NCBI GenBank assembly: GCA_012270795.1
Contig: JAAXHO010000213.1
Coordinates: 18,778 to 82,777 of the forward strand
DNA: 64,000 nucleotides
Reading direction: 5' to 3'
DNA from: Candidatus Poribacteria bacterium
GTDB lineage: Bacteria > Poribacteria > WGA-4E > WGA-3G
Of the stretch, positions 1-64,000 are shown piece by piece (within the stretch, counting starts at the first letter, position 1; every line of letters starts with the position of its first letter). The notes beneath the pieces are model-generated. The model searched no databases. It had not been told where the DNA came from and saw only the letters and a program-made list of their open reading frames with translations. Position numbers and translations under genes: made by a program.

Positions 1-187
1 CACCGATAATCATTCGCGAAAGAGAACGCGCCAATTCACAAGTGACATTTGTCTCCATATTGTTGATCTCACCCCAACCTGTAACATCCATGTTGGTTTC
101 AATCTTGACGTACGCTTTTGCACCCATTGGAAACGCTTCAAGGTTCGTCACACGAATTTGTGAACCTTTATCTTCATATTCTGCCAT
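1..187 (-). CDS. Mandelate racemase/muconate lactonizing enzyme (enolase superfamily), N-terminal part
   Basis: This gene runs off the left edge of the window, so only the first 62 codons are visible and the track does not list it. Translation begins MAEYEDKGSQIRVTNLEAF and continues with 'GAKAYVKIETN..VTGWGEINN', which is the N-terminal capping strand pattern of mandelate racemase/muconate lactonizing enzymes. Known members abstract a proton alpha to a carboxylate on sugar acids, but the catalytic barrel lies outside the window, so substrate cannot be inferred. The start is supported by an AAGGATG ribosome-binding site about 10 bases upstream. No downstream partner is visible. Confidence 0.75.
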   Translation of the reverse strand, partial: MAEYEDKGSQIRVTNLEAFPMGAKAYVKIETNMDVTGWGEINNMETNVTCELARSLSRMIIG

Positions 188-591
188 GTTCAATACATCC
201 TTTCTATGTTTTTCTTAAGTTTTCCACAATTCCTAAAGTTTGTCAACTACTTACTACACAAGGTTAGGGGTGTGTAAAGTTTTGGCATGTGGCGATTCTG
301 TACCCAAATCCACACTATCAGCCGATAGCCGACTGCTGAAAGTCATTGGATATATATTGGAAATTCCAATAAACAAACACAATAAAACAAAGCATCCTAA
401 CACCACATAATGTATAATATTACTATGAAAATTAAAATTCAAAATCTCAACTCAAAAAACATCTTAAAATGAAGAAAATTTCCCGAGAAAAACTGTTCCA
501 AAAACCTGAAAAATGAAAAAACTGAAAAATTTTTAACGTTTTCGAAAAAAACCTCTTTCAGACCTTTCAACGACTGGGCTGAAAGCCAATT

Positions 592-641
592 TGCAAAACA
601 TACCACGGTATGTTATTTCATACCACGTGGTATGTTTTGCA
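592..641. repeat. Perfect 16-bp inverted repeat (TGCAAAACATACCACG)
   Basis: The arms TGCAAAACATACCACG (592-607) and CGTGGTATGTTTTGCA (626-641) are perfectly complementary, with an 18-base spacer that repeats part of the arm. It lies about 400 bases upstream of the truncated enolase-superfamily gene on the minus strand. It lacks a T-run on either side, so it is not a typical intrinsic terminator. It could be an operator-like palindrome or a miniature repeat. Confidence 0.6.
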
Positions 642-1189
642 GAATCAGTACTATCTAAAATTGAAAGTTTAATTTCATTAATTCAACAAAAAAATAAACA
701 AAAAATGTAATGTATACAGAACTTACGCATTCCCCCCGCTTGCGGGGGATTGGGGGGCGGATAAAGGGGGTTCTCAAATAGAATTGGTATAATAACGTGA
801 GTTTGATAAAACAATTCAATTTTGAATATGGTGTTTCGTAGACGTTCATCTTGGTTGAAAACCAGAACAAGTCCCTTGCTCCGTAGGAGCAATATGTTTA
901 TAGCAACTGTCCAACACAGCACCCCGCTCCGTAGGAGCGGTATGTGGTTTCAGCACACATAGCACTCCGCTGGAGTGCGAGAACTTGAAAATCCGATTTT
1001 CTATAAACATAGCACTCCGCTGGAGTGGTGCGATTTATTCGGTTTCAAATTTGAGTAGGTGTGATATAGCGTGTTGGATTCCTCTAAACCATTCAGTCAA
1101 ACCCACTTTAATATTATTTTCAAACTCACGTTATAATATAAACAATACTATAAAAAAAGCAAATAAACCACAACAAACGTTAAAAATAC

Positions 1190-1218
1190 TTGACAAACAT
1201 TATCATGCATGTTATAAT
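1190..1218 (+). promoter_or_regulatory. Consensus sigma70-type promoter (TTGACA-17-TATAAT)
   Basis: TTGACA at 1190-1195 and TATAAT at 1213-1218 are separated by exactly 17 bases, an exact match to the housekeeping consensus. The next plus-strand gene starts 458 bases downstream (phyH at 1676), with no open frame of its own in between. Either phyH has a long leader, or the promoter serves a small RNA. Confidence 0.5.
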
Positions 1219-1675
1219 ATACTTCACACATGAAACTTATGATAAAATATTATAACCACATCTATAAAACTGACACATTCTACTCATAAAAGGATAACAA
1301 ATTTCAAAATGTTACACTTTTCAAAAAAATATTTTTTCAATTTACAAGAAAACACCCGTAACCCCTTGCTAACACTGGGTTTACAGCACATTATAAATGT
1401 TACCAAAAAAACGAAAAAAGTGTCCATTTGGTAACATTTTAAGGAAAATCGTCCAATAAAAACGTGAAATAAACACAACTTCGTAGAGAAAATTAACAAC
1501 ATCTCCCACAAGAAAATGTAATCACTGGGGTTGAAAACACCTCCCACACAACAGTGTTTTTTGACAATTGAATGTCTCTGCAAGGTAAATTAATCTTATT
1601 GTATCAATTATTGGATTTTGCTAAAATACTGTTGCACAATAAAAATGTTACGCACAATGAAATCGGAGAAAGACA

Positions 1676-2578
1676 ATGGCGGAAACCGTTTTTGTAGGAG
1701 ATCATGAAGTTACATTTCCAGGACCACACCTTGGTGTGTTAAGGGATTGCAATGCTGTGCTGGAATCAGCAGAAGAGCTGCATCAACAAATAGCAGAAGA
1801 TGGGTATTTACTTGTTCGTGGGTTAATAGACAAAGATAAGATGATTGCTGCACGACGTGCTATTCTTGAACATGCTAAAGAGAACGGAAAAGATGAAGTA
1901 TTTAAACCGGGAACAGAAATGATGGATGCTGTCGCAGGTCCTGGTAGTCCGGGACGAACAATGGGAGCCCAAGATGTCACACACCATCCTGATGTTTTGT
2001 CAGTATTGGAGGGTGATGAGCTTTTTGCTTTCTTCCGTAAGTTCTTTAGTGGGGATACCCGTACCTTTGACTACAAGTGGCTTCGGTTTGTTCGTCCTAA
2101 TGGTTGGTCTGGACCACATTTTGATTTCGTTTACATGGGGAGAGGATCAAAACAACTACATACCTGTTGGATTCCCTTCGGTGATGTACCTGCGACAATG
2201 GGGACGTTGACAGTGCTTGTCGGTTCGCATAACCTACCAAGTTTTGCACCCGTACGTGACACCTATGGAAGAACTGATGTTGACAAGGATGGAACACCAG
2301 GCCATTTTGGTCGCGACCCTATGGCAATCAGTGAAAAGTACGGTGGAGAATGGCAAACAGCGGATTTTGAAATGGGGGATATCATCGTCTTCACAATGCA
2401 CACAATGCACACATCTACAAAGAATCTATCAGATCGGTGGCGAATCAGTTGTGATATCCGGTTTCAACCTGCAGAACATCCAATTGATGAACGATGGATC
2501 GGGAAAAATCCCATTTCTCACACAGGTGGACAAAAGATATCTTTTGAGGAAGCTAAGAAACAGTGGGGATTGGAATAG
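1676..2578 (+). CDS. Phytanoyl-CoA dioxygenase (PhyH) family protein
   Basis: The 300-aa product is a predicted cytoplasmic Fe(II)/2-oxoglutarate dioxygenase. The N-terminus has the family's 'DGYLLVRGLID' segment (about residues 42-52). The iron-binding HxD is in 'GPHFDF' (about residue 150), and the distal His and 2-oxoglutarate-binding Arg fit 'FTMHTMHTSTKNLSDRWRISCDIRF' near residues 240-265 (only parts quoted). Length is normal for PhyH. The ATG at 1676 follows GGAGAAAG. It stands alone between a repeat region and a convergent protease pair, so the substrate (a lipid, halogenated or secondary metabolite in known relatives) cannot be inferred. The family is strongly expanded in Poribacteria. 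Confidence 0.9.
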   Translation: MAETVFVGDHEVTFPGPHLGVLRDCNAVLESAEELHQQIAEDGYLLVRGLIDKDKMIAARRAILEHAKENGKDEVFKPGTEMMDAVAGPGSPGRTMGAQDVTHHPDVLSVLEGDELFAFFRKFFSGDTRTFDYKWLRFVRPNGWSGPHFDFVYMGRGSKQLHTCWIPFGDVPATMGTLTVLVGSHNLPSFAPVRDTYGRTDVDKDGTPGHFGRDPMAISEKYGGEWQTADFEMGDIIVFTMHTMHTSTKNLSDRWRISCDIRFQPAEHPIDERWIGKNPISHTGGQKISFEEAKKQWGLE

Positions 2579-2629
2579 GTATGTAAGAATTTCTCATTAC
2601 AGTATTATAACTCAAGATACCGTATAGTA

Positions 2630-2681
2630 GCATAAACTTCCAGTTTGTGCATCTATTTCCAAAGTCTTCTCCGGAGACTTT
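2630..2681. terminator. Two small hairpins between convergent genes
   Basis: GCATAAACT/AGTTTGTGC (2630-2650, one mismatch) and AAAGTCT/AGACTTT (2661-2681, loop TCTCCGG) are inverted repeats just beyond the phyH stop and in front of the convergent protease stop. No long T-run follows, so termination is an inference from position. Confidence 0.3.
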
Positions 2682-2726
2682 AAGGTAATCATTTATTCTT
2701 TAGGTATACATATCTGTTTCTGTCGC

Positions 2727-3128
2727 TTACTCCGTTGAGTAGAGTTCAATAATTCCTGTTGAGAACGAAATTTTAATATCAAAATGTGACAAGAAATTTA
2801 AGCCTAATACACCATCTATAGTTGATCCAATAGGTAAGTCGTGGCATAAGACATCAATGTTTTCAACAGTCTCTCCAATTGCGGTTAATTTACGGACGGT
2901 TATGATTTTTGCAGGTAAAATACCGCTGCCTGTGGTAAGTAGCACTACTTGTTTTGGATTTGAGAGATCGTATCCCAAACCTGAAGCAATTTTTGTTGGA
3001 ATTGAGGTGTCTGATGATCCTGTGTCTAAAGCAACAATCAAATCTCGATAGTTACCACCATTGATACTTTCAACTTTAATCGGTAATCTGATTAACCTTT
3101 GTGAGTGATTAAACGAAATATGTCCCAT
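2727..3128 (-). CDS. Retropepsin-like aspartic protease (clan AA)
   Basis: The 133-aa protein has the single-lobe retropepsin plan: a catalytic 'ALDTGSSDTSIP' near residues 33-44, a flap region with 'LTTGSGILPAK', and 'IDGVLGLNFL' near residues 105-114, which matches the second conserved hydrophobic-Gly motif. Such proteins act as homodimers. There is no signal peptide or membrane segment. It is the second gene of a two-gene unit: its ATG overlaps the stop of the upstream 75-aa gene by one base (TAATG), indicating translational coupling. Physiological substrates are unknown. Confidence 0.8.
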   Translation of the reverse strand: MGHISFNHSQRLIRLPIKVESINGGNYRDLIVALDTGSSDTSIPTKIASGLGYDLSNPKQVVLLTTGSGILPAKIITVRKLTAIGETVENIDVLCHDLPIGSTIDGVLGLNFLSHFDIKISFSTGIIELYSTE

Positions 3129-3355
3129 TACAGTAAGTAATGCATTCCTTCCGGTAGTTCACCCGTATAACGAATCGCTGCACTGCCATTATATTGTCCA
3201 GAGACTTCATAAATATCATCTCGAGCTTCACTATGAGCAAAAACAATCCCTGACAACAGTTCAGTATTTTCACTGTGTTCACAATCAATGATAAACAACC
3301 ACTGATCGGGATATTTCTCAGTCATCTCTTCAAGGGTCATTCGTTGGTTTGACAT
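3128..3355 (-). CDS. Small hypothetical protein coupled to the aspartic protease
   Basis: The 75-aa product begins MSNQRMTLEEMTEKYPDQW and contains 'LLSGIVFAHSEARDDIYE' in the middle. I recognise it only as the type of small soluble protein that often precedes a retropepsin-like gene in bacteria. The ATG at 3355 follows AAAGGAGGAAA, a strong ribosome-binding site, and the stop overlaps the protease start. Co-translation suggests a partner or adaptor of the protease, or a toxin-antitoxin-like pair, but there is no direct evidence for either. No cysteine motif or transmembrane segment apart from one Cys is seen. Confidence 0.7.
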   Translation of the reverse strand: MSNQRMTLEEMTEKYPDQWLFIIDCEHSENTELLSGIVFAHSEARDDIYEVSGQYNGSAAIRYTGELPEGMHYLL

Positions 3356-3437
3356 TTATGTTTCCTCCTTTTGCGAAGATATCAATATCACGACTAAAGT
3401 CCATATAATTATATCACATTTCAAGGGATATTGCCAA

Positions 3438-4840
3438 TCATTTCAATAGCGACCAATCAGGTTTGTCTTCGGGATCACCGAGGGGACCGTGTGCGTTACG
3501 GATAATACGACGTTGTGCGTCATACCAATCCGTGTAACTTGTCGCAGGTTGGAGTTTGTCGTTACGGGCATCCATAAGGTTTATGAGGGTATTTTCCATT
3601 TCGTCTGCCAACGTTTTTGCGTTGGGATCGTCAATCAGATTGTTCATTTGCAGCGGGTCTGCTACTATGTCACATAACATCCGTTTGCCGTTAAGCCAAC
3701 GCGCATAACTATGGGTTTTTGTGCGGAGGCCACGCCACTCGTTGCCATCAACAAGGTAATCATAAGTAGCACCAAAGTTCATCGTCAGGACAACTTCCTG
3801 TTTAAATGCATCCCCTACTCCTCGCCAAGAGGTCGATAAATCATAACCTTCCACAGTTCGCGGTATTTGAATATCACACAGACTGCAGAGTGATGGGAAT
3901 AGATCAACAGGTGAAGTAAGTGTATCACATAGACGATTACCTTCAAAAACACTCGGTAAACGCATAATCAGTGGCACTTTGATGGATTCCTCGTAAGGTT
4001 CTCTCTTTGCCCAGAAATTGATACCTTGTGCACCGCCTTGTGTGCCGTGGTCAGAACCAAAAACGAGTAGTGTGTTTTCAACACGTTCTGTCTTCTCAAG
4101 ATATTCCATCAACGCTCCTAACATATCGTCTACTGCTAAGATCATAGCAAGATAGTGTCGGTATGCATTTTTAGATCGTTCTCGTTGGTTTTCTGACACG
4201 TTTTCAGGAAGATGGAGTTTGTCAGGTAATCTGTGTCATAGTATTCCTGCGGGGCATGTTCATAAGGAGTATTGTGTGCTTGATGCGGAGATATAAACAA
4301 ACAAAATGGCATATCATCGTCCATGTTATCCATAAACTGGAAGGCATATCTGTTTAATGCATCAGTTTCATATCCTTTCCATCTTTCGTTTCGCCAATTG
4401 TCCAGATTCACTGTGCCGTTGAAATAATCGGTATGGAAGTTGTAACCCCGCCAATATTGGAATCCGAGTCGGTCACGTCCTTCAGGTACATAGTCACGTC
4501 CACCGATTTCAGGGAATGAACCTGTGTGGAGATGCCATTTACCGATCCAAGCAGTTTGGTACCCGTTCCTGCTAAAAACATCACCGATGCCGATCTCATC
4601 GTGTCGAGTATTGACGAAATTGATAAGGTGTCCAGTAGTCTGTGGGTGTCGTCCTGTGAGTAGCATGGAACGATAAGGTGTGCAGACAGGCACCGTGGCA
4701 ATTGCGTTTGAGAAAACAGTACCTTCCTGTGCAAGCCGATCAATGTGTGGTGTTTCAATCTGCGTTTCACCATAAACAGGCAATGAACAAGCACGGATTT
4801 GATCTGCAAGAAGATAAACAATGTTCGGTTTGTTTGTCAT
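3438..4840 (-). pseudogene. Sulfatase (formylglycine-dependent), broken by a single frameshift
   Basis: Two ORFs (4142-4840 and 3438-4199) are the N- and C-terminal halves of one arylsulfatase-type enzyme of about 467 codons. The N-terminal half has the metal-binding 'NIVYLLADQ' and the signature 'CTPYRSMLLTGR', where Cys53 would be converted to formylglycine. The C-terminal half has 'FGSDHGTQGG', which supplies metal and catalytic residues. The frames cross near 4222-4230: 'DTDYLT' should continue as 'KLHLPENVSENQRERSKNAY', the usual substrate-side linker, if one A is restored in the ACAAAC run. Relatives desulfate polysaccharides; there is no signal peptide. Only one base separates inactive from active, so this may be true decay or a sequencing error. 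Confidence 0.88.
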
Positions 4841-4851
4841 GACATAAAAAA

Positions 4852-5997
4852 TTAGAATTTTAATCCTAAACTGACACGATGTGCATCTTGCAAATGTCTG
4901 AAGTCAGCATAAGCGTAATCAAATGAAATCATTGTTTCTCGGAATTTCAAGTGTATGCCTAAACCGAGAGTCAGTCCCTCCTCATCGTCACTTCGGTCAG
5001 GACCTAATCGGTATTTGTAACCAGCTCGAATAGCTGCGGACTTTCTATACCAATATTCAACACCAAGGTTTAACCGTTCACTGTTATCATTTGGATGGTT
5101 GCCATCAAGTGCAACAGTGAGTAAGTTGTTGTCATTATCAATTAGGTCGTAAGCAATACCGAGACGAAAATTTGAGGGAAGTGGATACTCAATGGTGTCC
5201 AATTCTGCTTTTCTTGCTGGATTCGTCGTATCTGGGAAGGGATGATATTCAGCGATTAGTTCATCCCCAGCTTGTTCAACACCAGTTTCAAGATCAGACC
5301 CGCCAAAACGCATCTCTGGTCCAAAGTTCGAGAACGACATACCGATTCGCAAACTTCGCCAACCTGTATGATATAACGTCCCAACATCAATTGCAACACC
5401 CCTTGCATTTGCACGATGTATCTGTTGATGAATGTATTTCAGATTGATACCGAGAGATAACTTAGTACCAGATTCCTTTTGATAGAGTTCCCTTGAATAT
5501 GCTAATGAAACTGCAGAGTCCCATGCGGAATACCAAAGTCCAGTACCATCAGGTTTTTCAAGAGTTGTTATTTCTGTATCAGGGACGTTAAGAAAGGTGA
5601 CACTCGCACCTAAAGTGCCGACTTTATCTATAGGTGTTGCAAATGCAAGATAGTTGTATCGGACATCTGCAAACCATATTGTGTGCGTGTCAGAAAAACT
5701 TGTCTTTTCCAGTTGACTTAACCCCGCAGGATTCCAATAGATAGTTGTGACATCGTTAGCAATAGCACTGAATGCTCCGCCTAAACTGTCCACACGCGCG
5801 CCCGGCCCTATTTTGAGAAATTGTGCTCCTGCAGTACCAACATTCGTTGTCGCATAACTCGTAAATGTCAAGGATACAAAGAGAAACGCTAAAAACAATA
5901 ATGAAAAAAGAGGATTGTAGTTGGTTAACATATTACTTTTTGACATTCTTACTAACCCAAGAATATCTTTCTGTTTTGAGTTCATATCATTGTCCAT
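4852..5997 (-). CDS. PorV/PorQ-like outer membrane beta-barrel protein
   Basis: The 381-aa product has a hydrophobic signal segment ('LFSLLFLAFLFVSLTFTSYA', about residues 30-49), followed by 'VGTAGAQFLKIGPGARVDSLGGAF' and 'TIYWNPAGLS', the hallmark start of the PorV/PorQ (UPF0164) family. The rest alternates short strands with the aromatic-rich pattern of a FadL-like barrel and ends in Phe ('SLGLKF'), as barrel proteins do. In Bacteroidota, PorV shuttles type IX secretion substrates. The start MDNDMNSK is supported by AGGAG six bases upstream, giving an unusually long N-region before the signal core. It sits 25 bases downstream of the large exported protein gene, and likely serves it. Confidence 0.85.
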   Translation of the reverse strand: MDNDMNSKQKDILGLVRMSKSNMLTNYNPLFSLLFLAFLFVSLTFTSYATTNVGTAGAQFLKIGPGARVDSLGGAFSAIANDVTTIYWNPAGLSQLEKTSFSDTHTIWFADVRYNYLAFATPIDKVGTLGASVTFLNVPDTEITTLEKPDGTGLWYSAWDSAVSLAYSRELYQKESGTKLSLGINLKYIHQQIHRANARGVAIDVGTLYHTGWRSLRIGMSFSNFGPEMRFGGSDLETGVEQAGDELIAEYHPFPDTTNPARKAELDTIEYPLPSNFRLGIAYDLIDNDNNLLTVALDGNHPNDNSERLNLGVEYWYRKSAAIRAGYKYRLGPDRSDDEEGLTLGLGIHLKFRETMISFDYAYADFRHLQDAHRVSLGLKF

Positions 5998-6022
5998 ATA
6001 TTTCTCCTAAATCGTAGTTCAG

Positions 6023-9000
6023 TTATCTGATAATTGCAAACCGACCAATCTTGTTTCCAATTACATCGTTTTCTTCATTTTTCGCTTCTACATGGAAAAT
6101 ATAAACACCACTTGCGAGTGCTTGGTTATAGCGGTTAAGCAGGTCAAATTCAGCAGTACCCCCCTTGTCTCCTTGTGCTAAGCGTTCTTCCGAATTGAAC
6201 TTGGCATTACTCTCGTGTTTGATTTCACGAACCAATTCACCTGCTAATGTATATATCCGAATAGTACATCGTGGCGGTAGTCGTGTGAAAAAGACCTTAT
6301 CTGTACCTTCAGAGGTAACTGCTCTATTTGTAACAAAATATGGATTTGGAACGACGCGGATTTTCCCGAGGTCATCTTTGATATTTTTATCTTCAAGTGT
6401 TACTTTTTCTGATGTTAGCAGTTGCTCATCACCGTCCTGTGGGGCACTGATGCCTCCCATTTCAACAGTAAATACATTCCCTGCAGATATTTCCCCATTT
6501 GGATCAGCGATATATACATAAGCACCGCTTATGTATATATGAAAAAGATTGGGGGTATCTTCTCGTTTATATTCGTCACGCCAACCAGCAGCTGTACGAA
6601 TTGCATATCCATCTGCTTGTTCTTCCTTGAAAGGAATCTCCTCATTTGTATCCTCGTCAACTACTTTGACATCTGTATCATTAATGAAGGTGATTGAATA
6701 TGTGTGTGGGCGATAATATGTTGCCCAATAGATGTTGGGCCCGGTAGTAGTGCTTCTTGAGTGCGCCTCATTTTGGAGATCTACTGACCAACCATGCACT
6801 GAACCCTTAGTAAGTTCAACTTTATTTATAGAGTTAGCTGTGAGGCTATCATAAGATACATCAACCCCAGTTATTTTCAAAATAATGCCGTCAAACATTG
6901 GTGAGAGAACTTCAACAGCCTCTTGATGTTCTGGGTCATACCAACCAAACGTTTGCTTTTCAACGACAGTTTTGTTGGTAGTGGTATCAATGATTTCATA
7001 AGCAGGAGGTTGATATCCAGGACCAGTGATATAAGCCCCAGAATCAATCTGTTTAGCACCATACCAAACAATCTTATATCCATGTCCTAAAACTTTGTCA
7101 GGTGCCAATACCATTGGTTCAACGGTGACAGATACAGCCTCATTTGGCACCAATTCTACAGAAGGTTCTTTATATCCTGCTGGGTGTGCCCGTGGTACGA
7201 CATGCACCATCGTTTCATTCTGACTGCTCTCCATAACGGGCAACCCTCCTTCAGGATTACCCGTATCATAAGCCGTGACAGCATAAGTATATTGAATTCC
7301 GTTGGTTAATCCAGTATCCGTATAGAAGCTCTTTATACCCGCATTTTCACCGAGTGCTTGTGATTTGGTAGAGACAACTTGGAATATATCACCTGCAACT
7401 GGGGGGCCTGAGGGACCATCGGTAATTGTAACGTACAACCCACCGAAATATATCTGTTCACCAGAACGGTATGTTCCATCAGGATAAGGTTCGCCTGTAT
7501 TTGGATCCTTGATGACGACATACCCACCACCATCTGATGGAAAATCGGAATTATATGCCAACACTTCCCAATGCGTGGTGTTAATCACTTCAAAAGATGT
7601 GCTGGAATTGAATTTTATAAGATATGTTGCACTTTCAAAAAAAGCACTAAAAAAGGGTTCATCTCCCATGTTTTCAATAGTTGCATCGGACTGTTTACCA
7701 ACGTGCTCTACAGTAAAGTAATTACGGGAAGTGCTCGGTTTATCAAACTCCATCAACAATTTCCAATCTTCAACGGGTTTACCTGTTTTTTCATCGTAAG
7801 CAGTATCAAGTCTATAAACTCTATACCCTTCAAATACTTTCTCGCGATCGAATGGGTCTGCATATTCTTCTATATTCTTACTGACACCGTCATCAACCCA
7901 ACCATCTTCACTTTCCCAGATGAGTGTTATCTGTTCATCGGCGGGGTAAGCTGTTACCTTCGGGGAGGGTGGCGGTGCAGCTGCACTATAATCGTCATCG
8001 TACAATTTTTGTGCTTCATCCGCTGCTACTTGCAAGCCAGCAAGTCCTTCACCGATAGCGACTGCTATGATGACGTTGAATGACTCATCTGGAGCAAGTG
8101 ATTCAACCGGACCGTAGGATTGGATAAAACGTTGGTCATCATAGTTTGCGGGGAGTGGCTCAATACCTGGGGTGCTAATGAGAGCGTACATCTCTGCATC
8201 AGTTGATGGATCGGTGTCAATAGTGATGCGTTTGTGTGCTGTAAAAGGGATTTTTGCTGCAGCATCTTGTGCGTCATTCCCTATATAAGCATCCAATACG
8301 CGTAAACCGATGTATCCGGGTGCGGATCCATTTGAAAAACCGTAAGAAAGATAACGGTTCGGATGTTTATCAGGATTGAGGCTATCAGCCGTTTGATCTA
8401 ATGCAACAAAATCATCCGCTGAGTAATTTGCTGTGCCAGTTTCGTTACTGGAGATATCAACATCATACCGGAATGCCATAAATACATCTTCAAGCGTGTC
8501 TTCTCCAACATTCTTGACGTTGTATTCAATGATAAAAAAGTCGTAAAGTGGTGCGTAACTCCATTGATAGCAGTTGACATCAAGCTCTAAACCGAGTACG
8601 ACATCTTTGTTCACTTCTGTATTCGTATCCGTGCATTTGAATCTAATAACTTGTTGCGTCTGTGTCCCCTTGGCTGTTAGACCGGGTTTTTGTGAATATA
8701 TATTTACCATTTCCCCCGTTTCAGGATGTGGAATTGGTATAGGCCATATTTCACTTTGCCTACCGTCTGCCTCTGCTACTCCGACTTCCCCATTCTTTTT
8801 CGCACCAATCCAGATGTCCCCTTCATATATATAGGAGTCGTTTGTTCCTGCGGGCCACCACCCTGAGGGGTTCAGCGTGGGATTACTTGGAAACCCCACA
8901 ACGCCTGTATTGAAAATAGCACTTGAAAGATTTCCGACATCAAGTGCTTCCCATTCTTCTGCTGCATTTGCAGATAGGACTGTAAAAGTAATAACCGTAA

Positions 9001-9028
9001 TTAACAAACTATTTCGCAGTAATTTCAT
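6023..9028 (-). CDS. Large exported protein with fibronectin-like segment and FlgD/Por-type C-terminal tail
   Basis: The 1001-aa product starts with a clear signal peptide (MKLLRNSLLITVITFTVLSANA, cut before EEW). A central stretch 'PSPKVTAYPADEQITLIWE' begins a fibronectin III-like region. The final 80 residues ('RIYTLAGELVREIKH', '..GGTAEFDLLNRYNQALASGVYIFHVEA..', ending 'GRFAIIR') match the FlgD Ig-like or Por-secretion C-terminal sorting domain pattern. The gene lies immediately upstream of the PorV-like gene on the same strand, consistent with a secreted cargo and its outer membrane shuttle. Start ATG follows GAGGGG. No catalytic motif was recognised, so an adhesive or structural surface role is most likely. 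Confidence 0.8.
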   Translation of the reverse strand: MKLLRNSLLITVITFTVLSANAAEEWEALDVGNLSSAIFNTGVVGFPSNPTLNPSGWWPAGTNDSYIYEGDIWIGAKKNGEVGVAEADGRQSEIWPIPIPHPETGEMVNIYSQKPGLTAKGTQTQQVIRFKCTDTNTEVNKDVVLGLELDVNCYQWSYAPLYDFFIIEYNVKNVGEDTLEDVFMAFRYDVDISSNETGTANYSADDFVALDQTADSLNPDKHPNRYLSYGFSNGSAPGYIGLRVLDAYIGNDAQDAAAKIPFTAHKRITIDTDPSTDAEMYALISTPGIEPLPANYDDQRFIQSYGPVESLAPDESFNVIIAVAIGEGLAGLQVAADEAQKLYDDDYSAAAPPPSPKVTAYPADEQITLIWESEDGWVDDGVSKNIEEYADPFDREKVFEGYRVYRLDTAYDEKTGKPVEDWKLLMEFDKPSTSRNYFTVEHVGKQSDATIENMGDEPFFSAFFESATYLIKFNSSTSFEVINTTHWEVLAYNSDFPSDGGGYVVIKDPNTGEPYPDGTYRSGEQIYFGGLYVTITDGPSGPPVAGDIFQVVSTKSQALGENAGIKSFYTDTGLTNGIQYTYAVTAYDTGNPEGGLPVMESSQNETMVHVVPRAHPAGYKEPSVELVPNEAVSVTVEPMVLAPDKVLGHGYKIVWYGAKQIDSGAYITGPGYQPPAYEIIDTTTNKTVVEKQTFGWYDPEHQEAVEVLSPMFDGIILKITGVDVSYDSLTANSINKVELTKGSVHGWSVDLQNEAHSRSTTTGPNIYWATYYRPHTYSITFINDTDVKVVDEDTNEEIPFKEEQADGYAIRTAAGWRDEYKREDTPNLFHIYISGAYVYIADPNGEISAGNVFTVEMGGISAPQDGDEQLLTSEKVTLEDKNIKDDLGKIRVVPNPYFVTNRAVTSEGTDKVFFTRLPPRCTIRIYTLAGELVREIKHESNAKFNSEERLAQGDKGGTAEFDLLNRYNQALASGVYIFHVEAKNEENDVIGNKIGRFAIIR

Positions 9029-9092
9029 AGTTCTTCCCCTCTAATTTGTAATGTAGTGCATAGAAAATCTAAATAGATTTGTTCTTTTGTAT

Positions 9093-9467
9093 TCATGATG
9101 AAGGTTGTAAAGTATAAGGTTGAATCAAAATATCTGCAGAAATCCCAAGACCTTTGTGTAATTTCCGAATCATATCCAAAGACAGAGTGCGGTGTCTATT
9201 TAAGATTTCCGATACGCCTGAACGTGAACCGATAAAAGGTTCAAGGTCGTGTTCAGAGAGCTCTTGACTCTCCATATAGTGAAGGATCGCGTCAATAGGA
9301 TCTGATGGTGGAATTGGATAATGTTCATTTTCATAAGCATCCACCAATGTCACAAGAACATCTAATTTATCACCTTCTGGTGAACCGTAACTCGCGTCCC
9401 AAAGTTGTTCTATATTTTTTAAAGCATCGTTATAATCTGCTTCAGTTCTGATTGGTTTAACTTCCAT
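9093..9467 (-). CDS. higA: HigA-type antitoxin (XRE family HTH), orphan
   Basis: The track ORF starts at 9536, but the real start is MEVKPIRTEADY at 9467, preceded by AAGGTAATAATT. The 124-aa product has the HigA N-terminal helix pair and a C-terminal helix-turn-helix ('GVSEILNRHRTLSLDMIRKLHKGLGIS'; partial quote). HigA neutralises the ribosome-dependent mRNA endonuclease HigB and represses the operon. Here the toxin gene directly upstream is reduced to a scar (see 9478-9536), so the antitoxin is an orphan. It may persist as a regulator or as an anti-addiction factor against other HigB copies. Confidence 0.88.
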   Translation of the reverse strand: MEVKPIRTEADYNDALKNIEQLWDASYGSPEGDKLDVLVTLVDAYENEHYPIPPSDPIDAILHYMESQELSEHDLEPFIGSRSGVSEILNRHRTLSLDMIRKLHKGLGISADILIQPYTLQPSS

Positions 9468-9477
9468 AATTATTACC

Positions 9478-9536
9478 TTATACCGTAACGGCATTGATTC
9501 TATCATATTCTTGATGCTGCGCGATATAACTCTCAT
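9478..9536 (-). pseudogene. higB: HigB toxin remnant: both ends joined by an internal deletion
   Basis: The 59-base segment directly before higA starts ATG AGA GTT ATA TCG CGC (MRVISR), which is how HigB toxins begin, and in another frame ends HQEYDRINAVTV-stop, which is how they end. A full HigB is about 95-100 aa, so roughly 75 codons are missing. The stop lies 10 bases before the higA ATG, the expected toxin-antitoxin spacing. The N-terminal MRVISR identification rests on a short match; the C-terminal match is stronger. Confidence 0.75.
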
Positions 9537-9582
9537 GCAGGTATTATACCATAACAGTAGGATTGTTTTTCAGTAAATTTAA

Positions 9583-11493
9583 TCATTGCGTTTCTGTGAT
9601 TTCGAAAATGCGATACTTTTGTCTCATACCATTTCCGACATCTACCTCGCCTTCCATGATAAGCGGGTAACGGTACTCAGTTTCATTGACAGAAAAAATA
9701 TAAGGAATTGCTCCAGCCGCGCGAGCTTCATTTGCTCTTAAAAAGAGATTTTGTCTCATGTTTCCATCGTTTAGATTTATTCTATACGTTGATCTGTCAG
9801 CATGGTACATCAGGTCAAAATGTGCGCCGCTGCGTTGATCGTCCGTGAAAAAACAAGCATTTTCTGGCAATTCACGTTGGATGCGTTTTCCGCTTTCCAC
9901 ATAGAGTGGTGTTTGTTCATTACGTTGTATAACCTTGTATGTTGCTTCAACATAACTCACTGTGTAAAATATTGTAATTACGAGTGCTACATAACGAACA
10001 CCGAACCATACCCATTTTTGCCAATCTGTTTTACGTATCAACAGATAGATTCCCCATAATACTCCAAATAATATTCCGAATACAATCAGTTGTTCAACAA
10101 TAATAAAATGTCTATGAATAAATGGTGCAATACTCTGTATTCTTTCAGATTTAATAAACCCAATACCGTTACCACTTACCGTTTGCCAAGTCCACTTCTC
10201 TTTGTGAACAAACTTTCCCACAAAAGCAATACAAACAATGGACAGCATTGACGCACTCCAAATAGCAGTGTAAATCCTATCCCTATTTTGCCATGCTTGA
10301 CTAATGACCGCTGCGAAACATATTAGCAACGCTGGTACAGATATCATCGTCGCTGATGGTGTTTTTGTCTGTGCAAGCGTATGAGGAACAATCACTCCTA
10401 TACCCCATGCCAATACAAACAATTCGGGGAACCGCCAATTTCTTATCAAGATGACAAGCAAGCACAAAACAACTGCAAAAAGTGCTGCATAGAAGAATGG
10501 ATAGAACAGCGGCATATATTCAAATAACGGACGGTCCCACGATGCCCCCCATCCTTCAATATTTGTATTAAGATGCTCAAGAACTTTCCTATGTTCCCAT
10601 AAAAACTCCTTCGGGTGTCTTATCAAGCAATAGACTGTCCAAGGTGCAACCGTTGCGATACCAGTAAGTAATATTATACCAATATCCTTGAGTCGAATTT
10701 GTATGTTTTCTTCAATTAACTCTTGGGTTTCTACGTTTTCAAGACTTCCCTTTGTAGAGTTTCTGCGAAATATATGCTGTTTTAACCATTCAACATAAGT
10801 AGGGATTCTGGGGTATATATGTCGTTTGAACCACACGACAAACCAGACAGAAAACGCAACGCCAAAGGTAATGAGTGCCAGATAACTTTTTGAGAGATAA
10901 GCAATCCCCATTGCTATCCCTGATAGGATATAATTCCTGCTCTTCCCACTCCGAATTCCACGAAGCAAGAACCAACATGAAACTTGCACCCAAAGTAACA
11001 ATGCAATGTCAATGTGATCCGAATACCGATAACCGTGAACTGAAGCAAAGAGAAACGGGTTGAATGCCTGAAGAAACGCTGCAATTAGTCCTGCACGTTT
11101 ATCATAAAGATCAGAAGCTATTCTATACGTTAACCAAGCACACAGAACCAAACTGAGTGCTGAAGGTAATCGCAAGGCAAATGTGTTGATACCGAATATA
11201 AAGTGTGATAAACATATCTGCCACATACCTACTGGTGGTTTATGTAGCCATATATGGTTCTCTCCCCATTTTGTGTAATCGTATTTGAGCCAAGGTTGAT
11301 CGTATAATGTGAACTTTAGTGGATGTTTCGTCAAATTACGAGCGACAATTGCATGGTAACTCTCATCCCAATAGTGTGTTTTGCTGTGCCCAAGGTTTCG
11401 CAGTACCAATGCAAATGATGAAATTAGGATACAAAATAGGATGATTCTTATATGTTGATTATTACTATTTATGTCTGAGTTTACATTCATCAT
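9583..11493 (-). CDS. Glycosyltransferase family 39 (ArnT/PMT-like) membrane protein
   Basis: The 636-aa integral membrane protein has about a dozen hydrophobic segments. Near the N-terminus is 'HYWDESYHAIVARNL', with the acidic residue pair expected in the first periplasmic loop of PMT_2/ArnT enzymes, followed by 'WLHKPPVGMW', the conserved second-loop KPP motif. Family members transfer a sugar from a polyprenyl-phosphate donor to lipid A, protein or glycan on the outer face of the inner membrane. The C-terminal soluble segment after about residue 530 is periplasmic by analogy. No strong ribosome-binding site precedes the paired ATG ATG at 11493. Donor and acceptor are unknown. Confidence 0.85.
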   Translation of the reverse strand: MMNVNSDINSNNQHIRIILFCILISSFALVLRNLGHSKTHYWDESYHAIVARNLTKHPLKFTLYDQPWLKYDYTKWGENHIWLHKPPVGMWQICLSHFIFGINTFALRLPSALSLVLCAWLTYRIASDLYDKRAGLIAAFLQAFNPFLFASVHGYRYSDHIDIALLLWVQVSCWFLLRGIRSGKSRNYILSGIAMGIAYLSKSYLALITFGVAFSVWFVVWFKRHIYPRIPTYVEWLKQHIFRRNSTKGSLENVETQELIEENIQIRLKDIGIILLTGIATVAPWTVYCLIRHPKEFLWEHRKVLEHLNTNIEGWGASWDRPLFEYMPLFYPFFYAALFAVVLCLLVILIRNWRFPELFVLAWGIGVIVPHTLAQTKTPSATMISVPALLICFAAVISQAWQNRDRIYTAIWSASMLSIVCIAFVGKFVHKEKWTWQTVSGNGIGFIKSERIQSIAPFIHRHFIIVEQLIVFGILFGVLWGIYLLIRKTDWQKWVWFGVRYVALVITIFYTVSYVEATYKVIQRNEQTPLYVESGKRIQRELPENACFFTDDQRSGAHFDLMYHADRSTYRINLNDGNMRQNLFLRANEARAAGAIPYIFSVNETEYRYPLIMEGEVDVGNGMRQKYRIFEITETQ

Positions 11494-11638
11494 CAGTTTT
11501 GCAATTTACCAATCTCAAATATCTGTGTCACCTTTGAAATATTATCGTCAGTCTTCTTTGAAGAAATTAATGTGTATTTGAATATTATACAATAATAGTT
11601 TTCATACTCACAAGATGTTAATTTTTCGCACCGATGTC

Positions 11639-12259
11639 TTAGAATAAAAACACTATCAGAATTCCTCCAATGGCCATTAACGTTCCCATTACCACATAGA
11701 AAATACAAGTGATAAGTTTTATGGGTGCGGATGACACGTTAAAATGCCTATTCATTTCAGCGACTATTTCTGTTAGCAGCGAACGGTGCTCGCGTTGTTT
11801 GATCTTAATCATTCCTGCTCCCAACCATGTCTGAATAGAAACTTGTAAGTCGGCATCAATAGTTGTCAATTTCATGGTAGATAGGGTTTCTTCATAAGGC
11901 AGCTGTAGTTTTTCGAGTGCTGCGAGGAGTGTTTCTCGGAACGATGTATCAGTAACCCCAAAAGCAGCGTAATCTTGCAATGCGAAACACATCATTACAA
12001 GAAGCACTGTAAATATGGCAGGATTTAGCCATTCCATCAAATCCATTTCCATGAGATCCATGTCAGATAATGAAAAATAGATAGGCAGTAAAATGATTGG
12101 TATATACGTTACAAACATGAGCCCAAGCAGCCATCTATTTGATAGCAAGAACGGTTTTTTGGTCAGAATGCCTCGGAACCCGATTACCAAGAAAAAGACT
12201 GCCAAAAGTCCAAACAAAATTGCGAACACAATTGAAAAAATGTAGAAATCAACGTCCAT
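11639..12259 (-). CDS. Hypothetical membrane protein with four predicted membrane segments
   Basis: I do not recognise this 206-aa protein. It has hydrophobic segments near residues 5-30, 45-65, 78-95 and 185-206, and a soluble helical part ('FRETLLAALEKLQLPYEETLSTMKLTTI') between the third and fourth. A short internal duplication gives 'DMDLMEMDLMEW' near residue 68. The ATG at 12259 is well supported by AGGAG seven bases upstream. It is 43 bases downstream of the Gfo/Idh gene and precedes the GT39 gene, but a common function is not evident. Confidence 0.7.
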   Translation of the reverse strand: MDVDFYIFSIVFAILFGLLAVFFLVIGFRGILTKKPFLLSNRWLLGLMFVTYIPIILLPIYFSLSDMDLMEMDLMEWLNPAIFTVLLVMMCFALQDYAAFGVTDTSFRETLLAALEKLQLPYEETLSTMKLTTIDADLQVSIQTWLGAGMIKIKQREHRSLLTEIVAEMNRHFNVSSAPIKLITCIFYVVMGTLMAIGGILIVFLF

Positions 12260-12302
12260 CTATTTTCTCCTATGCCTTACGTGAGAAAGTCATCAGTATC
12301 AC

Positions 12303-13304
12303 TTAAACCCATCCATCCTCAATCATCAATGTTAATGGAGATTCCATCTCCTCCATTGGTAATCTCACGCGTTGCCTTTTCCGGGATGATTCATATATTG
12401 CCATGAGCAGTTCAAGCGTAGCATATCCTTGATAGCCACTTGAACGGTGTTCTCTATCTTCCTCAACGGTTTCTATCATATCCCGCACGGGATTGCTACC
12501 AGCCGGTAATTCTGGAGACACCCATTCACCATTGGATTCTGCGTTTCGTAAACGAATTCCAGGACCACCTGGTGCGGCGAGTTCAATTTCACCACCTGTA
12601 CCATAACAGTAAATGTGATGATAGCCCGGTGCAGTATCATTTCCAGATTCTATAATTCCCCTTACGTTATCTTCAAACTTGAAATAACCGATTGCAAAAT
12701 CTTCGGAATGTAAATCATATTTTGTCGGTGTACCGATTCTTTCTATTTGTCCTATAACCCAACTGACAGGTCGATCGCTATAGACATATAGCATAAGATC
12801 GACTGTATGTGTTGCGTTGTCCTTTAGGTCTCCACCACCACATATTCCGTGAATGCGATAGATTTCTCCTATTACACCGTCTGCAATCAATTGTCGGGCA
12901 TGCTGGTAGGGAGTGCTAAAGCGTACTTGATGGTCTATTGCTAATTTTACACCGTGTTGTTTGCATGCGTCAAGCATTGCTTTTGCTTGTCCAAGGTTTT
13001 CTGCCATCGGTTTTTCAGATAAGATACCTTTTACACCGTGTTTCGCAGTTTCAATCACAATCGGCGCATGGTGTTTCGGGCGCGTACAGACTGAAACCAA
13101 ATCAATATCTTCTGTTTCAAGCATGGCAACGTAATCGGTGAATTTTTTCTCTACGTTATGCCTTTCACCGAAGGAGTTTAGTCGTTCTTCGTCAAGGTCA
13201 GCAATTGCTGTAATAGTGGTTCTCGGTTCGTTCACATACCATCCCGCATGCATGTGTGAAATACCACCACATCCGATAATTGCAACGTTGTAGGTTTTGT
13301 CCAT
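12303..13304 (-). CDS. Gfo/Idh/MocA family oxidoreductase
   Basis: The 333-aa protein starts with the Rossmann signature 'YNVAIIGCGGISHMHAG' and has 'SVCTRPKHH' and 'LSEKPMAEN', where the EKP lysine is the conserved catalytic-site residue (about residue 95). The C-terminal alpha/beta domain follows from about residue 125, with 'DNATHTVDLMLY' supplying a His near the usual catalytic position. Such enzymes oxidise or reduce sugars and inositols with NAD(P). Start ATG has AAAGGAA upstream. No sugar-specific neighbours are present, so the substrate is open. Confidence 0.88.
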   Translation of the reverse strand: MDKTYNVAIIGCGGISHMHAGWYVNEPRTTITAIADLDEERLNSFGERHNVEKKFTDYVAMLETEDIDLVSVCTRPKHHAPIVIETAKHGVKGILSEKPMAENLGQAKAMLDACKQHGVKLAIDHQVRFSTPYQHARQLIADGVIGEIYRIHGICGGGDLKDNATHTVDLMLYVYSDRPVSWVIGQIERIGTPTKYDLHSEDFAIGYFKFEDNVRGIIESGNDTAPGYHHIYCYGTGGEIELAAPGGPGIRLRNAESNGEWVSPELPAGSNPVRDMIETVEEDREHRSSGYQGYATLELLMAIYESSRKRQRVRLPMEEMESPLTLMIEDGWV

Positions 13305-13373
13305 TGTATGTTCCTTTCTCTTATTTACTTGATGAGTTCAAGCAAGTTGTCCTACACTAACCATCCGTGCGCG

Positions 13374-13507
13374 TTAGGATATGCCTCTAATTTGGAATAC
13401 ATCTGTAAAACTCACCGTCGTAATATCAACGATATCTGGGGCACATCGTCAAGGGTTGCTTTTGTGATGGTGTAGTCCGTTGGTTTACCTAATTTTACCC
13501 GTTCAAA
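13374..13507 (-). pseudogene. Possible 3' remnant of a degraded coding gene
   Basis: Between the Gfo/Idh gene and the HTH fusion gene, the minus strand reads FERVKLGKPTDYTITKATL..DDVP in one frame and DITTVSFTDVFQIRGIS-stop in another; the two parts join at a CCCC run near 13445. Codon choice and composition look protein-like, but no start is present and the fragment is only about 44 codons. I do not recognise the family. It could be the end of a gene lost by deletion. Confidence 0.3.
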
Positions 13508-13512
13508 TCAAC

Positions 13513-14349
13513 CTACGTAATTGCTGACTTATATAAAGATAGCAGTGTAGTATGGTATTTGGCAGGGACCTTAACACGTTCGGCCTCCCAATCACATATT
13601 GCAGCACTACTGCTACTTTTCATCCCCAACTTGACCGCTACCTCTATTTGAGTGAGTCCGGCCTTTAACCGTAAATCCTTCATCTGTTTTCCGGTGTACG
13701 AAAATTCGGTTGCCAGTGCCGTGACAGGCTCAGGTACCGAGCCATCCATCTCTTCATTGGATTTATTTGTTAAATTAAGTGTAGATCCATGTCCTTGCAT
13801 GTGAACTAATTTTTTTACGTGTTTGCCGAGATGTTCTTCTATTTGCATTAAACGCATCAAAGAACATTGGAAATTTTCGGTTGAAGTCCTTGCATAATTT
13901 CTCAATTCCCTGAAACACTCTTGAAACTTCTCATTAACTATGCACTCAACGTCAATCTCATACCGCTCCTTGATATTTGCTTGGATTTTTTCAATATGTC
14001 GCATCTGATTGTTTTCAGGTTTTCCCCTTGTATCTTTAACTATCGGACTCCAAAACATAAAATGCTGATCGTATCCATCCAAATGTTTTCGGACGTATTC
14101 AATATCTTTAGAGAACTTGTCTGTAAGTTTCTGAATATTATCAGTTTGGTTGTTTTTGAAATTGACGTATTGGAGTCCTCCTATGTGAACAGTTACTTCA
14201 CAAATGTAAACTTCAGATTTTTTTGTGTTTAATCCAACAACGTCAATTTCGCCTTGTTTTTCACCCGTGTATACATTTGTTTCAACAAAATTGCACTGCC
14301 GGATATATCGCAAATATGAGGATACAATTTGTTCACCTACATTTAACAT
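13513..14349 (-). CDS. Restriction-endonuclease-like domain fused to XRE-type HTH
   Basis: The track ORF is longer, but AAGGAGATTATA before MLNVGEQ fixes the start at 14349, giving 278 aa. Residues 1-60 resemble a PD-(D/E)XK nuclease core: 'GEQIVSSYLR', then 'GEIDVVGL' (Asp36) and 'VYICEVTVHI' (Glu51). The usual Lys of ExK is Thr53, so cleavage activity is doubtful unless the Lys has migrated. A central helical region follows, and residues 215-270 form a helix-turn-helix ('MKDLRLKAGLTQIEVAVKLGM'; partial). A DNA-binding regulator derived from a nuclease, or a solitary restriction-like protein, are both possible. Repeats with TATAAACATA hairpins lie directly upstream. Confidence 0.65.
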   Translation of the reverse strand: MLNVGEQIVSSYLRYIRQCNFVETNVYTGEKQGEIDVVGLNTKKSEVYICEVTVHIGGLQYVNFKNNQTDNIQKLTDKFSKDIEYVRKHLDGYDQHFMFWSPIVKDTRGKPENNQMRHIEKIQANIKERYEIDVECIVNEKFQECFRELRNYARTSTENFQCSLMRLMQIEEHLGKHVKKLVHMQGHGSTLNLTNKSNEEMDGSVPEPVTALATEFSYTGKQMKDLRLKAGLTQIEVAVKLGMKSSSSAAICDWEAERVKVPAKYHTTLLSLYKSAIT

Positions 14350-14804
14350 TATAATCTCCTTGAGTGGGTGTAAAGTTTTTGCACAGAGGTACAAACTTTT
14401 GTTCTCTTTAGTCCCGTAAGGGACGATATGTTTATAGAAAACGTTATCACCCCTTTTTTGAGTCCCGTAGGAACGGCATAGAAGGATAAACATATCGTCC
14501 CTACGGGACTAAAGATAGGGTATTCAACGTTTTTCTATAAACATATCGTCCCTACGGGACTGAAGAACATTACTGATGTACATTGTAGATATATGATAAT
14601 GATTTACAAAGCATTTTCTTTTGCGAAATAAAGTTCTACAGATAGTTATTTAGCACAACTCTTGTAACTGACATTAAACGAATGTTTGGTCAAAGGTAGC
14701 AACTTGAGTTATAATACTTCATATCTTATGCAAATTCAAGGGTTTTTGACAACTGACATACTCCCCCGCTAAGCATGGGGATATGACAGAAGGGTGTTAA
14801 ATGT
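14350..14804. other. Intergenic region with repeats, no gene
   Basis: Apart from the hairpin repeats at 14403-14570, there is a segment ending AGGTAGCAACTTGAGTTATAAT (14693-14714), which resembles one terminus of the 7-bp-target-site element family described at 39334. I see no supported coding sequence. Confidence 0.5.
14403..14570. repeat. Three short hairpin repeats (AGTCCCGTAGGGACGATATGTTTATAGAA family)
   Basis: Three copies of the unit 'TATAAACATATCGTCCCTACGGGACT' type (quoted in part) occur in alternating orientation near 14406-14440, 14461-14512 and 14530-14568. Each contains a self-complementary GTCCCTACGGGAC-like hairpin. The flank TCTATAAACATA also precedes the GGAGTG-type hairpins near 870-1030, so both sets probably belong to one repeat superfamily with variable stems. 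Confidence 0.6.
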
Positions 14805-16049
14805 CTATGGAATTGGCCATCCGGGTGTAGGTTCGGAGCGGAGTGCTTCAATTTCATAGAGTTCATCCACGGTAATTTCACGACCAAGTTTTGCCGATAA
14901 GAGTGCGCCACTCATAATTTCAGTAACTTTCTTACCAATGTCGCCATTACTGACAGGTTGTGCATCGCTATTGCATGCATTGAGAAAATCACGGAACTTA
15001 TCGGGGAAGTGCTTATCTGGTAGCTCTAACGGTGTTTCGACGAGATTCCCTTGATAACGTCTCCGATTACCCTTGTCATCGGTTTCCCATTCCCCTTTCT
15101 CAAGGAAAAGTTTATCACCACTGAACGATCCTTTTGAACCGAAGATAAAGATGCCTTGTGGTTGTCCTGCCATATTGCATGACCAGCCGTGTTCGTAAGT
15201 AAATGACATGCCGTTTGTAAATCGGACAAACACAGAAGCGAATTCTTCAACATCGTTAATTTCTTCACCTGTATATTCTGGAGGCATACCGCGATAGGCG
15301 ATGCCGCTGATTGTTGCTGGTTGGGGCGAACCGAGTAGGTAGATGGAACGGTTGATGTCGTAGACCCCTGTGTCGTAAATCGTACCGCCGCCACTGTAAA
15401 CAGAGTTTAGGAACCATCTACCGAAACCGAACATATCCACATTCGGTCTGCCGCGCAGACGGTAACTTGTGAGTCTACCGTAGTGCACATCTCCGATTTT
15501 CCCTGAAGTGACATATTCTCTGATAGCATAACTCCTCGGGTTGAGGCATGTGCCGCCGCTTTGGTATGCGAGTTTCACTCCAGCTTTATCACACGCATCG
15601 CGCATGTTCCTTGCCTCAGTTGCTGTGCGTGCCATAGGTTTTTCACAGAAGACATGCTTGCCAGCTGCTGCAGCTGCGACAGTCGGTGCTTCATGAACGA
15701 AAGGTGGGGTAGCAAGACTTACTGCGTCTAACTCACATTCCTTCAGCATCTCGTTGTAATCGTTGTATATTTTCACACCATTTTCTTTATATTCTGCCCA
15801 TCGCGCGGCGTTCTCATTCAGTTGTTCGCATGCTTCAGCAGAATCTGCTTTTTGCGCATTTGCAGTTGCATCGGTTGCACGTGTTTCTGCACCAGCGAGT
15901 ACTTGTGCTGCTCTGCGTTTCGCGTTTTCGTCTACGGTATCACATACTGCGACTATTTCAGCGTGTTGTGGGTGTGCAAGGTAGCCGTTGATATGTGAAC
16001 CGGAGATCATACCACAACCGATTAGTCCGATTTTTATCCGTTTAGCCAT
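14805..16049 (-). CDS. Gfo/Idh/MocA family oxidoreductase with an Ala-rich insertion
   Basis: The start is set at MAKRIKIG (16049) by AAGGAG eight bases upstream, not at the track ATG, giving 414 aa. The NAD(P) Rossmann motif is 'IGLIGCGMISGSHINGY', and the conserved lysine is in 'FCEKPMART' (about residue 130). A 45-residue Ala/Glu-rich helical insertion ('ATDATANAQKADSAEACEQ') interrupts the Rossmann fold between strands 2 and 3, unlike the 333-aa paralogue at 12303. The C-terminal domain has 'TIYDTGVYDIN' near the expected catalytic His position with Asp/Tyr instead. Probably a sugar dehydrogenase; substrate unknown. Confidence 0.87.
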   Translation of the reverse strand: MAKRIKIGLIGCGMISGSHINGYLAHPQHAEIVAVCDTVDENAKRRAAQVLAGAETRATDATANAQKADSAEACEQLNENAARWAEYKENGVKIYNDYNEMLKECELDAVSLATPPFVHEAPTVAAAAAGKHVFCEKPMARTATEARNMRDACDKAGVKLAYQSGGTCLNPRSYAIREYVTSGKIGDVHYGRLTSYRLRGRPNVDMFGFGRWFLNSVYSGGGTIYDTGVYDINRSIYLLGSPQPATISGIAYRGMPPEYTGEEINDVEEFASVFVRFTNGMSFTYEHGWSCNMAGQPQGIFIFGSKGSFSGDKLFLEKGEWETDDKGNRRRYQGNLVETPLELPDKHFPDKFRDFLNACNSDAQPVSNGDIGKKVTEIMSGALLSAKLGREITVDELYEIEALRSEPTPGWPIP

Positions 16050-16263
16050 TATAATGCTCCTTAACGGGGTATTAGTTCTAAGAATTGATTCAATAATTAG
16101 TCTGTTGTATTTGCTACTCAAAATTATAGGTGTTTACAGATTTTTGTCAAGTGATTAGTCAAAAGTAACCAAAACTTTACACACCCTGAGTAAGAAATTA
16201 TATTGTATTATCATTCAAAATCAGATAAAATAATATAAAACAGTATTTATGGAGGAATAATAC

Positions 16264-17283
16264 GTGGCAAACACACAAGCAAAACCGACAGTGATTCCAG
16301 CATCAGAAACAGCAGAACAGATGACTAACGCAGCAGCGAATTTGTTGAACGTTCTGACTCCTGAATTGCGAGAAAAAGCATGCCAACCATTTGATGGTAA
16401 CGAAAGGTTTCGATGGCACTACATTCCTATTGAGATGTGGGAACGTCAGGGCGTTTCATTGATAGAATTAAATACGAAACAACAAGAAGCAGCGTTTTCC
16501 CTGATGCAAAGTGGGTTGAGTTCCGATGGATATGAGAAAGCACGTGCCATAATCAACTTAGAGAAGATACTCGGTGCAATTGAGAAAAAAACGGGTGATA
16601 CGAAACTTGAACGCAATCCAGAATTTTACTATTTTACTATTTTTGGTGATCCGACTGGAAACGGTGCCTGGGGGTGGCGTGCTGAAGGACATCATGTTTC
16701 ACTTAACTTTACGGTTGTCAATCGTGAATTGATTTCACCGACACCGTTTTTCTTCGGTTCAAATCCAGCAGAAGTGCTTGAGGGGAAGGAAAAAGGATTA
16801 CGTGTCTTATATGCTGAGGAAGAGTTGGCACGACAACTTTTGACGAGTTTCACACCTTACCAGAAAACACATGCTGTTATCAATACAGAAGCACCTGCAG
16901 ATATTCTCACACGCAACGCGCCAAAAGTTGAGTTTGATGCGGTTGAAGGATTTGCGGCAGAAAATATGCAAACCTATCAGCGCGAACTTCTTGTGCAATT
17001 ATTTCATGAATATATTGATCGGTTACCGGATGAGGTTGCCAAGATAGAACGTCAAAAACTCCAAGATGGCAGTATCAATGACATTCATTTTGCGTGGGCG
17101 GGTGGGGAAGAACGCAGAACACCTCACTACTATAGAATTCACGGTCCGTTTTTCTTTGTTGAATATGACAATACACAGAACAACGCAAACCATATCCACT
17201 CTGTTTGGCGGCACATTGAGGACGATTTTGGTTTGGATCTACTTCGGCAGCACTATCACAAAACCGACCATCATGATCATTAA
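16264..17283 (+). CDS. DUF3500 domain-containing protein
   Basis: The 339-aa product uses a GTG start at 16264, preceded by TGGAGGAATAATAC. It has the DUF3500 pattern: 'ERFRWHYIP', 'FGDPTGNGAWGWRAEGHHVSLNFTV' (quoted in part), 'PFFFGSNPAEV', and near the C-terminus 'HYYRIHGPFFFVEYDN' and 'HIHSVWRHIEDDFG'. Conserved His residues in these motifs suggest metal binding or catalysis, but no activity is established for the family. No signal peptide is seen here. The tail 'HYHKTDHHDH' is His-rich. It stands alone. Confidence 0.88.
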   Translation: MANTQAKPTVIPASETAEQMTNAAANLLNVLTPELREKACQPFDGNERFRWHYIPIEMWERQGVSLIELNTKQQEAAFSLMQSGLSSDGYEKARAIINLEKILGAIEKKTGDTKLERNPEFYYFTIFGDPTGNGAWGWRAEGHHVSLNFTVVNRELISPTPFFFGSNPAEVLEGKEKGLRVLYAEEELARQLLTSFTPYQKTHAVINTEAPADILTRNAPKVEFDAVEGFAAENMQTYQRELLVQLFHEYIDRLPDEVAKIERQKLQDGSINDIHFAWAGGEERRTPHYYRIHGPFFFVEYDNTQNNANHIHSVWRHIEDDFGLDLLRQHYHKTDHHDH

Positions 17284-17382
17284 CTGGCTAAATTTAATAG
17301 GACTTATGCAAATTTGAAGATTTTTTCAATAATTTTGTCTAAAATAATGTAATTTTTAGCAGGTTTGCAGGTATCCAGATTT

Positions 17383-17467
17383 CGTAGGTCGGGTAGAGCT
17401 TGCGAAACCCGACATGCAAAACTAGATGCGATTGTGTCGGGTTTCACTGCGTTCTACCCGACCTACG
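17383..17467. repeat. Inverted repeat of the GTAGGTCGGGTAGAGC family
   Basis: Arms CGTAGGTCGGGTAGAGC.. and ..TCTACCCGACCTACG are complementary with GAAACCCGACA/TGTCGGGTTTC inside. The same arms occur inside the elements at 21129-21324, 55055-55181 and 59027-59214, so this is a stand-alone copy of a mobile hairpin module. Confidence 0.7.
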
Positions 17468-17504
17468 ATTTAATTTTTAACATCAAAATATTTATGCACA
17501 CCCC

Positions 17505-17798
17505 TCAATTACTTACAGTATCTTCATTTAGAAGTGCTTCAACTGTTTTTATTTCATGTGTAATATCGTTTTCATCACATTCAGCTATAGGGATTCCATG
17601 TTTGTTCAACAGTCTTATAAAATCCCATAAATGTAGGTCAGATAACAGTGCAGCTTGTCCCAATGATAAAATATTCTGCTTAAATAGGGATACAGAAAGC
17701 AAGTGTTTCATCTCTTCAGTGAGTTTTTCAGAATTATAACCCAATACTGAGAGTGGAATTGAGAGTTCACTTGGAACATCTACTTTTATAGAAAACAT
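17505..17798 (-). CDS. UPF0175 family protein, antitoxin-like
   Basis: The 97-aa protein has the UPF0175 layout: an N-terminal strand 'FSIKVDVPSELSIPL', a helix-turn-helix-like 'ILSLGQAALLSDLHLWDFIRLLNKHGIP' (quoted in part), and an acidic tail 'IAECDENDITHEI'. In several genomes such proteins are antitoxins beside PIN-like (DUF3368) toxins. No toxin gene is next to it here, so it may be an orphan. A perfect hairpin lies 10 bases upstream of the ATG (17808-17839), and no clear ribosome-binding site is visible. Confidence 0.7.
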   Translation of the reverse strand: MFSIKVDVPSELSIPLSVLGYNSEKLTEEMKHLLSVSLFKQNILSLGQAALLSDLHLWDFIRLLNKHGIPIAECDENDITHEIKTVEALLNEDTVSN

Positions 17799-17807
17799 AA
17801 TAATTGT

Positions 17808-17839
17808 CTTGATAGCGGTTAACCGATACCGCTATCAAG
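17808..17839. promoter_or_regulatory. Perfect 12-bp inverted repeat in the leader of the UPF0175 gene
   Basis: CTTGATAGCGGT and ACCGCTATCAAG are separated by TAACCGAT, ending 10 bases before the UPF0175 start codon. Position fits an autoregulatory operator of an antitoxin-like repressor, or an RNA hairpin shielding the start. Function is inferred from location only. Confidence 0.45.
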
Positions 17840-17873
17840 ATCCTGTAGTCCTTTTGGAGGCTTTTTAATTTCA

Positions 17874-17999
17874 GATCAGGATTTACGCAGTTCCCTTAAA
17901 GTCACGTGATAAGAAGAATTTAGGAAGTTTATGTTATCAAAATAACGACATTTTGTCAAAATGTCGTTATTTCTGATCACTTTGTGTAAATCAAATCCT
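17874..17999. repeat. Nested palindromic element with a 15-bp perfect core
   Basis: The core AATAACGACATTTTG-T-CAAAATGTCGTTATT (17941-17971) is a perfect 31-base palindrome. It is flanked by TCAGGATTTACGCA (left) and TGTGTAAATC..ATCCTGA (right), forming an outer imperfect inverted repeat. The outer arms resemble the TCAGGATTT repeats at 24337 and 58846. Confidence 0.55.
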
Positions 18000-18050
18000 G
18001 AATAAATAAAAAAGTATGAATTCACTCCGTGAATCCTTGTATTTTTAAGG

Positions 18051-18642
18051 TCATATCCCATCATGTGGTTCTTCATCAGGATCCTGATAAAAGAAATCTC
18101 TGTATATTTCTTCTTCCCAAATATCGTATACTTTTGGATTATCTTTAATCCATATCTTTACCTTTGACTTCGCGACCATCCAATAGAAGTCCCCTATATA
18201 TATATATTTCATCATGGTTGGAAAACATAACATAGGGGTGATTTGCAGTACTTACCTCGGCAGAGGAATTTCCTGCTAAAGTAATTGGAGAATAATATGA
18301 AAATGCTTCATCATTTGTTGCAAGGACTTGACCTGGATCTTCAAATGGATGTATTTCAAGTGTAAAATAACATTCATACTCTAACTCGTACTCCCCATTG
18401 TTGATAATACTAACCTGATGAAAACTATTAGCATTTTCAAGATCATGTCTGTATTCTGTCTGATTAAAAATCCGAACAGATACCCAAGGTAAATTACCAA
18501 ACTCAGGGGAAGTAAAAGGAACCCAATCAGGTATTTCATAGTGTGATATTTCTCCTACCGTTGGATTACCATTTATTAGAATCAATAAAGTTAATATGGC
18601 AAAAAATCTTATTTTCGTCTTATTCGTTACAAACTGTAGTAT
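18051..18642 (-). pseudogene. Exported hypothetical protein, frameshifted in a TA repeat
   Basis: Two track ORFs (18145-18585 and 18051-18233) are consecutive parts of one protein. Restoring one TA unit in the TATATATATATA run near 18197-18208 gives 'DEIYIYIGDFYWMVAKSKVK' and a product of about 197 aa. The N-terminal signal-like 'IRFFAILTLLILINGNP' extends upstream of the track start. A well-placed AGAGG precedes codon ATA (18640-18642), which may be a mutated ATG. The region 'SIINNGEYELEYECYFTLEI' has a beta-sandwich feel. Family unknown. Confidence 0.6.
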
Positions 18643-19116
18643 TTTGTATAACCTCTATTTTACATTAAACCCATAACGAGTACGAGTTAATAATGGTTGA
18701 TTGTGGCTCGAAAGTTTATCGTTGATTGAAATTCACCTTTGAAGGTGAAAATATCATTATTTGTAAAGTGCTTGGGTAGAAAGTACTGCCCAAGCAGAAT
18801 AAGTAGCAAAATTATTTTTCACTGCGATTTATGTAGTAATAACTCAAGTTACTACATATAAGATTTTAAACATGTAAACACCGTTTTCAATAGAGCATAA
18901 CTCATTTTAGCAAGATTTGGTAGCGCAATCTGTAAGTTTGTGTACTCACGGGCACAATCTGAATACAAATTAGTTTCTTAATTCGGTAATTTTGAAGCAA
19001 GACCCAGCGCGGTTAAGAAAACGCACCTACAGGTATTGGGAAAAATTAGAATTACCGAAATATTTACTTACAGATTGTGCTACATAGTTGGCAACTTAGG
19101 TTAATATAGAATTCTA
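18643..19116. repeat. Intergenic region with a divergent long copy of the CAAGTTGC element family
   Basis: No gene is supported. ACTCAAGTTACTACATA at 18842 and TAGTTGGCAACTTAGGT ending at 19101 are inverted termini like those of the elements at 39334 and 56386, but the interior is longer and different (it contains GCGCAATCTGTAAG.../...TTACAGATTGTGC inverted segments). A TTTGTAAAGTGCTTGGGTAGAAAG..CTGCCCAAGCAGAATAAGTAGC segment before it resembles 19990-20040. Confidence 0.5.
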
Positions 19117-19956
19117 CTACCAAACAGATTTTATTCTGCCCCAAGTTGATGTTAACTTATCCTTAGGGTCAACGGATGTGACATGTGTATTTGTGAGTAC
19201 AACAAGCCCGACTTTATGCGGATGTTTGTCATGAACAATAGCATGCGGATTCCAACCGCTCCAACCTGTTTGGCCAAGGGCGTTTTTATCACCATCATTG
19301 ACACAGATGCCTAATCCGATTTCAAGGTTTTCGGTCAACGCGGTACTCTGACCGAAATTTGCAGGTGTAAATTTAAACTCATAGTAAGTTTTCTTGGCAT
19401 CATCGTCTCGAACTATAGCAAAATCGGCATTGGTGAAGCCAGGTAGACCGTGCGTTGATTCGTTATGCAGGATAAGGTCTCCATTATCCCTTAATGCGAC
19501 ATTATATAGAAAGAAAGTGGAACCAGATTCTCTAATTCCGCTTGGAACAACTGAGAGTTGAACACCATCGCCATTCCATGCACCACCTTCGGCATGTTCA
19601 TGCTCATCATCGGTAACATCAACAGCGAGATAGACTGCGTCGGCATCCCACACAATCATGAAACATGTTGTATGGTCTTCGGGTCCGTCCCAGGTGCCTC
19701 CTAAATCTTCTCAAACTTTAACGACACCGTCTCTGCCTTCAAATTCCACACCACAAAAAGTAGTTCCATCGGTACCGGTTACAGAATCTAAGACACCTTC
19801 CCAATCGTCAAGATTTCCATCTATTTCAATTTCAACACCTGTTGGTGCCTCGTAGACATCATGTGTTGGGCTGCGCCACTGGGCATCAACATTATTGATT
19901 GTTAACAAAGAGAGAGTCGCAAAGAGTGCAATTATGATCACAACAAATTTTTTCAT
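19117..19956 (-). pseudogene. CBM9-like secreted carbohydrate-binding protein with an in-frame TGA
   Basis: The N-terminal ORF (19711-19956) and C-terminal ORF (19117-19659) are in the same frame, separated by a single TGA at 19711-19713. Read through, the protein is 279 aa: a signal peptide (MKKFVVIIIALFATLSLLTI), 'DAQWRSPTHDVYEAP', then a CBM9/DOMON-like sandwich ('IDGNLDDWEGV', 'VYLAVDVTDDEH'). The intact paralogue at 20201 has Arg at the aligned position (FREWDDG against V-stop-EDLGG), so CGA to TGA is likely. The C-terminus ends 'SVDPKDKLTSTWGRIKSVW', the shared tail described under findings. AGGAG supports the ATG. Relatives bind glycans. Confidence 0.85.
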
Positions 19957-20165
19957 AAAAAATCTCCTATAGTGTTTGATGTTTGTTTTTTGGGCAGAGA
20001 AGTCCTGCCCAATCAGAATAAGTAGCGAATTTATTCGCTACGGTTAGTAGGGTAATGTCAACCTACTAATACCCAATTAACGTGATCTGTCTTGCTAAGT
20101 GTGCGGTTAGGAAACCGCACCTACCGCCGAAAAAAGATGAATCCCGTTAATTTAGTATAAGACTG

Positions 20166-21007
20166 TTAGTGTGTAGATTTCAGTCTACCCCATGTTGTTG
20201 TTAGTTTGTTTTTGCTTCTACGGCGAGTTCGCTTTCTGATAGCCTGACAAGTCCAGTATGTTCACTCTGTTTTAGACCGTTGACGATACAATCGGTATAC
20301 CATCCACTCCACCCTTTTTGCCCGGGAGTATCGCTATCCCCATCATTGACACAGATAGCCAGACCGAATTCAAAACCTTCTTCAAACTTGTCACCTTTGT
20401 TAATTTCATCAGCAGTAAATATGTATTCGTAATAAGTTTTCTTTTCATTTTCATTTCGGACTATGGCAACATTATCACCGTCTACAAGTCCTGTGCCGCC
20501 TGCTGCTTCATTATGAATAATGAGGTTTTTTCCCTGGTTATCTAAGGCAGCATTATAGAGTAATAAGGTTAACCCACCATCGCGCTCACCGGTCATTTCA
20601 AAACCGAGTTGGCAACTGTCACCATTCCAAGCTCCACCGCCATTCTGATGTTCATCATCTGTTACACTGAGTGCGAGATATATTGCGTCAGGTTCCCAGA
20701 CAATTGCGAAACAAGTTTTGTGGTCATCAGGTCCACTCCATTTTCCATCATCCCATTCACGAAAAACATAGATTTCATTGTCGTTTCCTGCAAATTCCAC
20801 TTCACAAAAAATCTCACCATTTGTACCAGTAACGGATTCAATGACACCTTTCCAGCCTTCATCGTCATCGAGTTCACCATCAATTGTGATGTCTGCAGGT
20901 TTTTTGAGTGCGTTGTAAACGTCGTGCGTATCACTACGCCACTGTGCGTGTGCTGTAATGCTTGTAATCAAAAACAATAATGTAATTACAATCAAGAACT
21001 TTCTCAT
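20166..21007 (-). CDS. CBM9-like secreted protein; C-terminal tail lost to a frameshift
   Basis: The open frame (20201-21007, 268 aa) has a signal peptide (MRKFLIVITLLFLITSITAHA), 'QWRSDTHDVYNAL' and a CBM9/DOMON-like domain ('ITIDGELDDDEGW', 'AIYLALSVTDDEHQ', 'GWSGWYTDCIV'). It ends abruptly ELAVEAKTN. One extra A in the AAAAA run near 20208 would continue it as NKLTTTWGRLKSTH, stopping at 20166, which is the tail found in its paralogue and in the LamG proteins. AAGGAG supports the start. Likely binds polysaccharide outside the cell; tandem duplicate of 19117-19956. Feature coordinates include the out-of-frame tail. Confidence 0.85.
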
Positions 21008-21084
21008 TATTTATATCTCCTTAGTTTATACTTCAATGTATATCTCAGATTGCATGAGCCATTGGCATTATGCAATATTAATAT

Positions 21085-21383
21085 TATACCATTTCTAATA
21101 AATTATATTCCATTAGAAAGACTTCTTTCAGGGTTATTTAGTTTTAAAAATTTTCCGTTTATTTGTGTTACCAATAGTTTATATCGTAGGTCCAAATCAA
21201 GAAATCAACGGTATGAATGCCATTTAGGCATTCCCCGGGTAGAGCGTATGCGACACCCGACCTACAGATGGTTATATTGAAATGTGAAAAATATGCCCAA
21301 AAATCCTAAAACTAAATAACCCTGGACTTCTTTCCCCTCGCTTGCGGGGGGATAAAGGGGGGTTCTTAAATAGAAATGGTATT
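21085..21383. repeat. TATACCATTTCTA element, interrupted by a nested insertion
   Basis: The segment begins TATACCATTTCTAATAAATT and ends AAATAGAAATGGTATTA, an inverted terminal repeat shared with 40389-40889, 55015-55215 and 56185-56310. Its body 'CATTAGAAAGACTTCTTT' / 'CCCCTCGCTTGCGGGGGG' matches the reverse complement of 56185-56310 but is split by the element at 21129-21324. Confidence 0.8.
21129..21324. mobile_element. Miniature inverted-repeat element (family A) with 9-bp target duplication
   Basis: The 196-bp element has termini CAGGGTTATTTAGTTTTA and the complementary AAAACTAAATAACCCTG. It is flanked on both sides by GACTTCTTT (21120-21128 and 21325-21333). The interior carries the GTAGGTCGGGTAGAGC-type hairpin. 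It codes for nothing. The second copy is at 59027-59214. A related sequence without the insertion exists at 56185-56310, which shows the pre-insertion state. Confidence 0.88.
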
Positions 21384-21436
21384 ACTATAGTTTTATATTT
21401 TAACATGTTTGTTGATAAACGGCAACAAAATAAAAA

Positions 21437-22972
21437 TTAACGATCTTCAATTGTTTGGTCTACCTTATCACCACCCACGCAGAGAATATAACTTAGGCTT
21501 GAACCGATGTATAGTTTTTCATTTGCAATGGTAGGTGAAGAGATGAATTTCAATCCTGCTTTAATAGTCCTTGCATTATATTCCCACAATACATCTCCAT
21601 TTGCAATATTTAGGGAATAGATCATACCATCTTCTGTGGCAACATACATTGCATCTTTTGTTACAGCAGGTGATGAAAGGACAGGACTACCCAGATCTTT
21701 TTCCCTGTGTATATCTCCATTTGTAGCTTTGAGGGTATATACGTGTCCGTCACGAGAACCAAATGTTACATAATCATCGTGAACGACAATTGCAGTGAGA
21801 ACTCCGTCACCTGCCTTATGTTCCCAAGCGATATCACCGTTTTCTATATTAAAGGCGACAACTTTACCTTTAGGATTTGGACCGCTTTCTGCAAAATTGC
21901 CTGTGCTAAGTCCAAAATAGACTAAGTTCTGATGTGAGCTTGGATTTCCCCAGACGGAGTATGGCATGGATTTTGACCAGATTTCCTTACCGTTATCTGC
22001 ATCTACGGCATAGACTTTGTAATCCCCGTAGCCGGTGCCGAAGAAAACTTTACCATCCTTTACCAGTGGAGACATATCTGCGTGTACAGCGGGGAAGTGC
22101 CAAATTTCTTCACCAGCGAGCGCATCAATACAGTAGATACCATCTGCACCTGCTGTGAAGTATAGACGACCTTTCGTGATGAATGGGGTTGACTCCACAT
22201 GACTTGCAGTTGTGAAACTCCAGATTGGGTCGCCTGTTTGTGCATCAAGGCATCGGAGTTGACAACCGCTATCTTCATGAAAACCTTCACCGATGTAGAC
22301 TCTACCAGCAACAACTGCGGGGGATGACGCGATAGGAATGTCTGACTCATGTTGCCAGACAATTTCTTTTGTATCAGTGTCTATACAGTATGTTACCCCG
22401 CTGGCAGAAAAAAATCCGCCAAGTGCAGTACCGATATATAGACGATTGCCGACGACTGCGGGTGATGAAAAGAATTGAACCATTTTTCTATTTTTAGGAC
22501 TGAATGGCCAGGATAGAGTTCCGTTTTCTGGACCTGGTAATCCATCAACATTGCCAGTACGATTCGCATCGCCTCTAAACGTATACCATGAACTACCCGC
22601 TCTCATTTTGCTTTCTTTTTGCTGTTGCGTACCTATATCTACAGTGGGTTTACTATGATCAATTCCCCTTTCAACTAATTGGAAAGTAAACACTGCAAGT
22701 CCAACTAACACAACGAGACTAACAACTGAAAGAATAGTCCTGCGGACAGTAAAGAAATCCCGGACTTTGTAAAAGACCATCTTGGTTGAGTCACGGGCGA
22801 ATACAAGTGATGTGACTATTGCAACACCGACAAATGCGAGTATCTGTGGAATGATACTCAGCAGTGCGGTCAAAGGACCAATCAGCTGCGGTATAACAGC
22901 ATTTGCTGGTGATGCAAAACAGACAGGAACTGATAAAAGACTTAGCGTTAGTAACCATAAGGTTTTTTGCAT
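21437..22972 (-). CDS. PQQ-like beta-propeller (outer membrane biogenesis BamB-like) membrane-anchored protein
   Basis: The 511-aa protein has a signal segment, two further hydrophobic segments (about residues 35-60 and 78-100) and then seven or so repeats of the form 'SSPAVVGNRLYIGTA..YCIDTDTKEIVWQHES' (quoted in part), with the recurrent 'AxxGxxxW' tryptophan of PQQ quinoprotein-like blades. Such propellers bind PQQ in dehydrogenases or act as scaffolds (BamB); no PQQ-dehydrogenase active-site pattern was seen, so a scaffold or binding role is favoured. The start has CGGAG at a slightly long spacing of about 12 bases. It is 26 bases downstream of the 22999 gene, likely one operon. Confidence 0.82.
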   Translation of the reverse strand: MQKTLWLLTLSLLSVPVCFASPANAVIPQLIGPLTALLSIIPQILAFVGVAIVTSLVFARDSTKMVFYKVRDFFTVRRTILSVVSLVVLVGLAVFTFQLVERGIDHSKPTVDIGTQQQKESKMRAGSSWYTFRGDANRTGNVDGLPGPENGTLSWPFSPKNRKMVQFFSSPAVVGNRLYIGTALGGFFSASGVTYCIDTDTKEIVWQHESDIPIASSPAVVAGRVYIGEGFHEDSGCQLRCLDAQTGDPIWSFTTASHVESTPFITKGRLYFTAGADGIYCIDALAGEEIWHFPAVHADMSPLVKDGKVFFGTGYGDYKVYAVDADNGKEIWSKSMPYSVWGNPSSHQNLVYFGLSTGNFAESGPNPKGKVVAFNIENGDIAWEHKAGDGVLTAIVVHDDYVTFGSRDGHVYTLKATNGDIHREKDLGSPVLSSPAVTKDAMYVATEDGMIYSLNIANGDVLWEYNARTIKAGLKFISSPTIANEKLYIGSSLSYILCVGGDKVDQTIEDR

Positions 22973-22998
22973 AGGATTTCAACTCCGATTAGGACGCA

Positions 22999-24168
22999 TC
23001 AATTCAGAGAAGCAACAGCATAACGCGTAAGATTCTCTATCAATGGTCGGTTTTTTGAAGTATTTGATTTATTGTCGTTACGCATGTTTGTGATGAGATA
23101 CATACCTTTACCGTATTTTAATTTTGCTACGACGATTTCTTTGCCGTTATTGGTAGTTGCGAGTACTTCAAATTTGTCGTTCCACCCACTCCAAGAATCA
23201 TCAAGTGAAAGTTGCCCAGAACGGATGCGATGTGGTGATTTGAAAAGATTACCTGCTTTTGCTGTGGGTTGGAAATCGTTTCTAACATCACTTTCAACAC
23301 CTTTCAAAGGTTCTGTTAACCACCCACTCCCACAAGGTCGGTCGTCATCGCTGTCTTGGCCAGAGACAATTACAATGCCACCACCTTTAACAAAATCTCT
23401 AATCTGTTTTTCCTGATTTTTATTGAGGTGGTACCTACCATCATCAATTACTCGATATCCAAGCCATAATATATCATTTTTTTTAAGTTCTGACAAATCG
23501 CGTTCGGTTGACTGTTCACATGCAAGCCAACGATCTTCTACTCTTTTGATACCGGAAATCACAGAATGTTCTTCATGATAATTTCTTCTGTTCAATAGAA
23601 ACAGTCGGATAATACCATCTTTTAGCAAGGTCCGTAGTTCTTTCTGAAGTTCGGGTGTAGAATCTCTGCGTGAAACCTTGTATTGATTTAGTTTTACTTC
23701 GGTATGTGTGAAACTCCATCTAACCCATCCTCTCTTCTCGTCTTTGGCAACCTGGAGTTGGAACCATGTGCCTCTTGTATGTGCAAGGCTATCAATTCGA
23801 TCGCCTTTTTTCAAGTATAAGACAATTATTGGTTCACCTTTTTTGAGCAATTTGTCTATCTCTTTCCTATGATCTTTTTCACCTTTAAACACGTCATAGC
23901 GGATTTTGATTACATTAAATTCGCTTTTGCCTTTGATGTTTTCCTCAATTTTGAAATCAGCGGTTTTTCGTTTGGTATTAACGTCTGAGATTATCGCAAA
24001 GACGATGTTAGTGCTCTCACTGGCAAGTTCAGGAACCGTATAAGGTCTTGAGATGTAGGCATTTGAGTTTAATTGCGTCAAAGTAAAAAGACAAACAGTA
24101 AAAATTACCAATAAGTTTACATGTTTCCGTTGTGATTTATATTGATATGACAAATTTTGGTTCTTCAC
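22999..24168 (-). CDS. Exported protein with C-terminal GATase-like domain
   Basis: The 389-aa product uses GTG at 24168 after AGGAGG. It has a signal peptide (about residues 15-38, ending 'LNSNA'), a first domain of unknown type ('SESTNIVFAIISDVN', 'IIVLYLKKGDR') and a C-terminal domain from about residue 225: 'KNDILWLGYRVIDDGRYHLN', 'IRDFVKGGGIVIVSGQDSDD', 'GKGMYLITNMRND'. That arrangement resembles a class I glutamine amidotransferase or ThuA-like fold without a Cys nucleophile. The same domain ends the 798-aa protein at 46226. Role unknown; periplasmic by prediction. Confidence 0.65.
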   Translation of the reverse strand: MKNQNLSYQYKSQRKHVNLLVIFTVCLFTLTQLNSNAYISRPYTVPELASESTNIVFAIISDVNTKRKTADFKIEENIKGKSEFNVIKIRYDVFKGEKDHRKEIDKLLKKGEPIIVLYLKKGDRIDSLAHTRGTWFQLQVAKDEKRGWVRWSFTHTEVKLNQYKVSRRDSTPELQKELRTLLKDGIIRLFLLNRRNYHEEHSVISGIKRVEDRWLACEQSTERDLSELKKNDILWLGYRVIDDGRYHLNKNQEKQIRDFVKGGGIVIVSGQDSDDDRPCGSGWLTEPLKGVESDVRNDFQPTAKAGNLFKSPHRIRSGQLSLDDSWSGWNDKFEVLATTNNGKEIVVAKLKYGKGMYLITNMRNDNKSNTSKNRPLIENLTRYAVASLN

Positions 24169-24647
24169 TAAAATCCTCCTATATTAATCTAATACCATTT
24201 CTACTTTAATTATAGTAAAGTATTATAATTACTTGGACATTTCTGTAGCACAACCTGTATGAAGATTAACTTATTCTATCAGTAATATTTGCATTTGTAA
24301 GATTTTAAGAATTTTTGTGTAGTATATCTACTTTTTGTCTGAACCAGGATTTACAGGATTACCAGATTTTCAAGATTGGAGTTTGATGCATTAGATTGCC
24401 ATTCAAAAATTTGCGTAAATGCTTATCAAAACACATTGATGTGGCAATCCTGGAAATCTGTAAATCCTGAAAATCCTGGTTCAGACAACAGAGAACATAA
24501 CAACTCAGAATAGGTTCAAATCATTCAAATTAGTCTATATGGATAAGATTAAAATTACCGAATTAATTAGTTAATCTTCATGAAGTTTGTGCTACAAAGT
24601 AGCAATTTAGGTTAATGGTGTAAAAACAAAATACGGACAATGTCGGC
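24169..24647. repeat. Repeat-filled intergenic region
   Basis: It holds a TAATACCATTTCTA terminus near 24191, a segment TATAATTACTTGGACATTTCTGTAGCACAACCTG (24226-24260; longer than quoted arms elsewhere) that recurs inverted at 53335-53395, the TCTGAACC element at 24337-24486, and a CAATTTAGGTTAAT terminus near 24603. No gene is supported. Confidence 0.6.
24337..24486. repeat. Inverted-repeat element of the GTCTGAACCAGGATTT family
   Basis: Arms GTCTGAACCAGGATTTACAG and its complement ..CCTGGTTCAGAC enclose about 90 bases. A second copy with the same arms is at 58846-58990. No target duplication was identified. Confidence 0.7.
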
Positions 24648-24969
24648 CTATTTGAGTTTAACTGCGGTGCCGGTGGCTGTGCCCATCAACATGCCATTGT
24701 TTGCACCGAGTACTTGATAGTCAATATCAATTCCTACGACTGCATCTGCACCTTTCCGTTGTGCGATTTCTTGCATTTCCATTATAGCGGTCTCCCGCGC
24801 ATCTTCAAGTTTGCTCTCGTAGGTTTTTGATCTGCCACCAATCATAGTCAGTAATACCAGCCATAAAATCACGAAAGATATTTGCTCCCATGATCGCCTC
24901 GCCAGTAACTAAACCGAGGTATTGCCCTATATCTCTACCTTCAACTGAGTTTGTTGTTGTCGTTATCAT
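24648..24969 (-). pseudogene. UPF0145 (YbjQ-like) heavy-metal-binding domain protein, frameshifted
   Basis: The N-terminal part (frame of track ORF 24805-25002) reads [19 protein letters not shown].. to '[12 protein letters not shown]', and the C-terminal part (frame of 24648-24872) reads '[17 protein letters not shown]' to '[11 protein letters not shown]'. Together they are a complete UPF0145 protein of about 106 aa, joined by removing one T from GACTATG near 24838. UPF0145 proteins form pentameric rings of unknown function. The true ATG at 24969 overlaps the stop of the upstream PLP-enzyme gene (TAATG), so it is the last gene of the cysC operon. Confidence 0.85.
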
Positions 24970-26078
24970 TATTGTGAACTCCCTCTTGCGGTTATGTACC
25001 ACACAGATTCGACGCTATCGTCGCGTATCCCGTAGTACTTATCATAAAGATTAACAGTTGTGCAACAGTGTGTAGGTAAAATCTCCAGTTTATCTCCCGG
25101 TTTCAATGGAATATCTCCGTTAGATATCTGCATTTTACCATGTTCTTCGGATAGTCCTACCATTTCAAGTTCTGGATAATCAATCGGTTGTGGAATTCCG
25201 AACTCCTTCGTAAGGACTTTCATTCCCGTATCAACTATGATACGATCTTGTGTTGGCCGGCTGACGACAGTTGATAGGACTGTCAAAGCGCAATCAAATT
25301 TATCTCCGACTCCTTGCACACCGCGATAGGTAGCATCCATAAAGACATAAGAACCAGCCTGTATTTCTGTTATTTCGGGTATACTACCAGTTATGTCAAA
25401 AGTTCCAGTTCCGCCACCGCTCAGAATTGAAATTTCAATACCATTATTCATGATATGATCAGCTGTGCTAAATAAACTTAACAATGCAAGTCGTGTATTA
25501 TTCTCTCTATAATACTTGCCATTCTGTGTGATGAGATGCCCCTCATAACCCATCAGTCCCTCAAACTTAAGATTTGGACTTTTGGTAACCTGTTGTGCTA
25601 AAGCCAGAGCAGGTTCTCTAGGTTCAACACCGCAACGATTCATGCCGATATTAATTTCAACTAAGATCCTTATTATTACATCTTTGGCGGATGCTGCTTC
25701 AGCTAAGTCCTGTATATTTTGAGCGTCGTCAACTGCTACCATTATGTCAGAATGTTTCGCGAGATTAACAAGGCGCGAGATTTTTTGTGTGCCAACAATT
25801 TGGTTTGCGATTAGTACATCACGGATACCTGCATGAATGACCGCTTCCGCTTCTCCCAATTTTGCACAAGTTACACCGATTGCTCCAGCTGCTATCTGTT
25901 TATGTGCGATTATCGGTGTTTTATGTGTTTTGACATGAGGTCTTAGATTGGCATTTACTGTTGCAAAATAATCCGCCATCTTCTGGATGTTCGCTTCCAT
26001 TTTATCCAGATCGATTAACAGTGCGGGTGTATCTAATTCGGTCTTATGTCTACCGATATAATGATCGGTGGCGTGCAT
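24969..26078 (-). CDS. DSD1-type PLP enzyme (D-threonine aldolase/D-serine dehydratase-like)
   Basis: The start is taken as the ATG at 26078 (MHATDHYIG) because AGAGG lies eight bases upstream; the track uses a GTG nine bases earlier. The 369-aa protein has an alanine-racemase-like barrel at the N-terminus with the PLP lysine in '[10 protein letters not shown]' (about residue 55) and the C-terminal metal-binding '[12 protein letters not shown]' typical of D-serine dehydratase and D-threonine aldolase. It would cleave or deaminate a D-beta-hydroxy amino acid. Third gene in the cysC-FAH operon, 12 bases after the FAH stop. Confidence 0.87.
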
Positions 26079-26090
26079 ATCTAACACCTC

Positions 26091-27044
26091 TTACAGTTGT
26101 TGCACCGGATTCGAAAGTGTACCGAACCCATCAATTACTATCTTGACGACATCGTTTGGTGCAAGTGGTAAATCATTCGGGACAATAATGCCAGTGCCTG
26201 TGGAAACAACAGTCCCGAATGGGATTGGATTATCACGCATCAAGAACTCCGTAAGTTGTTCGAACTTCCAATTTATTTGTGATGTGTTGACTTCACCTGA
26301 ATAGACTTCCTTTTTATCGCGAAGGATCGTGCATTTCATCTCAAGATTGTACGGATCATCAACTTCAGTGGTCGTAAGAAACATCGGCCCGAGTGCACAA
26401 CACCCGTAAAAAACCTTTGATTGAGGTAGGTATAATGGATTATCGCGCTCAATATCCCAAGCGGACACATCATTGCATAACGTATAACCCAGTATCTCAC
26501 CTTCGGCGTTGAGAATATAAGCGAGTTCCGGTTCTGCTGCTGTTAGCATGGAGTCGCTGCGGATCCCGATAAAGCCGTTCGGACCGACTGTACGGGATGG
26601 CGTTGCTTTGAAGAAAATCTCTGGTCTGTCTGCCTGATATACGCGACTATATATATCTTGTTCTGAATCGTCATCGCGCATGTCCGCACTCCGTTTGTAA
26701 GTAACGCCACATCCCCACACCTCTGGTGCATCAATTGGAGCAAGTAGGTGCGGTATATTTTTATCTGGATGAACATCCAATTTTTCTAAAGATAATCCGT
26801 AGTCTTCCTGAATTTCTGGTTCGCTATAGTGAAATTTTGTAAGCCGCATCGGTGGCGGTGCAGAAACCTTTTCTTGTATATCAGCAAGAAGCACCCCGAG
26901 CGATATCCGTTCTTCGTGCGCAAGTTTTAGTACATCTAAAACACTCGGTGACTCGTCACTTGTTACATCAATTATTTGGTATTCACGCGTGACAACCCCT
27001 ACTCGCTTACCTAAATTAGGTAAATGAAATTGGATCAGTTTCAT
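26091..27044 (-). CDS. Fumarylacetoacetate hydrolase (FAH) family protein
   Basis: The 317-aa protein has the FAH catalytic domain: 'VWGCGVTYKRSADMR', 'EIFFKATPSRTVGPNG', 'TAAEPELAYIL' (metal-binding Glu pair), 'GYTLCNDVSAWDIER', and 'IPFGTVVSTGTGIIVPND' near the C-terminus. Relatives hydrolyse or isomerise C-C bonds in beta-diketo or sugar-acid intermediates, for example 2-keto-3-deoxy acid dehydratases with similar length and the ERDNPLYLPQSKVF-like signature. GGAG precedes the ATG. Being between cysC and a DSD1 enzyme, a sugar-acid or amino-acid degradation role is plausible but unproven. Confidence 0.87.
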   Translation of the reverse strand: MKLIQFHLPNLGKRVGVVTREYQIIDVTSDESPSVLDVLKLAHEERISLGVLLADIQEKVSAPPPMRLTKFHYSEPEIQEDYGLSLEKLDVHPDKNIPHLLAPIDAPEVWGCGVTYKRSADMRDDDSEQDIYSRVYQADRPEIFFKATPSRTVGPNGFIGIRSDSMLTAAEPELAYILNAEGEILGYTLCNDVSAWDIERDNPLYLPQSKVFYGCCALGPMFLTTTEVDDPYNLEMKCTILRDKKEVYSGEVNTSQINWKFEQLTEFLMRDNPIPFGTVVSTGTGIIVPNDLPLAPNDVVKIVIDGFGTLSNPVQQL

Positions 27045-27056
27045 AGTTCTCCAACA

Positions 27057-27674
27057 CTATTTTTTCGATGGTACCAAAGAGGTACTTTCAAGGAATGTGA
27101 TTACTTTCTGTGCAGATTCTATAATAGAGAGTTCCGCCGTGTTTACGACGATCTCTGGTTTTTTGGGTGCTTCGTAAGGTGCACTAATACCCGTAAATTC
27201 CTTGATTTCTCCAGCCCGTGCTTTTTTGTATAACCCTTTAGGATCGCGTTCTTCACATACATCAATCGGACAATCAACAAGAACCTCTACAAATCTGTTA
27301 TCAGAGATTAATTCTCTTGCTTGATCACGGTCGGCGCGGTAAGGGGAAATAAATGCTGTCATTACAATCGTGCCGGCATCCACAAATAGCTTAGCCACTT
27401 CACCGACGCGTCGTATGTTTTCTTCCCGGTCCTCAGGTGAGAAACCTAAATTCTTGTTCAATCCATGACGGACATTGTCTCCATCAAGTACATAAGTGTG
27501 ATGGTTACGCTCGTGCAATAAATGTGCTACTGCATTTGCTAAAGTTGACTTTCCTGAACCTGACAGACCGGTGAACCAAACAACACACCCTTTTTGGTTT
27601 AGTAATTGTTCCCGATCTTCTACTGTGACGGTTGTTGAATGCCACGTAATATTAGTTGATTTCTGTACTGCCAA
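27057..27674 (-). CDS. cysC: Adenylylsulfate kinase
   Basis: The 205-aa protein phosphorylates adenosine 5'-phosphosulfate to PAPS. It has the P-loop '[12 protein letters not shown]' (about residues 36-47), '[17 protein letters not shown]', '[13 protein letters not shown]' and '[19 protein letters not shown]' (quoted in part), all APS-kinase signatures, and normal length. The start appears to be TTG at 27674 after GAGGACC; no ATG alternative keeps the N-terminus. No sulfurylase (cysN/cysD) is nearby. It heads the operon with the FAH and DSD1 genes. PAPS could supply sulfotransferases, of interest in a genome with sulfatases. Confidence 0.93.
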
Positions 27675-27980
27675 TAGTTGGTCCTCATGATTTCCGATAC
27701 TTCTTTAGTATAAGTAAAAAGTTCTAAATTATATTTTTCAAGACATTGTGCTTGAAGTTGATTGATTATATAGACGCTTAATTAATATAGTATATCAAAA
27801 GTAGATGCGAAGTGCAAATTTATATTTATTAATCTTTTCAGTTGACTAATTTCATTTTGCCGTATATAATCATTTGCCATATTGAGTTTGCAGCTATACG
27901 GAAATTTTGTTTTTATAAATCTTAAATATGCTATTGAATTAAACGTAATAAAATCACTGAAATTGACACAGGAAACATAC
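27675..27980. other. Divergent intergenic region between cysC and the methyltransferase
   Basis: About 300 bases of AT-rich sequence lie between the divergent starts. No repeat family of this window was recognised. It must hold promoters for both directions, but I cannot pick convincing -35/-10 pairs. Confidence 0.4.
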
Positions 27981-28634
27981 ATGAAAAGAATAGTAGAACC
28001 TGAGGTAATGGACACAGTTGAAGCTGCAGAAGCCTATGATGCAATGGCACATGGAGAAGTTGACGAAGCATTTGTAGATCGTGTGATTGAACTCGGTGCA
28101 AAAAGTGGGCATTTCCTTGACGTTGGTACAGGACCTGCACAGATACCTATCCTATTTGCAACACGGTGTCCAAATGTCAAGATTACAGCAATCGACTTAT
28201 CTGAAGAAATGTTGAAAATTGCTGAACAACATGTAAGAGATTCTGATCTTTCCAGACAGATAAAGCTTGAACATATTGATGCAAAAGACCTGCCTTATCC
28301 TGACAATTGTTTTGATGGACTAATTTCTAACAGCATAGTACATCATATACACGATGCGTTAACTGCTCTAAAAGAGATGGGAAGAGTAGTAAAACCTAAC
28401 GGTATCATATTAATTCGCGATCTCATCCGACCAGAAAATCTTGCAGATGCCCAAAGATTTGTAGATACTTATGCTTCTGAAGATACGCCTTACCAACAGA
28501 AACTCTATTACGACTCTTTCCTTGCTGCTTTTACCATTGCCGAAGTCAAAGAGATGATAAGTCAAACAGATATGACTGGGGGGGTGGTTGTTCAAAGCTC
28601 GGATAGACATTGGTCAATTGAACGAAGCATTTAG
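27981..28634 (+). CDS. Class I SAM-dependent methyltransferase
   Basis: The track ORF starts at 27882, but ACAGGAAACATAC precedes ATG AAA AGA at 27981, giving 217 aa. Motif I is 'FLDVGTGPAQIPIL' (about residues 40-53), motif II 'ITAIDLSEEMLKIA', and 'LPYPDNCFDGLISNSIVHHI' covers motif III region (quoted at 20). These match the Methyltransf_11 group. The acceptor cannot be deduced: relatives methylate lipids, quinones or small metabolites. It is divergent from the cysC operon and not linked to another enzyme. Confidence 0.85.
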   Translation: MKRIVEPEVMDTVEAAEAYDAMAHGEVDEAFVDRVIELGAKSGHFLDVGTGPAQIPILFATRCPNVKITAIDLSEEMLKIAEQHVRDSDLSRQIKLEHIDAKDLPYPDNCFDGLISNSIVHHIHDALTALKEMGRVVKPNGIILIRDLIRPENLADAQRFVDTYASEDTPYQQKLYYDSFLAAFTIAEVKEMISQTDMTGGVVVQSSDRHWSIERSI

Positions 28635-28766
28635 ATCAATATGCCGTTAAGTTAACTTTCTTTTTTCGCCATATTGCCTTTTCAAAGTGGTTTACTACGT
28701 ATTGAAACTATCCCCGTTCTAAAGGGTTACAAAACCGTACAATAGCACTTAATGTACAAAAATAGG

Positions 28767-28796
28767 TTGACAAACATTAATACCTTTAGGTAGAAT
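28767..28796 (+). promoter_or_regulatory. Sigma70-like promoter (TTGACA-18-TAGAAT)
   Basis: TTGACA at 28767 and TAGAAT at 28791 with an 18-base spacer lie 38 bases before the start of the small gene at 28835. Good match and position. Confidence 0.5.
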
Positions 28797-28834
28797 TATA
28801 TCAGAATTACTTTCTTATTATGAGGAGACAATCA

Positions 28835-29200
28835 ATGGCAGAGGAAAATGGAATGGACCAAGCAACCGAAAATTCAAACAATGAAACACCAGAAAGTGGT
28901 ATGATTTTAAACATTATGCAGTTGCAATCAATTGATATTAACCAACGATTCATCCGTGTCAAAACTGATAATGGGTGGCGAATAAATATACTTGATACAG
29001 GAAAAGTTACAATAAATTTCATTACAAGTATGAGAAAAATTGAAAGTATGTTAATGTCGGGGGATGCAATAGAACGTGATGGTGACGATATAATCATTGT
29101 TCGAAACCAACCAGATGATGCTTATCGTTCAAAACGTAGTAGTTCACAGTTAGCAATAACTCGTGAAGACTTATTGTCTGCTGAACCGAAAGCAAATTAA
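28835..29200 (+). CDS. Conserved-looking hypothetical small protein
   Basis: The ATG at 28835 (MAEENG) is favoured over the track ATG at 28820 because GAGGAGA lies directly before it, giving 121 aa. The protein has an acidic N-terminus, then a compact strand-rich part ('QRFIRVKTDNGWRINIL', 'GKVTINFITSM') and a basic tail 'SKRSSSQLAI'. I do not recognise the family. No signal peptide or membrane segment. It has its own promoter (28767-28796) and is followed by the zinc-ribbon gene 180 bases downstream. Confidence 0.55.
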   Translation: MAEENGMDQATENSNNETPESGMILNIMQLQSIDINQRFIRVKTDNGWRINILDTGKVTINFITSMRKIESMLMSGDAIERDGDDIIIVRNQPDDAYRSKRSSSQLAITREDLLSAEPKAN

Positions 29201-29383
29201 GATACCTTGTGAAAAATTATTGAAATTAGTCATAAGATGTATTTTACTACATAGCATAGTATCGTTATAACATAGTATCGCTCATCTTCTCATTCGGTTC
29301 ATCTGTCAATTCAATTGATTTCGGAGGTAGGAATCATTTTAGAACGTATATATAGACTTATCTCAAGTTTAAAGGGTGGTACT

Positions 29384-29851
29384 ATGGTTCCAACAGGGGT
29401 GGTGTTAAGCCCTGATAATTTTGCTGTAGTAACATCCGAACACCTTGATAACATTGAAACGCATCTCTCTGATTCACTAAGACTTGAGCATCACCTTGCG
29501 TTGCCTATTTCTGTACGTTCAGAGGATACGGATATAATCGTTGTGAAAGAACTGGTACCGAATCCGTGTCCAATCTGTAGACATCCCCTAAAGTTTCTCC
29601 GCGAATTAATTGATCGTTTTGAGAAGGAAAATACAAATTTAATTCGGTGTCCGCTTGGTCATCATTACTCAGGTACCATGAAGATATACCATCTCAACAT
29701 TTTTCAACAGTCAGAAAGAGCAGAATTGGAAAACAACCTATCAGAATGTCCTGCATGCCGAAGTAAAAAGATACAGTACTTAAGTCCTTCAGATATGTTC
29801 TGTTTAGATTGCGATTGGGATAGTGGGATGGTAGCACGTTACAGAACATAG
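29384..29851 (+). CDS. Zinc-ribbon hypothetical protein
   Basis: The C-terminal half contains 'PNPCPICRHPLKF', 'IRCPLGHHYSG', 'SECPACRSKKI' and 'MFCLDCDW', four CxxC or C-x-x-H knuckles that would bind two zinc ions. The N-terminal half is strand-rich. Start choice is uncertain: ATG at 29384 has AAGGGTGG upstream (155 aa), the track uses TTG at 29315, and a strong GGAGGT at 29321-29327 sits seven bases before an in-frame ATT, which could be a rare start codon giving about 172 aa. Function unknown; nucleic-acid or protein binding is a guess. Confidence 0.6.
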   Translation: MVPTGVVLSPDNFAVVTSEHLDNIETHLSDSLRLEHHLALPISVRSEDTDIIVVKELVPNPCPICRHPLKFLRELIDRFEKENTNLIRCPLGHHYSGTMKIYHLNIFQQSERAELENNLSECPACRSKKIQYLSPSDMFCLDCDWDSGMVARYRT

Positions 29852-29922
29852 GTGCGATATAGTGAATACCGCACCTTCATATTTGAAACTAAGGCATACC
29901 GATTGTCTTCGTTATTACGTGC

Positions 29923-31551
29923 TTACATATAGTCATCATGCATATCAGCATCTGGTAATTCTGGTGGTTCCTCAATTTCAGTGATTAAAGTTTCGGTAGT
30001 CAATAGCAAACCCGCAATGCTGGCTGCATTCTGTAGAGCGGACCGAACAACCTTTGTAGGATCAATCACTCCATATTCAAGCATATCCCCGTACTCTTCT
30101 GTTGCAGCGTTGAATCCAAAATTAATATCTGCATCTTCAACTTTTGCAAGAACAACTGCACCTTCTAAGCCAGCATTTTCTGCAATAGCGCGAACTGGGG
30201 ATCGCAATGCTGCCTGAACAATATTGCGGCCCGTATTTTGATCGCCATCTAATTCGAGGTTTTCTATATTTGAGATAGCTCGCAGCAAGGCAGTCCCACC
30301 ACCAGGAACAATCCCTTCCTCTATAGCGGCGCGTGTGGCAGCGAGGGCATCTTCACATCTTGCCTTTTTTTCTTTCATTTCGATTTCCGTTGCAGCACCG
30401 ACATTGACAACCGCCACACCCCCAGCGAGTTTCGCCAGGCGTTCTTCAAGTTTTTCTCTGTCATATTCTGAAGTCGTTTCTTCAATCTGTCTACGTATCT
30501 GAGCGACTCTCCCTTCAATACTTTCGGTAGCACCAAAACCACCTACAATGGTTGTGGTATCTTTGTCAATATTAACCCTGCGCGCAGTACCTAACATCCC
30601 TACAACAATGTTTTCTATACGAATACCACTTTCTTCAGAAACAACCTGTCCCGCAGTCAATACTGCTATATCTTCCAACATTTCTTTGCGTCTATCACCG
30701 AATCCAGGTGCTTTCACTGCAGCAACTTGCATGTTCCCTCTCAAACTGTTAACTACTAAAGTTGATAACGCTTCACCTTCAACATCTTCAGCAATAATCA
30801 GCAGCGGACGACTCAGTTGTATAACCTTTTCTAATATCGGCACTAAGTCTGCGATTGAAGATATTTTACCAGTATTGATTAGAATATATGGATTCTCAAG
30901 TTCAACAGTCTGGTCTTTGAGGTTCGTAACAAAATTTGGAGATAAGAAACCTCTGTCAAACTGCATGCCTTCAACAATGTCAACAGTTGTTTCTGATGTT
31001 TTACCTTCTTCTATGGTTATTGCCCCGTCATTTCCAACTTTCTCAATCGCATCAGCGATGATTGTACCGATATCACTATCATTTGCGGGATCGTTGGCTG
31101 CAATTGATGCAACTTGGACAATCTCTTCATGGGTGTTAACCTCGCGGCTCTGTGCAGCAATTGCATCTACTGCAGCAACAACAGCTTTATCTATACCTAT
31201 TTTCAACTGCATGGGGTCTGCGCCAGCAGTTACGTTTTTTAGACCTTCATGTAAAATTTCTTGTCCTAACAAAGTGGCAGTAGTGGTTCCGTCTCCTGCG
31301 ACATCGTTTGTTTTCGTAGCAATAGACTCCAACAATTGTGCCCCCATATTCTCATAAGGGTCTTCAAGTTCAATCTCATTAGCAACAGTGACACCATCAC
31401 ATGTAATGATAGGTGCCCCATAAGATTTTTGTATGACCACATTTCGTCCACGTGGCCCTAAAGTTACCTTGACAGCATTTGCAAGCACGGCAGCACCACG
31501 TTTTAGAGCCACCCTTGCTTCTTCGTCAAAAATTAATTGCTTTGCGGGCAT
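29923..31551 (-). CDS. groL: Chaperonin GroEL (60 kDa)
   Basis: The 542-aa protein is a complete group I chaperonin: '[16 protein letters not shown]' and '[12 protein letters not shown]' (nucleotide site, about residues 27-95), '[11 protein letters not shown]', '[13 protein letters not shown]' in the apical domain, and '[13 protein letters not shown]' and '[13 protein letters not shown]' in the equatorial return. The C-terminus is acidic ([12 protein letters not shown]), not the usual GGM repeat. No groES adjoins it, so this may be one of several copies. A good promoter lies at 31610-31638, with AGGAGG before the ATG. No CIRCE operator was seen. Confidence 0.97.
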
Positions 31552-31609
31552 TAAATTCCTCCTAAAGTGTATCTATTAGAGACCTTGATATAAACAATTC
31601 TATGATAAA

Positions 31610-31638
31610 ATTATAGCATAGACATGAGAGGAAGTCAA
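31610..31638 (-). promoter_or_regulatory. groL promoter (TTGACT-17-TATAAT)
   Basis: On the minus strand TTGACT (31633-31638) and TATAAT (31610-31615) are 17 bases apart, 59 bases upstream of the groL ATG. This is a near-consensus housekeeping promoter. The leader holds no TTAGCACTC/GAGTGCTAA operator, so HrcA control is not indicated. Confidence 0.65.
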
Positions 31639-31671
31639 CTTTTTTCAATAGTTATCTACAATACAGAAAAA

Positions 31672-33531
31672 CTACCTATTTAAACCCCAATTCTCCAGCA
31701 ATGATGTGTATAATCTTGGATACTTTTGGATATCTTTCTCATACATATAGGAGAGGAAACCTAATATTCCTGGTTGTGGATTCCTTTTTCCAATCACCTT
31801 CTTTAATACATCATTATGGAAAATTTTTTCAGCTATTATTGGATTCTTTATTTTATGAAGTACCTCTGATAGGTGATAATGTGCAGGAACATAATCACTC
31901 TGCAAGCGGATTGCTTGTTCCAAATCATTGGTAGCTTTGTTTAAACGCCCGTTCTTACTAATGAGCCAACCCAAAGTATCGTGATACTTTGCCAATTCGG
32001 GGCGGCGACCGACCGATGTGTATGCCAGTACTTCAGCTAATAGATTTTTCTGTTGATAGTTCTCAGAACAGAGCTGAGCGAGATTACTATATGCTTCCGC
32101 TTCGTTTGGCTCAAAAGAGATCGCAGTTTCAAAGGCAATTCGAGCTTTATGGAACTGTCCCAACTTCTTATATGCTGTTCCAAGAATATTATATATCATA
32201 TAATCAGAAGAACGACTTGATTCAGAATCGAGTCCACTTAATGGAATTGATGCCTCTGCTACAAAGGGTTGATAAGCATTTATAGTTCTTATCTGTAAAT
32301 AATATTCATAAGCTTCAACAGCCGAAGCATATAGTTTTTCCTGAAAATAGGCATACCCTAATTCCCTAAATAATTCAGGATCAATTGATTCATGACTCCT
32401 AATTAGTTCAAACTTTTCAATTGCCCTACGATAATCTGCCTGTTGAATAGAGAAACTACCTTCAGCAAGATAAAGTTGCGGATCTTTGAGAAAATCGCTA
32501 TCATACCCCTGATAATAGGGGGACCGAGGCATGCGTTGTACTTGGGAATAGACTAATCCAACTGTCGCTCCTATCAAAAGACATAACAATACGATAAAGA
32601 GACGCGTACGTGAAACCCAACGTTTTGATAGATAAGCCTTAGATCGCAATACCATCGCAAAAATACTCGGTTTATAATGCGTATCTTCCTGTTCATAAAT
32701 TACAACTGAAGTATTGGGTACTAGTACTGGCAACGCAGGTGTTGTGCCAAGTCTCTGAATTGCTCCAATTTCGTCGAAATCCATTTCGCCACTTGTTCTG
32801 TTTGATTCTTCTAAATGCTCAACATTTTCATTATATACTTCAGTATTTGACCCATCTGATTCCTGTTCCTGATCTTCATTCACTTCAAGGACTGGCACTT
32901 CAATTTCATCGGTTTTTCCTTCTTTTCCAACATTGTAATTAGTTTCATTTGTATCTTCAATAGAAGTTTGAGCGACCTGTTCTAAATCTTGAGAATCGTC
33001 ACTAATTTCAACAACGACATTAGAATTTTCTTGGTTTAAATCATTTTGCTGTTGTTCTGGATCGGATACTTGACTATCAACTTTATCACCACCATCATCA
33101 GTAGTATTTTGATCATGCTCAGCTAATTCATCGGTTTCTGAGCGTCTAACATTTATCAAGTCAATACTCTTTTGTATTTCCCTACGTGTCAAAGGTGAAA
33201 GCGATCTGTTAAAAAGTTGATTTAGGGTGGGAAGTACCTCTGATGTGCCAATGTTCCCAATTACCTCAATCAGCGTCCAGAGTGTTAAATCATTTTCTTC
33301 AGACATTATTGCATCTAATAAGGCAGGTGTAACCTCTTGTAGGGTGTATTGCTGTAAGGCACCAGCAGCTTCACGTCTGACGCTGGGCGCATTATCTCGC
33401 AACGCATTCAAGAGAAAAGGAAGTGCTTGTTCTCCACCAATCTCAGCGATATCCATGATTGCAGCGCGACGGGTAGCAACCGGCTGTGTTGTATCTATTA
33501 GTTTCTCTGTCAATCTTTCTATTGATGCCAT
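31672..33531 (-). CDS. HEAT-repeat and TPR protein with a membrane segment
   Basis: The 619-aa protein starts with HEAT/PBS-lyase-like repeats ('ATRRAAIMDIAEIGGEQALPFL', partial; 'SVRREAAGALQQY') over residues 1-130, then a 130-residue acidic, low-complexity linker (many D, E, N, Q), a single membrane span 'LFIVLLCLLIGATVGLVYSQ' (about residues 310-330) and a C-terminal set of TPR units ('NILGTAYKKLGQFHKARIAF', 'DTLGWLISKNGRLNKATNDL'). Both ends look like protein-binding scaffolds, one cytoplasmic and one outside. Ribosome-binding site AAGG precedes the ATG. It is convergent with nothing and follows groL's promoter region. Confidence 0.75.
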   Translation of the reverse strand: MASIERLTEKLIDTTQPVATRRAAIMDIAEIGGEQALPFLLNALRDNAPSVRREAAGALQQYTLQEVTPALLDAIMSEENDLTLWTLIEVIGNIGTSEVLPTLNQLFNRSLSPLTRREIQKSIDLINVRRSETDELAEHDQNTTDDGGDKVDSQVSDPEQQQNDLNQENSNVVVEISDDSQDLEQVAQTSIEDTNETNYNVGKEGKTDEIEVPVLEVNEDQEQESDGSNTEVYNENVEHLEESNRTSGEMDFDEIGAIQRLGTTPALPVLVPNTSVVIYEQEDTHYKPSIFAMVLRSKAYLSKRWVSRTRLFIVLLCLLIGATVGLVYSQVQRMPRSPYYQGYDSDFLKDPQLYLAEGSFSIQQADYRRAIEKFELIRSHESIDPELFRELGYAYFQEKLYASAVEAYEYYLQIRTINAYQPFVAEASIPLSGLDSESSRSSDYMIYNILGTAYKKLGQFHKARIAFETAISFEPNEAEAYSNLAQLCSENYQQKNLLAEVLAYTSVGRRPELAKYHDTLGWLISKNGRLNKATNDLEQAIRLQSDYVPAHYHLSEVLHKIKNPIIAEKIFHNDVLKKVIGKRNPQPGILGFLSYMYEKDIQKYPRLYTSLLENWGLNR

Positions 33532-33834
33532 TGTTGCCTTTTATGTAGGTTCTGAGATTTCTTACTTGAATTTTGCAAAATGTGAAGAAGTTTCTACAAA
33601 AAGTAATTTCTGAACAGTGTAGTCAGTGTAAATCTTACCAATAATAAAACGATTTCAATTAGAACTTAGATACATTTTTGAGAAAATCTTATTTTAAGAA
33701 AAATCGTATGTGATAAGTTTTTGGCGATTCTGTCCGCGAAAAACTTTACAGACCCCACACCCTTAATTTGACTTGACTTTTGCTAAAAAAATCTATATCA
33801 TGAAACATATATATTTTGGTCATTGGAGTTTTAT
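33532..33834. other. Divergent intergenic region upstream of the ABC binding protein
   Basis: About 300 AT-rich bases. It contains the promoter at 33773-33801 and a degenerate AAACTTTACAGACCCCACACCC repeat end near 33740-33762, related to the element at 58822. No gene is supported. Confidence 0.45.
33773..33801 (+). promoter_or_regulatory. Sigma70-like promoter for the ABC binding protein gene
   Basis: TTGACT at 33773 and TATCAT at 33796 are 17 bases apart, 33 bases upstream of the chosen start at 33835. A GATAAGTTTTTGGCGATTCTG..AAACTTTACAGACCCCACACCC segment just before it is a degenerate copy of the GGGTGTGTAAAG repeat. Confidence 0.5.
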
Positions 33835-35502
33835 ATGATAAGTAAGTTTTTTGCTATTTTTTATAAAATGTATCTTATGAAATTAAACTGTCTTTGTACT
33901 CATCTACCGAGAGCATTATTGTTCGTCTCTATTGCAACCACAATCACACTATCTATGACAATATTACCTACCTATACTTATGCAGATGCACATGATATTG
34001 GTGGAACTTTGATTTTTGGGCGTGGAGGCGATTCTGTCGGATTAGATCCAGCTTTTGAAGAAGATGGTGAATCCTTCAAAGTCTGTGATAATATTTACGA
34101 TACGCTCGTTCAGTATAAGGATGGTAGTACAGAAATTGAACCTGGTCTTGCAACGCGTTGGGAAAGTTCTAAGGACGGACTCACTTGGACTTTTTACCTA
34201 CGAAAAGGGGTCAATTTTCATGACGGTACCCCTTTCAATGCAGAAGCAGTTTTGTTCTCTCTCAATAGACAGCACGAAAAAACTCACGATTTCAATAAAG
34301 AAGGAGGCTCCTATATTTATTGGGTAGCTACTGGATTGGCAGACATCGTAGATGAAATAACTGCCATTGATGAGTTTACCGTGCAGATAAAACTCAATAC
34401 TTCTTATGCCCCTTTTATCTATACAATCGCTATCACTCCTTTCTCTATTGTGAGTCCAACTGCTGTAAAAAAATACAAAAATCAGTCAGAGACATTCGCA
34501 AATAATCCAGTCGGTACAGGTCCCTTTAAGTTTGTTCAATGGGATAGAGGAGATAAAATTGTACTGGAAGCAAACAAGAACTATTGGGGAGGAAGACCAA
34601 AACTGGATAGAGTGGTCTTCCGTTCTATTCCAGATAATGCTGTAAGATTGATTGAAATGCAACGCGGCAGCCTTCATGTGATGGAATTTCCAAATCCAGA
34701 TGATTTACAGCAGATCAAGGACGATGACGAACTTACGTTGCTAACACAACCCGGTATGAACATCGGTTATTTAGCAATGAACTTAGATAAAACGCCATTG
34801 AATAACCAAAAAGTTAGACTGGCAATTAACCATGCAATCAATAAAAAGACTATTATTGAACACCTATATCAAGGATTAGGTATACCAGCAAAAAACCCAA
34901 TTCCACCGACACTTTGGAGTTATGACGATTCAATACAAGACTATCCTTACGATCCAAAATTAGCAAAAAAACTCCTAACTGAGGCAGGATATCCCGATGG
35001 ATTTAGTACGACACTTTGGGCACTGCCTGTTCCACGTCCATACATTCCAGATGGGCGCGCTTTGGCAGAAGTAATTCAATCTGAACTCCGAAATATTGGA
35101 ATTGATGCAAAAATTCTAACTTATGACTGGGGGACATACCTTGAGAAAACAAAAAACGGTGAGCATGACTTGGCAATGTTGGGGTGGAGTGCCGACCTTG
35201 GAGACCCAGATAACTTCTTATATGTACTATTGAGCAAAACTTCAGCAGAGAAACCTGCTGCAAATATCGCATTTTATCGTAGTGAGGAAATGCAAAGTGT
35301 TTTGGAAAAAGCAAGAGCAATTACAGATAAAGATAAACGGACATCATTATACAAGGATGCCCAACGTATATTTCACAAAGACGTTCCATGGGTGCCTTTA
35401 GCACACGCAAAACAAGTTTTAGTCATAAATAAGAAGGTCAAAAACCTAAAGCTTCATCCATTGAATTGGAAATACTTACGTAATGTAACCCTTGAAAGGT
35501 AA
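33835..35502 (+). CDS. ABC transporter substrate-binding protein, peptide/nickel family (SBP_bac_5)
   Basis: The ATG at 33835 (MISKFF) is chosen because TTGGAG precedes it; the track TTG at 33823 is less likely. The 555-aa protein has a signal peptide ('LLFVSIATTITLSMTILP') and the family 5 signature 'YDTLVQYKDGSTEIEPGLATRWE', plus 'NPVGTGPFKFVQWDRGDKI' and 'RLAINHAINKKTIIEHLY' (quoted in part). It would bind oligopeptides or related ligands for an ABC importer in the periplasm. No permease or ATPase genes are nearby. The next gene is a close paralogue starting one base after this stop. Confidence 0.93.
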   Translation: MISKFFAIFYKMYLMKLNCLCTHLPRALLFVSIATTITLSMTILPTYTYADAHDIGGTLIFGRGGDSVGLDPAFEEDGESFKVCDNIYDTLVQYKDGSTEIEPGLATRWESSKDGLTWTFYLRKGVNFHDGTPFNAEAVLFSLNRQHEKTHDFNKEGGSYIYWVATGLADIVDEITAIDEFTVQIKLNTSYAPFIYTIAITPFSIVSPTAVKKYKNQSETFANNPVGTGPFKFVQWDRGDKIVLEANKNYWGGRPKLDRVVFRSIPDNAVRLIEMQRGSLHVMEFPNPDDLQQIKDDDELTLLTQPGMNIGYLAMNLDKTPLNNQKVRLAINHAINKKTIIEHLYQGLGIPAKNPIPPTLWSYDDSIQDYPYDPKLAKKLLTEAGYPDGFSTTLWALPVPRPYIPDGRALAEVIQSELRNIGIDAKILTYDWGTYLEKTKNGEHDLAMLGWSADLGDPDNFLYVLLSKTSAEKPAANIAFYRSEEMQSVLEKARAITDKDKRTSLYKDAQRIFHKDVPWVPLAHAKQVLVINKKVKNLKLHPLNWKYLRNVTLER

Positions 35503-35503
35503 T

Positions 35504-37206
35504 ATGAAAAAAGAACCTATATATTAACAGTAGTATTGTCATTCGTCATTATAACAGTTATTTTCGCACAAATCACTGGCGATATCAATGACGACGGTTC
35601 AGTGAACATTCTTGATCTAACATACATCGCATCATATATTGGAGAGAGTGTTGATGCGACACAAACACCTAATCCAGATATTAACGGTGATGGTACCGTC
35701 AATATATTAGACATTGTCCTCGTTGCTGGTATGATTGGTGATGGAGTATCTGATAAGAATACTCTGGTTTTTGGACGAGGCGGCGATTCCATAACACTTG
35801 ATCCCTCTCAAGTCCTTGATGGAGAATCTGCTAAAGTTTGTGATATGATCTTTGATACACTTGTTCAATATAGAGAAGATACAACAGAAATAGAACCAGC
35901 TTTAGCAGAGATGTGGGATAATTCAGCTGACGGATTGACGTGGACATTTTACATGCGTCACGATGTACAATTCCACGATGGAACCCCTTGCAATGCTTAT
36001 GCAGCTGCTTTTTCATTGAACCGTCCTAACGCTCAGACAGCAAGTTTTTATGGTGAATTTATCAATCAGATTGTTGCAATTGACGAGTTTACGCTGCAAG
36101 TAAATCTTAAGACCCCTTACGCACCTTTTCTAACTCTAATTGCTTCTACTGAAAACTCAATCGTGAGTCCAAACGCTGTTGAAAAATTTGGTGAGGAATT
36201 CGTAAACAATCCTATAGGCACAGGCCCCTTTAAGTTTGTTCAATGGATACGGAATGATAAAATTGAACTTAACGCGAACGAAACACATTGAACAGGAAAA
36301 CCGCATATTGATAAACTTGTTTTCCGCTCAATTCCTGATAACAATATGAGATTCATGGAACTTCAAATGGGTAACATACATGTCATGGAATTTCCAAATC
36401 CAGAGGACTTAACTATAATTCGTAGTGATAACAGACTCGAACTCCTCATGCAACCAAGTCTGAATATTGGGTATCTGGCTATGAATATGGATAAACCTCC
36501 GTTTGACAATCTGAAAGTTCGTCTTGCTATCAATCATGCAATCAATAAAGCAGATATAATAGAACGTCTTTACCAAGGGACAGGAATCCCAGCAAAAAAT
36601 CCAATTCCACCGACATTATGGAGTTATGATGATTCAATTGAAGAATACGCGTATGATCCTGAACTCGCTAAACAACTTCTTATAGAAGCAGGATATCCAG
36701 ATGGGTTTGAAACGACTTTATGGGCACTGCCTATTCCACGGCCATATATACCTAATGGCATGGCACTTGCAGAAGAATTACAAATAGCTTTACGAGTAAT
36801 CGGAATAGAAACTACCATCGTTACTCATGACTGGCCTACCTACATTGAAAAAACAGAAAACGGTGAACATGATATGGCAATGCTTGGTTGGAGTGCAAGT
36901 GCTGACCCTGATAACTTCCTATATTATCTATTGAGTAAGGTTACTGCGCAAAAACCCGCACTGAATATAGCATTTTATCGTAGTGACGAGATGCAAGATG
37001 TACTTGATCAGGCAAGGATAAGCACTGTTCACGACGAACGCGTTCAGTTATACCAACAGGCACAAGCAATTTTCCATAGAGATGTTCCCTGGGTACCATT
37101 AGCACATGCACAACGACTATTGGTAATTGATAAGAATGTCAACAATGTAAAACTTGCACCCTCAGGTTGGAAATATCTGCGTCGTGTATCACTTGAAGCA
37201 GAATAG
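35504..37206 (+). pseudogene. Dockerin-bearing ABC substrate-binding protein paralogue, two lesions
   Basis: A tandem copy of the preceding gene. The natural start is ATG at 35504, after GAAAGG. Adding one A to its six-A run gives the signal peptide MKKRTYILTVVLSFVIITV. Next comes a type I dockerin pair ('DINDDGSVNILDLTYIASYIG' trimmed; 'DINGDGTVNILDIVLVAGM') with Ca-binding loops, then the SBP_bac_5 domain. At 36289-36291 an in-frame TGA stands where the paralogue has Trp (NYWGG against THstopTG). Otherwise the C-terminal half is open to 37206. Either inactive, or repaired by slippage and readthrough. The dockerin inserted between signal peptide and binding domain is unusual. Confidence 0.88.
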
Positions 37207-37225
37207 ATATAATACCTAACACACT

Positions 37226-38266
37226 ATGTTAAAAATAGGTAATTTAGACATACAAGATTTTCCACTACTACTGGCACCGATGGAAGATGTCAGTGATCCG
37301 CCATTTCGCGCCGTATGCAAAGAGAACGGCGCGGATCTCATGTATACCGAATTCATCTCTTCTGAAGCACTCATTAGAGATGCTGCACAGAGTGTCGCAA
37401 AATTAGACATCTTTGAATATGAAAGACCCATCGGTATCCAGATTTTTGGACATGATATTCAGGTAATGCGTGAATCTGTTGAGATCACTGAACGTGTCAA
37501 TCCTGACATCATTGACATAAATTACGGATGTCCTGTTAAGAAAGTAACTTGTAAAGGAGCTGGTGCAGGTATCTTGCAAGACATTCCAAAGATGGTCAGA
37601 ATGACTGCAGAAATGGTGAGAGCAACAGAATTACCAGTGACTGTCAAAACACGTTTAGGTTGGGATGACAATACGAAGCACATCGTTGAAGTTGCTGAGA
37701 GACTTCAGGATGTCGGTATCAAGGCAATTGCAATCCACGGCAGAACACGAAAACAGATGTATAAAGGGGAAGCAGATTGGACACTTATCGGCAAAATTAA
37801 AGATAATCCTAAAATGAATATCCCAGTTTTTGGCAACGGGGATGTAGACAGTCCACAAAAAGCACAAAAAATGCGACAGAAATATGGCGTAGATGGTATC
37901 ATGATCGGCAGGGCTGCTATTGGATACCCTTGGATATTCAATGAGATAAAACACTACTTCACAACAGGTAAAATGCTTCAACCCCCATCAATTGATGAAC
38001 GTATTTCTGTTTTTAGAAAACATATTGATTTTTCCATTAAATGGAAAGGTCTGACACTCGGACTTCTTGAGATGAGACGGCACTATTCTAACTATTTTAA
38101 AGGTATACCTCACATTAAACCCTTTAGAACACGTTTGGTCACCTGTGATAGTTACGATGGTGTATTAGATATCGTTGAGGAAATTCGCACACATGCATAT
38201 CGTTTTCAGGATACATCTAATCAATATTTGATAAACCAGTTTCAATATGAAAATGCCTTGATATAA
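37226..38266 (+). CDS. dusB: tRNA-dihydrouridine synthase
   Basis: The 346-aa flavoenzyme reduces uridine in the tRNA D-loop. It has 'LAPMEDVSDPPFRAVC' at the N-terminus, 'DINYGCPVKKVTCKGAGAGIL' around the catalytic Cys (about residue 103; quoted in part), 'VKTRLGWDD', 'IHGRTRKQMYKGEADW' and 'VFGNGDVDSP', 'IMIGRAAIGYPWIF' for FMN binding. Length and motifs fit the DusB/Nifr3 group. No ribosome-binding site is evident. It is only 19 bases after the broken SBP gene, so it may be read from that transcript. Confidence 0.94.
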   Translation: MLKIGNLDIQDFPLLLAPMEDVSDPPFRAVCKENGADLMYTEFISSEALIRDAAQSVAKLDIFEYERPIGIQIFGHDIQVMRESVEITERVNPDIIDINYGCPVKKVTCKGAGAGILQDIPKMVRMTAEMVRATELPVTVKTRLGWDDNTKHIVEVAERLQDVGIKAIAIHGRTRKQMYKGEADWTLIGKIKDNPKMNIPVFGNGDVDSPQKAQKMRQKYGVDGIMIGRAAIGYPWIFNEIKHYFTTGKMLQPPSIDERISVFRKHIDFSIKWKGLTLGLLEMRRHYSNYFKGIPHIKPFRTRLVTCDSYDGVLDIVEEIRTHAYRFQDTSNQYLINQFQYENALI

Positions 38267-38302
38267 TAACTTCATTGTTCATTTATGGTGAATTATTGGA
38301 TA

Positions 38303-38428
38303 AATTACACACATCTTCTTGTAGGAGCGACCTCTGGTCGCGACCCGGGGAATGCCAAAAGGCATTCATACCTTTGATTTCTTGATTCGGAGGTTGCTCC
38401 TACCTGTGAAAGTGTGTAATTAATTTCA
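38303..38428. repeat. GTAGGAGCGACC inverted repeat within AAATTACACAC termini
   Basis: TGTAGGAGCGACCTC and GAGGTTGCTCCTAC are inverted copies, surrounded by AAATTACACAC and GTGTGTAATT. The inner hairpin recurs at 40709-40843 with different flanks. It lies between dusB and dapF. Confidence 0.65.
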
Positions 38429-38471
38429 TAATCTACCATAGTATCTACAGGTATAAATGTAAGGAATTAAT

Positions 38472-39305
38472 ATGGACAAGATACCTTTTATGAAACTTAG
38501 TGGAGCGGGTAACGACTTTGTTATTATAAACAACCTTAACCACATCATTGATAGCACTAATTCAGAATTTTTGAGTTTTGTAACTAAAATATGTCAACGT
38601 CGAATGTCAGTAGGTGCAGATGGAGTTCTACTCGTAGAACCGACAGAAGATGCTGATTTTCGGATGCGTTATTTCAACGCAGATGGCGGCGAGGCTGAAA
38701 CCTGTGGTAACGGCGCACGTTGTATCTCTAAATTTGCATTCTTGAATGGAATCGTTCCAAAACAGATGCGATTTTTAACAAATGCAGGAATATATGAAGC
38801 GGAAATTGTTGGTGACAACGTTAAAGTACGTATGAGCGATCCAACAGATTTACGTATAAATGTACCACTGCAACTTGAAGACGGCGTACACAAAGTTGGT
38901 TTCGCGAATAGTGGGGTCCCACATGTTGTTTTCTTAGTGGACGATTTGAAATCTACCGATGTTTTTGATCTTGGACAGCAAACTCGCTATCACAATGACT
39001 TCAAACCCGCAGGTACAAACGCCAATTTTATCACGGTTCACTCAGAAGAACTAATTGAAATTCGCACTTATGAACGTGGTGTTGAAAATGAGACACTCGC
39101 TTGCGGCACGGGGTCTATCGCATCAGCAATTGTATCAGCAACTTTGGGGAAGGTAGAATCACCGGTTTCTGTAAAAACTGCAAGTGGCGTTGTGTTGAAA
39201 ATACATTTCGATTTAGAAGAAAATGAAGCAAAAAACGTGTATCTTGAAGGTGATGCACGTGTAATTTTCGCAGGAGAACTCACATCAGCCGCATGGAATT
39301 ATTAG
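38472..39305 (+). CDS. dapF: Diaminopimelate epimerase
   Basis: The 277-aa enzyme interconverts LL- and meso-diaminopimelate for lysine and peptidoglycan. Both catalytic Cys are present: 'EAETCGNGARCIS' (about residue 79) and 'TLACGTGSIASA' (about residue 217). 'MKLSGAGNDFVIINN' opens the protein as usual. AAGGAATTAAT precedes the ATG. The gene is followed 200 bases later by dapA in the same orientation, with a mobile repeat between them, so a split lysine pathway pair rather than a tight operon. Confidence 0.96.
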   Translation: MDKIPFMKLSGAGNDFVIINNLNHIIDSTNSEFLSFVTKICQRRMSVGADGVLLVEPTEDADFRMRYFNADGGEAETCGNGARCISKFAFLNGIVPKQMRFLTNAGIYEAEIVGDNVKVRMSDPTDLRINVPLQLEDGVHKVGFANSGVPHVVFLVDDLKSTDVFDLGQQTRYHNDFKPAGTNANFITVHSEELIEIRTYERGVENETLACGTGSIASAIVSATLGKVESPVSVKTASGVVLKIHFDLEENEAKNVYLEGDARVIFAGELTSAAWNY

Positions 39306-39333
39306 TCAGAAAAACCTATATAATCATAAAATA

Positions 39334-39478
39334 ACTCAAGTTGCTACCTATTTTTTGTTGGAGGGGTTTCTAACCCCGATTGATCACAGAAAAACAACGA
39401 ATTTTGATGCGTTTTGTCATAAATCGGGGTTAGAAACCCCTCCAACAAGAGTATTCTAAAGTAGGTGGCAACTTAGGT
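39334..39478. mobile_element. Miniature inverted-repeat element (family B) with 7-bp target duplication
   Basis: The 145-bp element has inverted ends ACTCAAGTTGCTACCTA and TAGGTGGCAACTTAGGT and contains two inverted copies of the arm TTGGAGGGGTTTCTAACCCC. TAAAATA flanks it on both sides (39327-39333 and 39479-39485). A second copy, at 56386-56537, has its own 7-bp duplication. It lies between dapF and dapA, and its right flank holds the start of the dapA leader. Confidence 0.85.
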
Positions 39479-39503
39479 TAAAATAACCATCAAGGAGGAA
39501 TAC

Positions 39504-40379
39504 ATGTTTGAGGGGTCTTTTGTTGCACTCGTTACACCTTTTAAGGACGATGAATCGTTAGATGAAGGAAAGCTAAGAGAACTGATTCAGTTTCAGATTG
39601 AAGGCGGAACACACGGCATCGTCCCGTGTGGCACAACCGGAGAATCCCCTTCCCTTTCCGAAGCTGAACACGACAGAGTTATTGAAATCACCGTTGATAC
39701 AGTAAATGGGAAGTTACCTGTCATCGCTGGTACTGGTTCAAATTCTACGACGCGAACACTGCGCGCTACAAAACACGCAAAAGCAGCGGGGGCAGATGCA
39801 GCACTCATTGTTACCCCATACTACAACAAACCCACACAAGATGGACTGTACGCTCATTACATGAAAATTGCAGATTCTGTTGACATCCCTATTGTGGTAT
39901 ACAACGTACCTGGACGGTGTGGTACTGACATTCTATCACCTACGATTGCACGTCTTGCAGAACATCCTAACATTGTCGCATTAAAAGAAGCAACGGGTGA
40001 ACTCAAACGCGCAAGTGAAGTCGTCAACATGTGTCCCGAAGACTTTGTTGTACTATCTGGAGACGATGTTAACACGCTTCCAATCTTGGTTGTAGGTGGT
40101 AAAGGTGTAATCTCGGTTGTAGCTAACATTGCCCCCGCAGATGTAGCGGAAATGTGTAATGCTTTTCATGCTGGTAACCTTGACCTTGCAAGAAAAATCC
40201 ATTATAAGACCTTTCCGTTGGCAGTTAATCTCTTTATTGAAACAAATCCAATCCCTGCCAAAACTGCCCTCATGTTAATGGGTAAACTCAATGGAAAAGT
40301 CCGACTCCCACTTGCCCCGATGACACCTGCGAATCTTGAATCCCTCCGAAAGACGCTTACGGAAACAGGATTGATTTAA
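39504..40379 (+). CDS. dapA: 4-hydroxy-tetrahydrodipicolinate synthase
   Basis: The 291-aa class I aldolase condenses pyruvate with aspartate semialdehyde. It shows 'GTTGESPSLSEAEHDRVIE', 'VTPYYNKPTQDGLYAHY' with the proton-relay Tyr, 'YNVPGRCGTDI', and the Schiff-base lysine in 'IVALKEATGELKR' (about residue 161). Length fits exactly. AAGGAGGAATACATG marks the start. With dapF just upstream it supports a diaminopimelate route. The family also contains sugar-acid aldolases, but the GTTGE and YNVPGR motifs fit DapA well. Confidence 0.94.
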   Translation: MFEGSFVALVTPFKDDESLDEGKLRELIQFQIEGGTHGIVPCGTTGESPSLSEAEHDRVIEITVDTVNGKLPVIAGTGSNSTTRTLRATKHAKAAGADAALIVTPYYNKPTQDGLYAHYMKIADSVDIPIVVYNVPGRCGTDILSPTIARLAEHPNIVALKEATGELKRASEVVNMCPEDFVVLSGDDVNTLPILVVGGKGVISVVANIAPADVAEMCNAFHAGNLDLARKIHYKTFPLAVNLFIETNPIPAKTALMLMGKLNGKVRLPLAPMTPANLESLRKTLTETGLI

Positions 40380-40388
40380 TGCAAATGT

Positions 40389-40889
40389 AATACCATTTCT
40401 AATTGATAATGTCTCTTTTTTGTAGCACAAACTTTTAGTTTGGGTTTCCATATTAGATTACATTTCACAAAAACCTGTAATGCGACATCTTTTATTAGAA
40501 TTGGTATAATTTCAAAATGTGAACATACGAGGAATCTCATAAAAAGGGTTTTATTGTCCATTTCAACAGCACCAGCGGTGCGATAGGTGTATAAAAAACA
40601 ATACAAACGAAAACACGAAAACTGTCCAAACTATAGTAATAACAATTCTAATAAATATTTTCTCATTAAGGAATTCCACTGTTATCGCTGGTTGAAGGTC
40701 TCTCTTCGGTAGGAGCGACCTCCCGGTCGCGACCCGGGGAATGCCATAGGGCGAATGCGCTTGGTAGAATACACGTGTGGTATTCTACATGATTCTACAT
40801 GATTCGCCATGATTCATACCGTTGATTTGGAGGTCGCTCCTACCATATCTCTACAGGTAATGAGATATTATCAATTAGAAATGGTATAA
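40389..40889. repeat. Composite repeat of the TACCATTTCTAATTGATA family
   Basis: Outer inverted ends AATACCATTTCTAATTGATAA and TTATCAATTAGAAATGGTAT enclose 500 bases, including a shorter unit ending TTAGAATTGGTATAAT at about 40510 and the GTAGGAGCGACC hairpin at 40709-40843. No gene is supported in 40380-40904; the 76-aa minus-strand track ORF lies within it and lacks a ribosome-binding site. Confidence 0.65.
40709..40843. repeat. GTAGGAGCGACCTCC inverted repeat
   Basis: GTAGGAGCGACCTC and GAGGTCGCTCCTAC are perfect complements; the interior contains CGCGACCCGGGGAATGCC, also found at 38335. Between the arms is a duplicated CATGATTC(TA)CATGATTC stretch. Confidence 0.65.
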
Positions 40890-40904
40890 GATCAAGGAAA
40901 ATTC

Positions 40905-41999
40905 ATGAGGAAAAATATGAAAAAATTTATCAAATTTGTGCTTATAGGTGTAGTGTCAATTGTGGTAGTAATTGCCATCGCTGTAGTATATATGTTTTGG
41001 CAAATGGGACAACCTCTCTATACATTTGGTTCTGTCAGCGCAGGTGAGAACTTACGAGCTCCGTTGGAACCACCAGAACAAACTGATTCGTCAGTGTGGC
41101 GCGTGGAATCCGATATATCGCTTCACTTCAACGCGTATGGTGAAGGTAGACCTGTCGTCATTGTTCACGGTGGACCAGGGATCCCTTATGCAAACGCATG
41201 GAAAGGATTAGAATCGTTGGAGGAACAATTTACATTCTATTACTACCATCAACGAGGTGCGGGGGACTCAACCAGACCAATTAACCGGTTCGAATCAAAG
41301 AATTATCCGAAAAATATGACAGCACTTGAGCAAACACTTGGCATCGGGGCACAGATTGCAGATATAGAACGCATCCGCCGTATCCTCAATGAAGAGAAAT
41401 TATTGTTAATCGGACATTCCTTCGGGGGTTTTATCGCCGCACTGTACGCAGCAGAATTTCCTGAACAGGTGGAGAAGATGATTCTTATTGCCCCCGCAGG
41501 TATGCTGACACCACCACAGAAGGAAAACAACATATTTGATGCTGTCAGGGACAGAATCCCTGTAAATGAACAAGCTAAGTATAACTCCCTCGTCAAAGAA
41601 TACTTCAATTTCGGAGGCATTTTTTCTAAATCGGATAGCGATCTTGTAGATTTACATACGCAAGTAGGGCACTATCTCTTGAAGGGGATGGGATATGATA
41701 TTTCCCTTATGGATGCGCCGCCTACTCCAGGTGGATGGAGTTCATTTGCCGTTTATTTCAGCACTGGCAAATCACCAGATTACCGCGATGCCGTTGCAAA
41801 TATAACAGCACCAACCCTAATTTTGCACGGAGATGACGATGATATTTCCCTGAAGGGTAGCAAGGAATACGAGGAGTCTATTCCAAATGCGAAGTTTGTA
41901 TCTATCGGTTGTTCCGATACAACTTCTATTTCTGGACATTTTATATTTGACGATTGCCCAGATCAGTTTGCCGAAGCTGTTAGAGAATTTCTTGACTGA
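40905..41999 (+). CDS. Alpha/beta hydrolase (proline iminopeptidase-like), membrane-anchored
   Basis: The 364-aa protein has an N-terminal membrane anchor ('FVLIGVVSIVVVIAIAVVYM', about residues 10-30) and a hydrolase fold: oxyanion-side 'IVHGGPGIPYANAW', 'QRGAGDSTRP', nucleophile elbow 'LIGHSFGGFIAAL' (Ser near residue 170), acidic residue in 'LILHGDDDDIS', and the His in 'SISGHFIFDDCP'. HGGPG and the elbow match proline iminopeptidases and related amidases. AAGGAAAATTC precedes ATG. The gene overlaps the convergent patatin gene by 37 bases at the 3' end. Confidence 0.88.
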   Translation: MRKNMKKFIKFVLIGVVSIVVVIAIAVVYMFWQMGQPLYTFGSVSAGENLRAPLEPPEQTDSSVWRVESDISLHFNAYGEGRPVVIVHGGPGIPYANAWKGLESLEEQFTFYYYHQRGAGDSTRPINRFESKNYPKNMTALEQTLGIGAQIADIERIRRILNEEKLLLIGHSFGGFIAALYAAEFPEQVEKMILIAPAGMLTPPQKENNIFDAVRDRIPVNEQAKYNSLVKEYFNFGGIFSKSDSDLVDLHTQVGHYLLKGMGYDISLMDAPPTPGGWSSFAVYFSTGKSPDYRDAVANITAPTLILHGDDDDISLKGSKEYEESIPNAKFVSIGCSDTTSISGHFIFDDCPDQFAEAVREFLD

Positions 42000-42913
42000 C
42001 AAATAAATGCTTCTATTTTTGAAACATGTTCGGTGAAATCTCTTTCAGCGAGCGTTTTCAATTTTTCTAAATGCACAACTGTATCTATATCCCAAAAATC
42101 TATTTCTGGGTCTATACGCAAATAATTGTCTTGCAATAGGCGTGTCATCATATTAGCGGATGAATGAGATTGTAAAGTCATCACATACGAAACTAATTTC
42201 ACACCACCCCAACCCGAAAGAAAACCCCAACCGTTTTTGTTACGATACATAGATGTGGAATGTCCCGTACCTATTGACAGAATCCTTATTTGCGATACCT
42301 TTTTCCCAAAAATTGTAAGTGCTTCTACATAAGCTGCAATTGAAGGATTATTTGCCCATAGTCCTCCATCTGCTAATAACCGATCATTCACTATTTTCGG
42401 TGCGAAAAATGTCGGCGCAGCGCATGATGCCACGATTGCATCAAGTAAACACACATGTCCATTTGAATGATCGGATTCACTCAGTTTTTCAGCATAGTTC
42501 GATCTAAAAACATGCAACTCACTTTTAGTAATTTCTGAGCTTGTTATTAACAAAGGTGTGGATATTTCTGATAACGGTTTTGCCGGTATATGTTTAGCGA
42601 TTATTTGCAACAACTTTTCGTTTGAATACTTGCTGAATAACAACTGATTTCGATACCATTTCCTTTGAAATATCTCATGTGTTTCAGATTCAAATAGCTC
42701 GACGATTTCATCCATAGATATATCTGAAACTGCTGCATCTGCAATGATTGAACCCGTGCTTGTGCCTGCAATGAGATGAAAGCAGTCCTTGATTCGCACA
42801 CCAAGTTCATGTTCTATTTTAGCAAGTAATTGAGCAGTATAAATGCCGCGTGTACCGCCGCCATCTAATGCAAGAATATGAAAGGTTTCTGAGTTTTTCA
42901 TTAGGCTTCCCAT
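41963..42913 (-). CDS. Patatin-like phospholipase
   Basis: The 316-aa protein has the patatin Gly-rich loop 'ALDGGGTRGIYTAQLL' (about residues 14-29), the Ser nucleophile in 'IAGTSTGSIIAD' (GxSxG, about residue 51) and the Asp of the dyad in 'LLADGGLWANNPS' (DGG, about residue 183). It would hydrolyse acyl esters of phospholipids, probably at the membrane. Alternative start at 42901 (MKNSETF). It resembles patatins used as effectors in CBASS immunity, but no nucleotidyltransferase gene is nearby, so a housekeeping lipase is as likely. Confidence 0.88.
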   Translation of the reverse strand: MGSLMKNSETFHILALDGGGTRGIYTAQLLAKIEHELGVRIKDCFHLIAGTSTGSIIADAAVSDISMDEIVELFESETHEIFQRKWYRNQLLFSKYSNEKLLQIIAKHIPAKPLSEISTPLLITSSEITKSELHVFRSNYAEKLSESDHSNGHVCLLDAIVASCAAPTFFAPKIVNDRLLADGGLWANNPSIAAYVEALTIFGKKVSQIRILSIGTGHSTSMYRNKNGWGFLSGWGGVKLVSYVMTLQSHSSANMMTRLLQDNYLRIDPEIDFWDIDTVVHLEKLKTLAERDFTEHVSKIEAFICQSRNSLTASAN

Positions 42914-42988
42914 TTAGTTTTAATCACATATTCAAGGTATCACATTTTCTTATGAAAATCAATTGATTCTACGAAAACTCTTATTGCC

Positions 42989-43018
42989 TTGACAATGACA
43001 AGAATAATATAGTATTCT
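42989..43018 (+). promoter_or_regulatory. Sigma70-like promoter (TTGACA-18-TATTCT)
   Basis: TTGACA at 42989 and TATTCT at 43013 with an 18-base spacer lie about 86 bases before the UPF0182 start codon, between divergent genes. Confidence 0.5.
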
Positions 43019-43103
43019 ATTTATAGAGCATAAAAAACCTTACAGTATAGGTTGTTATTGAGGAAAAGCAAGACATAAATTTTTATCTGTGGAGACAACA
43101 ATT

Positions 43104-46100
43104 ATGACACCGGATATAGCGATAGCTTGGTTATTAAGTAATCTAATCCTAATCGGTATTACACTTGTATGGGGTATTTTCAGGTATCGTCGCGGAATCT
43201 GGTATAGAAAATTAGTGCTGAAATTTCAAGCATACCTCCTGTGGGGTATAGGCGTTATTGCCCTTATCAGCAGTTTCTATCCATTTGCATATCTCTATTC
43301 AGAACATCTCTGGTATTTTGAGGACGTTGGCAATGCCGATGTTTTCTGGACTATAAGAAAAATAAAGTGGGGTCTTTTCGCTGGTTTTTTCTTTGTTGCT
43401 GTAGCATTTATGAATGTGAATGCTATAATAGCTAATCGTCTATGTCCTGAACCACGAGAGTTTTCACGTTGGACCCAGGAACGAACAAAATCCTTTCATC
43501 GGTCGCTTGTGGTTGGTACAGTCCTACTTGCTATTATTCTTGCTGTACCGATGATGTCCCTACATGACACCTTCATCCGTTTTTTTGAACGTCCCTCAGA
43601 ACAAATTGAACCTTTCTTGTATGGAAAAGACCGTAACTTTTATCTATTTTCTTTTCCTGTTCATCAAGCGGTAAGCCTTTGGGTTCAAATACTGCTGTGG
43701 GTTACTTGTGCAGTTGTGGGTTTGCTTTACAACTTTTACTATCGGCGTGATGCACGTTCAATGGGACGCGTAAAAAGACATATCGTATTACACGGTAGTT
43801 TTTTATGGTTGATATTATTAGTTGTGGAGGTTTGGCGTAGCCATGTGCATCTCTGGAGCAAAGTATATACAAAATCCGCTACACCAACACTTAGCCACTT
43901 ATTTGGTTTATTTTATATGGATGCACAACTGGAGTTATCCACACTGATTTATTGTGCAATTTTACTTGGTATTGGTGTGCTTCTCCTTGTTAATCTCTTC
44001 TGGAGAAGGCGGCTTTTATGGTATGGGGCATTAGTTGTGTGGTGTGTTGGTTATCTTTCACTTATACATGTTTTTCCACGCGCAATACACTTTGCCAACG
44101 TTCAATCACATGACTTTATACCAGAAGAACAGCATCTACAAACGCACATCGATTCCACCCGTTCAGCATTTGACTTGAATGATATTATCCAAAGAAACTA
44201 TACTGCTGGACCAGCTACTTTGGAATTAGTGAATAATGAGAAAAATAGAGAAGTATTGGAAAATGTTCAACTTTGGGACAGACGTGTCCTCTTTGATATA
44301 CTCAGGGCAGAACATCTTGTTCGTCACCATAATTATCATCCATATACCGATATAGACAGATACAGGATTACAGTAACACCTAAAGAATCTGACAAGGAAA
44401 ACAATGAAGAAACCCTACCAATACAACAATACAGACAAGTCTTAATTGCAGCTCGTGAGATACAACCGGATCCTCAAGTCCAAGGTAGACGTGGTAATTG
44501 GGGTAAACGAAAACTTGGTTTTACACACGGTTACGGTGTTTATGTTGCTCCTGCTAATGCAATTGATGAGAAAAACTCACCAGTTTTTTGGTCAGAAGTT
44601 AAACTTAACCCAACAAAGTTAAAAAATGAAACTGTTGCCACCTATCCAGAATTAGAAATAACACATCCACGTATTTACTACGGTGAGTTGACAAGTGATT
44701 ATGTAATAGCAAAGACAAAAGCAAGTGAATATGATTATGAATCTGAAGTAACACTTACTGCGGGCAACGGAAATGAAGTTAAAGCAACGCCTGAAACCGA
44801 TATAGATGCAGGATACCACTATGATGGTATGGGGGGAGTTCAGTTATCAGGATGGTTCCGCCGCCTCTGTTTTTCAGTCCGTTTCCTCGATTTCCAAATA
44901 ATATACAACAAGAATACAGTTCTATTACCCGAAAGTAGAATCTTGTATTGGAGGAAAATTGGAACTCGACGTGGTCAGAAAGTAGTTTCTGACCGAATTT
45001 CGCGAATTGCTCCATTTCTTGAATACGATCCTGATCCATATATAGTAATAGATAATGGCCAACTTTGGTGGATAGTAGATTTTTATATTACAAGTCAATG
45101 GTATCCGAATTCACAATTCTATGAAGATGACACTGCTGAAATACCCCCTAACTTACAAGATGCTGAAGTCCGATATAAGAAGTTCAATTATATACGTAAT
45201 TCTGGTGTAGCAATTGTCAATGCTTTTTCTGGTGAAGTAAACTTCTATGCTGTTAAGCAGAATGAATCCATTATGCAAACATATCAGAAAACTTTTCCGA
45301 ATCTATTTAAGGGTTTTGACCAAATGCCTGAAGGGCTCCGAGCCCATCTACGATTCCCCGACTATCTCACAAGAATTCAAGCAAATATGTATAAATATTA
45401 TCATGTTACAGATGCAAGAAGTTTTTATGATAAAGGACTACAGTTGAAAATTCCTCAGGAAGTATACGGTGCAGCCAAGAAAACAAAAGACGGACCAAAA
45501 TGGAATGATGATCAAGAAATGATGCCATATTATGCAATGATTAGATTGCCAGGCGAAGAGGACCTTGAGTTCGTCAATATGATTCCTTTTACTCCAGACG
45601 CAAAAGAATTTGATATGAAAGCTTGGATGGTGGTACGTTGTGATGCTCCACATTACGGTGAACGCATTGTATTTACTCTTAATAACACACCTGATATCAA
45701 AGGTCCGAAGCATGTAGAAGACCTAATAACAAGTCAACTATCCGAAGAATTCCTTAAAATGCATTCGGGAAATTTAGTCATTCGTGGTGCACTCTATTTT
45801 ATTCCACTTGAGGAAGGTATAATATACGTTGAATCAATTTATCAAAAACCGGATACAACTGAAAATGCAGAGAAGGATGAAGATGATCGTCCGAAACGTC
45901 CAATACTGAAGCACATAGTTGCTTCTGCAAATGATAAATTAGCTACCGACCCCGATTTTAATGAATCATTGAAAAAAGTAATTGAACTGGGACTGAAAAC
46001 TGAGGAGGCAACTACCACTGAAGTAGAAAATACACCAGACGAGGAAAAAGAACCTACTTTGTCAGAGCGGATTACTTTGCTTGTACAAGCCTTAGAGGAA

Positions 46101-46196
46101 CTTAAGAAAGATGCAGAGGCGATAGAAAACGGGAATGGACAAGGAGCACCTAAAAAGGCAGGAAATAGGAAAAAGAAGAATAATCAATCAAACTGA
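43104..46196 (+). CDS. UPF0182 family membrane protein
   Basis: The start is ATG at 43104, with GTGGAG upstream; the track GTG at 43089 belongs to the leader. The 1030-aa protein has seven or so N-terminal membrane spans within residues 1-330, then a large extracytoplasmic part with UPF0182 hallmarks: 'THIDSTRSAFDLNDI', 'NVQLWDRRVLFDIL', 'TDIDRYRI', 'THGYGVYVAPAN', 'NYIRNSGVAIVNAFSGEV' and 'DYLTRIQANMYKYYHV' (all short quotes). The Lys-rich, Gln/Asn-rich C-terminus is low complexity. Function of the family is unknown. It is convergent with the 46226 gene, with only 29 bases between stops. Confidence 0.9.
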   Translation: MTPDIAIAWLLSNLILIGITLVWGIFRYRRGIWYRKLVLKFQAYLLWGIGVIALISSFYPFAYLYSEHLWYFEDVGNADVFWTIRKIKWGLFAGFFFVAVAFMNVNAIIANRLCPEPREFSRWTQERTKSFHRSLVVGTVLLAIILAVPMMSLHDTFIRFFERPSEQIEPFLYGKDRNFYLFSFPVHQAVSLWVQILLWVTCAVVGLLYNFYYRRDARSMGRVKRHIVLHGSFLWLILLVVEVWRSHVHLWSKVYTKSATPTLSHLFGLFYMDAQLELSTLIYCAILLGIGVLLLVNLFWRRRLLWYGALVVWCVGYLSLIHVFPRAIHFANVQSHDFIPEEQHLQTHIDSTRSAFDLNDIIQRNYTAGPATLELVNNEKNREVLENVQLWDRRVLFDILRAEHLVRHHNYHPYTDIDRYRITVTPKESDKENNEETLPIQQYRQVLIAAREIQPDPQVQGRRGNWGKRKLGFTHGYGVYVAPANAIDEKNSPVFWSEVKLNPTKLKNETVATYPELEITHPRIYYGELTSDYVIAKTKASEYDYESEVTLTAGNGNEVKATPETDIDAGYHYDGMGGVQLSGWFRRLCFSVRFLDFQIIYNKNTVLLPESRILYWRKIGTRRGQKVVSDRISRIAPFLEYDPDPYIVIDNGQLWWIVDFYITSQWYPNSQFYEDDTAEIPPNLQDAEVRYKKFNYIRNSGVAIVNAFSGEVNFYAVKQNESIMQTYQKTFPNLFKGFDQMPEGLRAHLRFPDYLTRIQANMYKYYHVTDARSFYDKGLQLKIPQEVYGAAKKTKDGPKWNDDQEMMPYYAMIRLPGEEDLEFVNMIPFTPDAKEFDMKAWMVVRCDAPHYGERIVFTLNNTPDIKGPKHVEDLITSQLSEEFLKMHSGNLVIRGALYFIPLEEGIIYVESIYQKPDTTENAEKDEDDRPKRPILKHIVASANDKLATDPDFNESLKKVIELGLKTEEATTTEVENTPDEEKEPTLSERITLLVQALEELKKDAEAIENGNGQGAPKKAGNRKKKNNQSN

Positions 46197-46225
46197 TGGA
46201 TAAATGTAATATCAACAAAAGCACC

Positions 46226-48622
46226 CTATTGCAGTTTGAATTTTTGTTTCCACCTTTGGTTGTCCAACCACTTCACCGAGTAATGCAATAGATTTTCCAT
46301 GATTTTAGCATTGATTTGCACATCTCTTTCCGTATCATTCTTTAGGCTTGTGACGATATACAAACCTTGCTGGAAAGGAAGTGTAAGCAAAGCTGAAGCA
46401 TCTTGTGCCGTAGATTTGGCAAACGAGTTCCACTTACCAAGCGGGTCTACCCACATATCGTCAAGTCGCACTAACGGTATTTCTTTGGTATCTGGTGTTG
46501 TGTTTAGCACGTTAGGTGTATGGAAGATACGACTACGTCTACCTTGTGATGTAGGAAGGAGTTCATCAGTTTCGTCGTATTCAAGACCTGTGAGTGGTTC
46601 TGGTATCCATCCAGCACCACGTCTTTGCCTGTAATTAGTCTTTACATCCTGTCCAGAAACGATAACGATGCCACCTTGACTGACAAAGTTTTTAATACGG
46701 TGCTCTGAATCAATATTTAGACGATACCCGCCCTTATAGACTTCACCGCTTCCAATCCATAAAATATCCATTTTTGTTAATCGGTCATTCCTCAAGGTGT
46801 CAACGGTTTCATAGAGCATATGATGGTCATGTACGTATTCAAAGCGTTCAAGTATGGGAAATTCCATATTTGTGCCATTGCTTGTGAATGTCATCACCTT
46901 GAGTGGTAGTGGGACATCAACATTTGTTGGTAGCATCTTCAACAGTGGAACTCTTAAGCTTCTTTTAACTTTCTTCGGATATGCTAATTGGGCAACGGCT
47001 TCTTTCTGCAGCGGGTTCTCACGTATCTGTTCAATAAGTTCATGCTGTGCAACAAAACGATGAGCAAATATAGGATTCAACTTACGATGCAAAGGTATCT
47101 TGTGGCGCAATTTCTTATCAAAATGCGTATACGCGCTTTCCACTTCCCATCGGCGGCTGTAACTTGAATCTACGGACTTTAGATCAATCCGTTCCTCATT
47201 GACGTTAGTAACGTAGCCATGAACAAGGTTCATTCCGTGGATGGGTCGTCCCGCGGCATCTTCTATTGCAATTTCTTCTATTTCGCTACGTTCCAGCATT
47301 GCATTTGTCAAAGAGGTAAGACTAAATGTCTCAATTTGACGTTTTTCACCGCTTTCAATAATCTTACAGAGATCACCAGCGCGTGGGAAGATTACATCAG
47401 CATCACGGAAGGATCTGAATTCAATACGTAATTTCTTGAAGTTTCTTGGTGTTCTATTTTCTGGAATACTGACTCTATCAAAAGGACTGATTTTATGTTG
47501 TGAAACTGGATTCACACGTACTCTTCTGACGCTGAGTGGTTCAATATGCCACTTAAACTCAAGATTTCTCTCCCATGTGGGTGATCCATCATGTAATGTA
47601 ATTTTACCAACTTGGATTGCATAAGCGGTATTGTTTTCAAATACTACAAAATAATTACCATTATTTTCTACCATGCGAGATCTGAGTCCACGGTCATCGC
47701 GAATATTGAAGTTATTGATATTATGTTTAAATTCTTTTTCAATTGTCCATTGATCCCTAAAACCATTACCATCCTTATCTTTTATGTTCATGAAGGACAT
47801 GTGTTCTTTATTGTAATCCTTTAATAATCCCATGTACACGCCATCTACATGTTTTACACCGCCAATTTGTATTTTGACTCGCGTTCCAACGAGTCGTTCA
47901 ATTATTCTTTCATAACTTTCCTCTGCCATAAAACCTTTGGGTTCGTCCAAGATGGTATTCAGTTCCTTCACTGCAGTTCCTTGCCCACCATATTCCGATG
48001 CAGCCGCATCAATACGTTCCAACTGTTGTGTTATCGGTTTTGCTGCACCTTTAAGGCCTGTAACAACCATGTTCAAGGCGTTTTTTACAGCTTCATTTAG
48101 TTCAAGGAACATGTTTCTAATTTTTCTTACGACTCGGTAAGTTAATGGAGGATTGAGTAATCGTTCAAGGTCCCATAGGCGTTCACGTTTTTCACGTTCA
48201 TTCATAGTATCATGGTAACGAATATATGCGCCGATTTGTCCCTCTAATTGACCTTTTTTGAATATATAACTGGGAGCTTGTCCGCGTTGTCTTGATTCTT
48301 CAGAAATGATTTCAGCACCCTTCAAATCTATGCGCATAGTTCCATGATACCGATGTCCGTTCTTCATGTGAAAAACCACATACTTGTTCATCAGTGTTTT
48401 TTGAAGCCTATCTTTCTTAAATAAGCGAAACAGATAAGCAATACCATGAAAAACAAACATTGCAATAGCAACGAAAACAGGAAATAGAATCTTGTCCCAA
48501 ATACTTCCGGATCGATTCTCAGCATCATCTGTAGATCCTTCTTCTTGTCCAATCACAGAATAAGCAGCAAAAACCATAAAGATTATGAGAAGCAAAAAGA
48601 TAGTTTTTCTTTTATTTAACAT
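46226..48622 (-). CDS. Membrane-anchored protein with C-terminal GATase-like domain
   Basis: The 798-aa product has a signal segment (residues 7-25) and a second span ('ILFPVFVAIAMFVFHGIAYL', about 45-65). A basic, strand-rich part follows ('LVGTRVKIQIGGVKHVDGVY', 'RVNPVSQHKISPFDRV'). From about residue 600 comes 'TKMDILWIGSGEVYKGGYRL', 'IKNFVSQGGIVIVSGQDV', 'GAGWIPEPLTGLEYDE' and 'FQQGLYIVTSLKND', the same domain as in the 22999 protein. It is the third gene of an operon (16 bases after the TIM-barrel gene) and convergent with UPF0182. Function unknown; possibly a sensor or binding module facing the periplasm. Confidence 0.65.
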   Translation of the reverse strand: MLNKRKTIFLLLIIFMVFAAYSVIGQEEGSTDDAENRSGSIWDKILFPVFVAIAMFVFHGIAYLFRLFKKDRLQKTLMNKYVVFHMKNGHRYHGTMRIDLKGAEIISEESRQRGQAPSYIFKKGQLEGQIGAYIRYHDTMNEREKRERLWDLERLLNPPLTYRVVRKIRNMFLELNEAVKNALNMVVTGLKGAAKPITQQLERIDAAASEYGGQGTAVKELNTILDEPKGFMAEESYERIIERLVGTRVKIQIGGVKHVDGVYMGLLKDYNKEHMSFMNIKDKDGNGFRDQWTIEKEFKHNINNFNIRDDRGLRSRMVENNGNYFVVFENNTAYAIQVGKITLHDGSPTWERNLEFKWHIEPLSVRRVRVNPVSQHKISPFDRVSIPENRTPRNFKKLRIEFRSFRDADVIFPRAGDLCKIIESGEKRQIETFSLTSLTNAMLERSEIEEIAIEDAAGRPIHGMNLVHGYVTNVNEERIDLKSVDSSYSRRWEVESAYTHFDKKLRHKIPLHRKLNPIFAHRFVAQHELIEQIRENPLQKEAVAQLAYPKKVKRSLRVPLLKMLPTNVDVPLPLKVMTFTSNGTNMEFPILERFEYVHDHHMLYETVDTLRNDRLTKMDILWIGSGEVYKGGYRLNIDSEHRIKNFVSQGGIVIVSGQDVKTNYRQRRGAGWIPEPLTGLEYDETDELLPTSQGRRSRIFHTPNVLNTTPDTKEIPLVRLDDMWVDPLGKWNSFAKSTAQDASALLTLPFQQGLYIVTSLKNDTERDVQINAKIMENLLHYSVKWLDNQRWKQKFKLQ

Positions 48623-48638
48623 GATGATTGTGCTCCTA

Positions 48639-49499
48639 TTAATAAATGGTTACACCATTTTCAGATGCAATATTACGTATATTTGCATTCGCGAGTGGGA
48701 TTTTTTCCTTCGGTAAATGTTCTATCAATCCATATCCATCTGGATAGAGTGCATCAAACCGTTTCAATGCAATTCCTAATTCTAATTCACCTTCTCCTGG
48801 AACTTCCTCGTTTAGATGTAATACTAAACCGTTTTCAACACGGATGTCCTTGATATGCGCCATCGGAGCAATGGGTCCCATAACATCAAAAATATGATTG
48901 AGCCGTGCTTCACTATCATAAACCTGTTGAAGTGACTGAAAGTGATTGACAAAATCCATAACAATCCGTAATCGGTCTGAACCGACTTTATCCACGACCT
49001 CTCTGCATGTTTCAGGAGAATCCATAATAGAGATAGCATGTGTTTCCATGACAAGTGTCAATTCTTCCTGTTCTGCATTCTCTGCTATGGGTTTCAGCGT
49101 TTCAATCAACCTTTCCATAGATTCTGGTAGGTGGTTGTCTTTGTGTGATGTCCATGCCCCTTGTGGGTTTAGACTACCAGGTCTGAATAGGTAAAAGAAA
49201 ACACCAAGTTCCCGCGCTACAGGCATACCACAATTCACAGCTTCAATGGCTGTTTGACGTATTGAGGAACGCGGATCAAATAGACACTCTTGATAAACTA
49301 TACCAAATTGTACCAGATCAAGGTGTGCATTTTCAAGGAAAAAACGACAATTTGTAATATCATTAGGTACTACTTCAGGAATATTTGAACTTGGGAAATG
49401 AAAACTTACACCTGTAAATTGTAGTTCCTTTATGGCATCTATCTCATTTTGGTTTATTGTGCGAAAATCTCCACACATCCCAACTACACCAAGTCTCAT
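48639..49499 (-). CDS. Sugar phosphate isomerase/epimerase family (xylose isomerase-like TIM barrel)
   Basis: The start is set at MRLGVVGMCGDF (49499), five bases after the upstream stop, with GGAG in the end of that gene, not at the longer track ATG. The 286-aa protein has AP_endonuc_2 features: 'GVSFHFPSSNI', 'LTLVMETHAISIMDS' with a metal Glu, 'LRIVMDFVNHFQS' with Asp and His, 'IAPMAHIKDIRV' and 'GEGELELGIALKR' ending in the last metal-binding Glu. Relatives isomerise ketoses or inosose-type sugars using a divalent metal. It is between the cyclase-ATPase and the membrane protein. Confidence 0.85.
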   Translation of the reverse strand: MRLGVVGMCGDFRTINQNEIDAIKELQFTGVSFHFPSSNIPEVVPNDITNCRFFLENAHLDLVQFGIVYQECLFDPRSSIRQTAIEAVNCGMPVARELGVFFYLFRPGSLNPQGAWTSHKDNHLPESMERLIETLKPIAENAEQEELTLVMETHAISIMDSPETCREVVDKVGSDRLRIVMDFVNHFQSLQQVYDSEARLNHIFDVMGPIAPMAHIKDIRVENGLVLHLNEEVPGEGELELGIALKRFDALYPDGYGLIEHLPKEKIPLANANIRNIASENGVTIY

Positions 49500-49504
49500 A
49501 CAGA

Positions 49505-52500
49505 TTATTCTCCACTTAAGATATCCAATAAGTTCTTTGCTTCCATTAGGTCTGCTGTTGCAAACCCCTCTGTGAACCAATCATAAATAGGTTTGAGTAA
49601 CTTATATGCGTCTTCATGTCGGTTCTGAGTAACCATGAGTTTGCTAAGACTTATCGCAGTTCGTAGTTCCCACGATTTTGCTTCTTGGTTTCTTGCAATA
49701 TACAATGCTTTCTCAAAGTAATCCATCGCCTTTTGTTGTATATTTAATGAACGGTTGCTTGAGTTGTCAGAATTAGAGGTGGTATCTATTTCTGTTTTTA
49801 GCAATAGCTCACCTTTAAGCCGAAATAGTTCTGCTTCATTTGTGCGTTCACCAGTTTCAGCAACAGCATCAAATGCTTCTTCAATTGCTTGAAGCCCCTC
49901 TTGAACCTGTCCGCAATAACTATATGCTTCAGCAAGTACGCCAAGATGGACAGGTTGGAATATCCGGGAACGGTTTGCTTCCCATTCAGCGATACCTTCT
50001 TGAATTAATGCAATTCCCTCTTGCTGTGTATCGTCAGCCATTTGCTGAATTACCCAGCCTTTCATGATTTTACCTGTTGGTTCCCAAACAGAGAAACCGT
50101 GTTCTCTACATGTTAAAAGCAGATCAGTAGCATAAGAATTGACTTTTTCTAAATTACGACATTGTAAATAGAGTAGTGCACTAAAGTGTAAAAAAACAGC
50201 TTGGCTAAATGGATGGGGTCGTTCCGTTCCCATTTGTTGAGCTACTTGCAACTGTACTTCAGCTTGTTCAGGATAACCTAAGTACCATAACAAGGGGGCA
50301 GCATAAGCATGCAAGGTCATGCCAGGGTCAGCAAGATAATGGAAAAATGCATGTACAGGATGTTGATTTGGGTTGTATCTTTCAATTCCGGCTTCTATGT
50401 GTGTATGTGCCATTTTTAACTCGCCGAGATAAAATAAAGTTGCTCCTAATGCGCGATGTGCTTCCACTTCCAACTCAGTATTAGCCTGTTGCTTTGCCAT
50501 AACGAGACACTGTTCTCCGATTTCTCTTGCAGTCTGCAATTTTCCTCTTACGAGGTAAGAAAGCCATAGGCCAAACAGAATCGGGAATCGGAGTGACATG
50601 CGTTCGTAATTTGGCATTGTTTCCAATAGTGTCTTTGCTCGTGTATAAGTTTCCTCTACTTCAGGGGCAGCATATCCCATGGTTGCTATAAGTGCTGGTC
50701 CTAAAGTTGTTTGGATGACTAATTCACGTGCTGATCTTGCTGGTGTGTCTGGCATTTCTTTTAGCAAGGACAAACCGTGTGTCAAGTGCCGGACACCTTC
50801 AACATTCGCGGACCTTTCTACCGCTCTTTGTCCAGCTTGTTGCCAATACTCTATAGCTCGTGCTGGCATTGCACCCTCAGTATAATGGTATGCGACTAAT
50901 TCGGGTTGTGCTCTTACAACGTCTCTAAATGACTTACGCAACACCGCTGCAATACGACGGTGATAAGCCTGACGCGTGCTTTTTAATAGAGTTTGGTAAG
51001 CTGTTTCGCGTAGCATAGGATGTTTGAAAGTATAATTTAGTTTATTGTCATGGGATCGACTGCAACGTAATATCTCTGCTTCAACAAGCTGCTGTAATTC
51101 TCTTTCCAGCCAAATAAGATCGCCTTTATTATTCGCAGATGGACGAAGCGTGTTAAACAGGTCTGGGTGTGCGAGAAATTCTCCCTTTTCAGGTTCTTCA
51201 GTCATACTGACGATGACCTGATTTAGTAGTTCAGCAGTCCATTCTCTACCGAGAGTTGCACCAAGTTGAACTATTTCTTTACGTTCTCCAAGTCTGTCCA
51301 GTCTTGCTGTTAATGAAGCATGTAAAGTCGCGGGGATTTCTGTAGTAACGTCAATACTCTGATGATCGGATTCGAGTACCATTCGGGTCAATTCTTCTAC
51401 AAACAGTGGTACGCCTTCTGTTTTATCAGCGATTTGTTTAGAAACATCCTCAGGTATTTTCTGATCTCCTGCCACCTCTGCAATCAACTGTGAGATCTGC
51501 CTTCGATTTAGACGATTCAGAATAATCTGAGTAACCCACTCCAATTCAACGAGTGTTTTGAGTTTAGCTCTACCTTTTGCTTGCATGTTATCCTGATTGA
51601 CATCCATTTCTGCGCGTGAAGTTAGAATAGCAAGAACGGTAGAATTTTCCAAACGAGTTGTGAGGAGTTGTAGAAACTCCAATGTTGAAGGATCAGCCCA
51701 ATGTATGTCTTCAACAATCAACAGGAGTTTACTTCGTTGTGCTGCTTTTAGAAATATCTGAACAAGTGTCTGTAAAGCGGTTCTTCGTCTTTGTTCAGGT
51801 TTCATTCTAAGGTTTCTGTAGGCATCATGTATTTCTAAGAGTTCTGCCAAGATGGGTAAGATAGTCAATGAAAGTTCTTGTTTTATTAGAAACTGTTCAA
51901 GTTTCTTCAAACGTATATTTTCTGTATCTGTTCCACTAAATTTTAGTATTTGATGTTTTAAAAGTAAAAGAATTGGGTAGAGTGGACTATTTTGAGAATC
52001 TGGGGAACCACGACATTCAAGGATTACGGCATTCTCTTGTGCTGCTTGTTCTGCAATCACTGCGACAATACGTGACTTTCCTATGCCAGCCTCACCGTCT
52101 ATCAAAACGACTTGCCCGGAAGCGTTATTAACGAGTTTCCACCGTTCCATTAATGTTGCTACTTGTCGTGTTCTACCAATTAAACGGGTTAAGCTTGTTT
52201 GGTTTGGTAATGGAGTCTGTTCACGTCTAAAAGCAGGGAGGTTGCTTTCAGGATGTTTCTCAAGTATCTGATATATTGGAACAGGTTGGGAAATTCCTTT
52301 AAGTGTTATTGTGCCAAAGTCTTTATAAGTGAAGTAACCTTCTATCAATTTGAGCGTTGTTTCACCAACGACGATACCGTTAGGAGGTGCCACCTGCTGC
52401 ATACGGGCTGCAATGTTTGGTGTTTTCCCAACTATGTCAATCGCATCACCATGGTATCTTTCTAATGCTGAGATATAACCATCGGAACTTCCTATAGATG

Positions 52501-52984
52501 TTCCAACATTCCACACTACTACTAAACCCGTGTCAATACTTAGGCGTGTTTGTATTTGAATACCATAGGTTTCTATCAAGCGAGAATTCAGATCGTCTAA
52601 ACCTGAGACAATTCTCAATGCTGATTGAACCGCTCGACGAGTTTCGTTTTCATGAGCAACCGGATAACCGTAGTATACAAGAATTCCATCACCAAAATAT
52701 CTCGCGATATGTCCATCGAATTCTAATACAACTTTCGCGACAGATTCCCGATAAGCATCTAATACTTGTCTTAAATCCTCTGGGTCAAGTTGTTCTGTCA
52801 ATGCGGTTGAGTCTATAACATCACAGAACAGTACGGTGAGTTGTCGTCTTTCTGCTTTGTTGATTGATGGAGATATGATTGGTGGACCGGTATTGGCAAT
52901 ATTGTGACCGCATTGACCGCAAAAATTAACTGGTAGATTCATGTATCCGCATTCTGAACAACGTGTTTGCTTATGATTATCCAT
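49505..52984 (-). CDS. Class III adenylate/guanylate cyclase - AAA ATPase - TPR signalling protein
   Basis: The 1159-aa protein begins (ATG at 52984) with a zinc ribbon 'CSECGYMNLPVNFCGQCG'. A nucleotide cyclase domain follows with metal Asps in 'LTVLFCDVIDSTAL' and 'ARYFGDGILVYYGYP'. Then an AAA-type P-loop 'LIDGEAGIGKSRIVAVIAEQ' (about residue 308) and Walker B 'LLLIVEDIHWADPS' make up an ATPase of the STAND class, and the final 550 residues are TPR-like helices. Such proteins are cytoplasmic sensors that make cAMP or cGMP when the TPR end is engaged. It heads the operon with the TIM-barrel and 798-aa genes; ligand unknown. Confidence 0.93.
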   Translation of the reverse strand: MDNHKQTRCSECGYMNLPVNFCGQCGHNIANTGPPIISPSINKAERRQLTVLFCDVIDSTALTEQLDPEDLRQVLDAYRESVAKVVLEFDGHIARYFGDGILVYYGYPVAHENETRRAVQSALRIVSGLDDLNSRLIETYGIQIQTRLSIDTGLVVVWNVGTSIGSSDGYISALERYHGDAIDIVGKTPNIAARMQQVAPPNGIVVGETTLKLIEGYFTYKDFGTITLKGISQPVPIYQILEKHPESNLPAFRREQTPLPNQTSLTRLIGRTRQVATLMERWKLVNNASGQVVLIDGEAGIGKSRIVAVIAEQAAQENAVILECRGSPDSQNSPLYPILLLLKHQILKFSGTDTENIRLKKLEQFLIKQELSLTILPILAELLEIHDAYRNLRMKPEQRRRTALQTLVQIFLKAAQRSKLLLIVEDIHWADPSTLEFLQLLTTRLENSTVLAILTSRAEMDVNQDNMQAKGRAKLKTLVELEWVTQIILNRLNRRQISQLIAEVAGDQKIPEDVSKQIADKTEGVPLFVEELTRMVLESDHQSIDVTTEIPATLHASLTARLDRLGERKEIVQLGATLGREWTAELLNQVIVSMTEEPEKGEFLAHPDLFNTLRPSANNKGDLIWLERELQQLVEAEILRCSRSHDNKLNYTFKHPMLRETAYQTLLKSTRQAYHRRIAAVLRKSFRDVVRAQPELVAYHYTEGAMPARAIEYWQQAGQRAVERSANVEGVRHLTHGLSLLKEMPDTPARSARELVIQTTLGPALIATMGYAAPEVEETYTRAKTLLETMPNYERMSLRFPILFGLWLSYLVRGKLQTAREIGEQCLVMAKQQANTELEVEAHRALGATLFYLGELKMAHTHIEAGIERYNPNQHPVHAFFHYLADPGMTLHAYAAPLLWYLGYPEQAEVQLQVAQQMGTERPHPFSQAVFLHFSALLYLQCRNLEKVNSYATDLLLTCREHGFSVWEPTGKIMKGWVIQQMADDTQQEGIALIQEGIAEWEANRSRIFQPVHLGVLAEAYSYCGQVQEGLQAIEEAFDAVAETGERTNEAELFRLKGELLLKTEIDTTSNSDNSSNRSLNIQQKAMDYFEKALYIARNQEAKSWELRTAISLSKLMVTQNRHEDAYKLLKPIYDWFTEGFATADLMEAKNLLDILSGE

Positions 52985-53389
52985 AATCAACTACTTTATT
53001 AACCATACAGGTGTCGAATTTCGCAAGAAACTACCAACTTTTAAAATGCAATTATCAACCCATTTCTCTATTTGAAATACTTACATAAATGAGAATCTAA
53101 ATTGGTAAAGCGTATCTCATAGATGCAATTTTGTCCAAATACACCGAATCACATGTTTGGTAAATCGGGGTTAGAAACCCCTCCTATATAGGTGTAAACT
53201 TAAAGAATATTTTCCATTGTTGGAGGGGTTTCTAACCCCGATTGGACAGGTTTTCGCTCAAGAAATCGGGGTTAGAAACCCCTCCAACAACGTATAAGGC
53301 TCTTAAGTTTACACCTATATGTTCTGTTTCTGCACAACCTAACAGGTTGTGCTACAGAAATGTCCAAGTAATTATATGCTTTACTATAA
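52985..53389. repeat. Repeat-filled intergenic region between cyclase and Ggt-like genes
   Basis: From left to right: a sequence TCTCATAGATGCAATTTTGTCC (about 53117) that recurs at the right edge of the window near 63960, one free arm of GGGGTTAGAAACCCCTCC (53167-53184), the element at 53187-53319, and GCACAACCTAACAGGTTGTGC, a hairpin (53332-53352) next to a copy of the GAAATGTCCAAGTAATTATA segment found inverted near 24230. No gene is supported. Confidence 0.6.
53187..53319. repeat. TATAGGTGTAAACTTAA element with inverted AACCCC arms
   Basis: Inverted ends TATAGGTGTAAACTTAA and TTAAGTTTACACCTATA enclose two inverted copies of TTGGAGGGGTTTCTAACCCC. The same arms occur with other ends at 39334, 56386 and 63762. 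No target duplication was seen. Confidence 0.7.
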
Positions 53390-54991
53390 TTAATGTGTTA
53401 AGATTTTTCCTTCACCGCGTGGATCCGTACCACCTTGTTGACATGTCCCGCCATTCCAGAGGCGAATAGCGTGTCCTGGTCCACCTATCCCCCCGCTTGC
53501 AGTGATTTCATGCCCAAGTTCCCGCAAACCTGCAAGCGTTTCTTCACCTGCTCGCGATTCTATTTGTATAGGTTCGGCACCGTCGCAGTGAAAACGGGGC
53601 GCGTCCAATGCCGCTTGTGCGGACATTTCCAAGTCCATAAGGCTTATACTGATATTAAGCTGATTGTTGGGAATGGTGCGTCCCCCAGGAATGCCGTAAG
53701 TGGCAAAAGGCATGCCATCGTGCGTTGCAAGGCAGGGTGCCATATTGTGCAATGGTCGTTTCTTCGGACTGATAGAATTTGCGTATCCGGGTCTTGGTTC
53801 AAAACGACCGACACCGTGCCCAAAGAGCAGTCCAGTTCCAGGCACCGTCACCATTGACCCGAAACCGCCTCCGTGTGTCTGCGTCAACGATACCATATTC
53901 CCTTCAGCATCTGCAGTAGAGATATGGCTTGTGCAGTGCATCGGTTCGTGATATACCACCTCCCCGCGTTGTGGAGTTTCAAGACCTGCGATCAGCTTTT
54001 TGCTAAGTTTTTCTGTGAAACTATCCGACAGTTCTTCATCTATATCTATCTCAACGAAATTTGGATCACCATATTTCCGAAGTCTTTCCACCCAAGAAAT
54101 CTTCATCGCTTCAGCAAGAAGGTGAAACCTATCTGTGAGAGACATTTTAGCCACGTCATAAGTTTCCACTAAACGGAGCATCTGCAATGTGGTAAGTCCA
54201 CCTGCACCGAGTGGTACTGTATGGACAGAATAACCCCGATATTGGATTTCATAAGGTTGAGTAATGATGGGACGGTATTGCTTAAGGTCATCAAGGGTTA
54301 AAATACCCCCTAATTCCTGAATGTGATTGGTGATTGTTTCTGCTATTTTTCCTTCGTATAATGCTGTATGTCCGTCCTCTGCTACTGTTTCTAAGGTGCG
54401 GGCAAGATCGGGATTTGTGAGGGTTTCCCCTTGTTTTGGCGGTCTGCCATTTTTCAGAAAAACATGGGCAGTTTCAGGAAACTCACGTTTCCACCGTTCT
54501 GCATTGCCGGCAATACCCCCACGATTCGCGCGGTTCGGTGCGTATCCGTAACGTGCGGAATTGATTGCGGGCCGAAGGACATCTGTAAGTGTGAGCCTCC
54601 CATATTCCTTCAACGCTAAACAGAGACCTGCGACAACACCGGGGACACCGATAGACAGGGGTCCGTGAACATTGGCGCGTCCTGGTACGCGGTACCCCGC
54701 GGGTACATCTGGTGCGTCCTCAATTGTGAACATGTCTTCAGCGGCTGCAGCGGGTGCGGCAGTATTGTAATCAATGGCTACGACATCCTGTGTTTTTTTA
54801 CGATAGATTAACATGCACCCACCGTAGCCAGCAATGCCGTTATGTGAAGGTTCAACAACTCCTTCTGCAAACGCAGCAGCAACGGCAGCGTCCACAGCAT
54901 TTCCACCTGCAAGGAGCATGTCAAAACCGGCTTTAGCAGTGCGTGGATGTGGGCCGACAACCGTGCCGAACTCTTTTTTGTGTGAATTCAC
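53390..54991 (-). CDS. Gamma-glutamyltransferase family protein
   Basis: The 533-aa protein is a member of the Ntn-hydrolase family that self-cleaves into large and small subunits. The N-terminal 'ASGGNAVDAAVAA'-like 'LAGGNAVDAAVAAAFAEGVV', 'HNGIAGYGGCMLIY', and the small-subunit 'GGGFGSMVTVPGTGLLFGHG' and 'GGIGGPGHAIRLWNGGT' (quoted partly) are typical. The cleavage site reads 'HCTSHISTADAEGNMVS': where Ggt normally has Thr-Thr-His, this has Thr-Ser-His, so the nucleophile may be Ser. GTG start at 54991 with AAAGGAACA upstream. No signal peptide is seen, so it may act inside the cell. It is not linked to a glutathione pathway here. Confidence 0.88.
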   Translation of the reverse strand: MNSHKKEFGTVVGPHPRTAKAGFDMLLAGGNAVDAAVAAAFAEGVVEPSHNGIAGYGGCMLIYRKKTQDVVAIDYNTAAPAAAAEDMFTIEDAPDVPAGYRVPGRANVHGPLSIGVPGVVAGLCLALKEYGRLTLTDVLRPAINSARYGYAPNRANRGGIAGNAERWKREFPETAHVFLKNGRPPKQGETLTNPDLARTLETVAEDGHTALYEGKIAETITNHIQELGGILTLDDLKQYRPIITQPYEIQYRGYSVHTVPLGAGGLTTLQMLRLVETYDVAKMSLTDRFHLLAEAMKISWVERLRKYGDPNFVEIDIDEELSDSFTEKLSKKLIAGLETPQRGEVVYHEPMHCTSHISTADAEGNMVSLTQTHGGGFGSMVTVPGTGLLFGHGVGRFEPRPGYANSISPKKRPLHNMAPCLATHDGMPFATYGIPGGRTIPNNQLNISISLMDLEMSAQAALDAPRFHCDGAEPIQIESRAGEETLAGLRELGHEITASGGIGGPGHAIRLWNGGTCQQGGTDPRGEGKILTH

Positions 54992-55014
54992 AAGTCTGTT
55001 CCTTTTGTTGAAAG

Positions 55015-55215
55015 TATTATACCATTTCTGTTTGATAATTTTACACTATTTCGTAGGTCCAAATCAAGAAATCAACGGTATGAATGCTATATAGCATTCC
55101 CCGGGTAGAGCGCAGCGAAACCCGACATGTATTGATTGTGGTTATCCTGTCGGGTTTCGCTGCGCTCTACCCGACCTACGGAAGAATGGAATAAAAATAA
55201 TTAAAATTGGTATAA
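55015..55215. repeat. TATACCATTTCTG element containing GTAGGTCGGGTAG hairpin
   Basis: Ends TATACCATTTCTGTTTGAT and AATTAAAATTGGTATAAG form imperfect inverted repeats around an inner inverted repeat TTTCGTAGGTC..CCCGACATG / GTCGGGTTTCGCTGCGCTCTACCCGACCTACG (partly quoted). The inner module matches 17383-17467 and the family A element. Confidence 0.65.
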
Positions 55216-55258
55216 GTTTCTGCTTGTCCTTTTCCAATGGACATGTTAAACTCATCAC

Positions 55259-56164
55259 ATGAAAGTCTTTATACAGATTGGTCACGGTGTTATCGGTGCT
55301 GTTGTAATATCCTGTGTCTGTATTTGGCAAGCCGGTAGTTACGGTGAAGCAAGGCATACAATCAGCATCATCGGTGCAATAGCGATCCTGATCGCAAGTC
55401 TCTATTTACTCCGCAGTCGATGGGTACGTTGGGGGAGTCGGCAGGTGTGGTTAAAATATCACCAACGACTTGCTTCACTTGGTTTGTGTCTGGTGCTGTT
55501 TCACTCTGCTTTCCAACCGCTTGCGTGGCATTCTTGGCTAACTTTTCTACTTGCCTTGTCAAATTTAGGCACTGGAATTGCCGTGAGTCTAACGGCACGC
55601 AATGTGCGTAAGTTGCTGCTGCGGTGTCACCTTGTGCTTGCCCCGATTTTATTGGTTAGCATTGTCTTTCACGGACAGGCAAAACTCGATCATGATGATT
55701 TCTTTCCCTTGACAGATGTTCACGATGTGCCTTGTGCGAAATGCCATACATCTAAACCCCTACTTTTCCATGTAGAAACAATATATCAACAGGAATTGGA
55801 TACATCTGCAACTATTCCTGAAGACATCCATTGGCGGTTCACACTTCACAACACAGAAATATCCAGCACAGCAAGAATCATTATTAAAGAAGTTGGCGAG
55901 GTTTGGAGCTTAGTTGATAAAGAACTTAACCGCACTTATCATGTTAAGAAAGAGGCAGATCAAATCGCGCTTTACGCTGATTCTCCATATCGCAGTTACA
56001 CATGCATCACCTGCCACGAACATAACACCCCAGAACTGATATCGGCACATGAACTGCATGGGGTTAGCGATTTCCACAGGTGTCTTGTTTGCCATCAAAC
56101 CGAGATTGACGGGATACGATACGGAAGGCAACGTGTTAATTGGGAATATGACCCAAATTGGTAA
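55259..56164 (+). CDS. Membrane protein with three c-type heme (CXXCH) motifs
   Basis: The 301-aa protein has four hydrophobic segments over residues 1-150, in the manner of ferric-reductase-like or cytochrome b561-type membrane domains, then an extracytoplasmic C-terminal part with three CXXCH sites: 'VPCAKCHTS', 'YTCITCHEHN' and 'HRCLVCHQTE'. Histidines between them (FHVETI, ELHGVSDFH) could be distal ligands. It probably transfers electrons between a membrane quinol or flavin site and an outside partner. No strong ribosome-binding site precedes the ATG, and no partner gene is visible. Heme maturation genes are not in the window. Confidence 0.75.
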   Translation: MKVFIQIGHGVIGAVVISCVCIWQAGSYGEARHTISIIGAIAILIASLYLLRSRWVRWGSRQVWLKYHQRLASLGLCLVLFHSAFQPLAWHSWLTFLLALSNLGTGIAVSLTARNVRKLLLRCHLVLAPILLVSIVFHGQAKLDHDDFFPLTDVHDVPCAKCHTSKPLLFHVETIYQQELDTSATIPEDIHWRFTLHNTEISSTARIIIKEVGEVWSLVDKELNRTYHVKKEADQIALYADSPYRSYTCITCHEHNTPELISAHELHGVSDFHRCLVCHQTEIDGIRYGRQRVNWEYDPNW

Positions 56165-56184
56165 TTGTGTCTAAAACGAATTGC

Positions 56185-56310
56185 TAATACCATTTCTATT
56201 TAAGCCCCCCCTTTATCCGACCCCCCAACCCCCGCAAGCGGGGGCTAAGAATAGCAAGCGAGGGGTAAGAAGTCTTTCTAATGGAATATAATTTATTAGA
56301 AATGGTATAA
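56185..56310. repeat. Uninterrupted copy of the TATACCATTTCTA element (empty site)
   Basis: Ends TAATACCATTTCTATTTAAG and TTATTAGAAATGGTATAA enclose a C-rich stretch and GAGGGGTAAGAAGTCTTTCT. In reverse complement this matches the flanks of the element inserted at 21129-21324, so it preserves the pre-insertion arrangement ATTAGAAAGACTTCTTACCCC. Confidence 0.8.
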
Positions 56311-56385
56311 CATACAGACACAAAAAAGGCTTGAATCCGATTAATAAGTAGGACTCAAGCCAAGTTTCAACTATGAACTATTCTA

Positions 56386-56537
56386 ACCTAAGTTGCCACC
56401 TATTATTTGTTGGAGGGGTTTCTAACCCCGATTGATAACAGAAAATAGAAAAACAACGAATTCTGATGCAAATTGTCATAAATTGGGGTTAGAAACCCCT
56501 CCAACAAGAGTATTCTAAAGTAGGTGGCAACTTAGGT
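56386..56537. mobile_element. Miniature inverted-repeat element (family B), second copy
   Basis: 152 bp with ends ACCTAAGTTGCCACCTA and TAGGTGGCAACTTAGGT, and inner inverted arms TTGGAGGGGTTTCTAACCCC. Both sides carry TATTCTA (56379-56385 and 56538-56544), an exact 7-bp duplication. The right one abuts the stop codon of the LamG gene. The interior closely matches 39334-39478 (AACAACGAATT.TGATGC, AAGAGTATTCTAAAG). Confidence 0.88.
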
Positions 56538-56545
56538 TATTCTAA

Positions 56546-57328
56546 TCAGCGTGCTTTGATATCACCCCAGGTTGTGGCGAGCTTGTCTGTCGGTTCAACA
56601 GATAAATATTCACCATCCTTCACTGTATTGATTTCTTCTTTTGACAAAGCACGAGAAAATATATAGTACTCATCCATTAATCCAATAAACCAGCGGTCAT
56701 TTTTGTGTACACCTATACCAGCAGAGACCCCCCAGTTATCCGCAAGTTTTCCGGAACCCGAAATAGAGTTTGTCTCTTCACCATCAATATAAGTTTTGGC
56801 CTCACCACTTTCACTGTCATAAGTGCCTGTAAAATGTACCCACTCATTCGTTTTAATCACTGGCCCCGGATTGATTTCAAAAATTTTTGTCCCCGCGATA
56901 TTACGATGGAACCATCTGAAACCAGCATTACGTATTTCGGCATGAAAAAGTCCACTTGCCTGACCAGTGCCTAACGCGTCAAGTAACTGTTGAGTACCGC
57001 TTGCCCCGGTGTGATTTATCCAAACAGCAAGGGTAATCTCATCAATCGGTACATTTTTAAACTCCGGACCATTCATATCAATATAAGTGCTGCCATTTAA
57101 TTCAATCGCTTTTCCTATCTGTCCATTAACATATTTGGTAGTACCTACTACCATGCCATCGTTTCCTTGGATTGATCCATCTGTGACAGTATCTCCATCA
57201 TCGTCAAAACTATAGTAGACTGATAATGTAGGGTCTTTTAGATCTGCTTGAACTGAGAGCAAAGGCACGCCTATTATTACTAAAATAGCGATATAGATAC
57301 GTATCACTTTAATACTATTAAAACGCAT
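56546..57328 (-). CDS. Secreted LamG-domain (concanavalin-like) protein with KLATTWG tail
   Basis: The 260-aa product has a signal peptide ('VIRIYIAILVIIGVPLLSVQA', partly shown) and one LamG/pentraxin-type jelly-roll domain: 'SVYYSFDDDGDTVTDGSIQ', 'GKAIELNGSTYIDMNG', 'TLAVWINHTGA', 'WVHFTGTYDSESGEAKTY', 'FIGLMDEYYIFSRALSKEEI' (short quotes). Such domains bind carbohydrate or protein on surfaces. The last residues are 'LSVEPTDKLATTWGDIKAR', shared in form with the adjacent LamG paralogue and with the CBM9-like proteins at 19-21 kb. TTTCCTCC on the plus strand gives GGAGG before the ATG. A mobile element abuts its 3' end. Confidence 0.88.
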   Translation of the reverse strand: MRFNSIKVIRIYIAILVIIGVPLLSVQADLKDPTLSVYYSFDDDGDTVTDGSIQGNDGMVVGTTKYVNGQIGKAIELNGSTYIDMNGPEFKNVPIDEITLAVWINHTGASGTQQLLDALGTGQASGLFHAEIRNAGFRWFHRNIAGTKIFEINPGPVIKTNEWVHFTGTYDSESGEAKTYIDGEETNSISGSGKLADNWGVSAGIGVHKNDRWFIGLMDEYYIFSRALSKEEINTVKDGEYLSVEPTDKLATTWGDIKAR

Positions 57329-57350
57329 TTTTTTCCTCCTTTTATATTAC

Positions 57351-57459
57351 AGGACTTACGCATTTTCTTTGAAAGTCCCTTTGATAAGGGGGATTTAGGG
57401 GGTTAAATAACGATTTTTTAACCCCCTAACCCCTTATCAAGGGGGAATGCGTAAGTCCT
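57351..57459. repeat. AGGACTTACGCATT inverted-repeat element
   Basis: Ends AGGACTTACGCATTTTC and GAATGCGTAAGTCCT with inner GGGGGTTA/TAACCCCC stems. A copy with a variant interior is at 59297-59415, and a half-site AACTTACGCATTCCCCC lies at 721-737. Confidence 0.7.
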
Positions 57460-57548
57460 AATATTATTAATTTTGCTATTGGCAATTTTGAAAATGGCTT
57501 GAATTCAGAAAACACCAAATCTAAGCCGTATTTGCACACGTTGTCTAT

Positions 57549-58334
57549 CTAACGATGTGATTTAATGTTACCCCAAGTTGTTGTCAGTTTGTCTGCTGGT
57601 TCTACCGATGTTAGAACACCGTTCATAATATCTGTAATTTCGCTTGCTGACACAGCGCGATTGAATATAAAGTACTCATCTAACATCCCATTAAACCAGC
57701 GGTCGTTCTTATGGTGACCGATTCCTGCAGTAACTCCCCAATTATCTGAACACGGATTTCCAGAACCCGCGGCAGAATGGGTCTCTTCACCATCAATATA
57801 AGTTTTCACTTCATTGCTCTCACTATCATAAGTTCCAGCAAAATGAACCCACGTATTGGCTTCAATTACTGGTCCCGGATTGATATTGAAAACTTCTGCG
57901 TTGTTTCCATCACGATGGAAGAATCTAAAGCCGCCAGAACGTATTTCCATGTGAAAAAGACCGCTGCCGTGGTCTGTCCCGATCGCATCAAGCAATGTTT
58001 GTGGAGATGATGAACCGGTATGGTTGACCCAAACAGCAATAGTGAAACCTTCTACAGGGCCGTTAGTAAATTCAGGTCCGTTCATATCTATCCATGAATC
58101 TGTTTCCAGGACAATAGATTTGCCGTAAACGCCTTCATCCCTAACAACATTTCCTACAATCATACCGTCGTTACCATTGACAGAACCATCTTTGACAACA
58201 TCACCGTCGCCTTCAAAACCGTAGTAAACAGAGATCGTTGGATCACTCAGATCCGCTTGAGCAGAAATCCCACCTGCTACGATAATGACTACAGCAGCAA
58301 GGGCGATATAAGACTTTGTAAAACCTGATCGCAT
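57549..58334 (-). CDS. Secreted LamG-domain protein with KLTTTWG tail
   Basis: This 261-aa paralogue of 56546-57328 has a signal peptide ('YIALAAVVIIVAGGISAQA'), 'TISVYYGFEGDGDVVKDGS', 'GFTIAVWVNHTGSSSP', 'WVHFAGTYDSESNEVKTYID' and 'WFNGMLDEYFIFNRAVSASE'. It ends 'TSVEPADKLTTTWGNIKSHR'. AGGAGAAAATT marks the start. The two genes are tandem in the same direction, separated by a 220-base spacer that holds an AGGACTTACG element, so they arose by duplication. A surface glycan-binding or adhesion role is inferred. Confidence 0.88.
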   Translation of the reverse strand: MRSGFTKSYIALAAVVIIVAGGISAQADLSDPTISVYYGFEGDGDVVKDGSVNGNDGMIVGNVVRDEGVYGKSIVLETDSWIDMNGPEFTNGPVEGFTIAVWVNHTGSSSPQTLLDAIGTDHGSGLFHMEIRSGGFRFFHRDGNNAEVFNINPGPVIEANTWVHFAGTYDSESNEVKTYIDGEETHSAAGSGNPCSDNWGVTAGIGHHKNDRWFNGMLDEYFIFNRAVSASEITDIMNGVLTSVEPADKLTTTWGNIKSHR

Positions 58335-58821
58335 TTTAATTTTCTCCTATGTTGAATAAATTACTAAGATACCCACCTTCTGCAAACAAAATAGCCCGCA
58401 GCAAACTATCCACATGAATAGAGAGCAGATGGGCACGATAAAAAGTTGATGAACACCAGCGATAATCGCCTGTTCGTTAACTGATATATTATTACAATTG
58501 TTAAATTTGTTGAAGGGGGGGGTAAACCGATAGTTAACATAACGGATAATCGGTAAAAGCGCAGAAAGTTCAAGAATAGAACAAAGGTGGAGGTGGTTTA
58601 GATGTATGAGAGTCGTTCTTTTTATATTGCGGTTGCTATAAGCATTTTGCATTTTCGCCATCCTTCCTCTTGTTTGAATATCTGAACCAATACCAATCAA
58701 ACAACAATTATTGTTTAGGATTGTCCAAAAAGGACAAAAGTAGTGGTTTACTTAAAAATAATTTCTACAAGTTTTATTATACACAAAACTTTGAAAATAT
58801 GTCAATAAAAAAATCGCAAGT

Positions 58822-59014
58822 GGGTGTGTAAAGTTTTTGGTATGTGTCTGAACCAGGATTTTCAGGATTATCAGATTTTCAAGATTTACCTCATCAAGGG
58901 TTTTTGATGCGCGTATACGTTTTCTTTTAGAATAGGATTTGATGAGAAAAATCCTGAAAATCTGATAATCCTGAAAATCCTGGTTCAGACACATACCAAA
59001 AACTTTACACACCC
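58822..59014. repeat. Composite inverted repeat: GGGTGTGTAAAG ends around a GTCTGAACC core
   Basis: GGGTGTGTAAAGTTTTTGG and CCAAAAACTTTACACACCC are perfect complements, immediately outside GTCTGAACC/GGTTCAGAC arms (58846-58990). Isolated GGGTGTGTAAAG-type ends occur at about 264, 14366, 16176 and 33740. Confidence 0.75.
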
Positions 59015-59026
59015 AGCCAGATTGCA

Positions 59027-59214
59027 CAGGATTATTTAGTTTTAAGAATTATCAGTTGATGAGTGTTACTATCTGTTTATATCGTAGGTCGGGTAGAGCT
59101 TGCGAAACCCGACAGAAACAAAATGTGTCGGGTTTCGCAAGCTCTACCGACCTACAGATGGTCATATTGAAATGTGAAAAATATAGCAGAAAAACCGAAA
59201 ACTAAATAACCCTG
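59027..59214. mobile_element. Miniature inverted-repeat element (family A), second copy
   Basis: 188 bp with ends CAGGATTATTTAGTTTTA and AAACTAAATAACCCTG. CAGATTGCA flanks both sides (59018-59026 and 59215-59223), an exact 9-bp duplication. The middle holds inverted GTAGGTCGGGTAGAGC modules. The sequence flanking the hairpin (TATCTGTTTATATCGTAGG and CAGATGGTCATATTGAAATG) matches 21129-21324. Confidence 0.88.
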
Positions 59215-59296
59215 CAGATTGCACACAAAGATTGCTTTCAGAATAAGGTTTTGGTATAATAACTCAAAGTGGTTTTATATATGGTGAATTACAAAC

Positions 59297-59415
59297 AGGA
59301 CTTACGCATTTTCTCTTAAAGTCCCCTTGATAGGGGATTTAGGGGGTTAAAAAACCAAATTTCTGCCTATTTTACCCCCCTAACCCCCCGCAAGCGGGGG
59401 GAATGCGTAAGTCCT
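59297..59415. repeat. AGGACTTACGCATT inverted-repeat element, second copy
   Basis: Ends AGGACTTACGCATTTTCTC and GAATGCGTAAGTCCT, with GATTTAGGGGGTTA inside and a GGGGGTTAGGGGGG-like complement. Matches 57351-57459 in ends and arms. Confidence 0.7.
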
Positions 59416-59480
59416 AACAAAATTAAGTTTACACTTTCTGTAGGAGCGATCTTTGAATTGTGACAAAAGAAGGAGAATAA

Positions 59481-60383
59481 ATGCAACCACAATTACCTGA
59501 TGCTCGGAACGAGAATATATTAATACATGTCGGTGGGGAATTGCTGCCCCGTGAGGATGCAAAAATATCGGTGTTTGATAGCCTGGCACAAGGTGGAGAC
59601 GGTGTATGGGAAGGATTACGTATCTATAACGGCAAAATATTTGCCTTGGATGCACACTTAGACCGATTGATAGACTCCGCGCATGCCATGGCGTTTGAAG
59701 GTATACCTTCACGGGAGGAGATCAAAACCGCAATTTTTGAAACACTCCAAGCGAATGGGATGCGCGATGAAGTACATATACGTCTGACACTTAGTCGAGG
59801 CAAAAAGGTAACCTCAAGCATGAATCCGAAGGTTAACGAATACGGCACGTGTCTCATTGTTTTGGCGGAATGGAAAGCACCGATCTATGCCAGTAGCGGT
59901 GTTCGGTTGATTACCTCAGCGATTCGGCGGAATCCAGCGCAGTGTATTGATTCAAAAATACATCACAACAACTTGATTAACAACATTTTGGCAAAAATTG
60001 AGGCAAATGTTGCAGGAGTAGACGATGCAATTATGCTTGATATATTCGGTTTCGTCTCTGAAGCAAACGCTACGAACATCTTTATAGTCAAGCGTGGGCA
60101 AGTACTCACACCCCATGCGGATAGCTGCCTGCCCGGAATTACACGCGGTAACGTCATCCACCTTGCAAATAAAGCACAGATTCCATTAGTAGAACGGAAT
60201 GTCTCTCTAACAGAAGTTTATACAGCAGATGAGATGTTCACAACTGGTACGGTCGGTGAGCTAAGTCCTGTGTTAGAGGTAGATGGCAGGCAGATTGGTA
60301 CAGGAGAACTTGGTCCGATGACAGCGCGTTTGCAGGAACTGTATGCGGAAATGACAGCGCGTGAAGGTGTGCCGATACCGTAG
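59481..60383 (+). CDS. Class IV aminotransferase (branched-chain or D-amino acid type)
   Basis: The 300-aa PLP enzyme has the fold-type IV plan: 'GDGVWEGLRIYNGKIFALD' (substrate pocket), 'HIRLTLSRGKK', the PLP lysine in 'CIDSKIHHNNLINNILA' (about residue 155), the Glu in 'GFVSEANATNIFIV' and 'CLPGITRGNVIHLA'. Family members include IlvE, D-amino acid transaminase and 4-amino-4-deoxychorismate lyase; the first is most common in this length class but I cannot separate them. AAGGAGAATAA precedes ATG. No amino acid operon is adjacent. Confidence 0.88.
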   Translation: MQPQLPDARNENILIHVGGELLPREDAKISVFDSLAQGGDGVWEGLRIYNGKIFALDAHLDRLIDSAHAMAFEGIPSREEIKTAIFETLQANGMRDEVHIRLTLSRGKKVTSSMNPKVNEYGTCLIVLAEWKAPIYASSGVRLITSAIRRNPAQCIDSKIHHNNLINNILAKIEANVAGVDDAIMLDIFGFVSEANATNIFIVKRGQVLTPHADSCLPGITRGNVIHLANKAQIPLVERNVSLTEVYTADEMFTTGTVGELSPVLEVDGRQIGTGELGPMTARLQELYAEMTAREGVPIP

Positions 60384-60386
60384 CAT

Positions 60387-61487
60387 CTATTCCAGTGCTT
60401 TTTGGATTGCAGTCAAGAGAATTGCCTCACCGTCTGTAATGATTAATTCTACTGCCAATACAATTATCGGTAATTCTGCAGAGAAAACCCTTAATTTTTG
60501 TTCGTCTTTTTGCGTTGTAATAACCCATTCTGCATGACAACGTTGCATCCGTTGCTGGATATGAAATAGGTCAGGTTTGGTGTAGACATGGTGGTCAGGA
60601 AATGCAAATAGTTCTATTGCCTCTGGTTGATATTTTTTTAGTGTTGTGACGAATGCGTCAGGATTACCGATACCACACACTGCAAGCAGTCGTTTTCCCG
60701 TTAGGGTTGTAAGTGGTAACGCATCCTGATTTTCCTTTTGATTTAGCCAATAAAGAGATGTTGGTTGGTGGACACTCTGTAAGATGGGTGTATTTTGTGC
60801 AAACTGATTCAGTTCGGTTTTCAAGTCTATTATGTTTATGTTGTCTGCATCAGTCCGCGTGAGTAAAATGATGTCGGCACGTTGTAGTGCAGATATTGGT
60901 TCCCGCAATGTGCCGATAGGTAGTAATGCTCCTGTGCCACAAGGTTGTGTTGCATCAATTGTTACGATGTCAATATCACGTGCAAGTTGACGGTGCTGAA
61001 ACCCGTCGTCAATGATTAATATTTCGCTTTTAAGGCGATTCAGTGCAGTTTTTCCCGCTAAATAACGTTGTTTTCCAACGACTATCGGTATGTCTGTAAG
61101 TTGGCGTGCAAGCATATCCGCTTCATCGCCGCCCTCTTTTCTGCTACACAGTCTATTTCTACCGTCCGAAACAATTGTTACTGCATCATTGCTGTGCCGT
61201 TTATAGCCACTGAGGATCAACGCCATCCGATAACCTCTATTTTTGAGCAGTCTTGCAATTGCAGCGGTTGCTGGTGTTTTACCTGTCCCTCCAACCACGA
61301 TATTGCCAACGCTAATCACTGTGCAAGCTAACTGTTTCTGTTTGAATAAACCAATCGTATAGCAATAATTGCGTGCCAAAATCACAGTACCGTAAAGCCA
61401 ACTAAAGGGGATAAGCAGAATTCGAAAGAGTGTTGGTAGAAAACCACTCTGTTTTGTGGTGATGAAATTATAAATAGCACGTTTCAT
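60387..61487 (-). CDS. lpxK: Tetraacyldisaccharide 4'-kinase
   Basis: The 366-aa enzyme phosphorylates the 4' position of the lipid A disaccharide. It has an N-terminal membrane-associated segment ('LFRILLIPFSWLYGTVILA'), the P-loop 'VGNIVVGGTGKTPATAAIA' (about residues 61-79), 'LIIDDGFQHRQLARDIDIV' with the catalytic DGFQH, and 'RQLTDIPIVVGKQR'. It follows lpxB in the argC-lpxB-lpxK order on the minus strand, 10 bases downstream. Confirms a lipid A-bearing outer membrane. Confidence 0.95.
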   Translation of the reverse strand: MKRAIYNFITTKQSGFLPTLFRILLIPFSWLYGTVILARNYCYTIGLFKQKQLACTVISVGNIVVGGTGKTPATAAIARLLKNRGYRMALILSGYKRHSNDAVTIVSDGRNRLCSRKEGGDEADMLARQLTDIPIVVGKQRYLAGKTALNRLKSEILIIDDGFQHRQLARDIDIVTIDATQPCGTGALLPIGTLREPISALQRADIILLTRTDADNINIIDLKTELNQFAQNTPILQSVHQPTSLYWLNQKENQDALPLTTLTGKRLLAVCGIGNPDAFVTTLKKYQPEAIELFAFPDHHVYTKPDLFHIQQRMQRCHAEWVITTQKDEQKLRVFSAELPIIVLAVELIITDGEAILLTAIQKALE

Positions 61488-61497
61488 AAGGTGTATT

Positions 61498-62637
61498 TTA
61501 TGTCGATGCGGCTTGTTCTAATACTAACTCAGCTGTTCTTTTTGCTGCACCAGACTCACCCAACTGTTTGTGGACAAGACTGAGAGCATCACGTTGTGCA
61601 TCAAGTTTCTCTGGATGGCAGAGAAGGTCTACCGTAGCATTTGTAAGCAAATCGGGGGTAAGTTCTGCTTGAAGAAGTTCGGGAGCAATGCGTCTACCTG
61701 CAATAAGATTTGGCAAACCGCTGTCCTCTAAAGGGGTTAGGGCATTGATAATCCGCCAATTGATCCACGAGGTGCGATAAAGGATAATCATTGGGACACC
61801 AATGCAAGCCGCTTCAAGTGTGGCAGTTCCAGAAGTAATCAGCATCAACGTTGCAGCACGCATGGCGGTATAAGCTTCATCCTTTACGATCTTTATATGC
61901 GGAATACCTTCAACGCTTTCTTTACAGTCGTCAATCAGTTCTTTAGATATACCTGGTGCAAGTGGAAGAACCCATTTAAGATCGGGGAAAAGTAACGAAA
62001 TATTGGCAGCTGCTTCTAACATAACGGGGAAAATACGTTGTACTTCGGAACGTCTACTCCCGGGCATTAGACCTATAACAGGTTCGTTTTTGTGCCATCC
62101 TAGTGTCTCACGTGCTTTTGCTGAGGTCAGATCGGTGTGTGCAAAGTCAACTAACGGGTGTCCAACAAATTTTACCGATGCACCAGCATTCTTATAAAAA
62201 TCTGTTTCAAATGGGAAGATTGAGGCAATGACGTTTGCATACTTAGCGAGTTTTTTTGCTCTGCCAGCACGCCACGCCCACGCTTTTGGGGGAATATAAT
62301 AAACTACTGGGATACCTTGTTTATTCGCAAACTTTGCTAAAGGCATATTAAATTCAGCAAAATCTATAAGAAGCAAGACGTCGGGAGGTTGTTGCCGTAG
62401 TCTCTTTTTCAGTATTGCTTGTTTTTTTAGAAACTTGGGGAGAACAGCAAAGGCATCAACAAAACCCATGACAGCAGAATCGCGTATGTGGATATCAAGA
62501 GCCACACCAGCGGTTTCCATCATGTCGCCACCCATACCGCAAACGGATATTTCTAAACTTTGCGCATTGAGTGCTTGGACGACATGGGAGGCGTGCAGGT
62601 CACCCGAAGGTTCACCTGCAACAATCATTAATTCCAT
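61498..62637 (-). CDS. lpxB: Lipid-A-disaccharide synthase
   Basis: The 379-aa GT19 glycosyltransferase joins UDP-diacylglucosamine and lipid X. Typical segments are 'IVAGEPSGDLHASHVVQAL', 'ICGMGGDMM'-like 'VCGMGGDMMETAGV', 'LIDFAEFNMPLAKFA', 'YYIPPKAWAWRAGRAKKL', 'LMPGSRRSEVQRIFPVML' and 'SGTATLEAACIGVPMIILY'. The ATG lies two bases after the argC stop, and lpxK follows after 10 bases, so these three genes are co-transcribed. The family normally acts at the inner face of the inner membrane. Confidence 0.96.
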   Translation of the reverse strand: MELMIVAGEPSGDLHASHVVQALNAQSLEISVCGMGGDMMETAGVALDIHIRDSAVMGFVDAFAVLPKFLKKQAILKKRLRQQPPDVLLLIDFAEFNMPLAKFANKQGIPVVYYIPPKAWAWRAGRAKKLAKYANVIASIFPFETDFYKNAGASVKFVGHPLVDFAHTDLTSAKARETLGWHKNEPVIGLMPGSRRSEVQRIFPVMLEAAANISLLFPDLKWVLPLAPGISKELIDDCKESVEGIPHIKIVKDEAYTAMRAATLMLITSGTATLEAACIGVPMIILYRTSWINWRIINALTPLEDSGLPNLIAGRRIAPELLQAELTPDLLTNATVDLLCHPEKLDAQRDALSLVHKQLGESGAAKRTAELVLEQAAST

Positions 62638-62639
62638 GA

Positions 62640-63683
62640 CTACGGCATTAAACCTGGTGATAGCAGACCATCTGTTTCGTCATAACTGAACATCAGATTG
62701 AGATTTTGCAATGCGGCTCCAGCCGCGCCTTTACCAAGGTTGTCCAGTGCTGCCATTGCAACAACCCGGCCTGTTCGGTCATCAACCTCTAATCCAATAT
62801 CGCAATAGTTACTGCCGAGAACAGATTTGGTCTGTGGATAAACTTCTTTATCAAGAATCCGAATGAACGGTTCATCTTCATAGTAAGTTGTGTAGATGTC
62901 AAGCAAAGATTCTGTATCAAGCGATTCAATCAAGCTGGCATAGACTGTACTGAGGATACCACGCGCCATCGGGACCAAATGTGGTGTGAAAGTGACAGAA
63001 ACGGTTTGCCCTGCAACTCCGCTTAACTCCTGTTCTATCTCTGGTGTATGTCTATGTTTTCCAATGTTATAGGCGACAACATTAGACTCGCGATTCGGGA
63101 AGTGGGTTGTGTCTTTCGGTTTTGGTCCTGCACCTGAAATGCCAGATTTAGAATCTATGATGATAGTATCTAATTGAATGAGTTTATGTTTCAACAAAGG
63201 CATCGTGGCAAGGATTGCACTGGTAGGATAGCAGCCGGGATTCGCTACGATTTCTGCCTCCTGTATCTTCTCACGGTATCGTTCTGGTAAACCGTAAACA
63301 GCATTCTGGATAAGTTCAGGACTGGTATGCTCAACATGGTACCAGTTGCTATAGGTTTCAGAATCGGTCAAGCGATAATCTGCGCTGAAATCAACGACGC
63401 GCAACCCTTGTGCAACAATCTGCGGTACAAACGTCATTGCGACCTTGTGGGGCACGGCTAAGACGACCACGTCAACACGCTCTTTGAGTGCGTCAATGTC
63501 TAATGCTTCAAAGGTGAGGTCTATGAACCCGCGCAGATGTGGCAAGACACTGTCAACGCGTTGTCCAGAGTATGTTTCGGAAGTTGCGAGTTCTATGCGT
63601 AGTCCACTGGAATGGTTGACCAGAAACCTCACTAATTCGCTGCCACCATATCCGGATGCACCAACAATACCTATCCTTGTCAT
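62640..63683 (-). CDS. argC: N-acetyl-gamma-glutamyl-phosphate reductase
   Basis: The ATG at 63683 (MTRIG) is chosen, as AGGTGA lies six bases before it; the track uses a GTG nine bases earlier. The 347-aa enzyme reduces N-acetylglutamyl phosphate in arginine synthesis. It shows the NADP-binding 'GASGYGGSELVRFLV', 'DFSADYRL', the catalytic Cys in 'VANPGCYPTSAILA' (about residue 150) and 'GISGAGPKP'. No other arg genes adjoin; it heads an operon with lpxB and lpxK, an unusual coupling of arginine and lipid A synthesis. Confidence 0.95.
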   Translation of the reverse strand: MTRIGIVGASGYGGSELVRFLVNHSSGLRIELATSETYSGQRVDSVLPHLRGFIDLTFEALDIDALKERVDVVVLAVPHKVAMTFVPQIVAQGLRVVDFSADYRLTDSETYSNWYHVEHTSPELIQNAVYGLPERYREKIQEAEIVANPGCYPTSAILATMPLLKHKLIQLDTIIIDSKSGISGAGPKPKDTTHFPNRESNVVAYNIGKHRHTPEIEQELSGVAGQTVSVTFTPHLVPMARGILSTVYASLIESLDTESLLDIYTTYYEDEPFIRILDKEVYPQTKSVLGSNYCDIGLEVDDRTGRVVAMAALDNLGKGAAGAALQNLNLMFSYDETDGLLSPGLMP

Positions 63684-64000
63684 CTTTTTCACCTATTTGT
63701 TTATTCTTCCGTCAATAGTTTAGCAAATAATTACATTAATGTCAATGTTTTATCCAGAGGGGCAGAGGCATTCAATTGTCGGGTTTCGTTGTTGTTGGAG
63801 GGGTTTCTAACCCCGATTTGAGATACACAGCAGCAGAAATCGGGGTTAGAAACCCCTCCAACACGAGTACATTTCGACAATTGAATGCCTCTGCATATCG
63901 GACAGAATTGCATTGACATTTTGAGCATGGTGCTATATAATTCAATATATGCAACGTATCTTATAAATGCAATTTTGTATAAATTCACAGAGTAGCGTGT
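63684..64000. other. Right-edge intergenic region with a repeat element
   Basis: It contains the GCAGAGGCATTCAATTGTCG element (63762-63894) and, at the very edge, CGTATCTTATAAATGCAATTTTGTATAAATT (63955-), which is like the segment near 53110. The 60- and 85-aa track ORFs cross the repeat and are not supported. Confidence 0.55.
63762..63894. repeat. GCAGAGGCATTCAATTGTCG element with AACCCC arms
   Basis: Perfect 20-base inverted ends GCAGAGGCATTCAATTGTCG / CGACAATTGAATGCCTCTGC surround inverted copies of TTGGAGGGGTTTCTAACCCC. A solo end GACAATTGAATGTCTCTGCA is at 1562-1581. No target duplication is visible. Confidence 0.8.

Follow-up and report, generated by a model that had tools for sequence, protein, structure and literature searches.

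Genes of the window and their C-terminal tail

The window, which is the whole 64-kb stretch of poribacterial DNA analysed here, encodes on its minus strand two secreted LamG proteins that end in the same short peptide, hereafter called the WG tail. The LamG protein of 260 aa (56546..57328; Laminin_G_3, E = 2.6e-24) has a signal peptide and carries the tail SVEPTDKLATTWGDIKAR at 56549..56602, and that of 261 aa (57549..58334; Laminin_G_3, E = 6.8e-26) carries the tail SVEPADKLTTTWGNIKSHR at 57552..57608. Their C-terminal ends were translated as LSVEPTDKLATTWGDIKAR and TSVEPADKLTTTWGNIKSHR, and both tails were also recovered as tblastn matches near the stop codon. The same strand contains two CBM9-like genes with the tail. 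CBM9-like protein 1 (19117..19659; CBM9_1, E = 4e-8) ends with SVDPKDKLTSTWGRIKSVW, and its tail SVDPKDKLTSTWGRIKS(VW) was matched by tblastn at 19126..19176. CBM9-like protein 2 (20201..21007; CBM9_1, E = 3.2e-4, below the curated cut-off) loses its frame by one base in an A5 run directly in front of the tail, and the tblastn match KNKLTTTWGRLKS(TH) at 20175..20213 lies in the shifted frame. The tail shared by the LamG proteins, its presence on a CBM9-like protein and its shifted frame in the neighbour had been reported in a preliminary description of this DNA, and all were found as described. That description had also assigned signal peptides to all four proteins, which holds in unbroken form for three of the four reading frames; the signal peptide of CBM9-like protein 1 is located upstream in the same frame (approximately 19711-19956), and an in-frame TGA intervenes. 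Because of this TGA in protein 1 and the frameshift in protein 2, both CBM9-like genes are broken in this assembly.

The AlphaFold model of the 261-aa LamG protein showed a confident LamG fold and a tail (residues 241-261) with pLDDT of 42-55 and a weak helix only, and the tail is thus predicted to be a flexible appendage of this protein. A Foldseek search with the model returned lectins of the general jelly-roll type and binding domains of toxins, and in Pfam the LamG protein weakly matched a clostridial toxin binding domain with a score under the cut-off; both reflect the common fold only. The LamG tail protein had no match among 50,697 phage records.

Components related to the type IX secretion system (T9SS) are also encoded on the minus strand of the window. 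A secreted protein of 1001 aa (6023..9028) has a T9SS-type C-terminal domain (CTD) at residues 882-993 (NF052228, E = 9.6e-7), and the similarity at its end is to the C-terminal portion of the PorZ model. Directly downstream is a gene for an outer membrane protein of the PorV/PorQ family, the T9SS shuttle family (4852..5997; NF033709, 226 bits against a cut-off of 90), which is the best copy in this genome; its structure prediction from four sequences was poor (mean pLDDT 54). Together, the two genes (4852-9028) look like a cargo-shuttle pair. A sulfatase-like gene on the same strand (3438-4840) consists of two overlapping frames with the N- and C-terminal halves of an arylsulfatase, and is probably broken or an assembly error.

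Conservation, carriers and distribution of the tail

The genome from which the window comes (5.18 Mb, 298 contigs) gave 86 tblastn matches with a 19-aa tail query, well beyond chance expectation; all of them end 0-11 residues before a stop codon. One of them (C127:45402) lacks the W-G-x-[IL]-K core and was excluded, leaving 85 tails with the 16-residue consensus V[ED]PxxKL[TA]TTW[GA]x[IL]K. The tryptophan and the lysine four residues behind it are present in 85/85 tails and the lysine five residues before it in 84/85, whereas the third codon bases at the conserved positions are nearly random, with 1.5-2.0 bits at the majority of these positions, and near saturation. Since 84 distinct DNA strings were found among the 85 tails, spread of the tail by copying of DNA was ruled out. 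The tail is far better conserved than the domains in front of it. These results showed that the tail is a peptide under protein-level selection, as the preliminary description had supposed from the differing DNA of the first copies. The last lysine is followed by 1-6 residues in 83 of the 85 tails; these residues are mostly polar or basic. In a wider set of 302 tails, 150 have S, A or T directly behind the lysine.

The proteins carrying the tail were scanned with Pfam and NCBIfam (78 proteins, 2 of 80 omitted). Laminin_G_3 was found in 41 of the 78 and did not match the other 37, and at least ten other Pfam families occur on tail proteins, among them the Lamin Tail Domain (LTD), PD40 and other propellers, CBM9, 3-keto-disaccharide hydrolase-like domains, FGE, LRR, PKD and DUF4960. 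The claim that the tail stands on unrelated domains therefore extends well beyond LamG and CBM9. Neither an NCBIfam sorting family (25 most frequent of 42 families) nor a CTD model (PF18962/TIGR04183; 25 most frequent of 37 and of 42 families) was detected on these 78 proteins. A simple heuristic found a signal peptide in 63 of the 85 tail frames. Among the remaining 22, 15 have a signal-peptide-like start a short way upstream that is separated from the tail frame by a stop or lies in a different frame (two of them doubtful by eye), and the last seven are short fragments, a frame at a contig edge, one frame of 675 aa and one of 285 aa, none of which looks clearly cytoplasmic. The association with export, first noted on four proteins, was thus borne out on a larger scale. 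A looser count gave signal peptides in 59 of 77 tail frames. The other frames of the same loci with a length of 150 aa or more had one in 67 of 337 cases, which is a rough background only as non-coding frames are included.

A large share of the tail genes of this genome look broken by stops or frameshifts, with 22 of the 85 frames having no in-frame signal peptide. The in-frame stops of six such genes were TGA in three, TAA in two and TAG in one; because these stops are mixed, recoding of a stop codon was rejected and the six genes are taken as broken or as assembly errors. The idea that proteins with the tail alone are truncated CTD proteins was rejected as well, as CTD-like sequence was found within 450 bases downstream of 0 of the 85 tails.

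The distribution of the tail was monitored with a profile built from 83 tails (one of 84 omitted). In the window's own genome it had 97 matches at E ≤ 0.001 and 117 when E was relaxed to ≤ 10. Each of the 84 genomes of the phylum that were searched was matched; they represent 21 genera from 10 families, and the matches per genome ranged from 23 to at least about 100. A search for further copies had been suggested earlier, and the tail proved to be far more frequent than first noted. The fetched loci contain 27,464 open frames, in which the profile had 306 matches, 304 of them terminal, and none when the same frames were reversed or shuffled, which is the only fair control for this count since the loci had been picked by the motif. 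When species genomes were searched with the DNA pattern for KLTTTWGx[IL]K, 78 of the 80 loci among the matches listed carried the name Poribacteria, and all 90 pattern matches in these 80 loci were terminal, including a chance match in Clostridia. The latter is a 24-aa frame in a genome with zero profile matches. The other exception is a 1.9-Mb sponge bin named Pseudomonadota (JAPPIL010000222.1) with three tails, possibly owing to contamination or transfer; it holds two secreted-looking tail proteins. As far as seen, the tail is specific to the phylum. Taken together, a conserved C-terminal tag is present on about 100 proteins per genome, which have unrelated N-terminal domains and mostly signal peptides.

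A divergent T9SS and the motif in front of CTDs

In the 2014 study of Kamke et al. (PMC3909097), as far as its retrieved passages go, T9SS sorting domains were reported in Poribacteria, structural Por genes were not, and the route of export was left open. The passages retrieved from PMC7313196 mention Poribacteria once, unconnected with T9SS. In our analysis, the SprA/Sov model matched 80 of 81 phylum genomes at E ≤ 0.001, above the curated cut-off in one of the 81, and none of 14 control genomes. The SprA-like frames are mostly of about 2,000-2,300 aa; the homologue in the genome of the window (L104:10372-16788, plus strand, 2138 aa) matched with E = 5.5e-42 and 143 of 200 bits in five stretches, and a sequence search of the PDB with SprA gave no match. 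The PorV family exceeded its cut-off in 81/81 genomes, with 8-24 matches in each, and so did the canonical CTD model in 81/81. A PorU-like C25 peptidase was found in 81/81 genomes at E ≤ 0.001, with a best score of 353 bits and none above the cut-off of 420 bits; these matches could be other C25 peptidases. The model also matched 2 of the 14 control genomes. These results together showed that Poribacteria genomes encode a divergent T9SS, and the export-route question is now testable because SprA-like, PorV-family and PorU-like proteins occur in all or nearly all genomes searched. The preliminary description, which envisaged a search for co-occurring transport or protease genes, did not have this T9SS context. 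Phylogenetic profiles cannot link the tail with T9SS because all members of the phylum have both. Genetic linkage of tail genes to PorV genes was rejected, since the 17 PorV-family matches showed, by eye, no clear excess of proximity to tail places.

The motif was also found immediately before a CTD. One such protein, WD40-like by eye, is encoded in the genome of the window, and a pattern joining the motif with the start of a CTD occurred at 32 places in 30 of the 81 genomes, while the reversed pattern occurred at none. Four of 30 such loci, that of the own genome included, are WD40-like by eye. Most of the places belong to one family, the sole scanned member of which has FG-GAP and UnbV domains. 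When the end region of this FG-GAP/UnbV family was searched with the motif not required, matches were obtained in 48 of 81 genomes, and 48 full-length orthologues (30 loci and 18 fetched; two partial loci omitted) were compared. The tryptophan and a basic residue at the place of the lysine are kept in 46 of the 48, and V, E, P, G, K, W and G are each kept in 42-47. The lysine stands seven residues before the start of the CTD (YPNP) in this fused family. The motif was never seen behind a CTD. The early expectation of a strictly terminal tail thus applies to almost all copies, the exception being the motif directly in front of a T9SS CTD. Its retention there (46/48) argues that the motif is more than a substitute for a CTD and that, at the CTD border, it may mark where the mature protein ends.

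Possible roles of the tail in protein sorting

Like the T9SS CTDs of types A and B (PF18962, TIGR04183, TIGR04131), the WG tail is C-terminal, occurs on signal-peptide proteins of unrelated domains and has a near-terminal lysine; both are used in the same genomes and follow related modules. They differ in that the tail is a peptide of 16 residues, predicted to be unfolded, and the CTD a beta-domain of 40-235 residues. An Ig-like beta fold of at least 40 residues is absent from the tail model with its low pLDDT and weak helix; the tail matched no CTD model among the most frequent families and, unlike a CTD, can precede one. Sortase-type signals such as LPXTG, PEP-CTERM and GlyGly-CTERM are likewise short motifs that recur at the C-termini of many exported proteins within a lineage, and they often have a basic end. 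The WG tail resembles them in these respects, but unlike PEP-CTERM and LPXTG it has no transmembrane segment behind the motif, only the few, mostly polar or basic residues described above; the search for a sortase or exosortase partner covered the PorU-like C25 peptidases. At the known sites where PorU cleaves T9SS cargo the consensus is weak, according to the retrieved parts of two sources, with PT/GI given for Prevotella intermedia (PMC4560394, PMC11969387). The cleavage-site region and the WG motif are alike in lying just before the CTD with a small residue behind the supposed cut, whereas the WG motif is strong, spans 16 residues and occurs also without a CTD.

A C-terminal sorting or putative anchoring tag, proposed at the outset, is the best reading of these observations and is supported by them. 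We infer for its mechanism, with a probability of about 45%, that the tail is a phylum-specific sorting tag on exported proteins, read by the poribacterial T9SS, likeliest at the attachment step. The tail proteins would be brought into the periplasm by Sec, and the T9SS would then recognise the tag at the outer membrane, most likely in a sortase-like attachment step. Once the CTD had been removed from the proteins that have one, WGxIK would be exposed at the new C-terminus or close to it, where it already stands in proteins with the tail only, and the small residue behind the invariant lysine (S, A or T) would suit a cleavage just behind this lysine. A more specific proposal, which we regard as rather doubtful, is that the divergent T9SS uses WGxIK as a sortase-type recognition sequence, at which a PorU-like C25 peptidase would cut or transpeptidate directly behind the lysine, both on CTD proteins and on about 100 small lectin-like proteins per genome with the bare motif. 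The genome analysis identified no partner or receptor of the tail. The weakness of the PorU-like and SprA matches, below the curated cut-off in 81/81 and 80/81 genomes, respectively, was counted against reading by T9SS, and tail-only proteins, having no CTD, would lack an evident way across the outer membrane if the tag had no part in transport as well.

Transport is at the centre of a serious alternative, which nevertheless appears somewhat unlikely to us: the tail as a minimal T9SS translocation signal, a CTD reduced to its last strand with the near-terminal lysine and read by a PorV-family shuttle. The tail occupies the position of the CTD in the protein and does not occur behind one, PorV-family proteins are numerous in every genome, and related modules precede either a tail or a CTD (36% identity over 165 aa for CTD protein L123, 45% over 123 aa for CTD protein L122). 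By the retrieved passages of the sources, type A CTDs contact PorV through an almost invariant near-terminal lysine (PMC10994853), while Prevotella has functional CTDs as short as 40-55 residues and secretion of HBP35 needs just 22 C-terminal residues (both PMC11969387). Against this, the FG-GAP/UnbV orthologues keep the motif right before a full CTD, where there would be no need for another transport signal, and the tail proteins lack a Pfam or NCBIfam CTD model among the most frequent families listed. Cohesin-like modules, recognised by eye, are common to tail protein L067 and CTD proteins L123 and L127.

A T9SS-independent role, in which the tail would be a non-covalent docking peptide for a phylum-specific receptor of the envelope or surface, is in our view improbable. 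A short peptide, predicted to be flexible, with invariant W and K and confined to the phylum as far as seen, could serve in this way; the many small lectin-like carriers fit docking, and at least one carrier is already lipoprotein-like (C159:73047, TIYGC), but the exact position of the motif at the CTD border of the fused families would be left unexplained. That the tail has no sorting function and is an extension of LamG/CBM-type proteins inherited through gene duplication and domain shuffling is very unlikely and largely refuted, for although Laminin_G_3 is present on 41 of 78 carriers and the match coordinates in the own genome show local clusters of paralogues, the other 37 carriers, the at least ten further families, the conservation of the tail far above that of the domains and its retention before CTDs speak against it.

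No description of the WG tail was found among the papers listed in searches of the open-access literature, subscription journals and preprints being outside the scope of that search, and the tail looks like an address label for the cell surface that has been undescribed so far. By estimate, it labels about 2% of genes throughout a phylum that is mostly sponge-dwelling. If it is a surface or export label, the exported or surface proteome of these abundant sponge symbionts would be readable from sequence alone, and if the sortase-type reading is true, the lectin-like proteins with the bare motif would cover the surface of a sponge symbiont.
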